A stretch of 59,006 nucleotides of DNA, taken from positions 1 through 59,006 of the forward strand of contig JAPPHD010000147.1 of NCBI GenBank assembly GCA_028821125.1. Direction: 5' to 3'. The notes beneath the pieces were generated by a model that was not told the DNA's origin, made no database searches, and saw only the letters and a program-made list of their open reading frames with translations. Position numbers and translations under genes: made by a program. The DNA comes from Gammaproteobacteria bacterium. GTDB taxonomy: Bacteria; Pseudomonadota; Gammaproteobacteria; Pseudomonadales; Azotimanducaceae. Of this stretch, positions 1 through 59,006 are shown piece by piece (position 1 is the first letter of the stretch; each line of letters begins with the position of its first letter).

Positions 1-15
1 AGGGGTGCTTTAAAG

Positions 16-112
16 GTGCCGGATACCCGTACCGCACACCTACTCTCTCCCAGCGGGTGTCTGTTCCTTGCGCGTCCTCGTCCCGGCGCGCCGGGTTGCC
101 GGCTTGCATGGG
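16..112. repeat. Partial copy of a dispersed modular intergenic repeat
   Basis: Positions 16-47 are the reverse complement of a 32-nt module (GCGGTACGGGTATCCGGCAC at its 3' end) found at 35004-35035 and 58959-58990, with two differences. Positions about 53-112 match a second module (centred on GGCGCGCCGGGTTG) seen at about 34866-34922 and, less exactly, 28920-28966. The rest of the stretch before the first gene (113-345) shows only a small inverted repeat near 311-329 (GGGGA/TCCCC) and the ribosome site AGAGGA ahead of the first ATG. Confidence 0.75.
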
Positions 113-345
113 CATCTGTTATCCGGGTGATTGATCCGTGTGCGGGCCGGAAATGGTACTTGTCATCCCCGCCCGCCGTCGAGAAGAGGCGTGATGCCGA
201 GGCGACCGCTTCGAGGCGCGGCCCCTCCCCCTGCGCGTTCGAGAGACCCTTGAGGCGATTTTTGATAGCATGCCGCGATCAGGCCGGTTGTATCAGGCCA
301 CTGCGTTTACGGGGAGTTTCCCCGGACACTTGAGAGGAAATTGGC

Positions 346-1530
346 ATGCGGGACGTGGTCGTCATCGACAGCGTGCGAACCGGCTTGGCGAAGTCGTTTC
401 GCGGAAGTTTCAATCTCACCCGGTCGGACGACATGCTGGCGCATTGCATCGATGCGCTGCTCGACCGGAACCCGGAGATTTCGCCGGACGAAGTCGAAGA
501 CGTGATCGTCGGCGCAGCCAATCACGTCGGCGAGCAGGACGGCAACCTTGCGCGTCTCGCGGTTGTGCTGTCCAGGCTGCCGATAACGGTTGCCGGCTCG
601 ACCATCAACCGGTTCTGTTCCTCAGGGCTGCAGTCGATCGCCTTTGCGGCCAACCAGATCGCCTCCGGGCAGACCCAGGTGGCGATTGCGGGGGGCGTCG
701 ATTCCATCTCAATGCGCAACCGCCAGGATGCCGGCAAGGCCGAACTCAACAAGACCCTGCTGGAAGAAAAACCCGACATTTTCATGGCCATGGGCAACAC
801 CGCCGAGGTGGTCGCACGCCGCTACCAGGTAACGCGCGAGGTTCAGGACGAGTACGCGCTGCAGAGCCAGCAGCGGTACGCCAGGGCCCAGCAGGCCGGA
901 TGGGTCGACGAGGAGATCGTTCCCATGAGCACGACCATGCTCAAGGTCGACAGGCAGACCGGCGAGCAGAGCAAGGCGGAAGTGGTTGTCGAGCGGGACG
1001 AGTGCAACCGCCCCACCACCACGCTGGAAGGGCTGGCCGGGTTGCCGCCAGCGTTCGAGGAGGACGGCACCGTGACCGCCGGCAACGCCTCCCAGCTTTC
1101 CGACGGGGCTTCCATGACGCTGCTGATGAGCGCCGAGCGCGCGGGCCAGTTGGGCGTGGAACCGATGGGCATCTACCGGGGTTTCACGGTGGCCGCCTGC
1201 GAGCCGGACGAAATGGGCATCGGGCCGGTGTTCGCCGTGCCGCGCCTGCTGCACAATGCCGGCCTCGAACAGGACGACATCGATCTCTGGGAACTGAACG
1301 AAGCGTTCGCGTCGCAGTGCGTCTATTGCCGGGACGCGCTGGGGCTCGACAACGAAATCTACAACGTCAACGGCGGCAGCATCAGCATCGGCCATCCGTT
1401 CGGCATGACCGGTTCGCGAATGACAGGGCTGATCCTGCGGGAACTGAAGCGCCGCAACAGCAGGTATGGCGTTGTCACCATGTGCATCGGCGGTGGCCAG
1501 GGCGCGGCCGGCCTCTTCGAGGCGGCTTGA
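346..1530 (+). CDS. Thiolase family protein (acetyl-CoA C-acyltransferase)
   Basis: A 394-residue thiolase, the usual family length. It should cleave 3-ketoacyl-CoA with free CoA in the last step of beta-oxidation, or run the reverse condensation. The nucleophilic cysteine is C91 in NRFCSSGLQ. The C-terminal active-site blocks are present: [16 protein letters not shown] with the catalytic histidine, and CIGGGQGAA with the second cysteine. The ATG at 346 follows AGAGGA at a good distance. It stands ahead of a secreted protein and a two-component system. The nearby enoyl-CoA hydratase and MaoC genes suggest a shared acyl-CoA pathway, but the substrate chain cannot be told from sequence. Confidence 0.95.
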
Positions 1531-1594
1531 GGCGCGGCGTCGGGATACATTTTGAAACCTGGTGGAAATCGGCAGGAAACACCCGCGCGGGACA

Positions 1595-2101
1595 ATGAAC
1601 GATTACTCTGCGGATTTGAAAACGACACGTAGAATGGTTGTTGAAACGGGCTGGAATCGCGTTTTGCGCGTATTGGTTCTGGTCGCAATTCTGCCTTTGG
1701 CGGCAGGGGCTCACGCGGCGTTGAACGAGGAGTTCCGGGCCGAGCCGGCGCGCGTCAGCTACGCCTCGGTAAGCGACGAAGACCTGACGGCCATCGCCGC
1801 CCGCTGGGACGATCTCGACGCACAGCAGCGCCGCGCGCTCCTCTCGGAAGTCAAGATGCGGATGAAGCGCAACGGCACCGCCGAAGGGGTTCTGCAGGTC
1901 AACGTCAGGCGCCGTTACGGTAAGGTGGTGCGCCATCCCAACGGAGCGACGGCGACGCTGCGCGTGGAGGTTCGCTCCGTCAAGAAGCAGGGCAGCCGGG
2001 AATTCGGAGTCGGCTTCGAGAATCGGGCCGGTCAGGACGATGCCGCACCCGACCGGAAAGAACCCGACCCGCCGGTACTCAGGGTGGCCGACCCGGATTA
2101 G
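1595..2101 (+). CDS. Hypothetical exported protein
   Basis: 168 residues from ATG 1595; an in-frame GTG at 1562 would add 11. A basic start, a hydrophobic stretch (about residues 25-42, VLRVLVLVAILPLAAGAHA) and an Ala-x-Ala type cleavage site indicate a signal peptide, so the protein should act in the periplasm. The mature part is short, charged and helical at first (SDEDLTAIAARWDDLDAQQRRALL), followed by a strand-rich, Arg/Lys-rich region and a Pro/Asp-rich tail. I do not recognise a family. It ends 6 nt before the response regulator, so it probably belongs to the same operon and might be an accessory or target of that system; this is inference from position only. Confidence 0.7.
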   Translation: MNDYSADLKTTRRMVVETGWNRVLRVLVLVAILPLAAGAHAALNEEFRAEPARVSYASVSDEDLTAIAARWDDLDAQQRRALLSEVKMRMKRNGTAEGVLQVNVRRRYGKVVRHPNGATATLRVEVRSVKKQGSREFGVGFENRAGQDDAAPDRKEPDPPVLRVADPD

Positions 2102-2107
2102 GGCCTG

Positions 2108-2809
2108 ATGGAAGCCGAAGGCGCGAGGCTCCTGGTTGTCGATGACGACCCGGAGATTCGGGAACTCACCCAGGCATACCTCTCCAGGCAGGGATTCGAA
2201 GTCGACTGTGTCGATGGCGGCGCGGCGATGGACGAATACCTCGCCGCCCGGCGGCCCGACCTGATCGTGCTCGACCTCATGCTTCCCGGCGAGCATGGTT
2301 TGTCGATCGCCCGGCGCCTGAAGGGCGAGCGGGACATCCCCATCATCATCGTCTCCGCCCAGGGCGAGGATGTCGACCGCATCGTCGGCCTGGAGGTGGG
2401 CGCCGACGACTACATCGGCAAGCCGTTCAATCCGAGGGAACTGCTGGCTCGCATCCGGGCCGTGCTGCGCCGCATCGACCGCCCCCAGGAAACCGGCGGA
2501 GAAAAACGGGTTCGCTTCGGTCTTTTCGAGCTCGACCCGGCCGCCTACCGGCTGACTCGGGAAGGCGTGCCGGTGCCTTTGACATCGGGAGAATTCGACC
2601 TCCTGTGCGTGCTGACGGCACATCCCAACAAGGTCCTGGACCGTGACCGGATACTTGATCTCCTGACCGGCGCGGAACGGTCTCCCTTCGATCGCAGCAT
2701 CGATGTGCGCGTGACCAGGCTGCGCGGCAAGATCGAGCCCGATCCGGCGGAACCGGTCTACATCAAGACCGTTTGGGGCAAGGGCTACATGTTCTGCCCG
2801 GACGGGTGA
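2108..2809 (+). CDS. OmpR-family response regulator
   Basis: 233 residues with an N-terminal receiver domain (about 6-120) and a C-terminal winged-helix DNA-binding domain (about 135-232). The acidic pocket DDD near residues 12-14, the phospho-acceptor D56 (VLDLMLPG) and the conserved lysine in YIGKPF are all present. The C-terminal half has the OmpR/PhoB features LTSGEFDLLCVL, RSIDVRVTRLRGKIE and the final VWGKGYMF wing. It is 7 nt upstream of a histidine kinase and resembles OmpR of the EnvZ/OmpR pair. It would regulate transcription after phosphorylation by that kinase; the target genes are unknown. Confidence 0.95.
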   Translation: MEAEGARLLVVDDDPEIRELTQAYLSRQGFEVDCVDGGAAMDEYLAARRPDLIVLDLMLPGEHGLSIARRLKGERDIPIIIVSAQGEDVDRIVGLEVGADDYIGKPFNPRELLARIRAVLRRIDRPQETGGEKRVRFGLFELDPAAYRLTREGVPVPLTSGEFDLLCVLTAHPNKVLDRDRILDLLTGAERSPFDRSIDVRVTRLRGKIEPDPAEPVYIKTVWGKGYMFCPDG

Positions 2810-2816
2810 GGCGTCG

Positions 2817-4136
2817 GTGGCCGGGGCAAAACTGCAACTCGGGGCCGCGGAGGTCGCGAAACGGCTCCGCAACCTCTGGGCCAACTCGCTGCTGTTTCGA
2901 ACCAACCTGACCCTGGGGGTCAGTTCGCTGGTCATCGTGGCGATTGCGGTGGCCGCGGTGCAGTACTTCGTCGTGCAGCCCATCGCGGAGCGCTCCGCCG
3001 ACGACGAGGCCGCCCTGCTGGTGCTGTCCGCCCAGACCTGGGTGGAGCTTCCTCCGGAAGCGCGGCGCTATTTCGAGCTGGAGCTGGCCGAGAACCACGA
3101 CCTCATCATCAGTGCGGTGCCGGAGCGTTACGACCCGGTGGCGTACGGCGACGCGCCCTTCCTGGCCCTGGTGGAGGAGAAACTCAGCGAACGGTTCGAC
3201 GGGCCGGTGGAAATGTCGCGCACGGAGGAGTTGACCTGGGCGACGCTGCCCATTGCCGGTTACGAGTTGCAGATCGGCTTCTCACCGACACGGCGGGACG
3301 TCCAGACCACCTACGTGGGCATTGTCATTGCCGGCGCCGGTGCGGCGGTGGTGTTCATTACGTCCCTGTTCATCGCCTTGCGCATTACCCGCCCGCTGGT
3401 GCAGGCCGCGGAGCGGGCCGAGACGTTCCGCGGCGGCCTGAATTTCGATCCGTTGCCCGAGGAAGGCCCCCGGGAACTGGTGGTGCTGGCCCGGAACTTC
3501 AACACCATGGCCCGGGAGATATCAGCGCTGCTGTCTAACCGGACCACGCTGCTCGCGGGCATTTCGCACGATCTGAAAACCCCGCTGACCCGCATGCGGC
3601 TGGCGGTGGAACTGCTGCCCGACGACGTTGACCCGGGCCTGATCGAGCGTTTCGAACACAACCTGGAGTCGATGGACGAACTGATCACCGATGCGCTGAA
3701 GCTTTCGAGCGGCACCCACGAGGCGGAACAGGAAATCGACCTGCAACCCTTCGTCGAATCGGTTCTGGCGAGTTACGCCACGCCCATGCCGCTGGAGTGC
3801 CGCGATTGTCCCACGCAACCGGTGCGGCTCGCGCCGGGCGCCCTGCGCCGGGTGCTGACCAACCTGCTCACCAATGCCCGCCAGCACGGCAAGGAGGTGC
3901 GGGTAGAGGTGCACGGGCGGGAGATACACGTCCTGGATTCCGGCCCGGGCATACCGCTGGAACACCGGGAGGCGGTGTTTCAGCCCTTCTTCCGGCTGGA
4001 CAGTTCACGCAGTGCCGCCACGGGAGGCAGCGGGCTGGGTCTCGCCATCGTTCACCAACTTTGCCAGACGCACGGCTGGCGCATTGAAATCGGCGCCGGT
4101 CGGGGCGGCGGCACCGATGTCTGCCTGGAGATTTGA
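2817..4136 (+). CDS. EnvZ-like sensor histidine kinase
   Basis: 439 residues from GTG 2817. There is an N-terminal membrane segment (about 33-54), a periplasmic sensor region (about 55-163), a second membrane segment (about 166-190), a HAMP linker, then HisKA with H251 in GISHDLKTPLTRMR. The HATPase part has the N box LTNLLTNARQHGKEV, the G1 box DSGPGIP and the G2 box GGSGLGLAIV. It should autophosphorylate H251 and pass the phosphate to the response regulator encoded 7 nt upstream. The overall plan is that of EnvZ. The stimulus is unknown. Confidence 0.93.
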   Translation: MAGAKLQLGAAEVAKRLRNLWANSLLFRTNLTLGVSSLVIVAIAVAAVQYFVVQPIAERSADDEAALLVLSAQTWVELPPEARRYFELELAENHDLIISAVPERYDPVAYGDAPFLALVEEKLSERFDGPVEMSRTEELTWATLPIAGYELQIGFSPTRRDVQTTYVGIVIAGAGAAVVFITSLFIALRITRPLVQAAERAETFRGGLNFDPLPEEGPRELVVLARNFNTMAREISALLSNRTTLLAGISHDLKTPLTRMRLAVELLPDDVDPGLIERFEHNLESMDELITDALKLSSGTHEAEQEIDLQPFVESVLASYATPMPLECRDCPTQPVRLAPGALRRVLTNLLTNARQHGKEVRVEVHGREIHVLDSGPGIPLEHREAVFQPFFRLDSSRSAATGGSGLGLAIVHQLCQTHGWRIEIGAGRGGGTDVCLEI

Positions 4137-4470
4137 GGCGCCCGGACCCTCATGCAACCACTGCGGCGGTATAACGCGTGGTAACAAAATGACACAATTT
4201 TCCCATGGCCGGAAATTCTCTGGAAACACCTTTCGGCCATAGTAGATCGCGTGAAGTGGCCCAAGAAGCTGCTTCCCCATGAGGCAATCTCTATCCCCTT
4301 AGACCTTAATTGGTCTACTCCAGCCGCCGGCTTCCTCTCCAGGCCGGCGGCTTTCTTCTTTGTGGCGCAAAGCCCGCGCTGCATCGAATCACGGGCGGGT
4401 GACCGCATTCATGCTGTACATCGATCTCTGATACCGTGGAAACTGTCGGTGCTGGACACGGGAAGACATC
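4137..4470. other. Intergenic stretch with hairpins, possible small RNA
   Basis: No convincing coding sequence. It holds a short inverted repeat at 4300-4317 (TAGACC, loop TTAATT, GGTCTA), followed closely by a strong intrinsic terminator at 4322-4361. Two adjacent hairpins ending in a T-run, about 180 nt after the kinase stop and before the next gene, could be the 3' end of a short transcript or simply the terminator of the two-component operon. No clear promoter was identified. Confidence 0.35.
4322..4361 (+). terminator. Rho-independent terminator
   Basis: The 10-bp perfect stem AGCCGCCGGC (4322-4331) / GCCGGCGGCT (4343-4352) with an 11-nt loop is followed by TTTCTTCTTT. It is placed after the two-component operon and before the enoyl-CoA hydratase gene on the same strand. 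Confidence 0.85.
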
Positions 4471-5250
4471 GTGACGGAATTTGTCGAAGTACTGTACGAG
4501 GAGCGGGGCCCCATGGCCCTGATCACCATCAATCGGCCGGCGAAGCACAACGCGATCTCGCTGGATACGCTGGAAGAACTGCACGCGGCGGTGGGCCGGG
4601 CGGCGGATTCCGATGCCGTGCGCGCCATCACGATCACCGGAGCGGGGGAGAAGGCCTTCGCCTCCGGTTCGGATCTCTCGGAGGTGCTGCACAGGGATTT
4701 CAGAAAGGCGCTGGAACCGATCGTGCAGGGGCTGGCGGACCGGCTGGAACGGACGCCCAAGCCGACCATCGCGGCCATAAACGGCATCTGCATGGGCGGC
4801 GGGCTTGAGGTTGCCCTGGGTTGCGACCTGCGCATCGCCACGCCCGAGGCCCGTTTCGCCACGCCGGAGGGCAAGCTGGGCATCATTCCGGGCGGGGGTG
4901 CGACGGCGCGCCTGCCGCGCATTGTGGGCCGGGGCTGGGGCATGGAGATGCTGCTGATGGGCGAGCCGATCGATGCCGAGCGGGCACTCTCAATCGGCCT
5001 GGTCACCCGCATCGTCCCCGCCGATGAATTGCTGGCCGAGGCGCAGCGCATCGCCGAGCACCTCGCCGGATTTGCGCCTTTCGTTCCCCGAACGATGAAG
5101 GCAATGGTGAATTTCGGCATGGAGGCGAGTCTCTCGGGCGCGCTCATGCTCGAAAAGTACGCCCAGGGGGCGCTGGTGCAGACAGACGACAAGACCGAGG
5201 GCATCAGCGCTTTCCTCGAGAAGAGGAAACCGGAATTCAAGGGCCGTTGA
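4471..5250 (+). CDS. Enoyl-CoA hydratase/isomerase family protein
   Basis: 259 residues from GTG 4471, the usual crotonase length. It should hydrate or isomerise an enoyl-CoA. The family's oxyanion-hole blocks are visible: FASGSDLSEVL near residues 63-73, and NGICMGGGLEVALGCDLRIA near 103-122. The C-terminal half has the usual FATPEGKLGIIPGGGATARLPR, MGEPIDAERALSIGLV and VPADEL blocks. Two MaoC-type hydratase genes follow on the same strand, so it probably belongs to a fatty-acid or side-chain degradation cluster. The exact reaction within the crotonase superfamily cannot be fixed. Confidence 0.93.
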   Translation: MTEFVEVLYEERGPMALITINRPAKHNAISLDTLEELHAAVGRAADSDAVRAITITGAGEKAFASGSDLSEVLHRDFRKALEPIVQGLADRLERTPKPTIAAINGICMGGGLEVALGCDLRIATPEARFATPEGKLGIIPGGGATARLPRIVGRGWGMEMLLMGEPIDAERALSIGLVTRIVPADELLAEAQRIAEHLAGFAPFVPRTMKAMVNFGMEASLSGALMLEKYAQGALVQTDDKTEGISAFLEKRKPEFKGR

Positions 5251-5322
5251 TCCGCGGCGGGCGCTGTTGGATACTCGCGCCCTTCGATATTTCCGCAGCA
5301 GACCATTCATACAGGGGGAAAG

Positions 5323-5811
5323 ATGGCTATCGAGAAGTTTCCGGTGGAAGCAAGCCACATCATGATGTTCGCCCGCTCCGTGGCCGACGACAATCCGATC
5401 TACTATGACGAGGAATACGCGGCGACCACGGAGCCCGGCCGTGTCATCGCGCCGCCCACCTTTGCCCAGTCGAGCGCCCAGTTCGACCCGGATTACTTTC
5501 TGCGCCCGAAGGTCGGCAAGCCCTGGTTCGGCTCGGGGAAAGAGGCGACGGGCATCAAGCGGGAAGGGTCCGGCGGCGGCGGTGGCGGCGGCCTGCACGC
5601 CGAGCAGCACTTCGAGTACCACCGGCACATCGGCCCGGGCGACGTGCTGACCGCCACGGTCAAGCCCGGCAAGACCTGGGAACGGGAGAGCAAGCGGGCC
5701 GGCAAGCTGACATTCTCGGAGACCATCACCGAGTACCGCGACCAGAACGGCGAACTCGCCATCACCGCGCGCGGCGTCGGCGTTCAAACCGAGCGCCCGG
5801 TTGAGCAATAG
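5323..5811 (+). CDS. MaoC-type N-terminal (FAS1-like) dehydratase
   Basis: 162 residues. It resembles the N-terminal hot-dog domain of MaoC/HadA-type (R)-hydratases: an early ARSVADDNPIYYDEEYA block, then a VIAPPTFAQ block and a HIGPGDVLTATVKPGKTW block. Such proteins normally pair with a catalytic MaoC partner to hydrate enoyl-CoA; that partner is probably the gene starting at 5989. A run of seven glycines (residues about 84-90, GSGGGGGGGLH) sits where related proteins have a short loop. The ATG at 5323 follows GGGGGAAAG. The HadAB or ChsH1/ChsH2 arrangement is a known parallel, but the substrate is not evident. Confidence 0.85.
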   Translation: MAIEKFPVEASHIMMFARSVADDNPIYYDEEYAATTEPGRVIAPPTFAQSSAQFDPDYFLRPKVGKPWFGSGKEATGIKREGSGGGGGGGLHAEQHFEYHRHIGPGDVLTATVKPGKTWERESKRAGKLTFSETITEYRDQNGELAITARGVGVQTERPVEQ

Positions 5812-5884
5812 GAGGCGAACGGGGGCCATGCCCCATCCCGACGGGAAGGCAGTCATCGGGTGGGGACCTGATGGGCTTGAAAAC

Positions 5885-5974
5885 GTGATCCGCGACGTGA
5901 TCCGCGAATGTGATCCGCGAATGTGATCCGCGAATGTGATCCGCGAATGTGATCCGCGAATGTGATCCGCGAAT
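5885..5974 (+). repeat. Short tandem repeat, seven units, unit GTGATCCGCGAAT
   Basis: Six perfect 13-bp units follow one 12-bp first unit (GTGATCCGCGAC). The array ends 14 nt before the ATG of the downstream MaoC gene, leaving only the ribosome site AGAGGAAAG between them. The unit length is not a multiple of three, and no reading frame favours translation. The core ATCCGCGAA recurs upstream of two other genes in this window (7286-7296 and 9506-9527 on the opposite strand). Confidence 0.95.
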
Positions 5975-5988
5975 AAAGAGGAAAGAAA

Positions 5989-6411
5989 ATGGCATTGAAA
6001 GCAAGTGAACTGAACGTGGGCGACACCTATTCGGAATGCCTTGTCGAAGACCTCAAGCGCACGCAGCTCGTCCAGTACGCGGGCGCTTCGGGCGACTACA
6101 ACCCGTTGCACACCGATGAGCCGTTCACGAAGGAGATCGCCGGCTACCCCACGGTGTTCGCCCACGGCATGCTCACCATGGGCATGACCGGCCGCATGCT
6201 GACCAACTACGTGGGCGACGGCCGGCTGAAGACATACGGCGTGCGCTTCACCAACCAGGTGTGGCCGGGCGATACGCTGAATTCCACGGCCACCGTCGAG
6301 GACATCGGCGAGGAAGACGGCGAACCGGTCGTGAACCTCAAGGTGGAAACCACCAACCAGGACGGCATGGTGGTGGTACGGGGGTACGCCTCCGCCCTGG
6401 TCGATTCCTGA
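5989..6411 (+). CDS. MaoC family (R)-specific enoyl-CoA hydratase/dehydratase
   Basis: 140 residues, a single hot-dog fold. The hydratase-2 motif is clear: YAGASGDYNPLHTDEPFTK near residues 27-45 supplies the catalytic Asp/His pair, followed by FAHGMLTMGMTGRMLTNYV and VWPGDTLNSTATVEDIG. It should hydrate trans-enoyl-CoA to an (R)-3-hydroxyacyl-CoA, probably with the non-catalytic partner encoded at 5323. The ATG follows AGAGGAAAG, with a 13-bp tandem repeat array directly upstream that may affect expression. Confidence 0.93.
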   Translation: MALKASELNVGDTYSECLVEDLKRTQLVQYAGASGDYNPLHTDEPFTKEIAGYPTVFAHGMLTMGMTGRMLTNYVGDGRLKTYGVRFTNQVWPGDTLNSTATVEDIGEEDGEPVVNLKVETTNQDGMVVVRGYASALVDS

Positions 6412-6449
6412 ACAGCACCGATGTCGGCGGGTTGCACGGCTCCGGCCGG

Positions 6450-7220
6450 CTACCAGTTCTCGACCGAGGTCCTCAGGTCCAGTTCAAAGGTCCAGGCCGT
6501 GGGCGGCTGCCGGTACAGGTGCTCATAACCGTCGACGATTCCCTCAAGTGAAATCAGCCTGCCGCCGCCGGAGTCCTTTGCCAGATCGGGGAATCGCCCG
6601 AAAATCTTCTCGCCGGCAATGCCACCGTCGATGACCACATGGCCGACGTGCACCCCTTCCGGCCCGTACTCCTTGGCCATGGCCTGCGCGAGATTGCGCA
6701 ATGCCCCCTTCGCCGAGTTGAACGCGCCGAAATTCGTCCGTCCGCGCAGGGATGCGCTCGCGCCGGTGAACAGCAGCGTACCGCGTGTGCCGCTCGATGC
6801 GGGTGCGGGTTGCGAACCGGCGCCGGCCGCTGCCCCCGGACCGCCGGCGAGAAACCGGCGCACCGCTTCCCGGCCGACCAGAAAACCGCCGAAACAGCCG
6901 GTGCGCCAGGCAGCCTCGAAATAGTCGGCCTCCATCTCCGCGATGCGTCCGGGCGTGTTGTTGCCGACGTTGTAAATTGCCAGTTTGAGCCCGTCTCCGG
7001 CGGCATCGAACAGCGATGCGACTTCGCCTTCGTCGGTGGCATCGGTGACCACGGCCTCGGCAACGCCGCCGTCGGTTTCGATGCTGGCCACCACGGCATC
7101 CAGGGATTCCCGGGTGCGTCCGGCGACGAAAACCTTGAGACCTAGCCCGGCGAAGCGCCGGCAGAGTTGCGCGCCGAGCCCCCGGTCGGGGCCGACGCCA
7201 ATGACGATGGCGGTGTCCAT
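6450..7220 (-). CDS. Short-chain dehydrogenase/reductase (SDR)
   Basis: 256 residues from ATG 7220, which has GGGAG 5 nt upstream; an in-frame ATG at 7232 is an alternative. The N-terminal Rossmann motif is the variant IGVGPDRGLGAQLCRRFA. A NVGNNTPG block replaces the usual NNAG. The catalytic region is atypical: LLFTGASASLRGRTNFGAFNSAKGALRNLAQAMAKE has the Ser block and the lysine of the SAK motif, but a Phe where the YxxxK tyrosine usually lies. It may be a divergent SDR with altered activity. It converges with the MaoC gene and is preceded by an 11-bp tandem repeat. Confidence 0.85.
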   Translation of the reverse strand: MDTAIVIGVGPDRGLGAQLCRRFAGLGLKVFVAGRTRESLDAVVASIETDGGVAEAVVTDATDEGEVASLFDAAGDGLKLAIYNVGNNTPGRIAEMEADYFEAAWRTGCFGGFLVGREAVRRFLAGGPGAAAGAGSQPAPASSGTRGTLLFTGASASLRGRTNFGAFNSAKGALRNLAQAMAKEYGPEGVHVGHVVIDGGIAGEKIFGRFPDLAKDSGGGRLISLEGIVDGYEHLYRQPPTAWTFELDLRTSVENW

Positions 7221-7241
7221 AGTTGCTCCCATATCTTCTTT

Positions 7242-7296
7242 GTTCGCAGTTCGTTCGCAGTTCGTTCGCAGTTCGTTCGCAGTTCGTTCGCGGATC
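7242..7296 (-). repeat. Short tandem repeat, five 11-bp units
   Basis: On the plus strand four GTTCGCAGTTC units are followed by one GTTCGCGGATC. On the SDR coding strand it therefore reads TGATCCGCGAAC and then four GAACTGCGAAC units, ending about 21 nt before the chosen start codon. The divergent first unit matches the core of the 5885-5974 repeat. Confidence 0.9.
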
Positions 7297-7369
7297 AGAA
7301 TGTCAGTTCTGTCGAGTCCGCACCCGTTCGCCGCTTGCGAGTGGCGTTGGGGCAGCGCGCCGCCAGTGA

Positions 7370-7399
7370 CTGACGCCCCCGTGCACACTCATGTAGAAT
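7370..7399 (+). promoter_or_regulatory. Possible sigma-70 promoter for the ClpP-like gene
   Basis: CTGACG (7370-7375), an 18-nt spacer and TAGAAT (7394-7399) lie about 140 nt before the ClpP-like start. The -10 hexamer is good and the -35 moderate. The remaining leader is very G-rich with CCGGGACCGGGACCGG-like direct repeats. Confidence 0.35.
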
Positions 7400-7540
7400 C
7401 TCGCGCCCAGTCTATACAAGACCGGCCCGATCGCCAGGCACAGACCCTCACGTTCTCCGATTCCAACCTCCCGGAACGCAGGACGGGGGCACCGAAGCCG
7501 GGGCCGGGACCGGGACCGGAACGAAACGAGAGGAGCGAGT

Positions 7541-8131
7541 ATGGCCAGGCTCGACGGCGAGCAGGACATCATGGAAGCGGCGAAGCAGTTCAACATGCTC
7601 GAGAGCACGCTATTCAAGCATCGCACGCTCACGCTGTTCGGCGAGATCACCAAGGATGTGGCCCAGCGCACGGCGGAGCGGCTCTTGAGCCTGTCGTTCG
7701 AGTCCGACGACCCCATCACCATGTTCATCGGCTCCCCCGGCGGCCACGTGGAGTCGGGCGACACCATTTTCGACATGATCGGCTACGTCAAGCCCACGGT
7801 GCGGGTGGTGGGCACCGGCTGGGTGGGCAGCATCGCCACCCATATCTTTCTGGCGCCGGAGCGGGAACACCGCTACTGCCTGCCGAACACCCGTTTCCTG
7901 ATCCACCAGCCCGCAGGCGGGTTCGGCGGCGACGCCACCGACATCGAGATCCATGCCCGTGAGATCGTCAAGACCCGGGAGCGCATCAACCGCATCATTG
8001 CCGAGCGCACCGGCCAGCCTCTGGAGAAGGTGGCCGAAGACACCGACCGCGATTACTGGATGAGCGCAGAGGAATCGCTGGAATACGGGCTGGTCGGCAA
8101 GATCGTTGCCAGCGCCGGGGAAATCGGCTGA
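7541..8131 (+). CDS. ClpP-like serine protease (Clp proteolytic subunit homologue)
   Basis: 196 residues. The ClpP fold blocks are clear: MFIGSPGGHVESGDTIFDMI, then GTGWVGSIATHIFLA with candidate Ser97, FLIHQP with His122 and DTDRDYWMSAEESLEYGLVG with candidate Asp171, giving a full Ser-His-Asp triad. The segment around the nucleophile (GSIATH) differs from the usual ASMGA of housekeeping ClpP, so this looks like a second, specialised paralogue. No Clp ATPase or tig gene is adjacent. The ATG follows AGAGGAGCG. In the cytosol it would degrade proteins with an AAA+ partner encoded elsewhere; that is inference from the family. Confidence 0.9.
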   Translation: MARLDGEQDIMEAAKQFNMLESTLFKHRTLTLFGEITKDVAQRTAERLLSLSFESDDPITMFIGSPGGHVESGDTIFDMIGYVKPTVRVVGTGWVGSIATHIFLAPEREHRYCLPNTRFLIHQPAGGFGGDATDIEIHAREIVKTRERINRIIAERTGQPLEKVAEDTDRDYWMSAEESLEYGLVGKIVASAGEIG

Positions 8132-8188
8132 ATTGCCATTGCCCCGGAAGTGTGCCGGCGGGTCGAGGCGCCGGGCGGACGGGGCGAA

Positions 8189-9388
8189 CTACAGGCCGAG
8201 CACCAGCTTGGCGACAATGTTCTTCTGCACTTCGTTGCTGCCGCCGGCGATCGAACCGGCCCGCTGGTTGAAATAGCGCGGAAAGGCGTTCACGCCGTCG
8301 GCCGGCCCCACCGGCTGGAGGTTTTGCCCGGGGGCGATGGCGTCCTGCCGGTCCGGCGCGATGTAGTAGGCCAGCGCTTCCACGGCCAGTTCGGTCAAGC
8401 GCTGGCTGATTTCCGCTCCGCCGGTCTTGAGTACGGACGACTCCGGCCCGGGGTTCTCTCCCTTGGACAGCGCCGCCATGATGCGCAGTTCCGTGTACTG
8501 GATGGCCTTTACCCTGACCGCGGTTTCGTCGAGCCTCCGCTTGAATGCGGGATCGTCCAGCAGGGTTCGGCCGGAGGCGTCCTGATTGGCAGCCAGCCGG
8601 CGAATGCGTTCGAGGCCGGCTTCGTAGCCGCCGGAACCGCCGCCGCCGCGCTCGAATTCCAGGAGGTACTTGGCCACCGTCCAGCCCTGGTGCTCCTTCC
8701 CGACCGTGTTGGCTTTCGGAACGCGCACCGCATCGAAAAACACCTGGTTCACTTCATGGGTGCCCGAGGCGAACAGGATGGGTTGCACGGTGATGCCGGG
8801 GGTGTCCATGTCCAGCAACAGGAAGGTGATGCCTTCCTGGGGCTTGCCGGTATCCCTGGTGCGCACCAGGCAGAACATCCGGTTGGCGTAGTGGGCGTGG
8901 GAGGTCCAGATCTTGGTGCCGCGGAGCACGTAGTCGTCGCCGTCGGTCTCGGCCTTCAGCTTCAGGGAAGCCAGGTCGGACCCGGAGCCCGGCTCCGAGT
9001 AGCCCTGGCACCAGTAGTCCTCGCCGGACAGGATGCGCGGCAGGTACGCGCTTTTCTGTTCGGCGGTGCCGTGACCGATCAGCATGGGGCCGACCATGCC
9101 GATCCCCGTGGGGAACAGGCTCGGCGCGTGGGCCAGGGACGTTTCCACCGACCAGAGGTAGCGCCGCGCCAGGTCCCAGCCTGTGCCGCCGTATTCCTCC
9201 GGCCAGTCGGGCGCCGCCCAGCCCTTCTCGTAGAGAATCCGGTGCCAGCGGTTGTTGTATTCGTAGTCCAGGAAAAAGCTCGGCCGGTCCCGCTCGGCGG
9301 CGCGCAGGTCTTCCGGCAGCGATGTGGCCAGGAACGCCTTCACTTCCTCCCGGAAGGCTTCGTGCTCGTCGCTGAACGCAATGTTCAT
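8189..9388 (-). CDS. Acyl-CoA dehydrogenase
   Basis: 399 residues from ATG 9388, where the family N-terminus (MNIAFSDEHEAFREEVKAFL) begins; the open frame runs further upstream but without similarity. FAD-dependent oxidation of acyl-CoA to enoyl-CoA is expected. Signature blocks are YCQGYSEPGSGSDLASL in the middle and the C-terminal FNQRAGSIAGGSNEVQKNIVAKLVLGL. The C-terminal GGSNEVQKN is normal for this subfamily. It converges with the ClpP-like gene and is downstream of the M20 hydrolase gene. A pair of 11-bp repeats (9506-9527) lies 117 nt before the start. Confidence 0.93.
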   Translation of the reverse strand: MNIAFSDEHEAFREEVKAFLATSLPEDLRAAERDRPSFFLDYEYNNRWHRILYEKGWAAPDWPEEYGGTGWDLARRYLWSVETSLAHAPSLFPTGIGMVGPMLIGHGTAEQKSAYLPRILSGEDYWCQGYSEPGSGSDLASLKLKAETDGDDYVLRGTKIWTSHAHYANRMFCLVRTRDTGKPQEGITFLLLDMDTPGITVQPILFASGTHEVNQVFFDAVRVPKANTVGKEHQGWTVAKYLLEFERGGGGSGGYEAGLERIRRLAANQDASGRTLLDDPAFKRRLDETAVRVKAIQYTELRIMAALSKGENPGPESSVLKTGGAEISQRLTELAVEALAYYIAPDRQDAIAPGQNLQPVGPADGVNAFPRYFNQRAGSIAGGSNEVQKNIVAKLVLGL

Positions 9389-9505
9389 CGGTCGTTTGCG
9401 GTCTTTGCGTCGGGAATCAAGCGGTGTGATTGGCTGGATTGCAGCGGAAGGGGCGCCAAACGGACCGGCGCGCGCGATTGACGCCTTCGGGCTCGATCTC
9501 TTTTT

Positions 9506-9527
9506 CGCGGATAGAGCGCGGATAGAG
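9506..9527 (-). repeat. Two tandem 11-bp units upstream of acyl-CoA dehydrogenase
   Basis: The plus strand reads CGCGGATAGAG twice in direct succession; on the coding strand of the dehydrogenase this is CTCTATCCGCG repeated, with AAAAA following. The ATCCGCG core is shared with the arrays at 5885-5974 and 7242-7296. Confidence 0.7.
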
Positions 9528-9556
9528 ATTGCCGGATGAGACAAGCTCGCTTCCGG

Positions 9557-10768
9557 TCACTGTTGATTCGTTGTGCTGGGAGATGGCCCCGTCAGCCCCT
9601 TGGCGATACGGAATGCCTGAGCGCTGGCATCGCGCAGGTCCCCGTCCAGAAGGAAATCCGAAGCCGTCATTGCCAGCAGCTTGGCGCCGTCGATGGCGGC
9701 GGCATCGCCCATGCCGGAGCGCGCCCACCGGGCGAACTCGGGGTTGTGAATGACGACGTCCCGGGGCGCGGCCGCCAGCATGGGATGGATCGAGGGCACC
9801 CGGTGGCTGACGTTGCCCATGTCGGTGCTGCCGGCGCCGCCGAGTTCCTGCCAGTCGAGGAATTCCCGGCCGAGGCTCTCGCCGTGGGCCTGGAACGCCG
9901 TGGCCAGCGGCCAGTTGGTGTTCAGGTCGAGGTAGTCGACGTTGGCCCAGTTGATTTCCACCTCGCTGCCGCTGCCCCGGGCCCCCGCCTCGAAACAGGC
10001 CTGCACCCGCGGCTTGAGCGCGGCCAGGGCCTCTTCGTCGGCGGCGCGCACGTAGAAGTCGCCGCTCGCCCGGTCGGGCACGATGTTGGGCGCTTGGCCG
10101 CCCTCGGTGATGACGCCGTGAATGCGCTCGTCTTTCCTGATGTGCTGGCGGAGATTGGAGATGGCCTGGTAGGCGAGCAGCAGACCGTCGAGGGCGTTGA
10201 TGCCCTTGTGCGGCGAGACCGAAGCATGGGCGGAACGGCCGTGGTAGGTGACTTCCACCTCGGCGACACAGATACAGGGCATGGTCGCCAGGTTGACGCC
10301 GGCGGGATGGATCATCATCGCCGCGTCCACGCCGTCGAACGCGCCGGCGCGCGCCATCAGTTCCTTGCCGCCGCCCTTTTCCTCGGCGGGCGTGCCGATC
10401 AGGCGCACGCGCCCGGGGAGTTGCTCGCTTACCGCCTCGAGCCCGATCGCCGCGCCGAGCGCCGCCGTGGCGATCAGGTTGTGGCCGCAGGCGTGGCCGA
10501 TTCCAGGCAGGGCATCGTATTCCGCGAGCACGGCGACCGTGGGGCCTGTGCTGTCCGGGTTGATCTGCGCCTCGAAGGCCGTCTCCAGGGTGAACACGCC
10601 CTTCTCCGCCGCCAGACCCTGCTGCTCGAGGGTGCGGGTGAGCAACTCGCAGGCGTGGAATTCGTGGAAGGCGAGTTCGGGGCGGGCGTGAATCTGGTGC
10701 GATACACCCAGCAGCACCTCGGCGAGCGCATCGATTCGATCGACGATGGACTTGTGCAGCGCTTGCAT
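9557..10768 (-). CDS. M20 family metallo-amidohydrolase (AbgB/ACY1L2-like)
   Basis: 403 residues. It is a zinc-dependent amidohydrolase of the M20 family: EYDALPGIGHACGHN near residues 86-100 carries the metal-binding histidines, followed by GTPAEEKGGGKELM with the catalytic glutamates and the inserted dimerisation domain (TYHGRSAHAS). The fit is best to the p-aminobenzoyl-glutamate hydrolase / ACY1L2 group, which cleave N-acyl amino acids or dipeptide-like amides. A signal peptide is absent, so it acts in the cytosol. It is followed by the acyl-CoA dehydrogenase gene on the same strand and is divergent from the TonB receptor gene. Confidence 0.9.
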   Translation of the reverse strand: MQALHKSIVDRIDALAEVLLGVSHQIHARPELAFHEFHACELLTRTLEQQGLAAEKGVFTLETAFEAQINPDSTGPTVAVLAEYDALPGIGHACGHNLIATAALGAAIGLEAVSEQLPGRVRLIGTPAEEKGGGKELMARAGAFDGVDAAMMIHPAGVNLATMPCICVAEVEVTYHGRSAHASVSPHKGINALDGLLLAYQAISNLRQHIRKDERIHGVITEGGQAPNIVPDRASGDFYVRAADEEALAALKPRVQACFEAGARGSGSEVEINWANVDYLDLNTNWPLATAFQAHGESLGREFLDWQELGGAGSTDMGNVSHRVPSIHPMLAAAPRDVVIHNPEFARWARSGMGDAAAIDGAKLLAMTASDFLLDGDLRDASAQAFRIAKGLTGPSPSTTNQQ

Positions 10769-10902
10769 GCTCTAAAGCGATTCCCCCAGTGCGGCTGGCC
10801 ATTATGCACAAAAGCGGCGGAGGATTGACCGTTCGCGTCGCTGTTTGTTGCTTTTTCAAGATGTTGGTATAGATTGGCGCGATACCCCCCTCTGACGTTT
10901 CG

Positions 10903-13611
10903 ATGATCCCGATTTTTCTCTTGGCGCTTGCGTTGATTCCGGTTGGCGCCGTGGTGGCTGCCGAACAGGCTGTCGACGGCGGCGGCGGGGCGGAGATTGT
11001 CGAGGAAGTGGTGAGCATCGGCACGCGCCGCCGGGCCCGGGCCGCGGTGGACACGGCGGTACCGGTGGACGTGTTCGGGCCAGAGCAGGTGGCGAGCGTC
11101 AACTCGTCCGACCTCATCGAAGTGCTCAATGCGATCGTACCTTCGTTTTCCGTGCGGAGGCAGCCGATCTCCGACGGCGCCTCGTTCATTCGCCCGACGC
11201 ACATGCGTGGCCTGGATTCGCACCACACGCTGGTGCTCATCAACGGCAAGCGCCGCCACCGGGCCGCGCTGATGCAGATCGGCGGCTTCGGTTCGCACGG
11301 CCCGGACATGGGCAGCATTCCATCCATCGCCATCGAGTCCATGGAAGTGCTGCGTGACGGGGCGGCCGCCCAGTACGGCTCGGACGCCATTGCCGGGGTT
11401 ATCAATTTCAACCTGCGGCGCGCGGACTCAGGGGCCGAGTTGCGCCTGCGCGCCGGGAGTTACGACGAAGGGGATGGCGAGGAGATCACCGTCGAAGGCA
11501 ACGCGGGGTTTCCGTTGCCGAACGGGGGTTTCGTCAATGTCAGCGGCCAGTATTCCGATTCGGCGCCTACCAGCCGCTCGGAACCCTATGACCTGACCAT
11601 TGCCGGGTCCGGCCAGTCGCCGCTGGCCGCGACAAGGAGCCGCTTGACGGTGGGCGGCGTTACCTACTACGGGCCGGATGCGCTCACCTACGAGTATTCC
11701 CCAAGCGGTGAGATTCTGCAGGCAGCGCTTGGTAGCGACGGTGTTCCCGACGATCTTGACGACCGGTTTGCGGAGAACTTCCACACCGTGGGCGGCAACC
11801 GGCCGTTCGGGAGCCCGGCCCAGATCTGGGGCCAGCCGGACCGCGAGCAGGCGCTGGCCCTGGTGAACGCGGTACTGCCCCTGACCGCGGGTCTGGAGAT
11901 GTATGGCTTTGCGTCCTACGCCCGCAAGGACCAGACCGGCGGTTTCTTCTACCGCCGCCCCGGCGTCAGCCAGCTTCTGCCGGTTCGCCTGGCGGACGGC
12001 ACCATTCACGACCCCAGGGCCAGCCTGTACCCCTCCGGATTCACGCCGCAGTTCTCCGGTGACGTCACCGACTACGCGGTCGCCGGCGGCCTCTCGGGCA
12101 GCCATGGTTCCGGTCTGACCTTCGATGTCTCGGCGAGCTACGGTTTCGACGAGATTCGCTATCGCATCGAGAACACCCTGAATCCGTCGCTCGGGCCCGA
12201 CACGCCGACCCGGTTCCAGCCGGGGACGCTGTCCAACGAAGAACTGGCGCTGAATGCGGATCTCGCCTGGCCACTGGAAGTCGGGCTGGCCAGCCCCCTG
12301 AACCTGGCCTTCGGCTTCGAGTACCGCGAGGAGGGCTACCGTATCAAGGCGGGGGATTTGCCGTCCTACCGGGTCGGCCCGTTCGGCGTGGCGGATCCGT
12401 TCAATTTCGAGATTACCCAGGCCGAAGTCGATGCGGACCCGGACGACGGATTGGCCGTCATCGAATGCCGCATACCGGGATTCGAGGCTGTCGGTGCGCT
12501 CTGCCCCGCGGGCGATCCGGTGAACAATGCCGTTCCCATCGGTTCGAACGGTTTCCCCGGCTATCCGCCCACCTTCGCTTCCAACCGGACGCGCCAGAGC
12601 TACGCGGGCTATGTCGATCTCGAAGTCGACCTGACCGACAGGTGGCTGGCCAACGCCGCCGCGCGCTACGAGCACTTCGACGACTTCGGCAGCGTTGCCA
12701 TCTGGAAGCTCGCCACCCGCTACCGGCTCACGGACCGGGTCAACCTGCGCGGCTCGGTCGGCACCGGGTTCCGGGCGCCGACGCCCGGCCAGATTTCGAC
12801 GAGCGTGGTATCGACCCGGATCGACGCCGCCGGAATTCCGCGGGCGGAGGGCGTCTTTCCGCCCACCCACGCTGCCGCGGGGCTGTTTGGCGCCCGGCCG
12901 CTCGACCCCGAGCGGTCTGATTCGTTCACCCTGGGCTTGGCTGCCCAACCGTTTTCCGGCGGGACGCTCACCCTCGACTACTACCGCATCCGCCTGGATG
13001 ACCGCATCGTCATGTCGTCCCAGTTCATCGTCGATGCGGATGCGGCCCTGCGTCTCATCGAACTCGGCGTTCCCGGCGCCAACGACATCGCCCGGGTGCG
13101 CTTTTTCACCAACGATGTGGTGACGGAAACCAGCGGCATCGACCTGGTGGCCGCGGGCACGTTCGACTGGTCCTTGGGCACGACGTCCGTACAGGCCGCG
13201 TTCAATTTCAACCGGACCGAGGTCGTGGACCTGGGGCGCTTCGTGGATGAAGAGGCCAGGCACGACATCGAGAAGGGCAGCCCCGAAACCCGGGGTGTGG
13301 TCAGCCTGAGTCACGCCTGGACGTTCCTCGACCTGCTGTTGCGCGCCCGCTATTTCGGAAAGTACAGGAACGCGAGCGATGCGAGCCTTGCCGATGTCCA
13401 GCAGTTTGGCCGGGAAGTGCTGGTCGACCTGGAAGCGAACGCCACGTTCCGGGGGCGTTACGCACTCAAGCTGGGTGTCGAGAACCTGTTCGACAACTAT
13501 CCCGACCCGGGCGAGTTCGAGGTCTGTTGCGGCCGCATCTACCGCAGCGACTCCATCGTGCCCTGGCAGGGGAGGCTGTTCTACGCTCAACTGGGGGTGT
13601 CGATTTATTGA
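10903..13611 (+). CDS. TonB-dependent outer-membrane receptor
   Basis: 902 residues. An N-terminal signal sequence (IPIFLLALALIPVGAVVAAEQ) is followed by a TonB-box-like stretch (EEVVSIGTRRR). A plug domain (about 45-160) has RGLDSHHTLVLINGKRRH, SIAIESMEVLRDGAAAQYGSDAIAGVINF. The rest is a 22-strand barrel type region, ending in LKLGVENLFDNYPD and a terminal aromatic residue (Y, in QLGVSIY). It would import a bulky substrate through the outer membrane with energy from TonB-ExbBD. The substrate is unknown; the acyl-CoA genes around it suggest a hydrophobic compound, which is only a guess. Confidence 0.95.
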   Translation: MIPIFLLALALIPVGAVVAAEQAVDGGGGAEIVEEVVSIGTRRRARAAVDTAVPVDVFGPEQVASVNSSDLIEVLNAIVPSFSVRRQPISDGASFIRPTHMRGLDSHHTLVLINGKRRHRAALMQIGGFGSHGPDMGSIPSIAIESMEVLRDGAAAQYGSDAIAGVINFNLRRADSGAELRLRAGSYDEGDGEEITVEGNAGFPLPNGGFVNVSGQYSDSAPTSRSEPYDLTIAGSGQSPLAATRSRLTVGGVTYYGPDALTYEYSPSGEILQAALGSDGVPDDLDDRFAENFHTVGGNRPFGSPAQIWGQPDREQALALVNAVLPLTAGLEMYGFASYARKDQTGGFFYRRPGVSQLLPVRLADGTIHDPRASLYPSGFTPQFSGDVTDYAVAGGLSGSHGSGLTFDVSASYGFDEIRYRIENTLNPSLGPDTPTRFQPGTLSNEELALNADLAWPLEVGLASPLNLAFGFEYREEGYRIKAGDLPSYRVGPFGVADPFNFEITQAEVDADPDDGLAVIECRIPGFEAVGALCPAGDPVNNAVPIGSNGFPGYPPTFASNRTRQSYAGYVDLEVDLTDRWLANAAARYEHFDDFGSVAIWKLATRYRLTDRVNLRGSVGTGFRAPTPGQISTSVVSTRIDAAGIPRAEGVFPPTHAAAGLFGARPLDPERSDSFTLGLAAQPFSGGTLTLDYYRIRLDDRIVMSSQFIVDADAALRLIELGVPGANDIARVRFFTNDVVTETSGIDLVAAGTFDWSLGTTSVQAAFNFNRTEVVDLGRFVDEEARHDIEKGSPETRGVVSLSHAWTFLDLLLRARYFGKYRNASDASLADVQQFGREVLVDLEANATFRGRYALKLGVENLFDNYPDPGEFEVCCGRIYRSDSIVPWQGRLFYAQLGVSIY

Positions 13612-13641
13612 GCGGCCGGGCGAGATTTATCAGGAGAAAAC

Positions 13642-14478
13642 ATGGCATACGAATATGACCTGCTGGATGTGGACGTTGCGGATTCGATCGCCCGGGTGAC
13701 CGTCAGCAACCCACCGATCAATCTCATGACGCGTGACTTGTATATCGAGTTGCTTAAGCTTTCCGAGGAGTTGGAATTGGACCGGAACCTGGCGGTCGTT
13801 GTGTTGAAGAGTGCGGACCCGGATTTCTTCATCGCCCATTTCGACGTGTCGCTCATCCTGAACTTCCCCACGGAGGGCGAGGCCCGCCGCGAAGAGGAAC
13901 TCAATCCGTTCCACGTCATGTGCGAGCGTTTCCGGACCATGGACAAGGTGACCATCGCCCAGATCGAGGGCCGTGTGGGCGGTGGAGGCAGCGAGCTGGC
14001 GGCGAGCTTCGACATGCGTTTCGGCGTTCGCGGGAAGGCCGTGGTCAATCAGATGGAGGTGCCGCTGGGCATCCTGCCGGGCGGCACGGGAACGCAACGG
14101 CTGCCGAGGCTGGTCGGGCGCGGCAGGGCCATGGAGATCATCCTGGGCGGCGACGACATCGATGCGGAAACCGCCGAGCGCTGGGGCTATCTCAACCGCA
14201 TCTTCGAACCGGAAGAAATAGGGCCCTTTGTCGACACGCTCGCCGGCCGGATTGCCTCGTTCCCCATCGAGGCCGTGCGCCTGGCCAAGGCCGCGGTGAA
14301 TCAGGCGGAGCGCCCGCTTGCCGAGGGGCTGCGCGAAGAAGCGTTCCTGTTCCAGCAGTTGCTGCGCAACAGCAGTTCCCGATCCGCCATGCGGCGGTTT
14401 CTCGAGATCGGCGGACAAACCCGTGAGGGAGAACTGCGTGTCGGGGAACTCAATGCGGAAATCGCAATCGGCGAGTAA
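13642..14478 (+). CDS. Enoyl-CoA hydratase/isomerase family protein (second copy)
   Basis: 278 residues, crotonase superfamily. The blocks IARVTVSNPPINLMTRDLY, EGRVGGGGSELAASFDMRFG and VPLGILPGGTGTQRLPRLVGRG are present. The first oxyanion region (DPDFFIAHFDVSLIL) departs from the usual GADL form, so activity may differ from classical hydration. The ATG follows AGGAG. It starts 30 nt after the TonB receptor and could be co-transcribed. It is the last gene before the more AT-rich peptide biosynthesis operon, which points towards it. Confidence 0.88.
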   Translation: MAYEYDLLDVDVADSIARVTVSNPPINLMTRDLYIELLKLSEELELDRNLAVVVLKSADPDFFIAHFDVSLILNFPTEGEARREEELNPFHVMCERFRTMDKVTIAQIEGRVGGGGSELAASFDMRFGVRGKAVVNQMEVPLGILPGGTGTQRLPRLVGRGRAMEIILGGDDIDAETAERWGYLNRIFEPEEIGPFVDTLAGRIASFPIEAVRLAKAAVNQAERPLAEGLREEAFLFQQLLRNSSSRSAMRRFLEIGGQTREGELRVGELNAEIAIGE

Positions 14479-14606
14479 TTGCAGGATACCCTTCGAAACG
14501 AAAAAAGCGCCTAGAAAGCCCTCGTTGCTGGACGCGTGGGTAAGATGGCGTCAGCCAAGTTGATTTCTTCGCGATTGCCAACCGGCACACCCCGGCATCG
14601 CAGTAA

Positions 14607-15473
14607 CTACTTTACGGCTTCAATCATCAGAATTTCAGTGCACTGCCAGTAGTAACATTCCGGAGGCGGCTTTAATCCCTTGATATTCGAGATAGACACC
14701 TTGCCGAAAAGTTCCAGTAACGCACGCTGGTGTGCTCTCGACATGCTGTTGACCTCGTTGGAGTAGTAGGTGAATACACCTCCAGGGCGTAGGTGTTCGG
14801 CGGCTGTTTCAAAGAAGTGGTGTGCATAGGTAATGCTGCCGACGTAGTGCTCGGACCACTCCCGTGCGTTCAACGGATAAGCATCGAAGAGAACACCGTC
14901 GAATAGGTCCAGACTACTGTTTACGTCCTGCCAGCGTCCCTCCAGCAGATGTATCTTCCGGCCAGGATACGCCGATCGCCATTCCTTGAATCGTTCTTGA
15001 ATATCGGCGTGGCACTCGACGATGGTGTGTGATCGTGGATTGCGTTGTTGGATCAGCGAAGCGCTGATTCCCATCCCGAATCCGATCTCAAGCACATCAC
15101 CCCGGATTCTCGTAACTGCTTCAGCCATTGCGGACATGATCGGATATTCCCATGCTTGCATGACCTGCTGCTGCCCGATTACCAGTTCCTTTTCGTCGAA
15201 CCGCTCGGATTTGTTGCGCAGATCTTCGGACATGATGCGACGCCGTTCGCTGGAGTGCATGGTCTTTCCGATCCTGTCCGCTTCTGAAATGTCGAGCAGC
15301 GTCTCCTTGAGCAGCCGACGGGTTATCCACTCACCGTAGCCCGGGTCGGGCCTAACCAGAAAGTTTGGCTCGACCTCTGCGGTCAAACGGGCTCCGGCAT
15401 CTTGTACCTGCCAGATCCGGTTCCGCTGAGTTGAATCGAGAATGTCCAGCAGCGTTTTGTCACCTTCCGTCAC
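14607..15473 (-). CDS. Guanidinoacetate-methyltransferase-like SAM methyltransferase of the azole-peptide cluster
   Basis: 288 residues from GTG 15473, which has AAGGAG 9 nt upstream. Residues about 100-285 align well to guanidinoacetate N-methyltransferase: VLEIGFGMGISAS (SAM binding), VECHADIQERFKEW, LFDAYPLNAREW and LRPGGVFTYYSNE. Two acidic residues that hold the guanidino group in that enzyme appear to be kept: E109 (in AWEYPIM) and D197 (in FDAYP). The N-terminal about 100 residues are extra and unrecognised. As the last gene of the operon, it probably tailors the peptide; because the predicted core begins with Arg39, methylation of that arginine is the natural proposal. The family match is strong; the substrate is inference. 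Confidence 0.85.
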   Translation of the reverse strand: MTEGDKTLLDILDSTQRNRIWQVQDAGARLTAEVEPNFLVRPDPGYGEWITRRLLKETLLDISEADRIGKTMHSSERRRIMSEDLRNKSERFDEKELVIGQQQVMQAWEYPIMSAMAEAVTRIRGDVLEIGFGMGISASLIQQRNPRSHTIVECHADIQERFKEWRSAYPGRKIHLLEGRWQDVNSSLDLFDGVLFDAYPLNAREWSEHYVGSITYAHHFFETAAEHLRPGGVFTYYSNEVNSMSRAHQRALLELFGKVSISNIKGLKPPPECYYWQCTEILMIEAVK

Positions 15474-15491
15474 AACTGTCCGCTCCTTGCA

Positions 15492-15944
15492 TCAGTTGGC
15501 GGAGTTACTGCCGTACGTACGCAGTTGTACTTTCAGTTCCAGACAATCCCCGGTCGAGGAAAAGGCGCTCTCCTCGAAGGTAGGCGCCCGGTTCAGTGGA
15601 CGCACGTTGTTGGTGGCGCCAACGGGTTCTACCGGCGCCCCGTAGGCATTGGTTTGTATGATTCGATCGTCGTTTACATCGTGTACCACCTTGATGGCGT
15701 AGCGGCCCGCGGGCACCTCCCTGAAGATCACCGTTCGAGGCGTCATGGCGTCGCGGATCACACTCACCTTCTGCCGCGAACAGAGCGGAGTGTTGAACTC
15801 ACGCTCAGTACATAAATATGTGTACAGCGTGCCCCTGGCTTGGGTGATACCAACGACAGCGACGCGAACATCCGCACTGGACACCGCCGGCACCGCTTGC
15901 TCGTACGGACCGAAAATGAGTGCGGCAAGCACGTAGTACGGCAC
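15492..15944 (-). CDS. DUF2141 family exported protein in the azole-peptide cluster
   Basis: 150 residues from GTG 15944 (GGAG 6 nt upstream, inside the end of the permease gene). A hydrophobic start suggests a signal peptide. The body has the DUF2141 pattern: a VRVAVVGITQARGTLYTYLC strand, then VIFREVPAGRYAIKVVHDVN, and a NAYGAPVEPVGATNN segment. DUF2141 proteins are small periplasmic beta-sandwich proteins of unknown role. Its place directly after the exporter permease suggests a role in export or self-protection, but nothing in the sequence proves it. Three cysteines (near 44, 55 and 134) could allow a disulfide. Confidence 0.75.
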   Translation of the reverse strand: MPYYVLAALIFGPYEQAVPAVSSADVRVAVVGITQARGTLYTYLCTEREFNTPLCSRQKVSVIRDAMTPRTVIFREVPAGRYAIKVVHDVNDDRIIQTNAYGAPVEPVGATNNVRPLNRAPTFEESAFSSTGDCLELKVQLRTYGSNSAN

Positions 15945-15946
15945 GC

Positions 15947-17101
15947 TTACTCCGGGATGTTCCAGCGGAAACTAGTAGCAACGATGATGATTCCAATCGC
16001 CGCCAGCGAGACGAGATAGAGTATCGTCGGCCAGCACTCCGCCAAGCCCGCAGTGCCAGTTGCAACCTGTCGCATTGAGTCTGCCAGCATGAACACCGGT
16101 GAATACCGGGCGGCCGACTCGATTGACTCGGGCATCAATGAGATGGGTATGAACAGGTCCGAAAGGAACATGATGGGAATGTTCACGAGATTGATCAGGG
16201 TATTGGCGGTGTTGATTTTTGTCACCACACCGGCTATGGCCATGCCCAAGCTGAGAAAGCTTGCCGATGAGAGTGCGACTAGAATCATGAGCAGTAGCCA
16301 GTTGCTCGGCGATATCGCATGATCAGGCCCATAGGCTCGCATGCCGAGGGAAATGTACAAGAACACGAACACCAGGAGTATCAGTAGCCGAGAGCTTGAA
16401 TAACCAAGGGTGAAGGCGATTCGACGGATGGGCATGACCTGGAACAGCTTCAGACCGCCTTCGGCACGCAGTGCGATCAGCGGACCTGTGAATCCAAAAA
16501 GAGCCGTTGATACGATCGTCAACACCGTCAGGCCGATTACATAGTAGATGCTCCGGGAGTATCCGGGTAAGGAGTCTTCACCTGATCCAATGGCATAGTG
16601 CAGTACAACGCTAGCCCCTCCCCCGGCAAGTTCCACGTTCAGATCCGCAACCACCGCTGAGATCATCGAGATCATGCTGCCGCTGCTGGCATCCGGCTCC
16701 GTTTCGAGCCGTATCGTGATGGCCTGTGGATTCTCGGGTGAAGGTGCGAATTCCTCAGGGAACTCAATTCTAACCCGGTCGCGAGGACTCGCTTCATCGG
16801 CGTCGATCAGGCGATAAGTGAACGTCACCCCGTCGACGAAAGACGCTCGCCTTTCAAGCAGTCGCGTCAGTTGTGCATGCTGGCCGTCACTGGAGACGAT
16901 ATCGGTCTCCAGGCTTGGTGACCGGGTCTCCGGGGAACCGAACAGTGCCATCATCACAACCAACAGGATGATCGGATACAGAAACGTCCAGAAAACCGCC
17001 GCTGGATCGCGCAGGTACGTTCTGGTCTCCACCCATGCGAGCGTCACGAAAGAACTGAACCATGCAGGCTGGTTGGTTGTGGCAGCTGACGTACCTGTCA
17101 T
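15947..17101 (-). CDS. ABC-2 type transporter permease
   Basis: 384 residues with the ABC-2 membrane layout: one N-terminal membrane segment (AVFWTFLYPIILLVVMMALF), a large extracytoplasmic domain (about 50-190), then five hydrophobic segments (for example YYVIGLTVLTIVSTALFGF, LLILLVFVFLYISLGM, FLSLGMAIAGVV). Its start overlaps the ATPase stop by 4 nt (ATGA), so the two are translationally coupled and form one transporter. By context it exports the mature azole peptide across the inner membrane and may also give self-immunity. A separate outer-membrane channel is not encoded here. Confidence 0.92.
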   Translation of the reverse strand: MTGTSAATTNQPAWFSSFVTLAWVETRTYLRDPAAVFWTFLYPIILLVVMMALFGSPETRSPSLETDIVSSDGQHAQLTRLLERRASFVDGVTFTYRLIDADEASPRDRVRIEFPEEFAPSPENPQAITIRLETEPDASSGSMISMISAVVADLNVELAGGGASVVLHYAIGSGEDSLPGYSRSIYYVIGLTVLTIVSTALFGFTGPLIALRAEGGLKLFQVMPIRRIAFTLGYSSSRLLILLVFVFLYISLGMRAYGPDHAISPSNWLLLMILVALSSASFLSLGMAIAGVVTKINTANTLINLVNIPIMFLSDLFIPISLMPESIESAARYSPVFMLADSMRQVATGTAGLAECWPTILYLVSLAAIGIIIVATSFRWNIPE

Positions 17102-17994
17102 GCGCCGGCCTCTTCGCGTATCAGCTTGAGGAAATCTCCCGCATTCACTGCGCGGATATGGAACTCCGACGGCCGCAGGTGTTTCATGCCGGACAAGGCA
17201 AAGCTCCGCAGAGCAGGCCCCCCGTATCCGATTACCCGGTCGCCGGCGATTTCGACCGTGGTGGCGTGCTTCTCGATTTCAGTGGCCACTGCCTGCGGCC
17301 GATCGACCACCAGCGAAACCGAGACATCGCCCAGGGTGCTGCCGAGTAGCGACCATAGTGCTCCGTTGGCCTTCACTCGACCATTCTTCAGCCATACGAC
17401 GTTGTCTGCGTTGTTGAGTTCCGCTTCGTTGTGTGTGGCAACAAGCAGAGTGGAACCGCTGGCGCGCAGTTCTTGCAGAAGGGCTGCCAGATTGCGGGCG
17501 AAGTTTGGGTCAAGCCCCGAGGTTGGTTCGTCGAGGACGGCAAGGTCAGGCCGGTGGGCGAGCGCAACGGTCAAGTCGACCCGACGCCGTTGGCCGGTTG
17601 AGAGCTTGCGATACGTCAGCTTCATCAACTCTCCCATGCCAAGTGCTTCCGCACATTCGTCGTGCCATAGTCCGTAGTGGGTTCGATGAATGCTCAGTAT
17701 TTCATTCACACGGACGCTGGGGCTCCAGGTGGTACCCTGTATCTGGGCACCGAGTGCCTGTCGACGCGATACGCGGGACCGAAACTCTGCCACTGGACAG
17801 CCAAATATCCGAACGCTTCCGGAATCGGGTTCGACCAGCCCCAGCACCGCTTCCAGGAAGGTGGATTTTCCGGAACCGTTGTGGCCGACAAATGCGTGGA
17901 CCTCTCCGGCAGGAAGCGCCAGATCGTCGACGGCGAGCAGGAACTCCCGCTGCCTGTTGATGCGTAGATCGGCTGCAATGACGGCATCTGACAT
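17098..17994 (-). CDS. ABC transporter ATP-binding protein
   Basis: 298 residues. Walker A is GHNGSGKST (residues 37-45), the signature is LSTGQRRRVDL, Walker B is LAVLDEPTSGLDP and the switch histidine lies in LLVATHNEAEL. The C-terminal about 80 residues are an extension after the nucleotide-binding domain. It overlaps the permease by 4 nt and sits 12 nt after the peptidase gene. Together with the permease it forms the export or immunity transporter of the cluster, comparable in place to the ABC genes of other azole-peptide clusters. Confidence 0.93.
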   Translation of the reverse strand: MSDAVIAADLRINRQREFLLAVDDLALPAGEVHAFVGHNGSGKSTFLEAVLGLVEPDSGSVRIFGCPVAEFRSRVSRRQALGAQIQGTTWSPSVRVNEILSIHRTHYGLWHDECAEALGMGELMKLTYRKLSTGQRRRVDLTVALAHRPDLAVLDEPTSGLDPNFARNLAALLQELRASGSTLLVATHNEAELNNADNVVWLKNGRVKANGALWSLLGSTLGDVSVSLVVDRPQAVATEIEKHATTVEIAGDRVIGYGGPALRSFALSGMKHLRPSEFHIRAVNAGDFLKLIREEAGA

Positions 17995-18006
17995 TTCAAG
18001 AACGAC

Positions 18007-19335
18007 TCATGATTGCTGCGCTATTTCACGCGCTCGGTGTCGGAATTGCTGCGCCAGATCCGGGTAGGGCAGGACGGCGGCCGCTTGGAAGAGCATGTTG
18101 GCGCAAGCACGCAAGTTGCGCCCGTATTCCATCGGTGAAGCGAGCTCGAACTTGATCGCAGCAGACAGAATGTCAGGACTGTCGGGGTGCTTACTCAGGC
18201 CTACCTCTGCGATCTGCTTGCCCCGATTGTAGCTTTCCGCTGCCGCAACGAAGTCGGTCGACATACGACTTCGCATGCCCTCGCGGCAGATGCAGAGTGC
18301 GTAGCTAATGGCCGCGTCGGGAAAGCGTTGAATGAAGGAGCTCAGCAACTGATCCAGATCGGTACTGGCCTGCTGTTCGTGAACAAAGTCATCGGACAGC
18401 AGCATGGTCATGAGAAGCATGGCATCGACCTGTTCGTTGACTTCGGAAACCTGCCGATTCTGTCGGACCTCCCGTAGCAACTCCTGCGCATTGCTCTGAT
18501 CGCCGGCGAGAAACGCCCGATGGACCCGCTGGTATAGCTTGTGCAATGAACCGTTCGATGCGCCCGGTTCGTCGTGGCCAGTGACCGTTACGTCGCTGAA
18601 TGCCGAGAGGGGACGCAAGTCTTCGATTTCAGTGCTTCTTACATGCGCGCACAGATTTTGAAAGTCCTGAATGCCTCGGCGTTCGATGATGCCATTGACG
18701 ATCAATGCGCACCGCGCGAAGATCGCGTTCGCCGTGCCTTCTCTCCAATGAAAGTCTGGATCGCCCTTCCAGCTTTTTGCCAACAGGCGATCCGTACTAG
18801 GGCCACCATCAGCCTGTTTCCGTAAACGAGCAAGCACCGCATCGCTGGCGGTCCCTACCGCGCTTTGCGCCATCAGTTCGGCGAATCCCTCGTCTAACAC
18901 ACGGTGACCTGAGAGCAGAAACGCGTGCGCTATTTCATGGATCAAGGTCTGCTCGTGGATGTTCTCTTTGGGCATTTGAATCAGTCGGATGCCGTCGATT
19001 TCAGCAATGCAGGCAGGCACGTTCCGCGGGTTCGCTGCATCAACCAAAACCAGCGGCTCAACCCCACGTAGGTAGCTGGCGATGCTCTCGTAGGCATTGT
19101 TGATTTGTTCAGGCAGGCTGGTTTGGCCGCTGTAGATCAGAAACAAATTTTTGTTTAAGCGAGAGATGGGCTGATCTGTATCCAGGCATCGTTCCAACTG
19201 GCCCAGAAGCTGCGTGCCGCTAATCACCGCTTGGAGTTCGTTGAGCGCCTCTCTGGCGCCATCAAGGTCCCGCCTTGAGAGGTGTTGAAGTGCGCGCTGA
19301 GTTTCGCCGCGCAGAATGTTCTTGAGATTCGTCAC
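18007..19335 (-). CDS. Predicted HExxH metallopeptidase with helical repeat tail
   Basis: 442 residues from GTG 19335. The segment HEIAH (H133, E134, H137) is followed 12 residues later by DEGFAELM, whose E149 is a good third zinc ligand; this is the gluzincin pattern HExxH...E. The N-terminal about 60 residues and the C-terminal half (about 255-442) are helical and look TPR-like (for example LYQRVHRAFLAGDQSNAQELLREV). No signal peptide, so it should be cytosolic. In an azole-peptide operon the obvious role is removing the leader from the modified precursor. It is not a known leader protease type that I recognise, so this is inference from motif and position. Confidence 0.7.
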   Translation of the reverse strand: MTNLKNILRGETQRALQHLSRRDLDGAREALNELQAVISGTQLLGQLERCLDTDQPISRLNKNLFLIYSGQTSLPEQINNAYESIASYLRGVEPLVLVDAANPRNVPACIAEIDGIRLIQMPKENIHEQTLIHEIAHAFLLSGHRVLDEGFAELMAQSAVGTASDAVLARLRKQADGGPSTDRLLAKSWKGDPDFHWREGTANAIFARCALIVNGIIERRGIQDFQNLCAHVRSTEIEDLRPLSAFSDVTVTGHDEPGASNGSLHKLYQRVHRAFLAGDQSNAQELLREVRQNRQVSEVNEQVDAMLLMTMLLSDDFVHEQQASTDLDQLLSSFIQRFPDAAISYALCICREGMRSRMSTDFVAAAESYNRGKQIAEVGLSKHPDSPDILSAAIKFELASPMEYGRNLRACANMLFQAAAVLPYPDLAQQFRHRAREIAQQS

Positions 19336-19365
19336 TGTTAAAGAGTCCCCATCCCAAACGGAGCT

Positions 19366-20214
19366 CTACGCGGCCGGCAGTGAGCTCTGCCTGTGACCTA
19401 CAAGCAGACACGCAGTAGCTGTTTCCGAAACACCGTCAATACCCAATAGATCGTTGACAAGCTCATCGTAGTAACCACCCCAATGCAGCGTACCCAAACC
19501 TTGTGCCGTTGCCGAAAGGTCGAGAATCAGAGGAATCATGCCGGCTTCCATCAACGCGAAACGGTAGCCACGGTAGCCGTATTTCACTACAGTTCGTTCA
19601 AGCAACGAGGTGATTAGAAAAATGGCTGATACGGTCCCCAGCACGTTCTCCCGATCGTTGAGCGCTTCTTCAATGGTGTGTTCAAAGGGCGCATTCGCGA
19701 TCACCTCCAGTTTGTGTTCCAGCGAGTTGTAGTGGGTTACGCATAGCGGTGCGCCTTCGACTCTCTGCGCCACCACATACACTTCGGATGGGCAAAGACC
19801 GCCACCTGAAGGGTAGGGCCGGAATTTGAGTTCCGCCTCTCCGATGCTGGAAACGGCTCTACGAGATGCAAAGCAGCTATGCAAAATGCCTGAAAGCTGA
19901 CTAAGCGTCAGATCTTGTGCAGCAAACTGGCGGGTAGAATGCCGCCGACTCAACAGGTCCTGAAAGTTCATGGTTTCGTCAGCGGGATGTGGGAGGTCGA
20001 TAGCCTCCAGTTCGCTATATGACTTGTAATTTGCGGCCGTCTCCAGTGCGGCGCGCTCGCTTGTAAGGTAGTCGTGAATTCGCTGCCCGTACACCCGGTC
20101 GTGAAACGGGTGGAGCTTGGTAACTTCATGCAGTTGCTCAACCTCTTCCAATTGAGTTGGAGTAAAACCTACTGGCGACAGGTAAGTAGACACTCTGGAT
20201 TTTGTCTTGAACAT
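19366..20214 (-). CDS. SagB-type FMN-dependent azoline dehydrogenase
   Basis: 282 residues of the nitroreductase-like SagB/McbC family, which oxidise azolines to aromatic azoles. Seen are LSRRHSTRQFAAQDLTLSQL (flavin phosphate binding), FRPYPSGGGLCPSEVYVV, and the C-terminal YRFALMEAGMIPLILDLSATAQGLG block. The first about 60 residues are a helical extension. It starts 5 nt after the YcaO stop, so coupling is likely. Its presence predicts that at least some rings in the product are oxazoles or thiazoles rather than azolines. Confidence 0.9.
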   Translation of the reverse strand: MFKTKSRVSTYLSPVGFTPTQLEEVEQLHEVTKLHPFHDRVYGQRIHDYLTSERAALETAANYKSYSELEAIDLPHPADETMNFQDLLSRRHSTRQFAAQDLTLSQLSGILHSCFASRRAVSSIGEAELKFRPYPSGGGLCPSEVYVVAQRVEGAPLCVTHYNSLEHKLEVIANAPFEHTIEEALNDRENVLGTVSAIFLITSLLERTVVKYGYRGYRFALMEAGMIPLILDLSATAQGLGTLHWGGYYDELVNDLLGIDGVSETATACLLVGHRQSSLPAA

Positions 20215-20219
20215 GGATT

Positions 20220-21524
20220 TCAGGGGAATGGGTGCGGACGGTCGTTGATGTATCCTCGGAACGGTTGTTTCAGCGCATCCGAAAACTCGATCAGACGACG
20301 CGTGTCCAAGTGCTGACGACCGCTTCCACAGCTCAGCGGTTGAACGTCGTTGATGAAGGTGCGCATCACCGGTACGTTGAGGTCGCGAAACTCCGTCGGC
20401 GCAATGTCGGCGGCGTAGCAGTGACGGTTTCTCGTCCTGAGATGCTCGATTAGTTGCTCCAATGGCGATCCGTCCCGATCGAACACCGCAGCTGGAACTC
20501 GCTGTTCGTTGCCTTCAAACAGGAAGGATGCTGCCTCTGAGTTTTCCGGGTGGGTGTAGTAGAGCACGTGATCGCGAAACTCCCCCAACTCCTGCCGTGA
20601 CGGCACGACGTCGCCTCTGCGCCGCATATCGAATATCCAGTTCGCAGTGTGGAAGGCCTCAACTGCAGCTTCTATTATTGCGTCGCTCAAGAAAAGTCTT
20701 GTGCTGGCACCTATCGCGAGGCCGCGCCCTTCGGCCAGGTATCCCGCTGCCAGTACGCTTGGAACTCCCAAATCTGTGGTGATATCAAAGAACCGCAGTT
20801 TCACGGGGGCACTCGCCAGCAAATGCAGCATCGTTGCCGGCAGGCGGTCTGTATGGTTAGCCAGGTTGATCTCTGGCGGCGACCGGCGCAGATTCCAGTG
20901 GACGGAAAAAGAGTCGCGCTCGATAACTTCCAGTAAGCCTGATAACAGTGCATGATCCACTGACTTTCCGGCGGCACAGCCAGTCGAGTAACCGGCGTCG
21001 TGCTGTTCATGTGGGCGGCCTTCGTAGCCAAGATACGTGAACGATGCGGGCACCAGCGCGTTGGAACCCGTGGTTAGGTTTTTCGCTGGTACCCAGCCGC
21101 TCTCAAGGCTGTCATCGTAGCGCACGAAGGAAAAGTCCGGTGCTGAATACTGGTCATCGGTAAAGAAGATCAGACGCTCTGGAGATAAACGGTCCTTGTC
21201 GGCTAGATTCCGCCCTGAAGCGATCAGCAACCCGTCAGATTCGCAGACATGTGCAGCATAGCGTTCCAAACACTCACCAATAGTTGACCAGAGTGCATCA
21301 ATCCTATTCAGTCCGGCACCCGACCCTTGCGTAACTGCTTGTCGTTCGGATCGTTCAACGCCCGGGCGGCTGAATGGATTCTGGAATTCAGCGACAAAGA
21401 TGTAGAGTTCAGCATCGGTGGTCTGCAGCGGAACTTCCACAATACTCTGGATCAGTCCGATCTCAGGGTCGTACACCCTGTCGAGCAGGGCCAGCAGGTT
21501 GGGATCCTCTAACCCGGCGGTCAT
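20220..21524 (-). CDS. YcaO-domain cyclodehydratase (azoline-forming, D protein)
   Basis: 434 residues from ATG 21524. A GTG at 21599 would extend it into the preceding gene, but similarity starts after the ATG. ATP-binding YcaO motifs are S80-xxx-E84-xx-E87-R88 (STIGECLER) and E199/E202-R203 (LLEVIERD). The C-terminus ends PHPFP, an exact match to the PxPxP end of azoline-forming YcaO enzymes. It should use ATP to cyclise Cys, Ser and Thr of the precursor. The third conserved block reads EAAVEAFH, with His where Gln is usual. It lies 16 nt after the E1-like partner and 5 nt before the dehydrogenase. Confidence 0.95.
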   Translation of the reverse strand: MTAGLEDPNLLALLDRVYDPEIGLIQSIVEVPLQTTDAELYIFVAEFQNPFSRPGVERSERQAVTQGSGAGLNRIDALWSTIGECLERYAAHVCESDGLLIASGRNLADKDRLSPERLIFFTDDQYSAPDFSFVRYDDSLESGWVPAKNLTTGSNALVPASFTYLGYEGRPHEQHDAGYSTGCAAGKSVDHALLSGLLEVIERDSFSVHWNLRRSPPEINLANHTDRLPATMLHLLASAPVKLRFFDITTDLGVPSVLAAGYLAEGRGLAIGASTRLFLSDAIIEAAVEAFHTANWIFDMRRRGDVVPSRQELGEFRDHVLYYTHPENSEAASFLFEGNEQRVPAAVFDRDGSPLEQLIEHLRTRNRHCYAADIAPTEFRDLNVPVMRTFINDVQPLSCGSGRQHLDTRRLIEFSDALKQPFRGYINDRPHPFP

Positions 21525-21540
21525 TGAACCATCGTTCGCA

Positions 21541-22446
21541 TCAGAGTATTGAGCGCACGGCGCGCATCGGTTTACTTGCAACCTTGGAACAGGCTTCACA
21601 GCGCGGGACCTTCAACACGCGTTGGGTGGACGTGTCTAGTGAAACAAAGTCAAATGAGTAAATGACTCCCGGTTCGAACAACCCGAAAGCACCTGTCACT
21701 GTACACAACACGGCGCGAGCAAGAAGGTAGTTGATCAACCCGGCGGCAACTTGACTGGGTCGTGGTTGCGTTTCCGTCGCTGCGTACGCTTGGTAGGCTG
21801 CATGCTCCGCTGGAAATGGCGTGTTTGCCTCAACGCGCGCGGTGTAGCATTGATAGCAGGCGGATTGCCTTGGCAAGACCAAGGGTCCGACGACGATCCT
21901 CGACATTTCTCGGTAGACGAAAAAGCATGGCAACCCTTGTCGCAATGCGAGTGCGTTGGTGGCGCTGAATTGCTGCGGATTCTGTCTGTCCTGGCAGTCC
22001 ACCAGAAAGGTAGCATCAGGGGCGCTGCATGCGTTCGCCACTCCCAGCATAGGCAGGCACTCGCGCAAAACACTAGCCAACCACCCTTCGCCACGGACCA
22101 GGGCTCGGGCATCCTCCAGCGACGCGAGAGGCGTCGCAAGAGCCGCTCCTTGATCGGACCAGCGCAACACATAGTCGTACACATCGAGTGCCCAATCGCT
22201 ACCGGCAGCCGGTCTGGATGTAATGGCCCTGCGGGACACTAGCAGGCGGGCGAGCTCAGTGGCGATGCGATTATTCGGGCTGTTGACAATCCCGTGCTCG
22301 CCGAATTCCTCCAGGCACCGGGCAACCGTTTCTGCGTCAGAGTCGAACGTAATATGGTTGCCGTCCGGGAACCTGAGTTGAAGGCGCTTGCCACCGTCGA
22401 ATACCGTCCAAGTCAATAGCGGGTCGAGACGTTGCACGGAATCCAC
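21541..22446 (-). CDS. E1-like cyclodehydratase partner with leader-binding (RRE) domain
   Basis: 301 residues from GTG 22446; an in-frame GTG lies 3 codons later. Residues about 1-80 (RLQLRFPDGNHITF, then a winged-helix-like stretch) fit an RRE leader-recognition domain. The rest resembles the ThiF/E1-like partner of azole-peptide cyclodehydratases. Two CxxC pairs, C197/C200 (ACYQCYTA) and C283/C286 (RCEACSK), form the expected zinc site. It should hold the precursor leader and activate the YcaO enzyme encoded next. The start has no strong ribosome site, and 72 nt separate it from the precursor stop. Confidence 0.88.
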   Translation of the reverse strand: MDSVQRLDPLLTWTVFDGGKRLQLRFPDGNHITFDSDAETVARCLEEFGEHGIVNSPNNRIATELARLLVSRRAITSRPAAGSDWALDVYDYVLRWSDQGAALATPLASLEDARALVRGEGWLASVLRECLPMLGVANACSAPDATFLVDCQDRQNPQQFSATNALALRQGLPCFFVYREMSRIVVGPLVLPRQSACYQCYTARVEANTPFPAEHAAYQAYAATETQPRPSQVAAGLINYLLARAVLCTVTGAFGLFEPGVIYSFDFVSLDTSTQRVLKVPRCEACSKVASKPMRAVRSIL

Positions 22447-22518
22447 ACTCGGTGAGCCGCTTTCGGCCTTCGTAGTCGCTGGCTGGCCAGCTATAGGCGC
22501 GCCCCTCGAGGCAAAGTG

Positions 22519-22689
22519 CTACTTCGGCAAGATGATGGTTGCTGCGCAGGTTGTGGTAGAGGTCGAACTGCAACGACCGGCTACGATTTTACCCCTCTGA
22601 ATGTTACATCGTTTGACGTCCGGGGATGGGTAGTATCGAAGTACACCGGTATGGGTGGTGCGGAGACTCGTAGACTGCATTGATTCCAT
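22519..22689 (-). CDS. Azole-peptide (LAP/TOMM) precursor peptide
   Basis: 56 residues, too short for routine ORF calling. The ATG at 22689 has AAGGAG six nt upstream. The N-terminal part (about 1-38, MESMQSTSLRTTH... to KIVAG) would be the leader. The C-terminal end RCSSTSTTTCAATIILPK would be the core: C40-S41-S42-T43-S44-T45-T46-T47-C48 are nine consecutive residues that can be cyclised, with T51 as a tenth. The Arg-Cys-rich block followed by Ile-Ile recalls plantazolicin (RCTCTTII). It is the first gene of an operon with YcaO, E1-like/RRE and SagB-type enzymes. Cleavage before R39 is proposed by analogy only. Confidence 0.88.
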   Translation of the reverse strand: MESMQSTSLRTTHTGVLRYYPSPDVKRCNIQRGKIVAGRCSSTSTTTCAATIILPK

Positions 22690-22695
22690 GCTCAA

Positions 22696-22701
22696 CTCCT
22701 T
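22696..22701 (-). promoter_or_regulatory. Strong ribosome binding site of the precursor gene
   Basis: On the minus strand AAGGAG is followed by TTGAGC and then the ATG of the precursor. It is the strongest Shine-Dalgarno in the operon and decides the start. It fits the high expression needed for a peptide substrate. Confidence 0.85.
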
Positions 22702-22716
22702 AAATGGGCACTTTTC

Positions 22717-22737
22717 AAAAACGAATCAGCAATTCGC
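22717..22737 (-). other. Small hairpin with T-run in the precursor leader
   Basis: The minus strand reads GCGAAT-TGCTG-ATTCG-TTTTT: a 5-6 bp stem followed by five T, between the proposed promoter and the ribosome site. It could act as a weak attenuator or be chance; the stem is short. Confidence 0.3.
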
Positions 22738-22744
22738 GCTTGTC

Positions 22745-22774
22745 ATGGTACGAAACTGAACCGAGGGACGTCAA
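22745..22774 (-). promoter_or_regulatory. Possible promoter of the azole-peptide operon
   Basis: TTGACG (22769-22774) and TACCAT (22745-22750) are 18 nt apart on the minus strand, about 55 nt before the precursor start. A perfect TTGACA at 22849-22854 lies further upstream but lacks a good -10. The stretch 22690-22910 holds no other gene that I can support. Confidence 0.4.
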
Positions 22775-22910
22775 CCAACAATGAACGCCCCTTTTCTTAC
22801 GTTTGCTGTCTCCCAGCGCGAATTCTCCGACCCCACGTTTACCAGAACTGTCAAGTCTTGGCCGAACAGTTACGAAAGGACCATGGCCAAAGCATTGCGA
22901 GGGCGGCAGT

Positions 22911-24464
22911 TCAAACGATCCTCGACCCTGACCGGCCCCAATACTTGTCTTTGAGCAGTCGCTTATAGAGCTTGCCCGTGGGCAGCCTCGGCAACTCGTC
23001 GATGAAATCAATGCTCTTCGGGCACTTGTAGTGGGCGATGCGGTCGCGGGTGTAGGCGAGCAGTTCGGCCGCCAGCTCATCGCTTTCGGGGACGCCGCCG
23101 GCGAGCTGTACCACGGCCTTTACCGCTTCGCCCATCTCCTCGTCGGGCACGCCGACCACGGCGACATCAAGCACCTTCTCGTGCATGATCATGGCGTCCT
23201 CGATTTCCTGGGGGTAGATGTTCACGCCGCCGCTGATGATCATGAAGGTCGCGCGGTCGGTGAGGTACAGGAAACCGTCCGCGTCCACGTAACCCACGTC
23301 GCCGAGGGCCGTCCAGGTGGGATGCTCCGGATGCTGGGCGGAGCGGGTCTTCTCGGAGTCCTTGTAGTACTCGAACGGCAGTTGCGGCATCTCGAAATAG
23401 ACGATTCCCGCTTCGCCCACCGGCAGTTCCCCGCCGTCCTCGTCGCAGATGTGGATGACCCCCACAAGCGGCTTGCCGACCGTGCCCGGATGCTCGAGCC
23501 ACTCCTGGGGGGTCACGTGGGTCAGGCCGTTGAACTCGGTGCCGGCGTAGTATTCGTAGAGGATCGGCCCCCACCAGTCCAGCATCTGCCGTTTCACGGC
23601 TTCGGGGCAGGGCGCGGCAGCGTGGATCGCCACCTTGTGCGAGGAGAGGTCGAATCCGAGGCGGTCTTCGTCGGTGAGCTTCAACATCCGGCTGAACATG
23701 GTCGGCACCCACTGGCTGTGGGTGACGCGATGTTCCTCGATGGCCCTGAGAGCCCCGACGGCATCGAATCGGGGCATCATCACTACGGTGCCCCCCAGTG
23801 TCTGTACCGCGATGCAGAACGATATCGGAGCGGAGTGATACAGGGGTGCGGGGGACAGGTACACGCTGGACTCGTCGAGCGCCCACAGCATCTTCAGCAC
23901 CGCGGTCAGCGGGCCGGGGTCTTCATGAATCATCTGGTCGGGCGGGGGCCGCACGATTCCCTTGGGCCGCCCGGTGGTGCCGGAGCTGTAGAGCATGAAG
24001 GCGCCCGCCGGCTCTTCCGCCAGATTTGTTGCCGGAAACCCCGCGATCGATTCCTCGTAGGGTTCGTAGCCATCGACGACGCCATCGACCATCAGCCAGG
24101 TATGGCACCGGGACGCAAAGGGCGGAATCTCCGCGGCGACACTGCCCAGGTGAGCGGATGCGATGAGCGCCTGTGCCTCGCAGTTGTCGACGATATAACC
24201 CGCCTCCTCGGCGGTGAGATAGCGGTTGACGGTGGTGATGTAGAGCCCGGAACGGAGCGCGGCCCAGACTACTTCGAAGAAGCGGAGGTTGTTTTCCATG
24301 AAGACGGCAATGTGATCGCCCCGGCGCAGGCCATGTCCCCACAAGAGCTGGGCCAGCCGATTGGACCGTTCGTTGAGTTGGCCGTGCGTGACCGCCTCGC
24401 CGGTCACGGCGTGCACGGCCGCCGGCTTGTCCGGAAATTCAATGCCCCACTTGCCCGGATACAT
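22911..24464 (-). CDS. Acyl-CoA synthetase (AMP-forming, ANL superfamily)
   Basis: 517 residues from ATG 24464 (GGGGG upstream); the frame extends further but without similarity. ANL motifs are YSSGTTGRPKGIVRPP (P-loop), EYYAGTEFNG (adenylate binding), GDVGYVDADGFLYLTDR (hinge) and PTGKLYKRLLKDKY with the C-terminal lysine. It activates a carboxylic acid with ATP to acyl-AMP and then acyl-CoA. It is divergent from an amidohydrolase gene and would feed the degradation genes around it. The substrate is not clear. It borders the peptide operon but has the GC-rich composition of the rest of the window, so it is probably not part of it. Confidence 0.93.
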   Translation of the reverse strand: MYPGKWGIEFPDKPAAVHAVTGEAVTHGQLNERSNRLAQLLWGHGLRRGDHIAVFMENNLRFFEVVWAALRSGLYITTVNRYLTAEEAGYIVDNCEAQALIASAHLGSVAAEIPPFASRCHTWLMVDGVVDGYEPYEESIAGFPATNLAEEPAGAFMLYSSGTTGRPKGIVRPPPDQMIHEDPGPLTAVLKMLWALDESSVYLSPAPLYHSAPISFCIAVQTLGGTVVMMPRFDAVGALRAIEEHRVTHSQWVPTMFSRMLKLTDEDRLGFDLSSHKVAIHAAAPCPEAVKRQMLDWWGPILYEYYAGTEFNGLTHVTPQEWLEHPGTVGKPLVGVIHICDEDGGELPVGEAGIVYFEMPQLPFEYYKDSEKTRSAQHPEHPTWTALGDVGYVDADGFLYLTDRATFMIISGGVNIYPQEIEDAMIMHEKVLDVAVVGVPDEEMGEAVKAVVQLAGGVPESDELAAELLAYTRDRIAHYKCPKSIDFIDELPRLPTGKLYKRLLKDKYWGRSGSRIV

Positions 24465-24576
24465 GTTGCCCCCGTTGCCGCGAAAAGAGCGCATGGTGGC
24501 AGATGCGGCGTTTTTTGGGAACGGCGTCCGGTTAAACTTGCGTAGCGAGGACACTACCCGGCGGAAACTGGCGGAT

Positions 24577-25575
24577 ATGGACAGAGACGAATGGCTGGCC
24601 CAGGTACGGGAACCCATCATCGAGCCCGAGCGCCCGATCTGCGATCCGCATCATCACCTGTGGGACAACGAGCGCAGCCGTTACCTGCTCGATGAACTGC
24701 TGGCGGACACCGATAGCGGCCACAACATTGTCAGCACCGTATTCGTCGAATGCATGGCCATGTACCGGGCCGGCGGGCCGGAATTCCTCAGGCCCGTGGG
24801 CGAGACGGAGTTTGTCAACGGTGTGGCGGCCATGTCCGCCAGCGGCGGCTACGGAAACATGCGCGCCTGCGCCGGCATCGTCAGCTTCGCGGACCTGACC
24901 CTCGGCAAGGCCGTGGGCGAAGTACTCGATGCCCACATGGCGGCCAGCGGCCGGTTTCGCGGCATCCGTCACGCTGCGGGGTGGGACGCCAGTGAAGAGG
25001 TTCGCAATTCCCACACAAACCCACCGGAACACCTGCTGCTCGAGCCGGCATTTCGGGAGGGCTTCGCGGAACTAGGGCGGCGCGGGCTGTCTTTCGATGC
25101 CTGGCTGTACCATGCACAGATCCCGGAACTGACCGACCTGGCCCGGGCTTTTCCGGATACCATCATCGTCTTCGATCACTTTGGCGGCCCCCTCGGCATC
25201 GGCCCGTACGAAGGCGGGCGCGAGGAGATTTTCCGCAAGTGGCGGTCCGACATTGCGGATCTGGCACGTTGCGAAAACGTCTACGCCAAGCTGGGGGGTA
25301 TCTTCATGCCGATCAACGGATTCGGCTTCCACAAGCGGGCCGTCCCCGCAAACTCGGACGAACTGGTCGCCGCCGCCGGCCGCTACTATCGGCACGCCAT
25401 CGACTGTTTCGGCGTCGAGCGCTGCATGTTCGAGAGCAATTTTCCGGTGGACAAGGCGAGCTGTTCGTATGCGGTGCTCTGGAACGCCTTCAAGAAGCTG
25501 GTGATCGACGCCTCCGACGACGAAAAAACCTGGCTCTTTCACCACGCGGCGGCCACCGCATACCGGCTTGATTGA
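24577..25575 (+). CDS. Amidohydrolase-2 family metal-dependent hydrolase
   Basis: 332 residues from ATG 24577; the open frame begins upstream, but similarity starts here. It is a TIM-barrel hydrolase: DPHHHLW (residues 23-29) is the N-terminal metal site, followed by GIRHAAGWD, IIVFDHFGGPLG and CMFESNFPVDK with the C-terminal acidic ligand region. Members act as lactonases, decarboxylases or hydrolases on small carboxylic compounds, mainly in catabolism of aromatic and related compounds. It is divergent from the acyl-CoA ligase with about 110 nt between the starts. Confidence 0.9.
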   Translation: MDRDEWLAQVREPIIEPERPICDPHHHLWDNERSRYLLDELLADTDSGHNIVSTVFVECMAMYRAGGPEFLRPVGETEFVNGVAAMSASGGYGNMRACAGIVSFADLTLGKAVGEVLDAHMAASGRFRGIRHAAGWDASEEVRNSHTNPPEHLLLEPAFREGFAELGRRGLSFDAWLYHAQIPELTDLARAFPDTIIVFDHFGGPLGIGPYEGGREEIFRKWRSDIADLARCENVYAKLGGIFMPINGFGFHKRAVPANSDELVAAAGRYYRHAIDCFGVERCMFESNFPVDKASCSYAVLWNAFKKLVIDASDDEKTWLFHHAAATAYRLD

Positions 25576-25593
25576 GCGGCGCGGGACAGGACG

Positions 25594-26502
25594 TTAATTA
25601 CCGGCGAGCATCTCCAGTTGCGCCACCAGCACCCCGACCAGTTGAAACACATGCGAGGGGAACACTCGGTTCGGACGGGGGTAATCGGGAGTGGGTACGT
25701 CTTCAGCCCCCATTTCATAAGTCAGTTCGGCAAGGTCGGACAGTACTATGGTCGCCATGTCCAGCACCTCGATGACCGTGGGCCCGACCTCGGTGCGCCT
25801 GATGGATTCGACTCTCAACACGGCCACGCCGTGCTCTGCCGCCGGCTCCCTCGACAACTCCATGCATTGCTGAAGGCGGCCGATGATGTCCTGTGGGAAC
25901 TTGCCGGGCTCAAACGGGGAAAGGGGCGGAAACCGGTCGGCTTCCGGCAGGGCGCCCCCGACATAGGTGATTGCCAGGAGTACCCGATCGTACACGGTGG
26001 TCCAGTCCACGGTGCGCCCGCTGATAAAGTTGATCACCCGTCCTGCTTCGATGATGTCGTACAACACGTCCGAAGGCCGCGCACGACGGTCGAGCTTTGC
26101 CTCCGCCACCGGCGCATCGATCCCCAAAGCCGTTTTCACCAGGCCGATCTGCACGCGGGTGTCGTCCAGAACACCCAGCACGTCCGCGGAGCCGATGTCT
26201 CCCTCCGGTGCCAGTCTCGGCGGCTGTCGTGAAACGCCCGCCATCTGTTGCGCAAACTGGTTCGATTTCCTGAACAGCGTCTGTGCCTGGTAGAAAACGT
26301 GCCGCGGCACGGCATCGTGAATGCGCACCTCACGGCTGGGCGGCAGCGGCTCGCCCATGACCACGCGGATCTGCTCGATTTCGGCGCGCAGTTCGGCTAC
26401 CGACGTGAACAGTTGGGCCGTGTCGATCTCGGCCGTCCTGGCGTTTGCCGAAAAGCAGGTGACGGCGAGGCAAAGAAGGAACGAAAACAGGCTCTTGGTC
26501 AT
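25594..26502 (-). CDS. Hypothetical exported protein
   Basis: 302 residues from ATG 26502, chosen because a clear signal peptide follows (SLFSFLLCLAVTCFSANA). An in-frame reading upstream to 26682 is explained as a gene remnant, not as part of this protein. The mature protein is largely helical with no membrane segment; I do not recognise a family. Blocks such as EIEQIRVVMGEPLPPSREVRI and PYPRPNR-like proline-rich motifs near the end are seen. It follows the mevalonate-pathway genes on the same strand and converges with the amidohydrolase. Confidence 0.75.
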   Translation of the reverse strand: MTKSLFSFLLCLAVTCFSANARTAEIDTAQLFTSVAELRAEIEQIRVVMGEPLPPSREVRIHDAVPRHVFYQAQTLFRKSNQFAQQMAGVSRQPPRLAPEGDIGSADVLGVLDDTRVQIGLVKTALGIDAPVAEAKLDRRARPSDVLYDIIEAGRVINFISGRTVDWTTVYDRVLLAITYVGGALPEADRFPPLSPFEPGKFPQDIIGRLQQCMELSREPAAEHGVAVLRVESIRRTEVGPTVIEVLDMATIVLSDLAELTYEMGAEDVPTPDYPRPNRVFPSHVFQLVGVLVAQLEMLAGN

Positions 26503-26598
26503 GACGGCGAACCGGTACTTCGACAACAGGATGATGTTGCCGCACATCGGGCATGTCAACGATTTGTGTCCGGAGCCGCCGGCCGGAGCTCGGATTCC

Positions 26599-26706
26599 GG
26601 GCGAAAGCACCGGTGTTTTGTATCCGGCGGCTTCCATGACGGCCGCCACGCGTTGCTGCTCGCCGGGACACAGGGCAATCATGGAGCCCCCACCCCCGCC
26701 TACGGC
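26599..26706 (-). pseudogene. 3' remnant of a mevalonate-kinase-like GHMP kinase
   Basis: Directly after the TGA of the phosphomevalonate kinase gene, and in the same frame, the minus strand reads AVGGGGGSMIALCPGEQQ and then RVAAVMEAAGYKTPVLSPG. This is the C-terminal glycine motif and last helix typical of mevalonate kinases (GAGGGGxxIAL). No start codon or upstream two thirds of the gene is present. The simplest reading is that a mevalonate kinase gene lost all but its 3' end. It could also be an old duplicate; a functional copy may exist elsewhere. Confidence 0.5.
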
Positions 26707-27645
26707 TCAGGTGTGTTCGACCTGGACGCCATGTGCAGCCATCTCCAGTTTGAGAATCGTAAATCCAAGCGCCTCTGCCGAGGCCGCGAATCGGGGCAGC
26801 GGTTCGGGGGTGTCGGCAACGGCTACGCCTACATCTCCGCCCCCTGCGCCGCACGGTTTGTAAACCAGGCCGGACGCGTTGGCCAGGCGCTCGGCGGCAA
26901 GATGAGGCGGGGAGTAGACACTTAATCCGGCGGCGTGGTCCAGCGCTTTCAGGGCGTTGGCGTAGGCGTCCAGCGCATCGCGCGACGGGTCGTTGAAGAG
27001 CTGCTCGGAGCGGTTCGCCAGCGCCTTCAGCGCTGTTCGGTCGCCATGCGCGAGGTAGTCGGCGAAGAGGTCGAGTTTGCGGCGGGTTCGGGCCGATTCG
27101 CCAACCCAGACGAAGCAGCGATAGGGCAAGGCGTCCGGAATGGATTCCGCCTTGCCGTTCTGAAAGCGCAGGCAACCGCCGAGGAAGCTGGCGGCAATAT
27201 CGATTCCGCTGCCGCGCCCTGCCTGGAGGCTCCGGTGGGCGGCCAGGGCTTGCCCGCGGTCGGGCCTGTTGCCCGCGAGCGCGGCGAACGCGGCTTGCGC
27301 GGAAACGCAGAGGGCCGCGCTGGAACCCAGTCCCAGCTTCGCCCCGCCACTGAAAAATCCGTCGGTGTTCATGTTCACCGAAACGGGGGTCGACAACGCC
27401 TCGGGAAGCTCCTGAAGCACCTGCCAGGGCAGGATGGCCGCGGCGTCGGCGGGCGTCCTGGACGGCAGGCGCGCGAATTCGATTGCCGGCGCCTCGAAAC
27501 CGCCCGTTGAGAAGCGCCATGTCCGGCTGGTCTCGAGTACACATGCGGCGAATCGGTCCACGGCCAGTACGGCTGCGGGAGCTCCCTCCAGCACCGCGTA
27601 CTCGCCCCACAGGACCACCTTGCCGGGTGCGGTGGCCGATATCAT
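26707..27645 (-). CDS. Phosphomevalonate kinase (GHMP kinase)
   Basis: 312 residues. GHMP-kinase motifs: APGKVVLWGEYAVLEGAPA near the start, the ATP-binding block LGLGSSAALCVSA near residues 104-116, and the C-terminal KPCGAGGGDVGVAVAD. The order and wording fit bacterial phosphomevalonate kinase better than mevalonate kinase. It should phosphorylate 5-phosphomevalonate. Its start overlaps the decarboxylase stop by 4 nt (ATGA), so the two are coupled. Confidence 0.85.
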   Translation of the reverse strand: MISATAPGKVVLWGEYAVLEGAPAAVLAVDRFAACVLETSRTWRFSTGGFEAPAIEFARLPSRTPADAAAILPWQVLQELPEALSTPVSVNMNTDGFFSGGAKLGLGSSAALCVSAQAAFAALAGNRPDRGQALAAHRSLQAGRGSGIDIAASFLGGCLRFQNGKAESIPDALPYRCFVWVGESARTRRKLDLFADYLAHGDRTALKALANRSEQLFNDPSRDALDAYANALKALDHAAGLSVYSPPHLAAERLANASGLVYKPCGAGGGDVGVAVADTPEPLPRFAASAEALGFTILKLEMAAHGVQVEHT

Positions 27646-28592
27646 CCGTCCACCACGACGGCGCCGCCGCCCAGCCCCACCGTCAGGATGTCCTGAACGC
27701 CCGGCTGTGCACGCAGCAGCTCTTCAACCGCCCGGGCATCGGGGGTTGTGCAGACAGCCTTGACCTGGGGACCCGCATCCACGGTGAAGAAGACGTTGCG
27801 CCCGGCCTGGCGCAGGCCGCGCAGGGCCTCGATGCAGCTCAGCGTGCCGGCGTTCCAGTAGAGCAGCGCCGGGTCGCCGCTCATCATGAGGCCGTGCATT
27901 CTGAGGCAGCTCGCTTCCGACAGTTCCGCAAGGCGCGCGAAGTCGCGGCGCAACACGGCGTCGCGCATCGAACCGAAGGCACCCGCCGTGGCGGACACCC
28001 AGGCGTCGAAGTAGGGCGAGGAACGCCGGGAGATCGCCATGCCGTCCCGGGAAGAGACGGCTTTCGGGGCCGACGAGGTGATTGCGACCACCACCTTCAA
28101 CGGCCAGGAATCCGCACTCATCAATTGCGACGCCTGCCAATCCGGCCCACAGAGCGTAGCGAACCCCCCGTGGATGGACCGGGCCGCGGATGCCGAGCCG
28201 CGCCGCGCCAGCGCAGACCGCCCGCCTGCCGACAGGCCCAGCCGGCAATGTCCGTCGATTGCCGTTGCCAGAGCCGCGAATCCGGATGCGGAGGAGGCGA
28301 GGCCCGCGGCGGTGGGGAAGTTGTTTCGGGTCTCGATGGCGAGCGGCGGAATCTCGTGGTCGCGACGCCAGTCGGCGAGCGCTACGCGGATCCCCGGATC
28401 TTCGACTGCTTCACCGTTGAGTGAAATCGAGTCGGTGCGCGCATGGCGTACGGTGGTGGTCGTGGTCAGCGTATCCAGCGTGATCGACAGTGACGGCGTT
28501 GCGGGAAGGTTTCCCGGCCTGTCCTGTTTGCCCCAGTATTTGAGGAGCGCGATGTTTGGGTGGGCCTGGGCGGTTGTTGAATGGGCGGACAT
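27642..28592 (-). CDS. mvaD: Diphosphomevalonate decarboxylase
   Basis: 316 residues. The N-terminal HPNIALLKYWGK block, SLSITLDTL, and the phosphate-binding loop NFPTAAGLASSASGFAALA are hallmarks of diphosphomevalonate decarboxylase, which makes isopentenyl diphosphate from diphosphomevalonate with ATP. The acidic/Asp block VDAGPQVKAV near the C-terminus carries the catalytic Asp. With the overlapping phosphomevalonate kinase this gives the lower mevalonate pathway, unusual beside the DXP route expected in most gammaproteobacteria. No HMG-CoA reductase or synthase gene is in the window. Confidence 0.93.
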   Translation of the reverse strand: MSAHSTTAQAHPNIALLKYWGKQDRPGNLPATPSLSITLDTLTTTTTVRHARTDSISLNGEAVEDPGIRVALADWRRDHEIPPLAIETRNNFPTAAGLASSASGFAALATAIDGHCRLGLSAGGRSALARRGSASAARSIHGGFATLCGPDWQASQLMSADSWPLKVVVAITSSAPKAVSSRDGMAISRRSSPYFDAWVSATAGAFGSMRDAVLRRDFARLAELSEASCLRMHGLMMSGDPALLYWNAGTLSCIEALRGLRQAGRNVFFTVDAGPQVKAVCTTPDARAVEELLRAQPGVQDILTVGLGGGAVVVDG

Positions 28593-28728
28593 GATTCAGT
28601 GCGATCGGTGTGGGTCGGTTACCGGTTTTTCGGAGCTAATGATACTGCGGTAGCGGCCACCGGCTCTCATCCTGATACCAACGGTTCCTTGCACATCAAC
28701 GCTGCGGGGCGCCGGAGGGGAATCTTGC

Positions 28729-28966
28729 ATGAAAAATTTATAACCTGTTGATTTTAGAAAAATTTCGATTAGTCAAACTATCGTCGGTCTCAACAGCGAG
28801 TTCGCATACGGGGCTTCCCTTTCGGCGCACGGCCACATCATCCTGCCGTACGCAAGGTCATTGGACGAGCTTAACGCGCCGAAAGGGAAGCCCCGCATGC
28901 AAACTCTTTCCCGAGATTGGGCGTTGTTTCTGCCCGTCAGCGTCCCGGCGCGCCGGGTTGGTGGCT
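28729..28966. repeat. Dispersed palindromic intergenic repeat, copy 1
   Basis: An AT-rich left part (28729-28797) leads into a long inverted repeat: arms 28798-28827 and 28877-28906 pair over 30 nt with two mismatches, around a 49-nt centre. After it comes a tail module (CTTTCCCGAGATT, then GGCGCGCCGGGTTG). The same plan recurs at 34676-34922. Positions 28593-28728 and 28967-29111 hold nothing else that I can support. Confidence 0.9.
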
Positions 28967-29111
28967 CGGCGAGTCCCTCGCCGCGTTGGCCGGGGTAGAC
29001 CTGATCAAACGATCGATTGGACAGGTCAGATTGGGTGAGGTCCGCTTTGTTGACACGGGTTTGACGCTCCGGCAGGGTGCCCCGACTCGCACGATCAACC
29101 GCCCGAAAGTG

Positions 29112-29849
29112 ATGCTCAACAAGACCGCGTTGTTCGTACCGTTTCTCGCGGCTGCCCTCTGTTCATTGGCCAACGCCGCCGCGAATTCCCTTGAATCCGC
29201 GCGCACGGCGTACGACGAAGGCCGGTTCCTCGAAGCGGCAGAAATGGCCGAGGCGCTCGGGACCGCGCAAGGATTTACGCTGGCCAACCTGTCCCTGGTG
29301 GCGCACGGTTACTACATCGCCGATGACGACGAAAAGCAGGGTCTGTACGAGCGGGCCATGGCCCTGGGTGAGAAAGCCGTCGACCTCGACCCCGATGATG
29401 CGGAAAGCGCGCTGCGCTGGGGCCATGCGATGGGGCGCTACACGCAGACCATCGGCAGCCTGAAGGCGTTCCGTCAGGGCTATGCGGGACGCATACGTGA
29501 AGCCTTCGAGAAAGCGGTTTCCATCGATCCGGACATGGCAGAGGCCCACATCAGCCTCGGCGCCTGGCATGTGGAAGGGATCAAGGCAGGCGGGTTCATG
29601 GCACGCGCGACCTTGGGGGCATCGAACAGGACCGGCGCGAATCACTACGAGCGGGGCCTGGAACTCGACCCGGACTCCAAGGTCGGGGTCTACGAATACG
29701 CCCGGGGGCTGTTGATGCTGAGCGAACGCAAGAACCGCGAACGGGCGCGCGAGATGTTCGTGAACGCCCTCGAAATCCCACCCGCGAACGCCGCAGACCG
29801 CCTGCTCGACGAGAAGATCGCCAGAAAAATAGCGAAACTCGACGGCTGA
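29112..29849 (+). CDS. Exported TPR protein
   Basis: 245 residues from ATG 29112, chosen for the signal peptide (LFVPFLAAALCSLANAAA). The rest is tetratricopeptide-like: paired helices such as ARTAYDEGRFLEAAEMAEAL, AMALGEKAVDLDPDDAESALRWG, AFEKAVSIDPDMAEAHISLG and GLELDPDSKVGVYEYARG. It should be periplasmic and serve protein contacts; no enzymatic domain. It follows a repeat copy, whose end may contribute its leader. The partner is unknown. Confidence 0.82.
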   Translation: MLNKTALFVPFLAAALCSLANAAANSLESARTAYDEGRFLEAAEMAEALGTAQGFTLANLSLVAHGYYIADDDEKQGLYERAMALGEKAVDLDPDDAESALRWGHAMGRYTQTIGSLKAFRQGYAGRIREAFEKAVSIDPDMAEAHISLGAWHVEGIKAGGFMARATLGASNRTGANHYERGLELDPDSKVGVYEYARGLLMLSERKNRERAREMFVNALEIPPANAADRLLDEKIARKIAKLDG

Positions 29850-29907
29850 CCCGCCCCGTTACTGTGCGACCCCTGCCGGGGCGAGGCGGCAGCGTCTGAA
29901 TTGCGCC

Positions 29908-31365
29908 TCAGTCGTCGTAACCTGAGGGCGGCGTAAAGCGGAAGCCCGCCGCCTCCATCATTCTTGCCGCCCCGATCGTTATCAGGTCGCCGTATTGCGG
30001 CCCCACGATCTGTACGCCGATCGGCAGCCCCTCATCGTTCAGGCCCGTGGGAATGACGGTGGAAGGGAGGTAGCTGGCGCTGGCGAGCCCGGCCCAGAAC
30101 ACCTGGTCGAAATAGGGTTGCGGGGCGCCGTTGACCGTAATGGTGCGCTGGCCCATGGGTCGGTGGTCGTGCCTGAAAGCGGCCGTGGACATGATCGGCA
30201 TCAGCACCAGGTCGAAGTCCCTGAAGAACTCGTGCCACTTCCAGCGCAGGTGCGAGCGCTGTTCATCGTTCTGTTTCCACGTCTTGAACGATGCCACCTG
30301 TGCCCGGAAGACCCGCGCCGCGGCGCTATCGTCATTCGGGTCGAGCTTCGCGACGTGTTCGCGCAGCGTCTCGTACTCGGCGTCGGGCATGCGCGCCGCC
30401 ATGGTTGCCTGCAACAGTACCGAGTAGGTCTCGTGGCCGCGGGCCGGGTCGAAATCCGGCCGGGCCTCCCCGTCGACCGCCGCGCCGCCGTCCCGGAAGG
30501 CGGCGGCAACCTGTTCCACGCGCTCCCGCACGTCCGCGCTGACGGGAACGCACTCATCGTCGGCCCACACGGCCACCCTGAGGTCTTTGAGCGTACGCCC
30601 GTTCAGGGAAGGCAGGTCGAGCCGGTAGCCGCGCGCCGTGATCTCGTCGGGCCCGGCCATGGCCCCGACCGCGGTTTCCAGGTCTTCCGCGCATCGCGCC
30701 AGGGGGCCGATGACCGATATGTCGGGCTTGCTGCGCAGGTCGCCCGGCGGCGAGTGCCCCCGGATCCAGAGCAGGTTCCAGGTGGGCTTGTGGCCGAAGA
30801 CGCCGCAGTAGTGGGAAGGATTGCGGATGGAGCCGCCGATGTCGGAGCCGGTCTCGATGCCGGTCAGGCCCGCCGCCAGTGCGGCCGCCGAGCCCCCCGA
30901 GGAGCCGCCGGGAGCCCGGGCGTGGTCGTAAGGGTTGTTGGTGGTGCCGTAGATGGCGTTGTAGCTCTGGAAGTCCGCCAGCATGAGCGGGACGTTCGTC
31001 TTGCCGAAGATGACGGCTCCGGCCTGCTTCAGTTTCTTGACCGACTCCGCGTCTTCGCGGGCGATGTTGTCTTTCCAGCCCGGGTTGCCCCAGGTGGTGG
31101 GAGTGCCGGCCAGGTTGTACGACTCCTTGATCGTCATCGGCACGCCGTGCAATGGGCCGAGGTCGTCGCCGGCGGCCACGGCCCGGTCCGCGGCCCGGGC
31201 TTCCTCAAGGGCCTGTTCGCGCACATCCACCACCAGCGCGTTCAGCCTGCCGTTGTAGCGGTCGACCCGGTCGAGGTAGTGGCGCAGCACTTCTTCGCAG
31301 CCGAGTTCCCGGCTGCGGATTCTGGCGGCGATGGCGGCTGCGGACAGAAAGGCGAGTTCGCTCAT
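29908..31365 (-). CDS. Amidase signature family hydrolase
   Basis: 485 residues from ATG 31365; another in-frame ATG at 31398 would add 11. The Ser-cisSer-Lys triad is visible as K80 (MTIKESYN), S155 (APGGSSGGSAAA) and S179 (GSDIGGSIRNP), with the expected 24-residue spacing between the serines. It hydrolyses an amide, with fatty-acid or aryl amides being typical substrates. No GatB/GatC partner lies near, and the C-terminal half differs from GatA, so this is not the tRNA amidotransferase subunit. It converges with the TPR gene. Confidence 0.92.
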   Translation of the reverse strand: MSELAFLSAAAIAARIRSRELGCEEVLRHYLDRVDRYNGRLNALVVDVREQALEEARAADRAVAAGDDLGPLHGVPMTIKESYNLAGTPTTWGNPGWKDNIAREDAESVKKLKQAGAVIFGKTNVPLMLADFQSYNAIYGTTNNPYDHARAPGGSSGGSAAALAAGLTGIETGSDIGGSIRNPSHYCGVFGHKPTWNLLWIRGHSPPGDLRSKPDISVIGPLARCAEDLETAVGAMAGPDEITARGYRLDLPSLNGRTLKDLRVAVWADDECVPVSADVRERVEQVAAAFRDGGAAVDGEARPDFDPARGHETYSVLLQATMAARMPDAEYETLREHVAKLDPNDDSAAARVFRAQVASFKTWKQNDEQRSHLRWKWHEFFRDFDLVLMPIMSTAAFRHDHRPMGQRTITVNGAPQPYFDQVFWAGLASASYLPSTVIPTGLNDEGLPIGVQIVGPQYGDLITIGAARMMEAAGFRFTPPSGYDD

Positions 31366-31671
31366 TGGGTACTTGCATGGGTACGGACGGAACGGCAACT
31401 AATACCCCATCGGCTGCGACAAAGCGAGTCCCTCGTGCGGCACCTCTGAACCGGCGATGCCTTGGCGGCGGACCACGCCTCGCGTTGGGGCGCACCGCAA
31501 GCCCTGAATGCGTGGAAAGACGTGTGACACGAAAGTAGTGCGAGGCGGGGAGCGGCCGCCGGCGAGGGATGACGAACAGTGCGCTCACATGTCGCGTTTG
31601 CCGCGAGTTGAAGCCATTGCCCGCATGGCTCATATTGCTGCCTTCGCTGATACCTCTACGAATCCCGTACG
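31366..31671. other. Intergenic stretch without recognised features
   Basis: About 300 bp between divergently transcribed amidase and MOSC genes. Some short open frames exist but none has a ribosome site or a recognisable protein. No repeat of the dispersed family is seen here. Promoters for both genes presumably lie in it, but none is clear. Confidence 0.5.
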
Positions 31672-32235
31672 ATGAAACACCTGACCCGCGAAGAACTCGA
31701 TGCAGGCCTTGCCCACGTTCAGGCATCGCCGAGCGACGGCGGCCGGCTGGAAATGCTCGTGCGCCGGCCCCGCACCAACGAGCGGGAGGTTCTGGAGGCG
31801 GGCGTGCTCGACCTCGAGGATGGGCTGGTGGGCGACAACTGGCGCGACGACAAGTACGGGCTGGACCCGGCAGAACACCTTGCCACGCAGATCACCGTAA
31901 TGAACGCCAGGGCTGCCGCGCTGGTGGCGCAGACGCGGGAGCGCTGGGCCCTGGCGGGAGACCAACTGTACATCGATCTGGAACTGGGCGACGAGAACCT
32001 GCCGCCGGGCACACGGGTCCGGGTCGGCGAAGCCGTTATCGAGGTGACCGCGGTACCGCACACCGGCTGCCGGAAATTCTCCGCCCGGTTCGGCCCGGAT
32101 GCCACCCGCTTCGTGAATTCGAAAAACGGGCGCCGGCACAACCTGCGCGGTATCAACGCCAGGGTGGTGGAACCCGGTACGGTACGAATCGGCGATATCG
32201 CACGGAAAATTCGGCCGAAAGACACAAGGGCCTGA
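31672..32235 (+). CDS. MOSC domain-containing protein
   Basis: 187 residues. It resembles stand-alone MOSC domains (molybdenum cofactor sulfurase C-terminal): VLDLEDGLVGDNWRDD, TVMNARAAALVAQ, GDQLYIDLELGDENLPPGTRVRVG and the conserved cysteine in VPHTGCRKFSARFG. MOSC proteins bind or transfer sulfur or molybdenum cofactor and some detoxify N-hydroxylated compounds. The start is ATG 31672. No molybdenum cofactor genes lie nearby, so its partner is unknown. Confidence 0.88.
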   Translation: MKHLTREELDAGLAHVQASPSDGGRLEMLVRRPRTNEREVLEAGVLDLEDGLVGDNWRDDKYGLDPAEHLATQITVMNARAAALVAQTRERWALAGDQLYIDLELGDENLPPGTRVRVGEAVIEVTAVPHTGCRKFSARFGPDATRFVNSKNGRRHNLRGINARVVEPGTVRIGDIARKIRPKDTRA

Positions 32236-32325
32236 CTCGCGGGCGGTGCGTGCCCGGGTTCGCGAGCACGCGGGTTTCCTTGGGATTGGTTCCTGGATGG
32301 ATCAGCGAGTACGCTGCGCCCGGAT

Positions 32326-33669
32326 TCACGCCGGCGATGCCGTTCGGGTCTTGAAATAGGTCTGGCGAAACCACAGGTATCCGGCCAAGCCCATGACGCA
32401 GTTGCTGGCTGCCGTGGCGATGAAGATGCCCTGATAGCCCCAGAACTGGTTGAAAAGAAGGGCCAGGGGGACGTTCAGCACGAACATGCGGGCGAACGAG
32501 AGCAGGGTGGAGGGAACGGGCTTGCCGAGCGCGTTGAACGAGGCGGACACCATCATGAGCACCCCCCAGGGCCCGTGCGTCCAGGGAACCAGGGCGAGGT
32601 AGAAGACCGCAACCGCGATCACCTGGACGTCGTCGTTGATCCAGGGTGCGACGGTGCCGCGGAACAGGAACAGGGCGGCGCCCGTGATGAGGCCCCAGCC
32701 CAGGCAGAAGACATAGCTGGCGTTCATCCCGCCCCGCACGCGGTCCGGCCGGTTCGCCCCCCAGTTCTGGCCGACGAAGGGCCCGATGCTGCCGGAGAGT
32801 GCGAACAGCGTGATGATCGCCGCGATCTCGATACGCGTGGCCACGCCGAAGCCCGCCACCACGATCTCGCCGTGGCCGGCCAGCAGCCGGGTGATCACCG
32901 CAGCCGATACCGGGCCGATCAACTGCGTGGCGATGGCCGGGATGCCGATGTGCATGATCCGCCGGCACGACTCGATGAACCGTTCGGCCACCGCCGTGGT
33001 GCGCACCAGGCCGCTGCGGTAGACATAGTGAAACAGCACGATGGTGGTCAGGAACCGGGTGACGGTCATGGCCAGGGCCGCGCCCGCCAGTTCGAGCCTC
33101 GGAAAACCGAACCAGCCGAAGATGAGGATCGGGTCGATGGCGAGGTGCAGTGCCGAGCCGACGGTGAGGACCAGCCCCGGTACGTTGGCGTTGCCGCTCG
33201 AGCGCATGATGCTGCTTGCGGTCATGGTTACGGTGAACAGCACCGCACCCGGAAAGTAGATATTGAGGTAGCTGTGAATGAGCGGCAGCATGCTCGCCGG
33301 GGCGCCGAGCGCCAGAAACACCGGGTCGACCGCCGCCCAGGCGGCGATTGCGAGCAGCACCATGACGCCGCCGGAGAGGAGGATGCTGTGCGTCCCCAGG
33401 CGGCGCACGTCGTCCCAGTCGCCGCTGCCCACTCCCCGGGCGATGATGGACGAGGCTCCGATGCCGATGCCGAGCGCGATGCTCGACAGCACCATGGTGA
33501 GGGGAAACGTGAACGTCATCGCGGCGACGTGCTCGATGCTCAACTGCCCGATGAACCCCATCTCCAGGGTTTGCACGAGAATCGCGGAGGTAATGCCCAC
33601 GGTCATGGGCGCGGTCAGCTTGAGCAGCGATCCGGGTATGGAGCCTTTTGTGAGGTCTCTTTGTGCCAT
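32326..33669 (-). CDS. MATE family efflux transporter
   Basis: 447 residues from ATG 33669 (MAQRDLTKGSIPGSLL). About twelve hydrophobic segments in two similar halves, each starting with a MATE-like signature (LTAPMTVGITSAILVQTLEM; GPFVGQNWGANRPDRV). It should export cationic or hydrophobic compounds across the inner membrane in exchange for Na+ or H+. The conserved P and GQNxGA-type loops are present in both halves. It is divergent from the IMPase-like gene. Substrate unknown. Confidence 0.92.
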   Translation of the reverse strand: MAQRDLTKGSIPGSLLKLTAPMTVGITSAILVQTLEMGFIGQLSIEHVAAMTFTFPLTMVLSSIALGIGIGASSIIARGVGSGDWDDVRRLGTHSILLSGGVMVLLAIAAWAAVDPVFLALGAPASMLPLIHSYLNIYFPGAVLFTVTMTASSIMRSSGNANVPGLVLTVGSALHLAIDPILIFGWFGFPRLELAGAALAMTVTRFLTTIVLFHYVYRSGLVRTTAVAERFIESCRRIMHIGIPAIATQLIGPVSAAVITRLLAGHGEIVVAGFGVATRIEIAAIITLFALSGSIGPFVGQNWGANRPDRVRGGMNASYVFCLGWGLITGAALFLFRGTVAPWINDDVQVIAVAVFYLALVPWTHGPWGVLMMVSASFNALGKPVPSTLLSFARMFVLNVPLALLFNQFWGYQGIFIATAASNCVMGLAGYLWFRQTYFKTRTASPA

Positions 33670-33835
33670 TGGGTTTCCGTCAGGCTCGTCAACCGTTCCC
33701 GACCGCTGCGAAAACGCGCACCATAGCGCCGGGGCGCGCGGGGGGACAGGCATCGATATCACCCGGTATCGCGATTTTCCTGCAAGAAGGCGCCTTGAGC
33801 GATAATGCGTGGGTCACTCACTCACGTGCCGGACG

Positions 33836-34666
33836 ATGCTGACCTATTCGGAACGAGTCGCAGTCTCCTCAGAGCAGCGCAAGGCCTGCCTGGCGCTCGC
33901 GCTCGATGCCGCTGAGCATGCGGGGGCGGCTGCGTTGCCGTTTTTCCGAACCGGGGCGAGTGTCGACAACAAGGCGGGCGAGGCGGAAATGGGGCGGGGG
34001 TTCGACCCCGTCACCGAAGCCGACCGCGCCGCGGAGACGGTGATTCGCGAGCGGATCAAGGGCGCCTTCCCGGAGCACGGGCTGCTCGGCGAGGAGTTCG
34101 GCCACCAGGAGGGCAACGGCCTCACCTGGGTCATCGATCCCATAGACGGCACGCGGGGTTTCGTGACCGGCCAACTGCACTGGGGCGTTCTGCTCGGGTT
34201 GTTCGACGGTCAGGCGCCGGTGCTCGGCGTCCTGCACCAACCGTTCACCGGCGAGACCTTCTTCGGTTCGGGTGGGCGTGCGGGCTACCGGCACGCCGGC
34301 GAGGAACGCGCGTTGCGAGTGCGTCCCTGCGCCGCGCTGGCAGATGCCGCGCTGGCCGCAACCACTCCGCGCATGTTCAAGTCGGGTGAAGAGCGAGCGG
34401 CCTTCGACCGGGTCGACGGGGCGGTGCGCTTCACCCGGTTCGGAGGCGACTGCTACAACTACGCGCTGCTGGCGATGGGTTGCCTCGACCTGGTCGTCGA
34501 GGCGTCGCTGCAGCCCTATGACATCCAGGCGCTGATACCCATCGTGCGGGGCGCGGGCGGTGTGATAACGACCTGGTCGGGCGGCGACCCTTGCATGGGG
34601 GGTACGGCGGTAGCGGCCGGAGACGCCAGGGTTCACGAGGAAGCCCTGCATCTGCTCAATCAATAG
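33836..34666 (+). CDS. Inositol monophosphatase family protein (HisN-like)
   Basis: 276 residues from ATG 33836; GTG 33809 is an alternative. Metal-binding blocks of the IMPase family are all present: DPVTEADRAAE, GEEFGH, WVIDPIDGTRGFVTG and LQPYDIQALIPIVRGAGG. The wording (GTRGF, HWGVLLGL) is like bacterial histidinol-phosphatase HisN as much as inositol phosphatase, so the substrate is uncertain. It should hydrolyse a small phosphate ester with Mg2+. No histidine genes are close by. Confidence 0.9.
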   Translation: MLTYSERVAVSSEQRKACLALALDAAEHAGAAALPFFRTGASVDNKAGEAEMGRGFDPVTEADRAAETVIRERIKGAFPEHGLLGEEFGHQEGNGLTWVIDPIDGTRGFVTGQLHWGVLLGLFDGQAPVLGVLHQPFTGETFFGSGGRAGYRHAGEERALRVRPCAALADAALAATTPRMFKSGEERAAFDRVDGAVRFTRFGGDCYNYALLAMGCLDLVVEASLQPYDIQALIPIVRGAGGVITTWSGGDPCMGGTAVAAGDARVHEEALHLLNQ

Positions 34667-34675
34667 CGGGCCTTC

Positions 34676-35035
34676 ATGGAACAAATCACAAGTCTTTGAT
34701 TTTAAAGAAATTTATATTTAACATAATATCGTCAGTCTCACTAGCGAGTTCGCATACGGCGCTTCCCTTTCGGCGCACGGCCACATCATCCTGCCGTACG
34801 CTAGGTTTTCGGACGAGCTTAACGCGCCGAAAGGGAAGCGCCGCATACGAACTCTTTCCCGAGATTCTGCGTTGTTCCTTCCACGTCCTCGTCTCGGCGC
34901 GCCGGGTTGCCGACTCGCATGGAACAAAATCTCAAGACATTGATTTAAAAAGATTTATTTTTTTGGGAATCGACGTTCCGAACAATTCCTTCGATCGAGC
35001 GCCGAGAGCAGGTATGCGGTACGGGTATCCGGCAC
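34676..35035. repeat. Dispersed modular palindromic repeat, copy 2 (composite)
   Basis: It contains an AT-rich left module starting CATGGAACAA (34676-34745), a palindrome with arms 34746-34775 and 34825-34854 (30 nt, two mismatches, 49-nt centre), a tail module (about 34866-34922), a second AT-rich CATGGAACAA module (34919-34965) and the 32-nt module GAGAGCAGGTATGCGG... (35004-35035). The 34667-35096 stretch has no gene. The order suggests adjacent or nested insertions. Confidence 0.9.
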
Positions 35036-35096
35036 GCCAGGCAAAAGCCGTCATGCCGCGGCACCCTGTCCGGCTCAAGGATAGAATGCGGAAGGA

Positions 35097-37229
35097 TCAG
35101 ATCAATCCCGCGTTGCGCGCCCACTGGTATTTCGCTCCGAGCACGGCGACCGGCTTCTCTGCCGTATAGGGGTACGCCAGGATGTCGCGGTCCATGAGGT
35201 AGTCGCAGGCCGCCTCGATCTCCACGTCGCCCACCAGGGATGCGACCACCGGCTTGTCGATGCCCCGGCCGCGCGCCGCGGCCACCGCTTCGCCCAGCAG
35301 TTCGGCGAACACCATGGGCGGCGTGATGATGGTGTGCCAGTAGCCGAGCACCAGGGCGTGGATGCGGTTGTCCTCGAGAGCCAGGTCGATGGTGGCCCGG
35401 TAGGTGGAGGGCGGTTCGCCGCCGGTTATGTCGACCGGGTTGCCGGATGCGCCGAAGGGCGGGATGAACGCCTTGAAGGCGGCATCGAGGTCTTCGGGCA
35501 TCGCCATCAGGGACAGGCCGTGGTCGACGCAGGCATCGGACAGCAATACCCCCGAACCGCCGGCGCCGGTCAGGATCAGGACGTTCTCGCCCGCCGGCGT
35601 CGGCAGCACCTGCAACCCCCGGGCGTATTCGAGCATGTCGTTCAAGGTCGTTGCGCGAATCACACCGCTCTGTTTCAGCACCGCGCCGTAGACGCGGTCG
35701 TCGCCGGCAAGCGCTCCGGTGTGCGAGTTGGCGGCGCGGGCGCCCATGCGGGTGCGGCCCGCCTTCAGCACCACGACGGGCTTTTTCCGTGATACCCGGG
35801 CAGCCACTTCGGCGAAGGCCCGGCCGTCCTTCAGGTCCTCCACGTGCATGGCGATCACCTCGGTGTTCGGGTCCTGCTCGAAGAACGTCAGGAGGTCGTC
35901 CTCATCGATATCGGCCTTGTTGCCGAGCCCCACGATCGCGGAGACGCCCATCTTCGCGGAGCGGCTGAAGCCGACGATGGCCATGCCCACCCCGCCACTC
36001 TGGGACGACAGCGCCACCTTGCCCTTCTCCGTGTAGGGCGTGCAGAAGGTGGCGCAGAGGTTCTTGTGGGTGTAGTAGTAGCCGTAGATGTTCGGCCCCA
36101 TGAGGCGCACGCCGTTCTCCCGGGCCACCGCGACGATCTCGTCCTGCAGCGCCTGTTCGCCCACCTCCGCGAATCCCGAGGGGATGAGAATGGCGCCGGG
36201 GATCTTCTTGCGGCCGCACTCGGCGAGCACGCCGGCGACGAACCGGGCGGGAATGCAGAAAATGGCAATATCGATGTCTCCCGGTACATCGATGACACTG
36301 GCGTGGCAGCGGTGGTCCAGGATGACGTCCGCCTTGGGATGGATGGGATAGAGCGCGCCTTCGTAGCCGCCGTCGATCAGGTTCTTCATGACGGAGTTGC
36401 CGATCTTGCCGTCCTCGGCGGACGCGCCGATCACGGCAACGGCATCCGGCTGCATGATCCGGCGCATCGCCGCCAGGATGTCGCCCTGGTCAGGCCGGAA
36501 ACGCGGCTCGGCCGGCTCCTGCAACAGGATGCGCGCATCCACCGCACAGGCGCCCCCGGCGCTCGCGAACACCGGGTTCAGGTCGAGTTCGTGGATTTCC
36601 GGGCAATCGGCAACCAGCCGGGCGACGTTCACGATCAATCGAGCCAACGCGTCCCGATCGACGCCCCGGGCCCCCCGCACCCCGTCCAGCACCGCGGCGC
36701 CCGCGATGTCGTCCAGCATGGCCGCGGCCTCGTCTTCCTTTACCGGCGCCAACCGGAAGGTCACTTCGCCCATGACCTCCACCAGCACGCCGCCCAGCCC
36801 GAAGGCGACAAGCTTGCCGAATACCGGATCCGTGGCGGCGCCGACGATCACTTCCCGTGAACCCGCGTCATCGCCGGCCTGACGTTGAACCAGCACGCCG
36901 TTGACGGCAGCGCCCGGCGCATGGTTCGCCGCCTGGGCGACCAGGCGGTCGTAGGCGGCCTCGAGCGCCTCCCCGCTGTCGATGCCCAGAATCACCCCGC
37001 CGGCGTCGGTCTTGTGCAGGATATCGGGGGAGTCAATCTTGGCGACCACCGGATAACCGATGCGCTCCGCAACGGAACGGGCTTGCGCGCGGGATTTCGC
37101 GATACCCTGCTCCGGGATTGCGATGCCGTAGGCAGTGCAGACCCGGAAGGCTTCTTCGGCATTCAGCGACCGGCGTCCGTCCCGCATGGCCGCTTCGACA
37201 ATGTTGCGTGCAATCTGACGATCGGTCAT
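35097..37229 (-). CDS. ADP-forming acyl-CoA synthetase (fused acetate-CoA ligase type)
   Basis: 710 residues. An ATP-grasp domain comes first (about 1-235; KIDSPDILHKTDAGGVILGI, ELDLNPVFA), followed by a CoA-binding Rossmann domain (VAVIGASAEDGKIGNSV) and succinyl-CoA-ligase-like domains with GPNIYGYYYTH, SQSGGVGMAIVGFS and TGAGGSGVLLSDA. This beta-alpha order is one of the known fusions of NDP-forming acyl-CoA synthetases. It interconverts an acid, CoA and ATP with acyl-CoA, ADP and phosphate. The glycine-rich QSGG and the His region after GPN are present. The organic acid is not known. Confidence 0.9.
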   Translation of the reverse strand: MTDRQIARNIVEAAMRDGRRSLNAEEAFRVCTAYGIAIPEQGIAKSRAQARSVAERIGYPVVAKIDSPDILHKTDAGGVILGIDSGEALEAAYDRLVAQAANHAPGAAVNGVLVQRQAGDDAGSREVIVGAATDPVFGKLVAFGLGGVLVEVMGEVTFRLAPVKEDEAAAMLDDIAGAAVLDGVRGARGVDRDALARLIVNVARLVADCPEIHELDLNPVFASAGGACAVDARILLQEPAEPRFRPDQGDILAAMRRIMQPDAVAVIGASAEDGKIGNSVMKNLIDGGYEGALYPIHPKADVILDHRCHASVIDVPGDIDIAIFCIPARFVAGVLAECGRKKIPGAILIPSGFAEVGEQALQDEIVAVARENGVRLMGPNIYGYYYTHKNLCATFCTPYTEKGKVALSSQSGGVGMAIVGFSRSAKMGVSAIVGLGNKADIDEDDLLTFFEQDPNTEVIAMHVEDLKDGRAFAEVAARVSRKKPVVVLKAGRTRMGARAANSHTGALAGDDRVYGAVLKQSGVIRATTLNDMLEYARGLQVLPTPAGENVLILTGAGGSGVLLSDACVDHGLSLMAMPEDLDAAFKAFIPPFGASGNPVDITGGEPPSTYRATIDLALEDNRIHALVLGYWHTIITPPMVFAELLGEAVAAARGRGIDKPVVASLVGDVEIEAACDYLMDRDILAYPYTAEKPVAVLGAKYQWARNAGLI

Positions 37230-37363
37230 CAGGCTCTCCTTGGCTGCCTCGGCCGAAGATTAACCGGCGTCGCTACGAGAAACGAGACAGGCGGGAAACT
37301 CGAGTTCCGGCGCACGTTCAACCAACCCCCACCGAAGGCGAGAAAATAGGGAATTGCAGCGCA

Positions 37364-38629
37364 TCAAAAGCGCAGTGGCGAATAGGGATCCGGGTTGAGC
37401 GCCGGTGTCTTGCCTCGGATTCGGTCCGCCAGGACTTTGGCAGACCCGGCCGACAGGGTCCAGCCCAGGCCGCCGTGGCCCGTATTCACGTATACATTGG
37501 GTACGCCGGTTGCGCCGATCATGGGCAGGCCGTCGGCAGACAGCGGTCGTAGTCCCGCGAAGGGCCTGATCGCTTCCCGGTCCATGGCCCTGGCGAATTC
37601 CGGGAGCACGGCTTCCACCAGGCCCACCATGTAGTCGATGCGCTCGGGGTCGATGCTCGTGTCGTAACCGCAGAAGTCCGCCGTACCCGCAACCCGCAGC
37701 GCGTCGCCGAGCACGTTGAGACCCGCATGCACGCCCATGTCGCCGATGACATGGCGCGGGCGCTCCGGCCAGTCGCCGAGCGGGATGGTCACGGAATAGC
37801 CCTTGGCCGGGGCGATGGGCAGCCTGATGCCCAGGGTCGCCGCCAACCTGCCCGAATACGCGCCGGCCGCGATAATCAGGGCATCGCCCCGCACCTCCTT
37901 CCCGTCCGCGGTGACTTTCACCCCCGATCCATGCGCGGCGAGGCGCGAAACCGGGCTCCCGTATTCGAACCTGACTCCATTGTTCGCCGCCATTTCGGAC
38001 ATCGCCCTTGAAAAGAGATACGAATCCGCCGATACGTCCCGCGGAAACCGGATCGCTCCGCACAGCTCATCGCCGATCGGACGCAGGCACGGCTCGGTCT
38101 GCAGCAGCATGTCCCGGTCCAGTTCTTCCCAATCGGCGCCCAGGCGGTCCAGCAGTGGGCGGAGGCGTTCCATGCTGTGCCGATCGCGGTAAATGAACAG
38201 GCAGCCACAGGACCGGTGCGCGTATTCGATGCCCAGGTCACGGCGCAGATCCGCCATGCAATCCAGCGTGTACAGGGCAAGCTCGCGGTTCAGGGCGACG
38301 TTCCTGAAATAGATGTCGGGTTTGGCAGCCCGCAGGAAACGGACACCCCAGGGGAGCAGGCGCAGGAGTTCAGACGTGCGCAACAGCTTCGCGGCTTCCC
38401 TGCGATTGCCGCTCAGGCTCGACCACCACCACTTGGGCAGCACGCCCAGCATGCCCGGCTGGTTCCAGATCTCCGGGCACTCCCCCTGGATATAGCCCCC
38501 GTTGCCGAAGCTCGCCTCCAGGGCCGGGCCGTCGTTGCGCTCCAGCACGGTGACCTCGACCCCGGCCTCGGCGAGATAGTAAGCCGTGCAGATACCCTGC
38601 AGACCCGCACCGATGACTACGACGTGCAT
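37364..38629 (-). CDS. FAD-dependent D-amino-acid dehydrogenase-like oxidoreductase (DadA-like)
   Basis: 421 residues from ATG 38629, where the FAD motif starts (VVVIGAGLQGICTAYYLAEAG with a Glu at the end of strand two). DAO-family blocks are GNGGYIQGECPEIWNQPG, DALIIAAGAYSGRLAATLG and the C-terminal YVNTGHGGLGWTLSAGSAKVLAD. It oxidises a D-amino acid or other amine and passes electrons to the respiratory chain. The gene is divergent from the large carboxylase gene. DadA proper in enterics has the same plan, but the partner racemase is absent here. Confidence 0.88.
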   Translation of the reverse strand: MHVVVIGAGLQGICTAYYLAEAGVEVTVLERNDGPALEASFGNGGYIQGECPEIWNQPGMLGVLPKWWWSSLSGNRREAAKLLRTSELLRLLPWGVRFLRAAKPDIYFRNVALNRELALYTLDCMADLRRDLGIEYAHRSCGCLFIYRDRHSMERLRPLLDRLGADWEELDRDMLLQTEPCLRPIGDELCGAIRFPRDVSADSYLFSRAMSEMAANNGVRFEYGSPVSRLAAHGSGVKVTADGKEVRGDALIIAAGAYSGRLAATLGIRLPIAPAKGYSVTIPLGDWPERPRHVIGDMGVHAGLNVLGDALRVAGTADFCGYDTSIDPERIDYMVGLVEAVLPEFARAMDREAIRPFAGLRPLSADGLPMIGATGVPNVYVNTGHGGLGWTLSAGSAKVLADRIRGKTPALNPDPYSPLRF

Positions 38630-38891
38630 GACCGCCCGCTTCCTCCGACTCGCGACAGCGAAGCCTATCAGAAACGACGCGACCGGCAGGCCGGTTCCAC
38701 TACCCGTCAGCACAGTTCCAACTCCGCCTCCACTTCCACCGACGGGTCCGAGCCTGATTTCCTCCAACCTGACTTCCGCATCAACTCGCTGAAGAATGGC
38801 AACGTCTTGCAACAAGCGCGGCGCATCCGACAGACTGTGGCGTACGGTGGCACTCCCGACATACCGCCGACGCCGATTTCGGGGAGTAGAA

Positions 38892-41800
38892 GTGAAACCT
38901 TTCAAGCGCGTACTGATAGCCAATCGGGGCGAGATCGCGATTCGTATCGCCAGGGCGGCCTCTGCGCTCCGCATGGAGTCCGTCGGTGTCCATGTTGCGG
39001 TCGATGCCTGGTCGCTGCACACGAGGGTGGTAACCGAAGCCCGGGAACTCGGCAGCGACGGGGGCGACCCCCTCAGCGCCTACCTGGACGCCGGGGCGCT
39101 CATAGACATCGCCGGGGAGACCGGATGCGACTGCGTGCATCCGGGCTACGGCTTTCTCGCGGAGAACGCGCCGTTCGCTGAACTCTGCACGGCGAACGGC
39201 CTGGCCTTTATCGGCCCCGGGGCCGAGGCTCTCGCGCTGTTCGGCGACAAGGTGCGGGCTCGCGAACTGGCTGAATCTCTCGACATCCCCGTAGTACCCG
39301 GTGGCGGCATGGCCGTAACAACCTGGAAAGAAGCGGCTGACGCTGCCGGCAAAGTCGGCTATCCGGTGATGCTGAAGGCAGCCGCGGGGGGCGGCGGCCG
39401 GGGCATGCGCGCGGTGACTGCGGCGGACGGGATGCGCGGGGCGTTCGACCGTTGCCAGGGCGAAGCGGCGGCGGCATTCGGGGACGCCTCGCTGTTCGTG
39501 GAGAAACTGGTTTCGCGCCCCCGGCACGTCGAAGTCCAGATCCTCGCCGATGAAAAGGGCAACGTCGTCCACCTGTTCGAGCGCGACTGTTCGGTGCAAC
39601 TGCGCAACCAGAAGCTCATCGAGACGGCGCCGGCGCCCAATCTCGACGACGCGGTGCGCGCGCGGCTGCACGCGGATGCGGTGAAGCTTGCCGGCGCCGC
39701 GAAGTACGTCAACGCCGGCACCGTCGAGTTCCTGGTGGCACCGGAGACGGGCAAGCATTACTTCATCGAGTGCAATCCCCGCATCCAGGTCGAGCACACG
39801 GTCACCGAGCAGATAACGGGAATCGACCTCGTCGAGGCCCAGTTCCGGATCGCGGCGGGTGCGACGCTGGACAGCCTCGGCATGGGCGACCAGTCGGCCA
39901 TCGCCATACCCCGGGGATACTCCATACAGGCACGGGTGAACGCCGCGGGCACCGGCACCATCAGCGCCTACAAGGAGCCCTCCGGACCGGGCGTGCGGGT
40001 CGATGCGGCGGGGTATCTCGGCTATGCGCCGCCACCCCAGTTCGATCCCCTGCTGGCCAAGGTGATCTGCACCTCCACCGCCGGTGCTTCCTTTGCCGCC
40101 GCCGTGGAACGCACGCGCCGCACGCTCGACGAGTTTCATATCGCCGGTCTCGGCACCAACATCGCGATGCTGCGCGCCATTCTCGAACATCCCGACATGA
40201 GGGGGGGCGATGCAAGAACCACACTGCTCGCCGATCACCCCGACCTGCTGACCTCGGGACCCGAGGCCGTTCACAACGGAACCCTGGCTCTCCTGGAACG
40301 GCAGGCAGCCGGTTCAAGCTCGGGACTGGCCCCGGGAGCCCGCCCGGCCGCCGTCCCGCCCTCGCATCCTGAACTGGCGATACCGGACGGCGACATGCCG
40401 GTGGCCTGCGCAATGAGCGGCACCGTGCTCGAGGTGCATGCGGCCGAGGGCGACCGTGTGACTGCGGGAGAGGCTCTCTTGGTCATCAGCGCCATGAAGA
40501 TGGAGTCTGAGGTGACCGCCCCCTGTTCGGGAACCTTGAGCGCGGCCCAGGGCCTCAAGCCCGGTGACAACGTTGCCGCCGGGCAGGTGGTGATGGCCGT
40601 TTCTCCCGCCGAAGGCAGCCGGGGCGGTACAACGGCAACTTCGGAGGAGAACACCTGGGCGCCGCTGATCAAGGAAGTCGCGTCCATCAAACGGCTTGCC
40701 AACGAGCGACTGCAGCCCGGTTCCGAAGACCCCGGCGTGGTGCGTCAGCGCAGCCGCGGCAAGCTCACCTGCCGGGAGCGGATCGACCTCTTGCTCGACG
40801 AGGGTTCCTTCCGGGAAATCGGCAGCGTCACCGGCTTTCCGTCCCACGACGAGGACGGCAACATCGCCGCCTTCACCCCATCCAACCATGTCGGCGGCTG
40901 GGGCAGGGTCGAAGGCCGGCCGGCGGTTGTCTGCGCCGACGATTTCACATCCAGAGGCGGCCACTCCGACGGCGCCATCGGCGCCAAGAGCACCTATCTC
41001 GACCGGCTTTCCCTGGAGATGCGGATGCCCTCCATACGGCTTCTGGACGGCTCCTCCGGCGGCGGCAGCGTCGCTTCGATGGTGCCTCAGCAGAAACGCG
41101 CCGGCGAGAGCCGGGCCAAGGAGAGCGAAGGCGCGATCAAGGCCGGCCGCCCCCGGGTCGCCGGAACGGGCGGTTCCTTTCTCCCCGGCCACCTGGGCGG
41201 CACCATGTTCACCGAGCAGCTTGCCACGGTGCCGGTGGTCAACATGCTGCTAGGCAGCGTGGTGGGCCTCGGCGCGGCCAAGGCCGTACTCGGCCACTTC
41301 TCGGTCATGGTCCGTGACATTTCCCAGCTCTTCGTCGCCGGGCCGCCGGTGGTCAGCCACGCCATGGGCTACGAGATCACCAAGGAAGATCTCGGCGGCT
41401 GGCACATCCACTGCACCAACGGCTCCGTCGACAATCCGGCCGACACCGAAGAGGAAGCGGCGGCGATCACGCGGCGCTTCCTTTCCTACCTGCCGTCGAA
41501 CACCTACGAGGCGCCCCCGGTGGTACCGCCGGGCGCCGACGACCCGCCCGACCGCCGGGAGGAAGAGCTGTTCACGCTGGTGCCCCGTAAGCGAACCACC
41601 ACCTTCGACATCCGCCGCGCCATCAACCTGATCGCGGACAAGGGCTCGTTCTTCGAAATCGGCCCTCTCTGGGGCACCGACCAGGTCACCGGTTTCATCC
41701 GCATGGACGGCATTCCCATGGGCGTGGTCGCCTCGGACAGCCGGCACGCCAACGGCGGGGCGCTCACCGCGGACGGCTGCAGCAAGGTGACACGCCACCT

Positions 41801-42314
41801 TGATCTCTGCGACCTCTTCCACCTGCCGATCCTGAACCTGGTGGACAACCCCGGTTTCGCCGTCGGCCTCGAGCACGAGATCGCCGGCACCATCCGCCGC
41901 GGCGGCGAGTGGATGATCGCCTTCGCCCAGGTGACGGTGCCCATCTTCACCGTGATCGTGCGCCGCAGTTTCGGGGTGGCCGGCAACAACTTCGCAACGC
42001 CGCGCTCGCGGCCTTCGATGCGGGTCGCCTGGCCGGCGGCGGACGTGGGCGGCATTCCCCCGGAAGGCGGCATCGAAGCGGCCTACAAGCGACAGCTCGC
42101 CGAGGCCGAGAACCCGCAAGCGCTGCGCGACGAACTCATGGCGCGCATCGAGAGCGCCCGGGGGCCCCTCGGGCCATTGTCGAAGTTCCAGTTGGAAGAA
42201 ATGATCGATCCACGGGACACCCGCAAACTGGTCTGCGAATGGGCGCAGATCGCCTACCGCATCGCCACCCAGCCGGCACGGCTCGCGCCCAGGGCGATAC
42301 AGTTCCGGCCTTGA
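38892..42314 (+). CDS. Single-chain acyl-CoA carboxylase (BC-BCCP-CT fusion)
   Basis: 1140 residues from GTG 38892 (GGGGAG upstream); the open frame extends 32 codons further without similarity. Biotin carboxylase comes first (about 1-450: IANRGEIAIRIARAA, GGGGRGMRAV, ECNPRIQVEHTVTE), then a biotin carrier domain with K536 in ISAMKMESEV, then the carboxyltransferase (about 580-1140: GSSGGGSVASM, GGSFLPGHLGG, LVDNPGFAVG). In most bacteria these are separate subunits. It should carboxylate an acyl-CoA (acetyl-, propionyl- or longer). It is divergent from the DadA-like gene and followed closely by a DUF488 gene. Confidence 0.95.
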   Translation: MKPFKRVLIANRGEIAIRIARAASALRMESVGVHVAVDAWSLHTRVVTEARELGSDGGDPLSAYLDAGALIDIAGETGCDCVHPGYGFLAENAPFAELCTANGLAFIGPGAEALALFGDKVRARELAESLDIPVVPGGGMAVTTWKEAADAAGKVGYPVMLKAAAGGGGRGMRAVTAADGMRGAFDRCQGEAAAAFGDASLFVEKLVSRPRHVEVQILADEKGNVVHLFERDCSVQLRNQKLIETAPAPNLDDAVRARLHADAVKLAGAAKYVNAGTVEFLVAPETGKHYFIECNPRIQVEHTVTEQITGIDLVEAQFRIAAGATLDSLGMGDQSAIAIPRGYSIQARVNAAGTGTISAYKEPSGPGVRVDAAGYLGYAPPPQFDPLLAKVICTSTAGASFAAAVERTRRTLDEFHIAGLGTNIAMLRAILEHPDMRGGDARTTLLADHPDLLTSGPEAVHNGTLALLERQAAGSSSGLAPGARPAAVPPSHPELAIPDGDMPVACAMSGTVLEVHAAEGDRVTAGEALLVISAMKMESEVTAPCSGTLSAAQGLKPGDNVAAGQVVMAVSPAEGSRGGTTATSEENTWAPLIKEVASIKRLANERLQPGSEDPGVVRQRSRGKLTCRERIDLLLDEGSFREIGSVTGFPSHDEDGNIAAFTPSNHVGGWGRVEGRPAVVCADDFTSRGGHSDGAIGAKSTYLDRLSLEMRMPSIRLLDGSSGGGSVASMVPQQKRAGESRAKESEGAIKAGRPRVAGTGGSFLPGHLGGTMFTEQLATVPVVNMLLGSVVGLGAAKAVLGHFSVMVRDISQLFVAGPPVVSHAMGYEITKEDLGGWHIHCTNGSVDNPADTEEEAAAITRRFLSYLPSNTYEAPPVVPPGADDPPDRREEELFTLVPRKRTTTFDIRRAINLIADKGSFFEIGPLWGTDQVTGFIRMDGIPMGVVASDSRHANGGALTADGCSKVTRHLDLCDLFHLPILNLVDNPGFAVGLEHEIAGTIRRGGEWMIAFAQVTVPIFTVIVRRSFGVAGNNFATPRSRPSMRVAWPAADVGGIPPEGGIEAAYKRQLAEAENPQALRDELMARIESARGPLGPLSKFQLEEMIDPRDTRKLVCEWAQIAYRIATQPARLAPRAIQFRP

Positions 42315-42347
42315 AAGCGGCAACCCTGCGACTGCTGGTTTCGACCG

Positions 42348-42938
42348 ATGGGACAATCAGCGAATACGACACCCGTGTTCACCATCGGGCATTCCATCCA
42401 TCCGCTTGACGTCTTCCTGAACTTGATCGAGTTCCATCGAATCGACACCCTGGCCGACGTGCGCTCGACGCCGTACAGCCGCTTCAATCCGCATTTCAAT
42501 CGCAAGGCGTTCGCGGCGGCGCTGGAGGCACGCGGTATCCACTACGACTATTTCGGCACTGAACTCGGCGGGCGCCCCGACGATCCCGCCTGCTACGAAA
42601 ACGGACGGGTCAGTTACGAGCGCACCGCCCGCACCGAGCGATTTCGGAACGGACTGAAGCGCCTGATCGACGAGTCAAACGATCGCCGCACCGCGATCAT
42701 GTGTGCGGAAAAGGAACCGCTGGACTGCCATAGAACGCTGCTCGTCGGCCACGCGCTCGAGCGCCGGGACATCCGGGTCTGTCACATACTGGCAAACGGC
42801 GACCTCGAAGCTCACGAAGACGCCATGGACAGGCTGCTCGCGAAGTACGGCTTGGATCCCGAAGGCGACCTGCTGACATCGAGGCAGGAATCCATCGCCA
42901 ATGCCATTGCACTGAAAACCGGTCACGCCGGCACCTGA
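42348..42938 (+). CDS. DUF488 family protein
   Basis: 196 residues. The DUF488 signature is clear: FTIGHSIHPLDVFLNLIEFHRIDTLADVRS at the start (shown here in part: TIGHS, DVRSTPYSRFNP) and MCAEKEPLDCHR in the middle, with the two conserved cysteines. These proteins are small, cytosolic and of unknown function. It lies 33 nt after the carboxylase, so they may be co-transcribed. No motif suggests a role in the carboxylation. Confidence 0.9.
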   Translation: MGQSANTTPVFTIGHSIHPLDVFLNLIEFHRIDTLADVRSTPYSRFNPHFNRKAFAAALEARGIHYDYFGTELGGRPDDPACYENGRVSYERTARTERFRNGLKRLIDESNDRRTAIMCAEKEPLDCHRTLLVGHALERRDIRVCHILANGDLEAHEDAMDRLLAKYGLDPEGDLLTSRQESIANAIALKTGHAGT

Positions 42939-43095
42939 CCGACAGGCGGCCGCGCAATAGTCGGGGGGTTCCGGCGGAGAATCGTCGAGTCCGTGGAGGG
43001 ACTACCTGTCAACACGCGTGCGCTTTGATTCCGTGCGCGAGTAGATGTTCACTAGAGGCGCATTGCTTGTCGATGGCTACTGCTGGAGGCGCCTT

Positions 43096-44313
43096 ATGGC
43101 CGCACTGGACGGACTTCGGATACTGGACATGACCCAATACGAGGCGGGCACCTCCTGCACCCAGGCGCTTGCCTGGCTCGGCGCGGACGTGGTGAAGGTG
43201 GAGGCGCCCGACATCGGCGACCCGGGCCGCGGCGTGGGCCGGTATTCGACCGAGGACTACTCCGCCTACTTCTGCGCCTGGAACGCCAACAAGCGAAGCC
43301 TGGCGCTGAACCTGCGCAGCCGCAAGGGCCGCGGGATCCTGCTGGAAATGGCGCCGAAGTTCGATGTTTTCGTCGAGAACTACGGTCCCGGCGTCATCGA
43401 GCGGCTGAACATCGGCTACGACGTGCTCAAGGCGGCCAACCCGGGAATCGTCTACGTCCGCATCAAGGGTTTCGGCGCCTCCGGCCCCTGGTCCGGATAC
43501 CGCTGCATGGACATGGTGGCACAGGCGGCTGCCGGCGCCTTCTCGGTCACCGGGGAAGCGGACGGGCCGCCGATGATGCCGGGCAGCACCATCGGCGACT
43601 CCGGCACCGGCGTGCAGGCGGCCATGGCGATCCTGGCCGCGTACATCCAGAAACAGCGCACCGGCGCCGGCCAGGAGGTGGAGCTGTCGATGCAGGAGGC
43701 GGCGGCCTACTACGTCCGCACCCGCACCTACCTGGGTTCAGGCTGGGACAAGCGCCCGGCGCCGCGCACCGGCAACGCCGGCGGCGTGCCGCCGGTGAAC
43801 ATCTACCCGTGCAAACCGTTCGGCGCCAACGACTACATCTACCTGATGCCGGTGAACGAGGGCCACTGGGACGCGCTCTGCGCGGCGATCGAGCGCGGCG
43901 ACCTGCTGCTCGACCCGCGCTTTGCGGACGTGGGTTCACGCATCGAGAACGGCGACGCCCTGTACGAGGAGATCCGCAACTGGACCGGACAGCGCACCAA
44001 ATACGAGGCAATGGAGGCCATCGCCGGCGCCGGCGTCCCCTGTTCGGCCTGTCTCGACACCGTGGAAATGCATCACGACCCGCACCTCACCGAGCGCGGA
44101 TTCGTGTACGAAATGGACCTGCCCGTACACGGCAGGGTGCCCATGCTCGGGTTTGCGCCAAGGCTGTCGGAATCCACCGTGGAAATGGAGCGCGCGCCGC
44201 GGTTGGGCGAGCACACCCACGAGGTACTCGCTGCCGAACTCGAAATGAGCGAGCGGCAAATCGCCGCGCTGCAGGAACAAGGCGTCATCGGCGATCCGCT
44301 GCGCTTCACGTAG
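43096..44313 (+). CDS. Family III CoA-transferase (CaiB/BaiF)
   Basis: 405 residues from ATG 43096 (GGAGG 6 nt upstream); a start at 43045 is possible but less likely. The N-terminal LDGLRILDMTQYEAGTSCTQ, then DVVKVEAPDIGDPGRG, and the catalytic aspartate D168 in STIGDSGTGV are as expected in the family. The enzyme moves CoA between two carboxylic acids. A strong hairpin (44325-44373) follows the stop. Substrate unknown. Confidence 0.93.
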   Translation: MAALDGLRILDMTQYEAGTSCTQALAWLGADVVKVEAPDIGDPGRGVGRYSTEDYSAYFCAWNANKRSLALNLRSRKGRGILLEMAPKFDVFVENYGPGVIERLNIGYDVLKAANPGIVYVRIKGFGASGPWSGYRCMDMVAQAAAGAFSVTGEADGPPMMPGSTIGDSGTGVQAAMAILAAYIQKQRTGAGQEVELSMQEAAAYYVRTRTYLGSGWDKRPAPRTGNAGGVPPVNIYPCKPFGANDYIYLMPVNEGHWDALCAAIERGDLLLDPRFADVGSRIENGDALYEEIRNWTGQRTKYEAMEAIAGAGVPCSACLDTVEMHHDPHLTERGFVYEMDLPVHGRVPMLGFAPRLSESTVEMERAPRLGEHTHEVLAAELEMSERQIAALQEQGVIGDPLRFT

Positions 44314-44324
44314 GCGCGGCGGCC

Positions 44325-44373
44325 GCCGCCGTTCGCGCTCCGGTCGCTGCGCTCCCTGCACGCGAACGGCGGC
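44325..44373 (+). terminator. Strong GC hairpin after the CoA-transferase gene
   Basis: The arms GCCGCCGTTCGCG (44325-44337) and CGCGAACGGCGGC (44361-44373) pair perfectly over 13 bp with a 23-nt loop. No T-run follows, so it may be a terminator-like or REP-like hairpin. It marks the left side of the accessory islet. Confidence 0.55.
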
Positions 44374-44564
44374 GCTCTCCCGGAACTGGATTGACCATGA
44401 ACACCGGAAGAAAGGAACATGCAGCATCAACACGAGGGCGATGAACCAACACGAAAGCAATCCTTAACTTTGCCCTCAAACTGTCCAAACGGACCCGACC
44501 ACCTCAATCCGTTGCTGATTGGGTTTTCATGGCATTGATCGAACTGCCGACATGTGGGAATCGC

Positions 44565-45518
44565 TCAAGCTACTTTCGTAGCGTCCAGAAAGCGTTGATA
44601 CCGCTCTTCAAGGCGTTGAACCCCCGGACGTTCGCCGAGTTTTCTGGGAAGGGTGATTCGCTGTCCGTGCAAGCCCTGAATTGCATGACGGAGCGTCGGG
44701 CCGTCGGATTCTTCAAGTACGTCGGTACGCACATGGATGACGTGATCCGGTCTTACGCCGACAAAAAATCTGTCGAATGCAGCATGATGCAATCGACAAA
44801 GCGATAGTCCATTGCTGACTACCGGTTCACCTTCCGGCTCGGGGTCAGGAATGATGTGTGCGGCTTCCAACAACTCACTGTGGCGCAGGCGGCAGAAGGA
44901 GCAACGATGTCTGTATGCACGGAGAACCCGTTCGCGAAACGCAGTTTGATGAACGCGACGCCTGGTCAGGGTTGTTACATATTGGCGACGCACTTCAGCC
45001 ACCTGCAAGCCGGCCGTTTCGGGTTGTGCCCGAAACTCCAGGTTTGCGGCATCGTCAACGGCAACGGAGAACGTAAGCGCCTCGGGGAAGTCGTGAACCA
45101 CATAGACTGGCCAGATTGCGAGGTACCGGCCGGGCAGAATGCCATGGAAATACACGAGAGGCAGTTGCTTTTCCATGGCGTACCTTAGCCCGACGTTGTC
45201 CCGGTGTCCCGGGTCCGTTCCGCGGTATCGGTACCGCAGAAGCCCGCTGGGGGCGAAGGCATCGTCATAGGGACCGTTCGGCGAGCTGGTGATTGACAAC
45301 GGTGCATGCAAGAGAGCCGGTTTGAATATTCCGGATGGTCCGATGACACACACGCGTCGGCTGTCAAAGACGAAGCCCTGTTCCAGGGCAACCCGGGGCA
45401 GGACTTCTCCGTGAGTCAGGACCAGGCTGTCCAGCCATGAGAAGGCGGCTGTTCGAACCCCGACATCGACGGTGCGGTCGAAATCTGCCAACCCTGATTC
45501 AGCGGGATTTTGGACCAT
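44565..45518 (-). CDS. HNH endonuclease (putative restriction-type)
   Basis: 317 residues. The C-terminal third is an HNH domain with two zinc-knuckle-like cysteine pairs: CSFCRLRHSELLEAAHIIP and LSLCRLHHAAFDRFF, where AAHI and the later HH form the metal site. The N-terminal about 195 residues are an unrecognised domain such as is common in HNH restriction-like enzymes, possibly binding modified or specific DNA. No methylase gene is adjacent. It is more AT-rich than its neighbours and stands next to a toxin-antitoxin pair, which suggests transfer. The defence role is inference. Confidence 0.85.
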   Translation of the reverse strand: MVQNPAESGLADFDRTVDVGVRTAAFSWLDSLVLTHGEVLPRVALEQGFVFDSRRVCVIGPSGIFKPALLHAPLSITSSPNGPYDDAFAPSGLLRYRYRGTDPGHRDNVGLRYAMEKQLPLVYFHGILPGRYLAIWPVYVVHDFPEALTFSVAVDDAANLEFRAQPETAGLQVAEVRRQYVTTLTRRRVHQTAFRERVLRAYRHRCSFCRLRHSELLEAAHIIPDPEPEGEPVVSNGLSLCRLHHAAFDRFFVGVRPDHVIHVRTDVLEESDGPTLRHAIQGLHGQRITLPRKLGERPGVQRLEERYQRFLDATKVA

Positions 45519-45539
45519 GGGTACGCGACCGGCCCGTTG

Positions 45540-45803
45540 TTACTCGTAGTGAGTCCAAAGGCGTAACACTTTCACCGCATTTTCTTCCTCGAGAACCTGG
45601 TAAACCAGTCGGTGTTGAATGTTGATTCTTCGAGAGTACGCACCAGCCAGATCGCCCACCAATTTCTCATACGGAGGCGGATTCTGGTAGGGATTGGCCT
45701 GAATGACGTCCAGCAACGTTTGGGCTCGCGCCTTTAACCCCGCCCTTGCCAGCTTTTTCGCGTCCTTCCTGGCCTGCGATGTGAAGTAAAGCTCCCACAT
45801 CAC
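45540..45803 (-). CDS. yoeB: YoeB/Txe family toxin
   Basis: 87 residues. It aligns with YoeB: MWELYFTSQARKDAKKLARAGLK at the start (seen as MWELYFTSQARKDAKKL), PPPYEKLVGDLAGAYSRRIN in the middle and HRLVYQVLE, ending in THYE. YoeB is a ribosome-dependent mRNA interferase. Catalytic candidates are Glu in PYEKL, Arg in SRRIN and the C-terminal His/Tyr. It overlaps the antitoxin stop by 4 nt, so it is made from the same mRNA. Confidence 0.93.
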   Translation of the reverse strand: MMWELYFTSQARKDAKKLARAGLKARAQTLLDVIQANPYQNPPPYEKLVGDLAGAYSRRINIQHRLVYQVLEEENAVKVLRLWTHYE

Positions 45804-46042
45804 CAGTCAAGGTCGGTTTTACAGTCTTCCAGACTGGTTTCCAATCCTTGACGTATGGATTCGCGCATGCCGGGCATGGAAACCAGGTAGAGCGTTTCGT
45901 TGATCGCGTTCCAGTCCTGTTCCGCCAGGAGAACCGCGTTTCCACGCTTGCCGGTAATCACAATCGGTTTATGTGATTGCGTTGTTTCATCGATGAGGCG
46001 ATAAAGTCTGGAACGGGCATCGGTAGCATTGAGAGTGGTCAT
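45800..46042 (-). CDS. yefM: Phd/YefM family antitoxin
   Basis: 80 residues. The Phd/YefM pattern is clear: TTLNATDARSRLYRLIDETT at the start (DNA-binding dimer part), then KPIVITGKRGNAVLLAEQDWNAI and an acidic C-terminal tail that would block the toxin. It stands first in the operon and overlaps the toxin by 4 nt. A perfect palindrome just upstream (46070-46085) fits its operator. As in the family it should repress its own promoter together with the toxin. Confidence 0.93.
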   Translation of the reverse strand: MTTLNATDARSRLYRLIDETTQSHKPIVITGKRGNAVLLAEQDWNAINETLYLVSMPGMRESIRQGLETSLEDCKTDLDW

Positions 46043-46069
46043 GCAATCCTCTCCGAGAAAACCATGAAA

Positions 46070-46085
46070 GTACGTTATAACGTAC
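46070..46085 (-). promoter_or_regulatory. Probable toxin-antitoxin operator palindrome
   Basis: GTACGTTATAACGTAC is a perfect 16-bp palindrome about 27 nt upstream of the antitoxin start. YefM-type repressors bind TGTACA-like palindromes at this place; the half site GTACGTTA differs in detail, so this is a likely but untested operator. Confidence 0.6.
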
Positions 46086-46161
46086 GTTTAGTCAACAAAT
46101 CGGCACTCCAAAGTGCCGGACGCACTGCGCAAGCGGCTCAATTGCGGCGAATCGACTCGTC

Positions 46162-46266
46162 CCTATCAATCTGGACGACCTGCCCTATTGCCAAGTCATC
46201 GAATCGGAACGCGTGGAATTCAAGGTAAGCTGGAACCCGAAAACGAGGTTAACCGAACCCATCTGA
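46162..46266 (+). pseudogene. 5' fragment of an AlbA_2-domain (RecG-like) regulator gene
   Basis: In one plus-strand frame the DNA reads PINLDDLPYCQVIESERVEF, then KVSWNPKTRLTEPI and a stop. The wording ESERVEFKxSWNP is the start of AlbA_2 (Schlafen-type) DNA-binding proteins, which normally continue with a long ATP-binding part. Here there is no clear start codon and the frame ends after about 35 codons. It is probably a remnant left by a deletion or insertion next to the toxin-antitoxin pair. Confidence 0.55.
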
Positions 46267-46285
46267 GCGGAGCAGAGGCATTGAG

Positions 46286-48214
46286 ATGACCGGCATCGAC
46301 ATCGAATACGCCGTGGATTGGCGGCAACTCGAGGATCTTTTTCAGTCTGTCGAACGCCCCGGTGGATTCTGCACCCACGGCCGGGAGTTTGCTGCCATGC
46401 CAACGGTGGAAGTGGCCGGGGTCGGGATGCTCTCCTTTCCGGTTCCGGTCGCCCAGATACGGTCCCTGGTAGCAGCGGCGGAACGCGCCCCGTACGGCAA
46501 GGGCGCCGACACTCTGGTGGACACCAGCGTGCGCGACTGCTGGCAGATCGGCGCCGACAGGATTCGCCTGGGTGGCAGGGGTTGGGCGAGTACTTCCGAG
46601 CACACTCTGAACGCCGCGGCGGCCGGTCTCGGGTGTCCCGCCGACAGGCTCGATGCGCGACTCTACAAGCTGCTGCTGTACGAAACGGGCGGTTTCTTTG
46701 CCGCGCATCGCGACACCGAGAAAGCCGACGGCATGGTCGCCACCCTCTCGGTCACGCTACCGGCCGCGGGCGCCGGGGGTGAACTCGTCGTCAGGCACCG
46801 CGCCGAGGAGGCGGTAATCGACATGAATGCGACCGAGCCTTCCGAACTTGCTTACGCGGCATTTTACGCCGACTGCACACATGAAACCCGCCCGGTTCTC
46901 GACGGGTACCGGTTGTCTCTCGTGTTCAATCTCTGTCTGAAGCCGGGTGATACGGAAACTCCCCGGCAGGCGCCCGACTATTCGAGCACGGTTCAAGGAA
47001 TCGCGGAACAGCTCATCGCCTGGCGCGAGGGAGAACACGGTCCCGACAAGCTGGTCTGGATGCTCGAACACGACTACAGCCAGGCGGGCCTGTCGTTCGA
47101 TTCACTGAAAAACGCGGATGGGGCACTGGCCCGGGTTCTTGAGCGCTCGACGAACGACGCGAAATGCGAGTTTTACGCGGCGATCGTTCATGTCGAAGAG
47201 CAAGGCACGGCGCGCTACGCGGACGGAGAGTATTTCGATGGCTGGGGTTGGCGCGGCGACGATGCCGACGACCTTGAATTCGACGAGATTCTCGATGGGC
47301 GCTATTGGCTCGACGGATGGGTCGGTTCCGATGGCGAGGAGGCGCCCTTCGGGAAGATTGCACTGAATCCGGGCGAAGCCCTGCCCGCGGGGGCCCTCGA
47401 CCACGCCGAACCGGACGAGCAATGGGTGAACGAGGCAACTGGAAACGAGGGTGTTACCCTGGAACGGGCTTATCGCCACGCAGCATTCGTCATCTGGCCG
47501 CGTTGCCGAACACTGGATCTTCTCGCCGACGAGAGCATCGACGCAGCCATCGCCTGGGCTCAACGGCAGATTGCGGCAGATCCGGCCCTGGCAGACGGCC
47601 TGATCGAACGGCTCATCGAGTTCTGGCCGCCAACTTCCCCGCGCCGTGAAGACAAGAGCAGAACCGCAATGTTGCGCCTGCTCGAACAGGCAGGCGACGC
47701 CATGCTTGCGATGCGCTTTCTGCGAGAGATCGTCGCACGACTCTACGATGGCAGCGAAAGCGAGGCCTTGCATTCCTTGCTGGAGTTCGTGGGGCCTGCC
47801 GATGCCGCTCCCTTTCTGGCCGATCTCGCCGGCAATCGATTCGAATTTCGGCCCCGCGAAACGCTGCAGTTGCTGCTGCACGCCGGGGATCTGAACGGAT
47901 TCGATTGGCGCCAGACACTCGCGGATAGCGCCCGTGCCGTGCTGGCCGCCCTGCCGACTGCGCTACGATCGGTTCGGGGCGGGAACATTGTGAGCTGGCC
48001 GCCCGCGGATTCGCGCGGGAAAATGAATGCCGGGGCGCTGCGAGACCTTTTCCTGCTGGCTTGGCGTTGCGGCCTGACGGACGCAGCGCAACGCGCGGCA
48101 GAGACTGTCGCGGAGTATCCCGCGGCCATTGAGCCGGAACGGACGGTTCCGCAGGCATTGGCAGGGCTGCGCCGGGAGCAGGGTTTGTCGACCGGCGGCG
48201 CCTACGCCAACTGA
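46286..48214 (+). CDS. 2-oxoglutarate/Fe(II)-dependent oxygenase with long C-terminal region
   Basis: 642 residues. The N-terminal about 220 residues look like a prolyl-4-hydroxylase-type 2OG oxygenase: H141 and D143 in AAHRDTEK, H199 in CTHETRP and R209 in GYRLSLVFNL. These are the iron and 2-oxoglutarate ligands. The remaining about 420 residues are helical and acidic with no recognised domain (for example ALAWAQRQIAADPALADGLIERL-type stretches). No signal peptide. It follows the remnant at 46162 and may be part of the same accessory region. The substrate is unknown. Confidence 0.82.
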   Translation: MTGIDIEYAVDWRQLEDLFQSVERPGGFCTHGREFAAMPTVEVAGVGMLSFPVPVAQIRSLVAAAERAPYGKGADTLVDTSVRDCWQIGADRIRLGGRGWASTSEHTLNAAAAGLGCPADRLDARLYKLLLYETGGFFAAHRDTEKADGMVATLSVTLPAAGAGGELVVRHRAEEAVIDMNATEPSELAYAAFYADCTHETRPVLDGYRLSLVFNLCLKPGDTETPRQAPDYSSTVQGIAEQLIAWREGEHGPDKLVWMLEHDYSQAGLSFDSLKNADGALARVLERSTNDAKCEFYAAIVHVEEQGTARYADGEYFDGWGWRGDDADDLEFDEILDGRYWLDGWVGSDGEEAPFGKIALNPGEALPAGALDHAEPDEQWVNEATGNEGVTLERAYRHAAFVIWPRCRTLDLLADESIDAAIAWAQRQIAADPALADGLIERLIEFWPPTSPRREDKSRTAMLRLLEQAGDAMLAMRFLREIVARLYDGSESEALHSLLEFVGPADAAPFLADLAGNRFEFRPRETLQLLLHAGDLNGFDWRQTLADSARAVLAALPTALRSVRGGNIVSWPPADSRGKMNAGALRDLFLLAWRCGLTDAAQRAAETVAEYPAAIEPERTVPQALAGLRREQGLSTGGAYAN

Positions 48215-48511
48215 CTTCCGCTGACCGCAGACGGCGTGGCTTACTGGCTTCACCTGATCCTCTGCCATCGCTAAACTGCCCGCCTGCCGGCACAGGGTTC
48301 CGGCAGCAACCAACGACGTCGCGATACACTCGTTTGTCCGTCGACTTGCTGTCTGGTCCCTGTGGGGCAATCTGATGTGCGATACTGAAACCCGACTCAA
48401 GATTCAGGGTTGCGTTGCCCGATCGGCTCCCGTCCGACGCGAGAACAATGCACTTCGCCTCCTTGCAGGCACCCGACCCACCGACAATTTGCTGGAAAAG
48501 AGACCGCAGCT
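48215..48511. other. Intergenic stretch without recognised features
   Basis: About 300 bp between the oxygenase and the monooxygenase genes. No hairpin with a T-run, no repeat of the dispersed family and no supported small gene. The monooxygenase frame is open upstream to 48410, but similarity begins at the ATG 48512. Confidence 0.5.
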
Positions 48512-50317
<1,806 letters not shown>

Positions 50318-50322
50318 CCGGG

Positions 50323-51660
50323 TCAGGGCATGATCCCTTCGTAGTGCGTGTTCCACATCAGGTGCACCCAGATACTGACGAAATAACCCACCGCGATGAT
50401 CGGCGTCCACTTCAGGTGCCCGAAGAACGTATAGAAACCGCGCGCCTGGCCCATCAGCGCCACGCCCGCCGCCGAGCCGATGGACAGCATGCTGCCGCCC
50501 ACCCCGGCCGTCAGCGTCACCAGGAGCCACTGGTAGATGTCCATGGCCGGGTTCATCTGCAGCACCGCCACCATCACGGGGATGTTGTCGACGATTGCCG
50601 AGAGTATGCCCACCATGGTGTTGGCGAACGTGGGGCCGAGTTCCACGTACATGTACTGGGAGACGAGTTCCAGATAACCGACGAAACCGAGGCCGCCCAC
50701 GCACATGATGACGCCGAAGAAGAAGAGCAGCGTATCCCACTCGGCGCGTGCCACCTCGCGGAAGCTGTCGTAGGGCCGTATGAAATCGCCCGCCTCCTCG
50801 CCTTCGGCCCCGCCCCGGACCGGGGGTACGCTGGTGATGGCCAGGTAGTGGCCGAATATCTTCAGGTAGGCAAGCCCCGTCATCATGCCGAGAAAGGGCG
50901 GCAGGTGCAGGAAGTTGTGGAAGGAGACGGCGGTGGCGATGGTGCACAGGAACAGGAACATGATGCGCTTGGCGCCGCGGCGCATCGTTACCTGCTCATC
51001 GCTCACGTCCGGCGTCCTGTTCTCGACGAAGAACGCCATGAACACCGCCGGGATGATGTAGTTCACCACCGAGGGCACGAACAGCGCAAAGAACGTGAAG
51101 AAGTCGACGATGCCCCGTTGCCAGACCATGAGCGTCGTGATGTCGCCGAACGGGCTGAAGGCGCCGCCGGCGTTCGCGGCCACCACGATGTTCACGCAGC
51201 CGATGCCGATGAAGCGCCTGTTCCCCGCGCCGACGGCCAGCACCACCGCGCACATCACCAGGGCCGTGGTGAGGTTGTCGATGATGGGCGAGAGGAAGAA
51301 GCTGATGACCCCCGTGATCCAGAAGAGCTGGCGGTAACTGAACCCGTGGCGCACCAGCCATGAGCGCAGCGCCTCGAAAACGCGCCGTTCGCTCATCGAA
51401 TTGACGTAGGTCATGGCGCAGAGCAGGAACAGGAACAGTTCGCCGAACTCGATGAGGAAATGACGCACCGCCTCTTCGGCGGCGTGAGTCATGCTGCCGC
51501 CGGCGTACTCCGCGGCGATGAAGGCCCAGATAATCCCGGCGCCCAGCATGACCGGCACCGACTTGCGCAGGTGCGTGAACTCTTCGGCAATGACCACCGA
51601 GTAGGAAAGCACGAAAACCACCAAGCAGGTGACGCCGACCCAATGCGCAGTAAGATCCAT
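50323..51660 (-). CDS. nhaD: Na+/H+ antiporter NhaD
   Basis: 445 residues with about twelve hydrophobic segments. The NhaD-type blocks FFLSPIIDNLTTALVM and VVAANAGGAFSPFGDITTLMVW are present, as is the repeat-like IVDNIPVMVAVLQMNP near residues 353-368. The ion-transport superfamily signature and two Asp/Asn-Asn-type helix breaks are seen. It should expel Na+ in exchange for protons, fitting a marine or saline habitat. It converges with the monooxygenase gene, 5 nt apart at the stops. Confidence 0.93.
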   Translation of the reverse strand: MDLTAHWVGVTCLVVFVLSYSVVIAEEFTHLRKSVPVMLGAGIIWAFIAAEYAGGSMTHAAEEAVRHFLIEFGELFLFLLCAMTYVNSMSERRVFEALRSWLVRHGFSYRQLFWITGVISFFLSPIIDNLTTALVMCAVVLAVGAGNRRFIGIGCVNIVVAANAGGAFSPFGDITTLMVWQRGIVDFFTFFALFVPSVVNYIIPAVFMAFFVENRTPDVSDEQVTMRRGAKRIMFLFLCTIATAVSFHNFLHLPPFLGMMTGLAYLKIFGHYLAITSVPPVRGGAEGEEAGDFIRPYDSFREVARAEWDTLLFFFGVIMCVGGLGFVGYLELVSQYMYVELGPTFANTMVGILSAIVDNIPVMVAVLQMNPAMDIYQWLLVTLTAGVGGSMLSIGSAAGVALMGQARGFYTFFGHLKWTPIIAVGYFVSIWVHLMWNTHYEGIMP

Positions 51661-51871
51661 CGTGTTGTCCCGCCTCCTGTGGGTGTTTTTTCAGTGGTCC
51701 ATCGCTGCTGCGGGCCGTCCACCGGCCCGCGCGCAGGCGCAGTTTGCCAAACATCACCGAGCAGCGTACAGACGCAGTAGAAAAATAATCCTGCGCGTGC
51801 CCTGCCCCGCCGTCTTCTGATTGCCTGTCGATACCCGCTAGAATGCCGGGTTTTCGCGTGGGGCGGACTCA

Positions 51872-52849
51872 ATGAACACGCTGGACGGGTTCACCGGCAG
51901 CATCGGCCATACGCCGCTGATTCGCATCAGGAGCCTCTCCGTGGCGACGGGTTGCGAAATCCTGGGCAAGGCGGAGTTTCTGAATCCGGGCGGCTCCGTC
52001 AAGGACCGGGCAGCGCTCTGGATGGTGCGCGAACATGAGAAGAGCGGCGCGCTCCGGGCGGGCGGCACCGTCGTGGAAGGCACCGCCGGCAACACCGGCA
52101 TCGGTCTCGCCCATGTGTGCAACGAGCGCGGCTACCCCTGCGTCATCTACATGCCAGACAACCAGTCGCCGGAGAAGGTCGAGATACTGAAGACCCTGGG
52201 CGCGGAGGTGCGCGTGGTCGCCACGGTTCCCTACAAGGACCCCATGAACTATCAGAAGCAGGCGGGGCGCCATGCCGAGTCGCTCGAAAACGCCGTCTGG
52301 GCGAACCAGTTCGACAACGTCGCCAACCGGCTCGCGCACTACGAGTCCACGGCCCCGGAGATCTGGGAGCAGACCAGGGGCGGGGTCGACGCTTTCACCT
52401 GCTCCGTGGGCACGGGCGGCACGCTGGCGGGAGTATCCCGCTACCTGAAGGAGAAGAGCCGCGACATCCGGATCGTGCTGGCCGACCCTCACGGCAGCGC
52501 CCTATACAACTGGGTGACCACCGGGGAGGCCGTCATGACGCCGGGGCCCTCCATTACCGAGGGCATCGGCAACAGCCGGGTCACCGACAACCTGGCGGGC
52601 ACCGAGATCGACGACGCCGTTCAGGTGCCCGATCAGCCCATGGTGTCCATGGTCTACGAAATGCTCCGCGGCGAGGGCTGGTTCTTCGGCTCGAGTACCG
52701 GCATCAATCTCTGCGCCGCGGTGCAGGTGGCCGAGTCGCTGGGCCCGGGCCACACGATCGTGACCGTGCTGGCGGACGCCGGGCACAAGTACCAGTCGAG
52801 CCTGTTCAACCGGGGCTTTCTCGCCGAGAGAGGGTTGTCGCCCGATTAG
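51872..52849 (+). CDS. Cysteine synthase A-like PLP enzyme
   Basis: 325 residues. O-acetylserine sulfhydrylase family: the PLP lysine is K44 in NPGGSVKDRAA, the substrate loop is VEGTAGNTGIGLAH and the phosphate cradle CSVGTGGTLAGVS. The C-terminal FGSSTGINLCAA completes the PLP site. It makes cysteine from O-acetylserine and sulfide. The first loop has TAGNTG (as in CysK) rather than the CysM form. No cysE is adjacent. Confidence 0.9.
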   Translation: MNTLDGFTGSIGHTPLIRIRSLSVATGCEILGKAEFLNPGGSVKDRAALWMVREHEKSGALRAGGTVVEGTAGNTGIGLAHVCNERGYPCVIYMPDNQSPEKVEILKTLGAEVRVVATVPYKDPMNYQKQAGRHAESLENAVWANQFDNVANRLAHYESTAPEIWEQTRGGVDAFTCSVGTGGTLAGVSRYLKEKSRDIRIVLADPHGSALYNWVTTGEAVMTPGPSITEGIGNSRVTDNLAGTEIDDAVQVPDQPMVSMVYEMLRGEGWFFGSSTGINLCAAVQVAESLGPGHTIVTVLADAGHKYQSSLFNRGFLAERGLSPD

Positions 52850-52900
52850 CGCAGCTCGCGCCGGCCTGCGGCGCCGGTGAATTCCCGGGAAGCGACTCCC

Positions 52901-53758
52901 TCAGGGAATTCTCACCCGTGCGGCGGGAACCGGCAGCCCCGCAACGCCTGTGCGGGTTGTGTAGATCGCTCCGTCCCTCTCGCCGGCGCTGCCTTCGGAA
53001 CCGGAAACGACATACAGTTCATCGAGGTAGCGCCCGCCGAAGCAGAGACTTGTGCACATGGGCTGCGGGATCTCGATGAACTCCCGCTCTTCGCCGGCGG
53101 CGGAGTAGACACCGACTCCGTTGCCGCCCGCAAGCGCCACCCAGACGCTTCCGTCCTCAGCTACCACGAGACCGTCCGGGGCGCCGCGGGCCGTCCGGAC
53201 GAAGGGTCGTTTTTCACCGAGCGACCCATCGTCTCCGACCTCGTAGCAATAGACCGTCTGCCGGCCGGAATCGGAGTGGTAGAGAAGGCTCCCGTCCGGG
53301 GAGAAGCCGAGCCCGTTGGTCAACTGCACGTCGGTGCCCACCACCCGCGCCGAGCCGTCGAGATCGATCAGGTGCAGGTCGCCCGCCCGCGGTTCCCGCC
53401 CGTCGTCGAACACCGGGCTTGCCCCGAGGCTGCCGGCGTAGATCCTTCCCTCGCCGTCGGTGGTCAGATCGTTGTAGCCGATGTTGCCCGCCGCCTCGTC
53501 GCGGTCGAGCACGGTCACGGTCGCGCCGCCGTCGAACGGCTTGTAGGAGATGTTGCGCCCGCTCACGATCAGGCCGCCGCCTTCGTGCAGCGCCATGCCC
53601 CCGATGCCGCGCCGGTGGCCGAACACCGTGGAGACGCCGCCATCGCTACCGAGACAGTAGACGCCGCCGAACAGCACGTCGCTGAACAGCAGCCCGCGTT
53701 CCGGGCTCCAGACCGGTCCTTCGATCAATCCGTAACCCTCGGCCAGTTTTTCCAGCAC
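52901..53758 (-). CDS. SMP-30/gluconolactonase family protein
   Basis: 285 residues from GTG 53758, chosen for the near-perfect GGAGGGGAG ribosome site; the open frame runs upstream without similarity. Blade-like repeats of a beta-propeller: EGPVWSPERGLLFSDVLFG, GYNDLTTDGEGRIYAGSLG, LTNGLGFSPDGSLLYHSDS and APDGLVVAEDGSVWVALAGG. The metal ligands (Glu in the first, Asn and Asp in the later blades) are present. It should hydrolyse a lactone, such as the ester product of a Baeyer-Villiger enzyme; this link is inference from the neighbourhood. Confidence 0.9.
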   Translation of the reverse strand: MLEKLAEGYGLIEGPVWSPERGLLFSDVLFGGVYCLGSDGGVSTVFGHRRGIGGMALHEGGGLIVSGRNISYKPFDGGATVTVLDRDEAAGNIGYNDLTTDGEGRIYAGSLGASPVFDDGREPRAGDLHLIDLDGSARVVGTDVQLTNGLGFSPDGSLLYHSDSGRQTVYCYEVGDDGSLGEKRPFVRTARGAPDGLVVAEDGSVWVALAGGNGVGVYSAAGEEREFIEIPQPMCTSLCFGGRYLDELYVVSGSEGSAGERDGAIYTTRTGVAGLPVPAARVRIP

Positions 53759-53835
53759 TTCTCCCCTCCGCGTTTTTCTTCGGACAGGCCTGAATCGGCC
53801 GGCCCCGGTAACGGGTTGCTTCCGCCCGGTGCCGC

Positions 53836-54273
53836 CTACTGGACCTCGCCGCGCACGTAGTGCTCGAGATTCTCGATGGTGCTGGCCTGCTCGTCGATGA
53901 TGGCGGAAAAGAGGTCCCGCAAGCTCAGCATGCCCGTTACCACGCCTTCGTCGATCACCGGCAGGTGACGGATGTGATGCTCCTGCATCAGGGCGACGCA
54001 TTCATCGATGTGGTGGCTGGAGGTGGTGGAGATGACCTCGGTTGTCATGATCTCCGATACGCGGGTCCGCTTGGAGGACTTGTCCTTCAGGATCACCTTG
54101 CGCGTGTAGTCCCGCTCCGAAATGATGCCGACCGCATGGCCTTCCTGCATGACCAGGAGGGCGCCGACCTCCTTCTCGGCCATCATGGCGATGGCTGCGA
54201 AGACGGTGTCCACGGGGTCGATGCTGTAGATGCCTCCGCCCTTGGCCTTGAGGATATTGCGGACCGTTCTCAT
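53836..54273 (-). CDS. CBS-domain protein
   Basis: 145 residues from ATG 54273 (GGGAGAAG upstream). Two CBS motifs: DPVDTVFAAIAMMAEKEVGA-LLVM and SSHHIDECVALMQEHHIRHLPVIDEGVVTGMLSLRDL (given here in part: HIRHLPVIDEG, VVTGMLSLRDL). Paired CBS domains bind adenine nucleotides and regulate a partner. No enzyme is attached. It is divergent from the NCS2 transporter gene, with the two starts 195 bp apart. Confidence 0.93.
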   Translation of the reverse strand: MRTVRNILKAKGGGIYSIDPVDTVFAAIAMMAEKEVGALLVMQEGHAVGIISERDYTRKVILKDKSSKRTRVSEIMTTEVISTTSSHHIDECVALMQEHHIRHLPVIDEGVVTGMLSLRDLFSAIIDEQASTIENLEHYVRGEVQ

Positions 54274-54468
54274 GGTCTTCTCCCAACAAGTTGCCGTTAC
54301 GCTAGATTGTGTGTGGTGTTCGCCGCAATGACAATCCCGTGCATGTAGACCGGCGCGGGGCTGTTCGAGTCGTCCGGGCCGGGCAAGACATTGCGGTGAC
54401 TCCGTGGAGCCGTGGTATAAAAGCCCCGGGGGAGGAGAGGTACCCCGCCAAGACAGGAAGGAAACCAG

Positions 54469-56229
54469 ATGGCTACCGAACTCCCCGATTCGCGATCCGG
54501 CGTGCGCTTCGAAGCCGATGAAAACCCTCCCCTGCCGCTGACCTTCGGCCTCGGCCTGCAGCTTGCGGTGCTCGCCATCGGCGGCATCGTGCTGACGCCG
54601 GCCATCATCGTACGCGCCGCGGGCGGCAGCGATGCGTTCCTGGCCTGGGCGGTCTTCGCGGCGGTGGCGGTGAGTGGCCTGACCACCGTTCTGCAGGCGG
54701 TGCGCCTCGGACGGATCGGGGCCGGCTACGTGCTGCTCATGGGCACGTCCGGCGCCTTCATCGCGGTCAGCATCACGGCAATCGTCGAGGGCGGTCCGGC
54801 CATGCTCGCCACGCTGATCGTCATTTCCTCCCTGTTCCAGTTCGCACTGTCGACCCGGCTGTCTCTCTTCCGCCGCATCCTGACCCCTACCGTGGTGGGA
54901 ACCGTGATCATGCTGATCGCCGTCACCGTCATGCCGATCGCCTTCGACATGCTGAAAACCCAATCCGACGGCGCGCCGGCAATCGCACCGGCGGTGATTT
55001 CCGCAGTGACGCTCTTCGTCATCCTCGGCATCGCACTGAAAGCGACCGGAGCGCTCAGGCTGTGGGCGCCGGTCATCGGCGTGATTGCGGGTTCCGTGAC
55101 CGCCGGGTACTTCGGCATGTACGATACACCCCGGATAGCGGAGGCCGCCTGGATCGGCATTCCGGACTTCGCCTGGCCGGGTTTCGACCTGCAATTCGGG
55201 CCCGTGTTCTGGAAGCTGCTGCCGGCCTTTGTATTCGTCACCCTGGTGGGCGCAATGGAAACCATCGGCGACGCCTCGGCTATCCAGGGCGTGTCCTGGC
55301 GGAAACCGCGCGCCGTCGACTTCCGCGCCGTACAGGGCGCCGTGGCCGCGGACGGCGTGGGCAATCTGCTGTCCGGGCTTGGCGGGACGGTGCCCAACAC
55401 CACCTATTCCAGCAGTGTCGCGGTCACGGAACTGACTGGCGTCGCGGCTCGCGGGGTGGGAGTCGCCATCGGCTGCATTTTCGTCGTTTTGGCATTCCTG
55501 CCCAAGGCATTGGCGGTCATCCTTGCCATCCCGGACGCCGTCGTCGCGGCTTTTCTGGTGGTGATCCTCTCGATGCTGTTTGCCGTCGGCATGAAAATGG
55601 TCGTTCAGGCCGGGCTCGACTATCGCACCGGCCTGGTCGCGGGCGTGTCGTTCTGGATGGGTGTCGGCTTCCAGAACGGCCTGATCTTCCCCCAATACGT
55701 TTCGGCATTTGCGGGAGGCCTGCTGGAGAACGGCATGACCGCCGGCGGCCTCACCGCGGTGCTGATGACCCTGTTTCTCGAACTGGCGGCACCGCGCCGC
55801 CGCCGCGTCGAAACCGCATTCGATCTGCAGGCGCTGCCCGTCATCAGGGATTTTCTCGCCGATTTCGCAACCCGTAACGGTCTCCAGCCCGAAACGGCCG
55901 GTCGCCTTGACGCCGCCGGCGAGGAGACCATGCTCACCCTCCTCAGGGAAAACGAAGGCGGTGCGGAACCGGCGCCCCGGCGCCTGCGGCTGACCGCCCA
56001 CCGTGAAGCGGGCGGCGTCGTGCTGGAATTCGTGGCCACCGGCGGGGAAGAGAACATAGAGGACCGCATCGCACTGCTCGGCGAGGGCGCGGCCGCCGGG
56101 GAACAGATCGAGCACGAGGTATCGCTGCGGCTCCTGCGCCATCTCGCCTCATCGGTTCACCACCAGCAATATCACGACACCGACATATTGACCGTGCGGG
56201 TCGATGCCGAGAGCCGCAGCCCGATCTGA
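54469..56229 (+). CDS. NCS2-family nucleobase transporter with C-terminal HATPase-like domain
   Basis: 586 residues. The first about 440 carry roughly twelve to fourteen membrane segments of the xanthine/uracil permease family (for example LAIGGIVLTPAIIVRAAGG, GAMETIGDASAIQG, GVGNLLSGLGGTVPNTTYS). The last about 140 residues are cytosolic and look like a degenerate RsbW-type ATPase domain: LPVIRDFLADFATRNGL, ETAGRLDAAGEETMLTLL and EHEVSLRLLRHLASSV. The usual N-box asparagine is not clear, so ATP binding may be lost. A substrate such as urate or xanthine fits the family. The ATG 54469 follows AGGAAGGAAACCAG. Confidence 0.85.
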   Translation: MATELPDSRSGVRFEADENPPLPLTFGLGLQLAVLAIGGIVLTPAIIVRAAGGSDAFLAWAVFAAVAVSGLTTVLQAVRLGRIGAGYVLLMGTSGAFIAVSITAIVEGGPAMLATLIVISSLFQFALSTRLSLFRRILTPTVVGTVIMLIAVTVMPIAFDMLKTQSDGAPAIAPAVISAVTLFVILGIALKATGALRLWAPVIGVIAGSVTAGYFGMYDTPRIAEAAWIGIPDFAWPGFDLQFGPVFWKLLPAFVFVTLVGAMETIGDASAIQGVSWRKPRAVDFRAVQGAVAADGVGNLLSGLGGTVPNTTYSSSVAVTELTGVAARGVGVAIGCIFVVLAFLPKALAVILAIPDAVVAAFLVVILSMLFAVGMKMVVQAGLDYRTGLVAGVSFWMGVGFQNGLIFPQYVSAFAGGLLENGMTAGGLTAVLMTLFLELAAPRRRRVETAFDLQALPVIRDFLADFATRNGLQPETAGRLDAAGEETMLTLLRENEGGAEPAPRRLRLTAHREAGGVVLEFVATGGEENIEDRIALLGEGAAAGEQIEHEVSLRLLRHLASSVHHQQYHDTDILTVRVDAESRSPI

Positions 56230-56456
56230 TCTGCCGGGCGGCCGCGGAAACGCCGAAGCGGAAATACAGCCGCCGGCAGCAACGGATGAACGCCGGGTCC
56301 AAAGTCAGCGTCACGGGCAACCATCCGCATGCACGGTGACATCGAAATGAGGACTTTGCCGCGTTGGGCGACAGGTCATCTCGCAAATGCCCCTTCTAAC
56401 GGCCGCAATCGGTGGACGGGAACCGGTGCATGGGCTAAGTTGGCTCTCCTGAATGA

Positions 56457-56873
56457 ATGGAGAGCAGGCCGTTGAGCGGGGCTGATCTGAAAAGGGCAGG
56501 TTTGAAAGTTACGTTGCCCCGCCTGAAGGTTCTGGAGGTACTCAGCAGCGCCGAGCCGCACCACATGAGTGCGGAAGATGTCTACAAGCGCCTCATCGAG
56601 CAGGAGGAGTCCGTTGGCCTCGCCACGGTCTACCGGGTGCTCACCCAGTTCGAGTCGGCGGGCATCGTCGAACGCCACAACTTCGACGACGGGCACAGCG
56701 TCTACGAACTCTCGGCCGGCGACCACCACGACCACATGGTCGACATCGACTCCGGCCAGGTCATGGAGTTCGTCAACGAGCGCATCGAATCCCTGCAGAA
56801 AGAGATCGCCCACGACCACGGCTACGAGCTGATGGACCATCAACTGGTGCTGTACGTGCGCAAGAAGAAGTAG
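56457..56873 (+). CDS. fur: Fur family ferric uptake regulator
   Basis: 138 residues from ATG 56457; TTG 56472 is an alternative start. It follows E. coli Fur in the N-terminal part (AGLKVTLPRLKVLEVL) and in HHDHM. The structural CxxC zinc pair of enteric Fur is absent (the region reads HHDHMVDIDSGQVMEF) and the protein has no cysteine at all, as in several other gammaproteobacteria. It should repress iron uptake genes when loaded with Fe2+. The position after the transporter gene is probably unrelated. Confidence 0.92.
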   Translation: MESRPLSGADLKRAGLKVTLPRLKVLEVLSSAEPHHMSAEDVYKRLIEQEESVGLATVYRVLTQFESAGIVERHNFDDGHSVYELSAGDHHDHMVDIDSGQVMEFVNERIESLQKEIAHDHGYELMDHQLVLYVRKKK

Positions 56874-56912
56874 CGGCGCGCGCCCCTGGCGGATTGGCCA
56901 CGGAAATCCGCC

Positions 56913-57794
56913 TCACCGATCGTCCGCGGGCTCCTCCCGCCCCGAAAGCCGCCAGTAGATCTGCATGTGGCGGTGGGCGGAAACCTGATCCCCCTGCAGC
57001 CGGCAGATCCGCGCCAGGTTGTAGTGCGCATCGGGCACGTCCGCCGCCATTCGGTAGTGATCGGCCGCCTGTTCGAATTCGTCGTGTTCGTCGTACACGG
57101 TTCCGAGATTGTAATGCGCGAGCGGGTGTTCGCCGGCGACGGCCAGCGCCAGGCCGTAGTGCTTTCTGGCCTTCTTGAATTCGCCCTCGAGTTGAAAGAG
57201 CCGCCCCAGGTTGACGTGGGCATCCGCGTTTCCCGGATCGAGTTTCAGGGCGCGCCGATAGCATTCCGGCGCCTTGCGGGCATCCACCTCCTCGAGGTCA
57301 ACGCCCAGGTTGTACCACTCGTCGCTGCTCAGTTCCTCGGTCTCCATGGCAGCGGCCACGTGATTGTTCGCCAGGTCGGCCACGTTGTCGGCAAGTTCCC
57401 GCACCGCGAAATCGAAGTGGCCCTGGCCGGTGGCGACATTCCAGATCTGCCGGTCGTTGCTGACCACCACGTTGCCGCCCTCGGCGAAGATGCGCACGCT
57501 CGCGAGCGAGGGAACCGACCTGAGTTGGGTCTTGAGCCTGGTGAGCGCCCGGTAGATGTCACGGGTACTCACGCCGGCGTCCATCAGGCCCTTGGCGGTG
57601 CGCAACAGGACGATGTCCTGGAAACGGAAGCGGTATTCGCGGCTGGAACCGCGCTGCGGGTCGAGGATTTCGCGGCGAACGTAGTGACGCACCTGGGAGG
57701 GTTTCAAACCGATCAGGTCTGCGACCTCGCGGGTGCTGTAACCACCTAAGCGCGTCTGATCAGGTTTCTGGCTGGAAACCGAACCCTTGGGCAC
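56913..57794 (-). CDS. MerR-type HTH protein with TPR domain
   Basis: 293 residues from GTG 57794 (AAGGTG upstream). The N-terminal part has a MerR-like winged helix: YSTREVADLIGLKPSQVRHYV, then RREILDPQR and FRFQDIVLLRTAKGL. The middle (about 95-150) is of unknown type. The C-terminal half holds tetratricopeptide repeats: WYNLGVDLEEVDARKAPECY, ALKLDPGNADAHVNLGRLF, HPLAHYNLGTVYDEHDEFEQAADHY (seen in part: ALAVAGEHPLAHYNLG, DEFEQAADHYRMA). A DNA-binding regulator with a protein-contact domain is likely. It converges with fur. Targets are unknown. Confidence 0.85.
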   Translation of the reverse strand: MPKGSVSSQKPDQTRLGGYSTREVADLIGLKPSQVRHYVRREILDPQRGSSREYRFRFQDIVLLRTAKGLMDAGVSTRDIYRALTRLKTQLRSVPSLASVRIFAEGGNVVVSNDRQIWNVATGQGHFDFAVRELADNVADLANNHVAAAMETEELSSDEWYNLGVDLEEVDARKAPECYRRALKLDPGNADAHVNLGRLFQLEGEFKKARKHYGLALAVAGEHPLAHYNLGTVYDEHDEFEQAADHYRMAADVPDAHYNLARICRLQGDQVSAHRHMQIYWRLSGREEPADDR

Positions 57795-58043
57795 TGCATC
57801 GGCACCTTATTGTGTTTTCCCCAACTCTGCCGCGAACGCAGTTCCGCAACGCTTGGCCACAATTCGCGCGCCAGTGACGTTTGCAGCAGCGACACGCCCC
57901 CCCAAGTTCCACTCTCGCTGACGGTGGACTGGAAACGCCGACGGGGAATGCCCGTTCAATACGATAATGCGCCATTCGAGCCGGCGCAAACATCGGCCCG
58001 TCGGCGCACTGTTTTCCGGTGGGAGGCGTCCGGGAGGAGAAAT
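57795..58043. other. Intergenic stretch without recognised features
   Basis: About 250 bp between the MerR-TPR start and the stop of the DUF6491 gene. Open frames in it lack ribosome sites and similarity. It would contain the MerR-TPR promoter, which was not identified. Confidence 0.4.
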
Positions 58044-58496
58044 TCAGCGCGACTTCGCCTGCTTCAGCGTTTCGCGCAAGAGGTCGAGTTGTTCCGTCGT
58101 GATGCGCTGAAATTCGGGGATGCGGCAGCGTGGCCCGAGCTGGCGGCTGCCCGGCCCGAACCCGTAGGTTCCCCGCACGCTGTCGTTGCGGCAAACCGAC
58201 ATGCCGCCGGTGGTTTCGTAGACCAGGGTGTCGTTCCTGCGGAGTCCCGGGCACCTGCGCGCAAGCTGCACCAGGTACTGCTCCGAGCGGCTGACCCGGA
58301 AAACAATGTGACGGTCGTCCAGGGCCGTCGCCGAGCGGATGCGCCGAACCGGCAGGCAACGCACGCTGTCCACGTAGTCTTCGGCTTCCGGGTCGGCGCT
58401 GAGAATATCCTCGACATCGAGCGGGTCCTCGTCGGAAAAACCGGCGACGGGAAGCCACGGCAGCAGCAAAGTCAACAAGATCGGGACACCGCGCAC
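58044..58496 (-). CDS. DUF6491-like exported protein
   Basis: 150 residues from GTG 58496, chosen for AGGGGG six nt upstream and the signal peptide that follows (PILLTLLLPWLPVAGF). The mature protein has four or five cysteines (near CLPVRRI, RRCPGL, SVCRND, GPRCRI) and the pattern VDSVRCLPVRRIRSATALDD, IVFRVSRSEQYLVQLARRCP of DUF6491 proteins, which are secreted or periplasmic and of unknown role. The longer frame upstream is unsupported. Confidence 0.75.
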   Translation of the reverse strand: MRGVPILLTLLLPWLPVAGFSDEDPLDVEDILSADPEAEDYVDSVRCLPVRRIRSATALDDRHIVFRVSRSEQYLVQLARRCPGLRRNDTLVYETTGGMSVCRNDSVRGTYGFGPGSRQLGPRCRIPEFQRITTEQLDLLRETLKQAKSR

Positions 58497-58691
58497 CGGC
58501 CGGCCCCCTGGCGTTTCGAGTGTCCGTCCTATGATGCGCCGCCGCGCGCCAGGTTGCCAGGCGCCTGCGTTCCTGCTCCGAGGGAGGGCGTAGGGTACGT
58601 ATATCCGGGGCGCCGGGACGGGCCGAAGCCGGTTCAACTCGGCAGCAATACCCGTTATGCTCCGCATGGCCATGCCCCCCAACCGGAAGTC

Positions 58692-58880
58692 ATGCGCTAT
58701 CTCGTACAGTTCCTTATCCCGGCCCTGATTTTCCTGGGCGTGCTCTACATCGTCACGAAGAAGAGGCGGGCCCAGGCGGAAGGCGACGATACCAGGAGCA
58801 CCTTCCTGCTCATTCTGGTCATCGGCGCCGCCGTGGCCGTGGCCGCCCTTTTCGCCACCCCCGCGTACTGGGACTTCTAA
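58692..58880 (+). CDS. Small two-segment membrane protein
   Basis: 62 residues. Two hydrophobic segments: LVQFLIPALIFLGVLYIV (residues about 4-21) and FLLILVIGAAVAVAALFAT (about 38-56), separated by a basic, polar loop (TKKRRAQAEGDDTRS). GGAAG precedes the ATG. I do not recognise a family. It is divergent from the DUF6491 gene and ends just before a copy of the dispersed repeat. Confidence 0.6.
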   Translation: MRYLVQFLIPALIFLGVLYIVTKKRRAQAEGDDTRSTFLLILVIGAAVAVAALFATPAYWDF

Positions 58881-58887
58881 CGCGCTT

Positions 58888-58990
58888 CCATGGAACAATT
58901 TTCAACTCATTGATTTCAATAGATAATCTATTTGACATAATACCAGTGACTCGACACCGAGAGCAGGTATGCGGTACGGGTATCCGGCAC
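58888..58990. repeat. Partial copy of the dispersed modular repeat
   Basis: An AT-rich module starting CATGGAACAA (58888-58950) is followed by the 32-nt module GAGAGCAGGTATGCGG... (58959-58990), the same pairing that ends the copy at 34919-35035. The palindromic module is absent. Confidence 0.85.
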
Positions 58991-59006
58991 ACCAAGCGGA
59001 CGCGTT

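Follow-up and report, generated by a model that had tools for sequence, protein, structure and literature searches.

Predicted TOMM clusters of Helicobacter pylori have been named helicobactins (Cox et al. 2015, PMC4603692), and in the open literature helicobactins appear together with TOMM in that one paper only (PMC4603692), as predicted clusters. The identification of the H. pylori plasmid clusters discussed below with these helicobactins is our own and is based on the paper's description. The same paper also describes plantazolicin: its core has five ring-forming residues, two nonpolar residues, and then five to six more; its methylase appears to need an N-terminal arginine followed by a thiazole; and dimethylation of the N-terminal arginine was reported to be necessary for activity.

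Here we describe an operon from a gammaproteobacterium (GenBank assembly GCA_028821125.1, contig JAPPHD010000147.1; "the window" is the whole stretch that was analysed, positions 1 to 59,006). Its genes amount to a full pathway for a linear azole peptide (LAP/TOMM), and its product is very likely a small ring-bearing peptide with an arginine at its N-terminus. The LAP class and the helicobactin family are already known; the new feature is that the operon includes a homologue of guanidinoacetate N-methyltransferase (GAMT), which acts in creatine synthesis. We lean towards the view that this is a horizontally acquired relative of the helicobactin operons, that it makes an azole peptide whose N-terminal arginine is methylated on the guanidine by the GAMT-type enzyme, and that the peptide is exported by the operon's ABC pair.

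A nine-gene LAP operon

A complete LAP/TOMM operon had been predicted on the minus strand at 14607-22689, and this was confirmed: all nine genes are present at their predicted coordinates, with open frames and intact motifs. In order of transcription, they are:

22519..22689, minus strand: precursor peptide, 56 amino acids (AAGGAG before the ATG; AGRCSSTS identity and YYxSxD shared with H. pylori)
21541..22446, minus strand: E1-like leader-binding/cyclodehydratase partner (C protein), 301 amino acids (TIGR03882, 54.3 bits; curated cut-off 36.9)
20220..21599, minus strand, start may be 21524: YcaO cyclodehydratase (D protein), SagD type (TIGR03604, 237.6 bits; curated cut-off 219.25; PF02624, E = 1.7e-52)
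19366..20214, minus strand: SagB-type FMN azoline dehydrogenase (B protein) (TIGR03605, 113.3 bits; curated cut-off 78.4)
18007..19335, minus strand: putative leader peptidase, HExxH (HEIAH...DEG), 442 amino acids (motif and blastp relatives)
17098..17994, minus strand: ABC exporter ATPase (PF00005, E = 3.4e-25)
15947..17101, minus strand: ABC-2 exporter permease (PF12698, E = 3.9e-26)
15492..15944, minus strand: DUF2141 protein (PF09912, E = 2.5e-19)
14607..15473, minus strand: SAM methyltransferase of the GAMT type, predicted to methylate the guanidine of the core arginine (GAMT homology)

The three core enzymes all score above the curated cut-offs of their families; TIGR03882 is described as "TOMM precursor leader peptide-binding protein." The finer points of the original prediction held up as well: the YcaO protein ends in PHPFP, the E1-like partner has two CxxC pairs (CYQC and CEAC; it matches no Pfam family), and the HExxH peptidase, the ABC pair, and the DUF2141 protein are all there. 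The possibility that the YcaO protein might be of a non-azoline type was also checked, and since it is of the SagD type, the azoline reading survives. With the listed start, a GTG at 21599, the YcaO and E1 genes would share 59 nt, while an in-frame ATG at 21524 would leave a gap of 16 nt; the true start is uncertain between the two. The ABC ATPase and permease genes overlap by 4 nt (17098-17101). The look of its N-terminus suggests that the DUF2141 protein is probably exported, and we would guess at a role in immunity. A promoter scan of the operon gave no promoter evidence (one weak site found, with 3.6 expected).

The HExxH peptidase matched no Pfam or NCBIfam family above its cut-off, and it is in this sense that the predicted difference from plantazolicin's protease family stands. 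By blastp against a small set of open frames, it is related to the genes at the same position in two related clusters, locus L033 (E = 1.2e-6) and H. pylori plasmid p1HPAKL117 (E = 2.5e-4), and by eye the HExxH followed by DE aligns among them. Searches of plasmids with the peptidase and with the precursor found no match; they were too weak at that distance, as the known H. pylori genes were missed too.

Kinship with the helicobactins

The best full-cluster relatives are L033 (in genome G072) and clusters on H. pylori plasmids. Plasmid p1HPAKL117 and the SouthAfrica7 plasmid encode a precursor, E1, YcaO, and SagB proteins, a "hypothetical" HExxH protein, an ABC ATPase, and a permease, in the same order as in the window (the p1HPAKL117 permease was taken from an open frame). 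The order differs in L033, where the permease precedes the precursor. The window's enzymes are 22-30% identical to those of H. pylori. In a tree built from the concatenated E1, YcaO, and SagB proteins of 12 clusters, the window, L033, and the two H. pylori clusters formed a clade (support 100/99; 100/98 without the Alkalihalophilus row). Among single-gene trees of 11 rows each, SagB alone recovered this clade (99/97), and E1 alone and YcaO alone neither recovered nor rejected it (p-AU 0.202 and 0.463). A YcaO-only tree of 20 rows did not resolve the branching around the window.

The precursor's ATG is at 22689, with AAGGAG 6 bases upstream. A leader containing YYPSPD is followed by ...KIVAG and then by the predicted core, RCSSTSTTTCAATIILPK, which is rich in Cys, Ser, and Thr. 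If the leader is cleaved between Gly38 and Arg39, as we predict, then the core would begin RCSS, which would fit an arginine followed by a ring-forming residue. The precursors compare as follows:

Window: ...YYPSPD...KIVAGRCSSTSTTTCAATIILPK
H. pylori Aklavik117: ...YYHSND...VVSAGRCSSTSSSCCCCCGSGGK
Aeromonas salmonicida pAsmB: ...YYVSGD...AVTAGRCCSTSSSCCCGG
L033: ...AVSVGRCSCSSHVASCCCKALN

The eight residues AGRCSSTS are identical in the window and H. pylori precursors, a match that was not reached once when the window precursor was shuffled 3000 times, and the leader motif YYxSxD is aligned between them. Matches of 4 residues link the window precursor to those of L033 and A. salmonicida, and these were no better than shuffles (reached in 122 and 151 of 3000, respectively). 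Because these short matches are not significant, the kinship of these two precursors is based on position, the leader motif, and the neighboring genes. Other LAP precursors from our draw of genomes of the window's class lack an arginine at this point (...AGGCSTC... in L086 and ...PGAGCSL... in L088). Together, the three-enzyme tree and the precursor indicate that the cluster is an outlying relative of the predicted, uncharacterised helicobactin family.

A GAMT-type methyltransferase

The product of the last gene has only sub-threshold Pfam matches, yet its homology to GAMT is clear in both sequence and fold, so that the original call of a SAM methyltransferase was right. (In the structure model, the mean pLDDT is 70; the model is weak outside residues 111-200, and residues 72-97 are below 50.) The guanidine-site residues of GAMT, Glu45 and Asp134, align with E109 and D197 of the window enzyme, and this Glu/Asp pair is kept in 8 of the 11 aligned enzymes, the window's included. 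Three enzymes embedded in NRPS clusters have Gln and His at these sites (L044, from Anaerolineae, and L121 and L122, from the window's class; we judged the NRPS context by eye from open frames). Two of the enzymes that keep the pair are encoded in blasticidin-type plasmid clusters, alongside blsE, blsF, and genes for arginine 2,3-aminomutase or 2-ketoarginine methyltransferase, and one of these two matches GAMT (E = 8.8e-7). Homology to GAMT points to methylation of the side-chain guanidine and not of the alpha-amine. Because the Glu/Asp pair is kept in the window and blasticidin-type enzymes and replaced in the NRPS-embedded ones, we predict that the sole arginine of the core is methylated on its guanidine, probably at N-delta. 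The substrate of the enzyme may instead be a different arginine, for instance in the leader or in some protein.

Relatives of this enzyme were sought in several collections. A scan of contigs with two strict 8-residue patterns, which distant copies can escape, found 6 loci (L043-L048), and their flanks, some of them short (L048 spans 6.4 kb in total, and L045 has 3.7 kb on one side), had no match to the window's E1, YcaO, SagB, or peptidase. (In L048 the methyltransferase match falls in two different reading frames, and this locus was omitted from the alignments.) The nearest relative by path is Pseudofrankia L043, followed by the three NRPS-embedded copies; a LAP context is not known for them. 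In a draw from the window's class, 4 of 340 genomes matched, its own included; no LAP gene was matched in the other three stretches, one of which stops at a contig end. In a draw from the phylum, 5 of 398 matched, again including its own, with two Magnetococcales loci and two weak matches (E = 4e-5 and 2.8e-4). Three plasmid records matched, one of them from Embleya, and the two that we examined are both of the blasticidin type. The window enzyme also has a match to mad2 in a defence library (E = 6e-8).

As the plantazolicin-type reference, we used a single cluster, L109, from a plasmid of C. tuberculostearicum. We consider it a fair reference because its methyltransferase matches the BpumL and BamL structures (E = 9.5e-10 and E = 8.1e-8 to 8.5e-8) and because its core begins Arg-Cys. 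With L109 as the positive control, the window enzyme had no match to the BamL or BpumL chains at E <= 0.1, which bears out the claim that it belongs to a different family from plantazolicin's methyltransferase. (Neither is among the 50 structural-alignment matches listed for the window enzyme, which proves nothing.) An enzyme recruited from another family could still methylate the alpha-amine of the N-terminal arginine, as in plantazolicin: the core has an arginine and then a cysteine, as plantazolicin does, and the plantazolicin enzyme's apparent need for an N-terminal arginine and a thiazole (PMC4603692) is consistent with this. We consider this unlikely, given the missing BamL/BpumL match and given that both guanidine-site acids are kept, which would not be expected to be necessary for an alpha-amine methylase.

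It is slightly less likely again that the enzyme provides self-immunity by methylating arginine in one of the host's own proteins, perhaps a ribosomal protein, rather than the peptide. GAMT-like enzymes are able to act on protein arginine, as with yeast Rmt2, and some LAPs such as phazolicin target the ribosome. But no target is known in this case, several relatives of the enzyme are found in small-molecule or NRPS clusters, and the gene is the last of a biosynthetic operon. One observation counts against the reading that we favor: no methyltransferase is annotated on p1HPAKL117 or in the SouthAfrica7 plasmid stretch, and L033 has no match to the window's enzyme, so the methyltransferase and the core arginine do not go together.

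Relation to plantazolicin

The operon had been described as plantazolicin-like. This fits the look of the core, with its Arg-Cys start, but not its kinship, as the enzymes group with those of the helicobactins. In the concatenated tree, pairing the window with L109, which sits on a long branch, was rejected (p-AU 3.7e-8; 0.000948 without the Alkalihalophilus row), and joining L109 to the wider group of the window, L033, and the two H. pylori clusters was weakly rejected (p-AU 0.0294). By single gene, the pairing was rejected for YcaO (p-AU 0.0031) and SagB (p-AU 0.000113) and not for E1 (p-AU 0.0973). Thus, with one reference, the YcaO, SagB, and concatenated trees reject kinship with plantazolicin and E1 alone does not. 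The stretch shared by the window and L109 precursors is not beyond chance (1616 of 3000 shuffles reach the same), and the window core does not have the layout described for plantazolicin (PMC4603692). If this were simply a plantazolicin-type cluster carried by a Gram-negative bacterium, that would account for the Arg-Cys start of a core rich in Cys, Ser, and Thr and for an ABC exporter and a methyltransferase within the operon; given these trees, the core layout, and the different methyltransferase family, we regard it as very improbable.

Base composition and occurrence

The GC content is 0.564 in the operon and 0.647 in the remainder of the window. Its E1 gene was found in just 1 of the 58 relatives that we searched, the window's own genome, where a search for YcaO gives this single gene. 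The upstream neighbor of the operon (crotonase-like, by its look) has a match in 7 of 9 same-genus genomes and the downstream neighbor (acyl-CoA-ligase-like, by its look) in 9 of 9, its own genome included in both counts. Six other same-genus genomes have both flanks, and none of them shows a clean empty site: the two flanks have their top hits on separate contigs, in some cases close to where a contig stops. The base composition, the rarity of the operon among relatives, and the flanking genes fit horizontal acquisition without proving it. This set of genes is beyond chance: its GC content deviates, and H. pylori plasmids repeat its gene order together with a precursor homologous to the window's.

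More broadly, 21 of 398 genomes drawn from the phylum (Pseudomonadota) have a YcaO match, as do 7 of 369 drawn from the class when searched with a three-row profile at E <= 1e-20; both counts include the window's own genome. A scan of viruses with the single YcaO query found nothing, and with a YcaO alignment it found 27 remote YcaO loci.

That the operon is decayed or silent and makes no product, as the lone E1 gene among relatives and the insertion sequences that interrupt two related plasmid clusters might suggest, is the least probable of the alternatives, given nine open frames, intact motifs, and a good ribosome-binding site for the precursor.

Proposed pathway and comparison with known systems

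In the pathway that we favor, with guanidine methylation of the core arginine, the E1-like protein would bind the leader, with the YYxSxD region as the likely handle, and present the core to the YcaO enzyme, which would convert its Cys, Ser, and Thr residues to azolines. SagB would oxidise some of these to azoles; the number of rings and the order of the steps are provisional. The HExxH peptidase would take off the leader before Arg39, the GAMT-type enzyme would methylate the guanidine of Arg39, probably at N-delta, and the ABC pair would export the product, probably an antibacterial peptide. We would put at close to even chances the fuller proposal, in which an N-terminal-arginine azole peptide with N-delta guanidine methylation by a GAMT/BlsL-type enzyme belongs to a helicobactin-like family whose members occur in both Campylobacterota and Pseudomonadota and have in common a core start of Gly-Arg-Cys.

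As originally suggested, the product is probably new. We found no report of guanidine methylation in a ribosomal peptide in open-licence literature, as represented mainly by titles and the openings of abstracts. If the proposal is true, then this would be a new peptide tailoring reaction, and its enzyme could serve as a biocatalyst that modifies arginine side chains; the helicobactins would gain a testable product; and clusters from H. pylori, Aeromonas, and other bacteria would be joined by one precursor signature.

Like the helicobactins, the operon runs in one and the same gene order from the precursor to the ABC pair, has AGRCSSTS and YYxSxD in its precursor, groups with them in the three-enzyme tree, and encodes an HExxH protein, to which the "hypothetical" H. 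pylori gene is related. Unlike them, it has the GAMT-type methyltransferase and the DUF2141 protein, neither of which is annotated on p1HPAKL117, and its core is Cys-poor and ends in IILPK. With the plantazolicin-type L109, it shares LAP enzymes, an ABC exporter, a methyltransferase, and an Arg-Cys core start, but the methyltransferase is of another family, the enzymes are not nearest kin, and no HExxH gene is annotated in the L109 stretch. Compared with GAMT itself, the window's methyltransferase has about 95 residues ahead of the aligned part, and its predicted substrate is a peptide. For arginine that is free or part of a small molecule, methylation of the guanidine is already known, from BlsL and SznE. 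BlsL of blasticidin S is GAMT-like (PMC5572114), and the methyltransferases of two bls-type clusters share the window's Glu/Asp pair; the likeness is drawn through those enzymes, and for BlsL by description (PMC5572114), and the substrate of BlsL is a small molecule, leucyl-demethylblasticidin S, instead of a predicted ribosomal peptide. SznE of streptozotocin, which we liken by description only, is named an arginine methyltransferase in the saskemycin preprint (PMC12637814). Set against these systems, the operon combines a core start similar to plantazolicin's Arg-Cys with a different enzyme lineage and, in place of plantazolicin's methylase, what appears to be a creatine-type guanidine methylase.

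A second YcaO module beside a related LAP cluster

The LAP cluster of locus L033 (genome G072, contig 4, 2077000-2094000), which is kin to the window operon, adjoins another, second YcaO gene. Also next to this cluster are a TfuA-like gene, which we named by its look, and an E1/rhodanese-like gene. Together with the second YcaO gene, these form a thioamidation-type module. Because this module lies beside the LAP cluster, we suggest that the product of L033 is a peptide that bears azoles and a thioamide together.

GAMT-type methyltransferases in other settings

At three loci (L044, which is from Anaerolineae, L121, and L122), GAMT-type methyltransferase genes are flanked on both sides by NRPS-like genes. 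In our alignment, each of the three NRPS-embedded enzymes that we saw has glutamine and histidine where the catalytic Glu/Asp pair would be, and this coordinated change suggests that they act on a different substrate. The GAMT-type genes of two Magnetococcales loci (L041 and L042) retain the Glu/Asp pair and border a conserved gene block, whose genes are, by eye, radical-SAM-like and adenylation-enzyme-like.

Other features of the window

At 26707-28592, the window has a GHMP-kinase gene adjoining a diphosphomevalonate decarboxylase gene. These belong to the mevalonate pathway, whose genes are uncommon in Pseudomonadota. GC dips a second time, to 0.57-0.61, at 44000-47000, over a gene for an HNH endonuclease with a match to a restriction-type profile.

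LAP clusters on plasmids

L034 and L113 share one type of LAP cluster, in which three different YcaO genes occur alongside a methyltransferase(-like) gene and a small HExxH gene. It is present in a genome of the genus to which two Magnetococcales records belong and on a Rhizobium leguminosarum plasmid. In the YcaO tree, the YcaO genes of the two loci correspond copy by copy.

The window's E1 protein matches 16 plasmid records, 12 of them from Aeromonas salmonicida (L106 and 11 others). L106, the one A. salmonicida record that we read, encodes a TOMM leader-binding protein and an AGRC precursor, and its YcaO region is broken up by IS5 copies.

The Helicobacter pylori plasmid p1HPAKL117 (18.8 kb), which has a helicobactin-type cluster, additionally has an ABC gene and a lanthipeptide-synthetase-like DUF4135 gene. 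This one plasmid may thus carry two peptide pathways.
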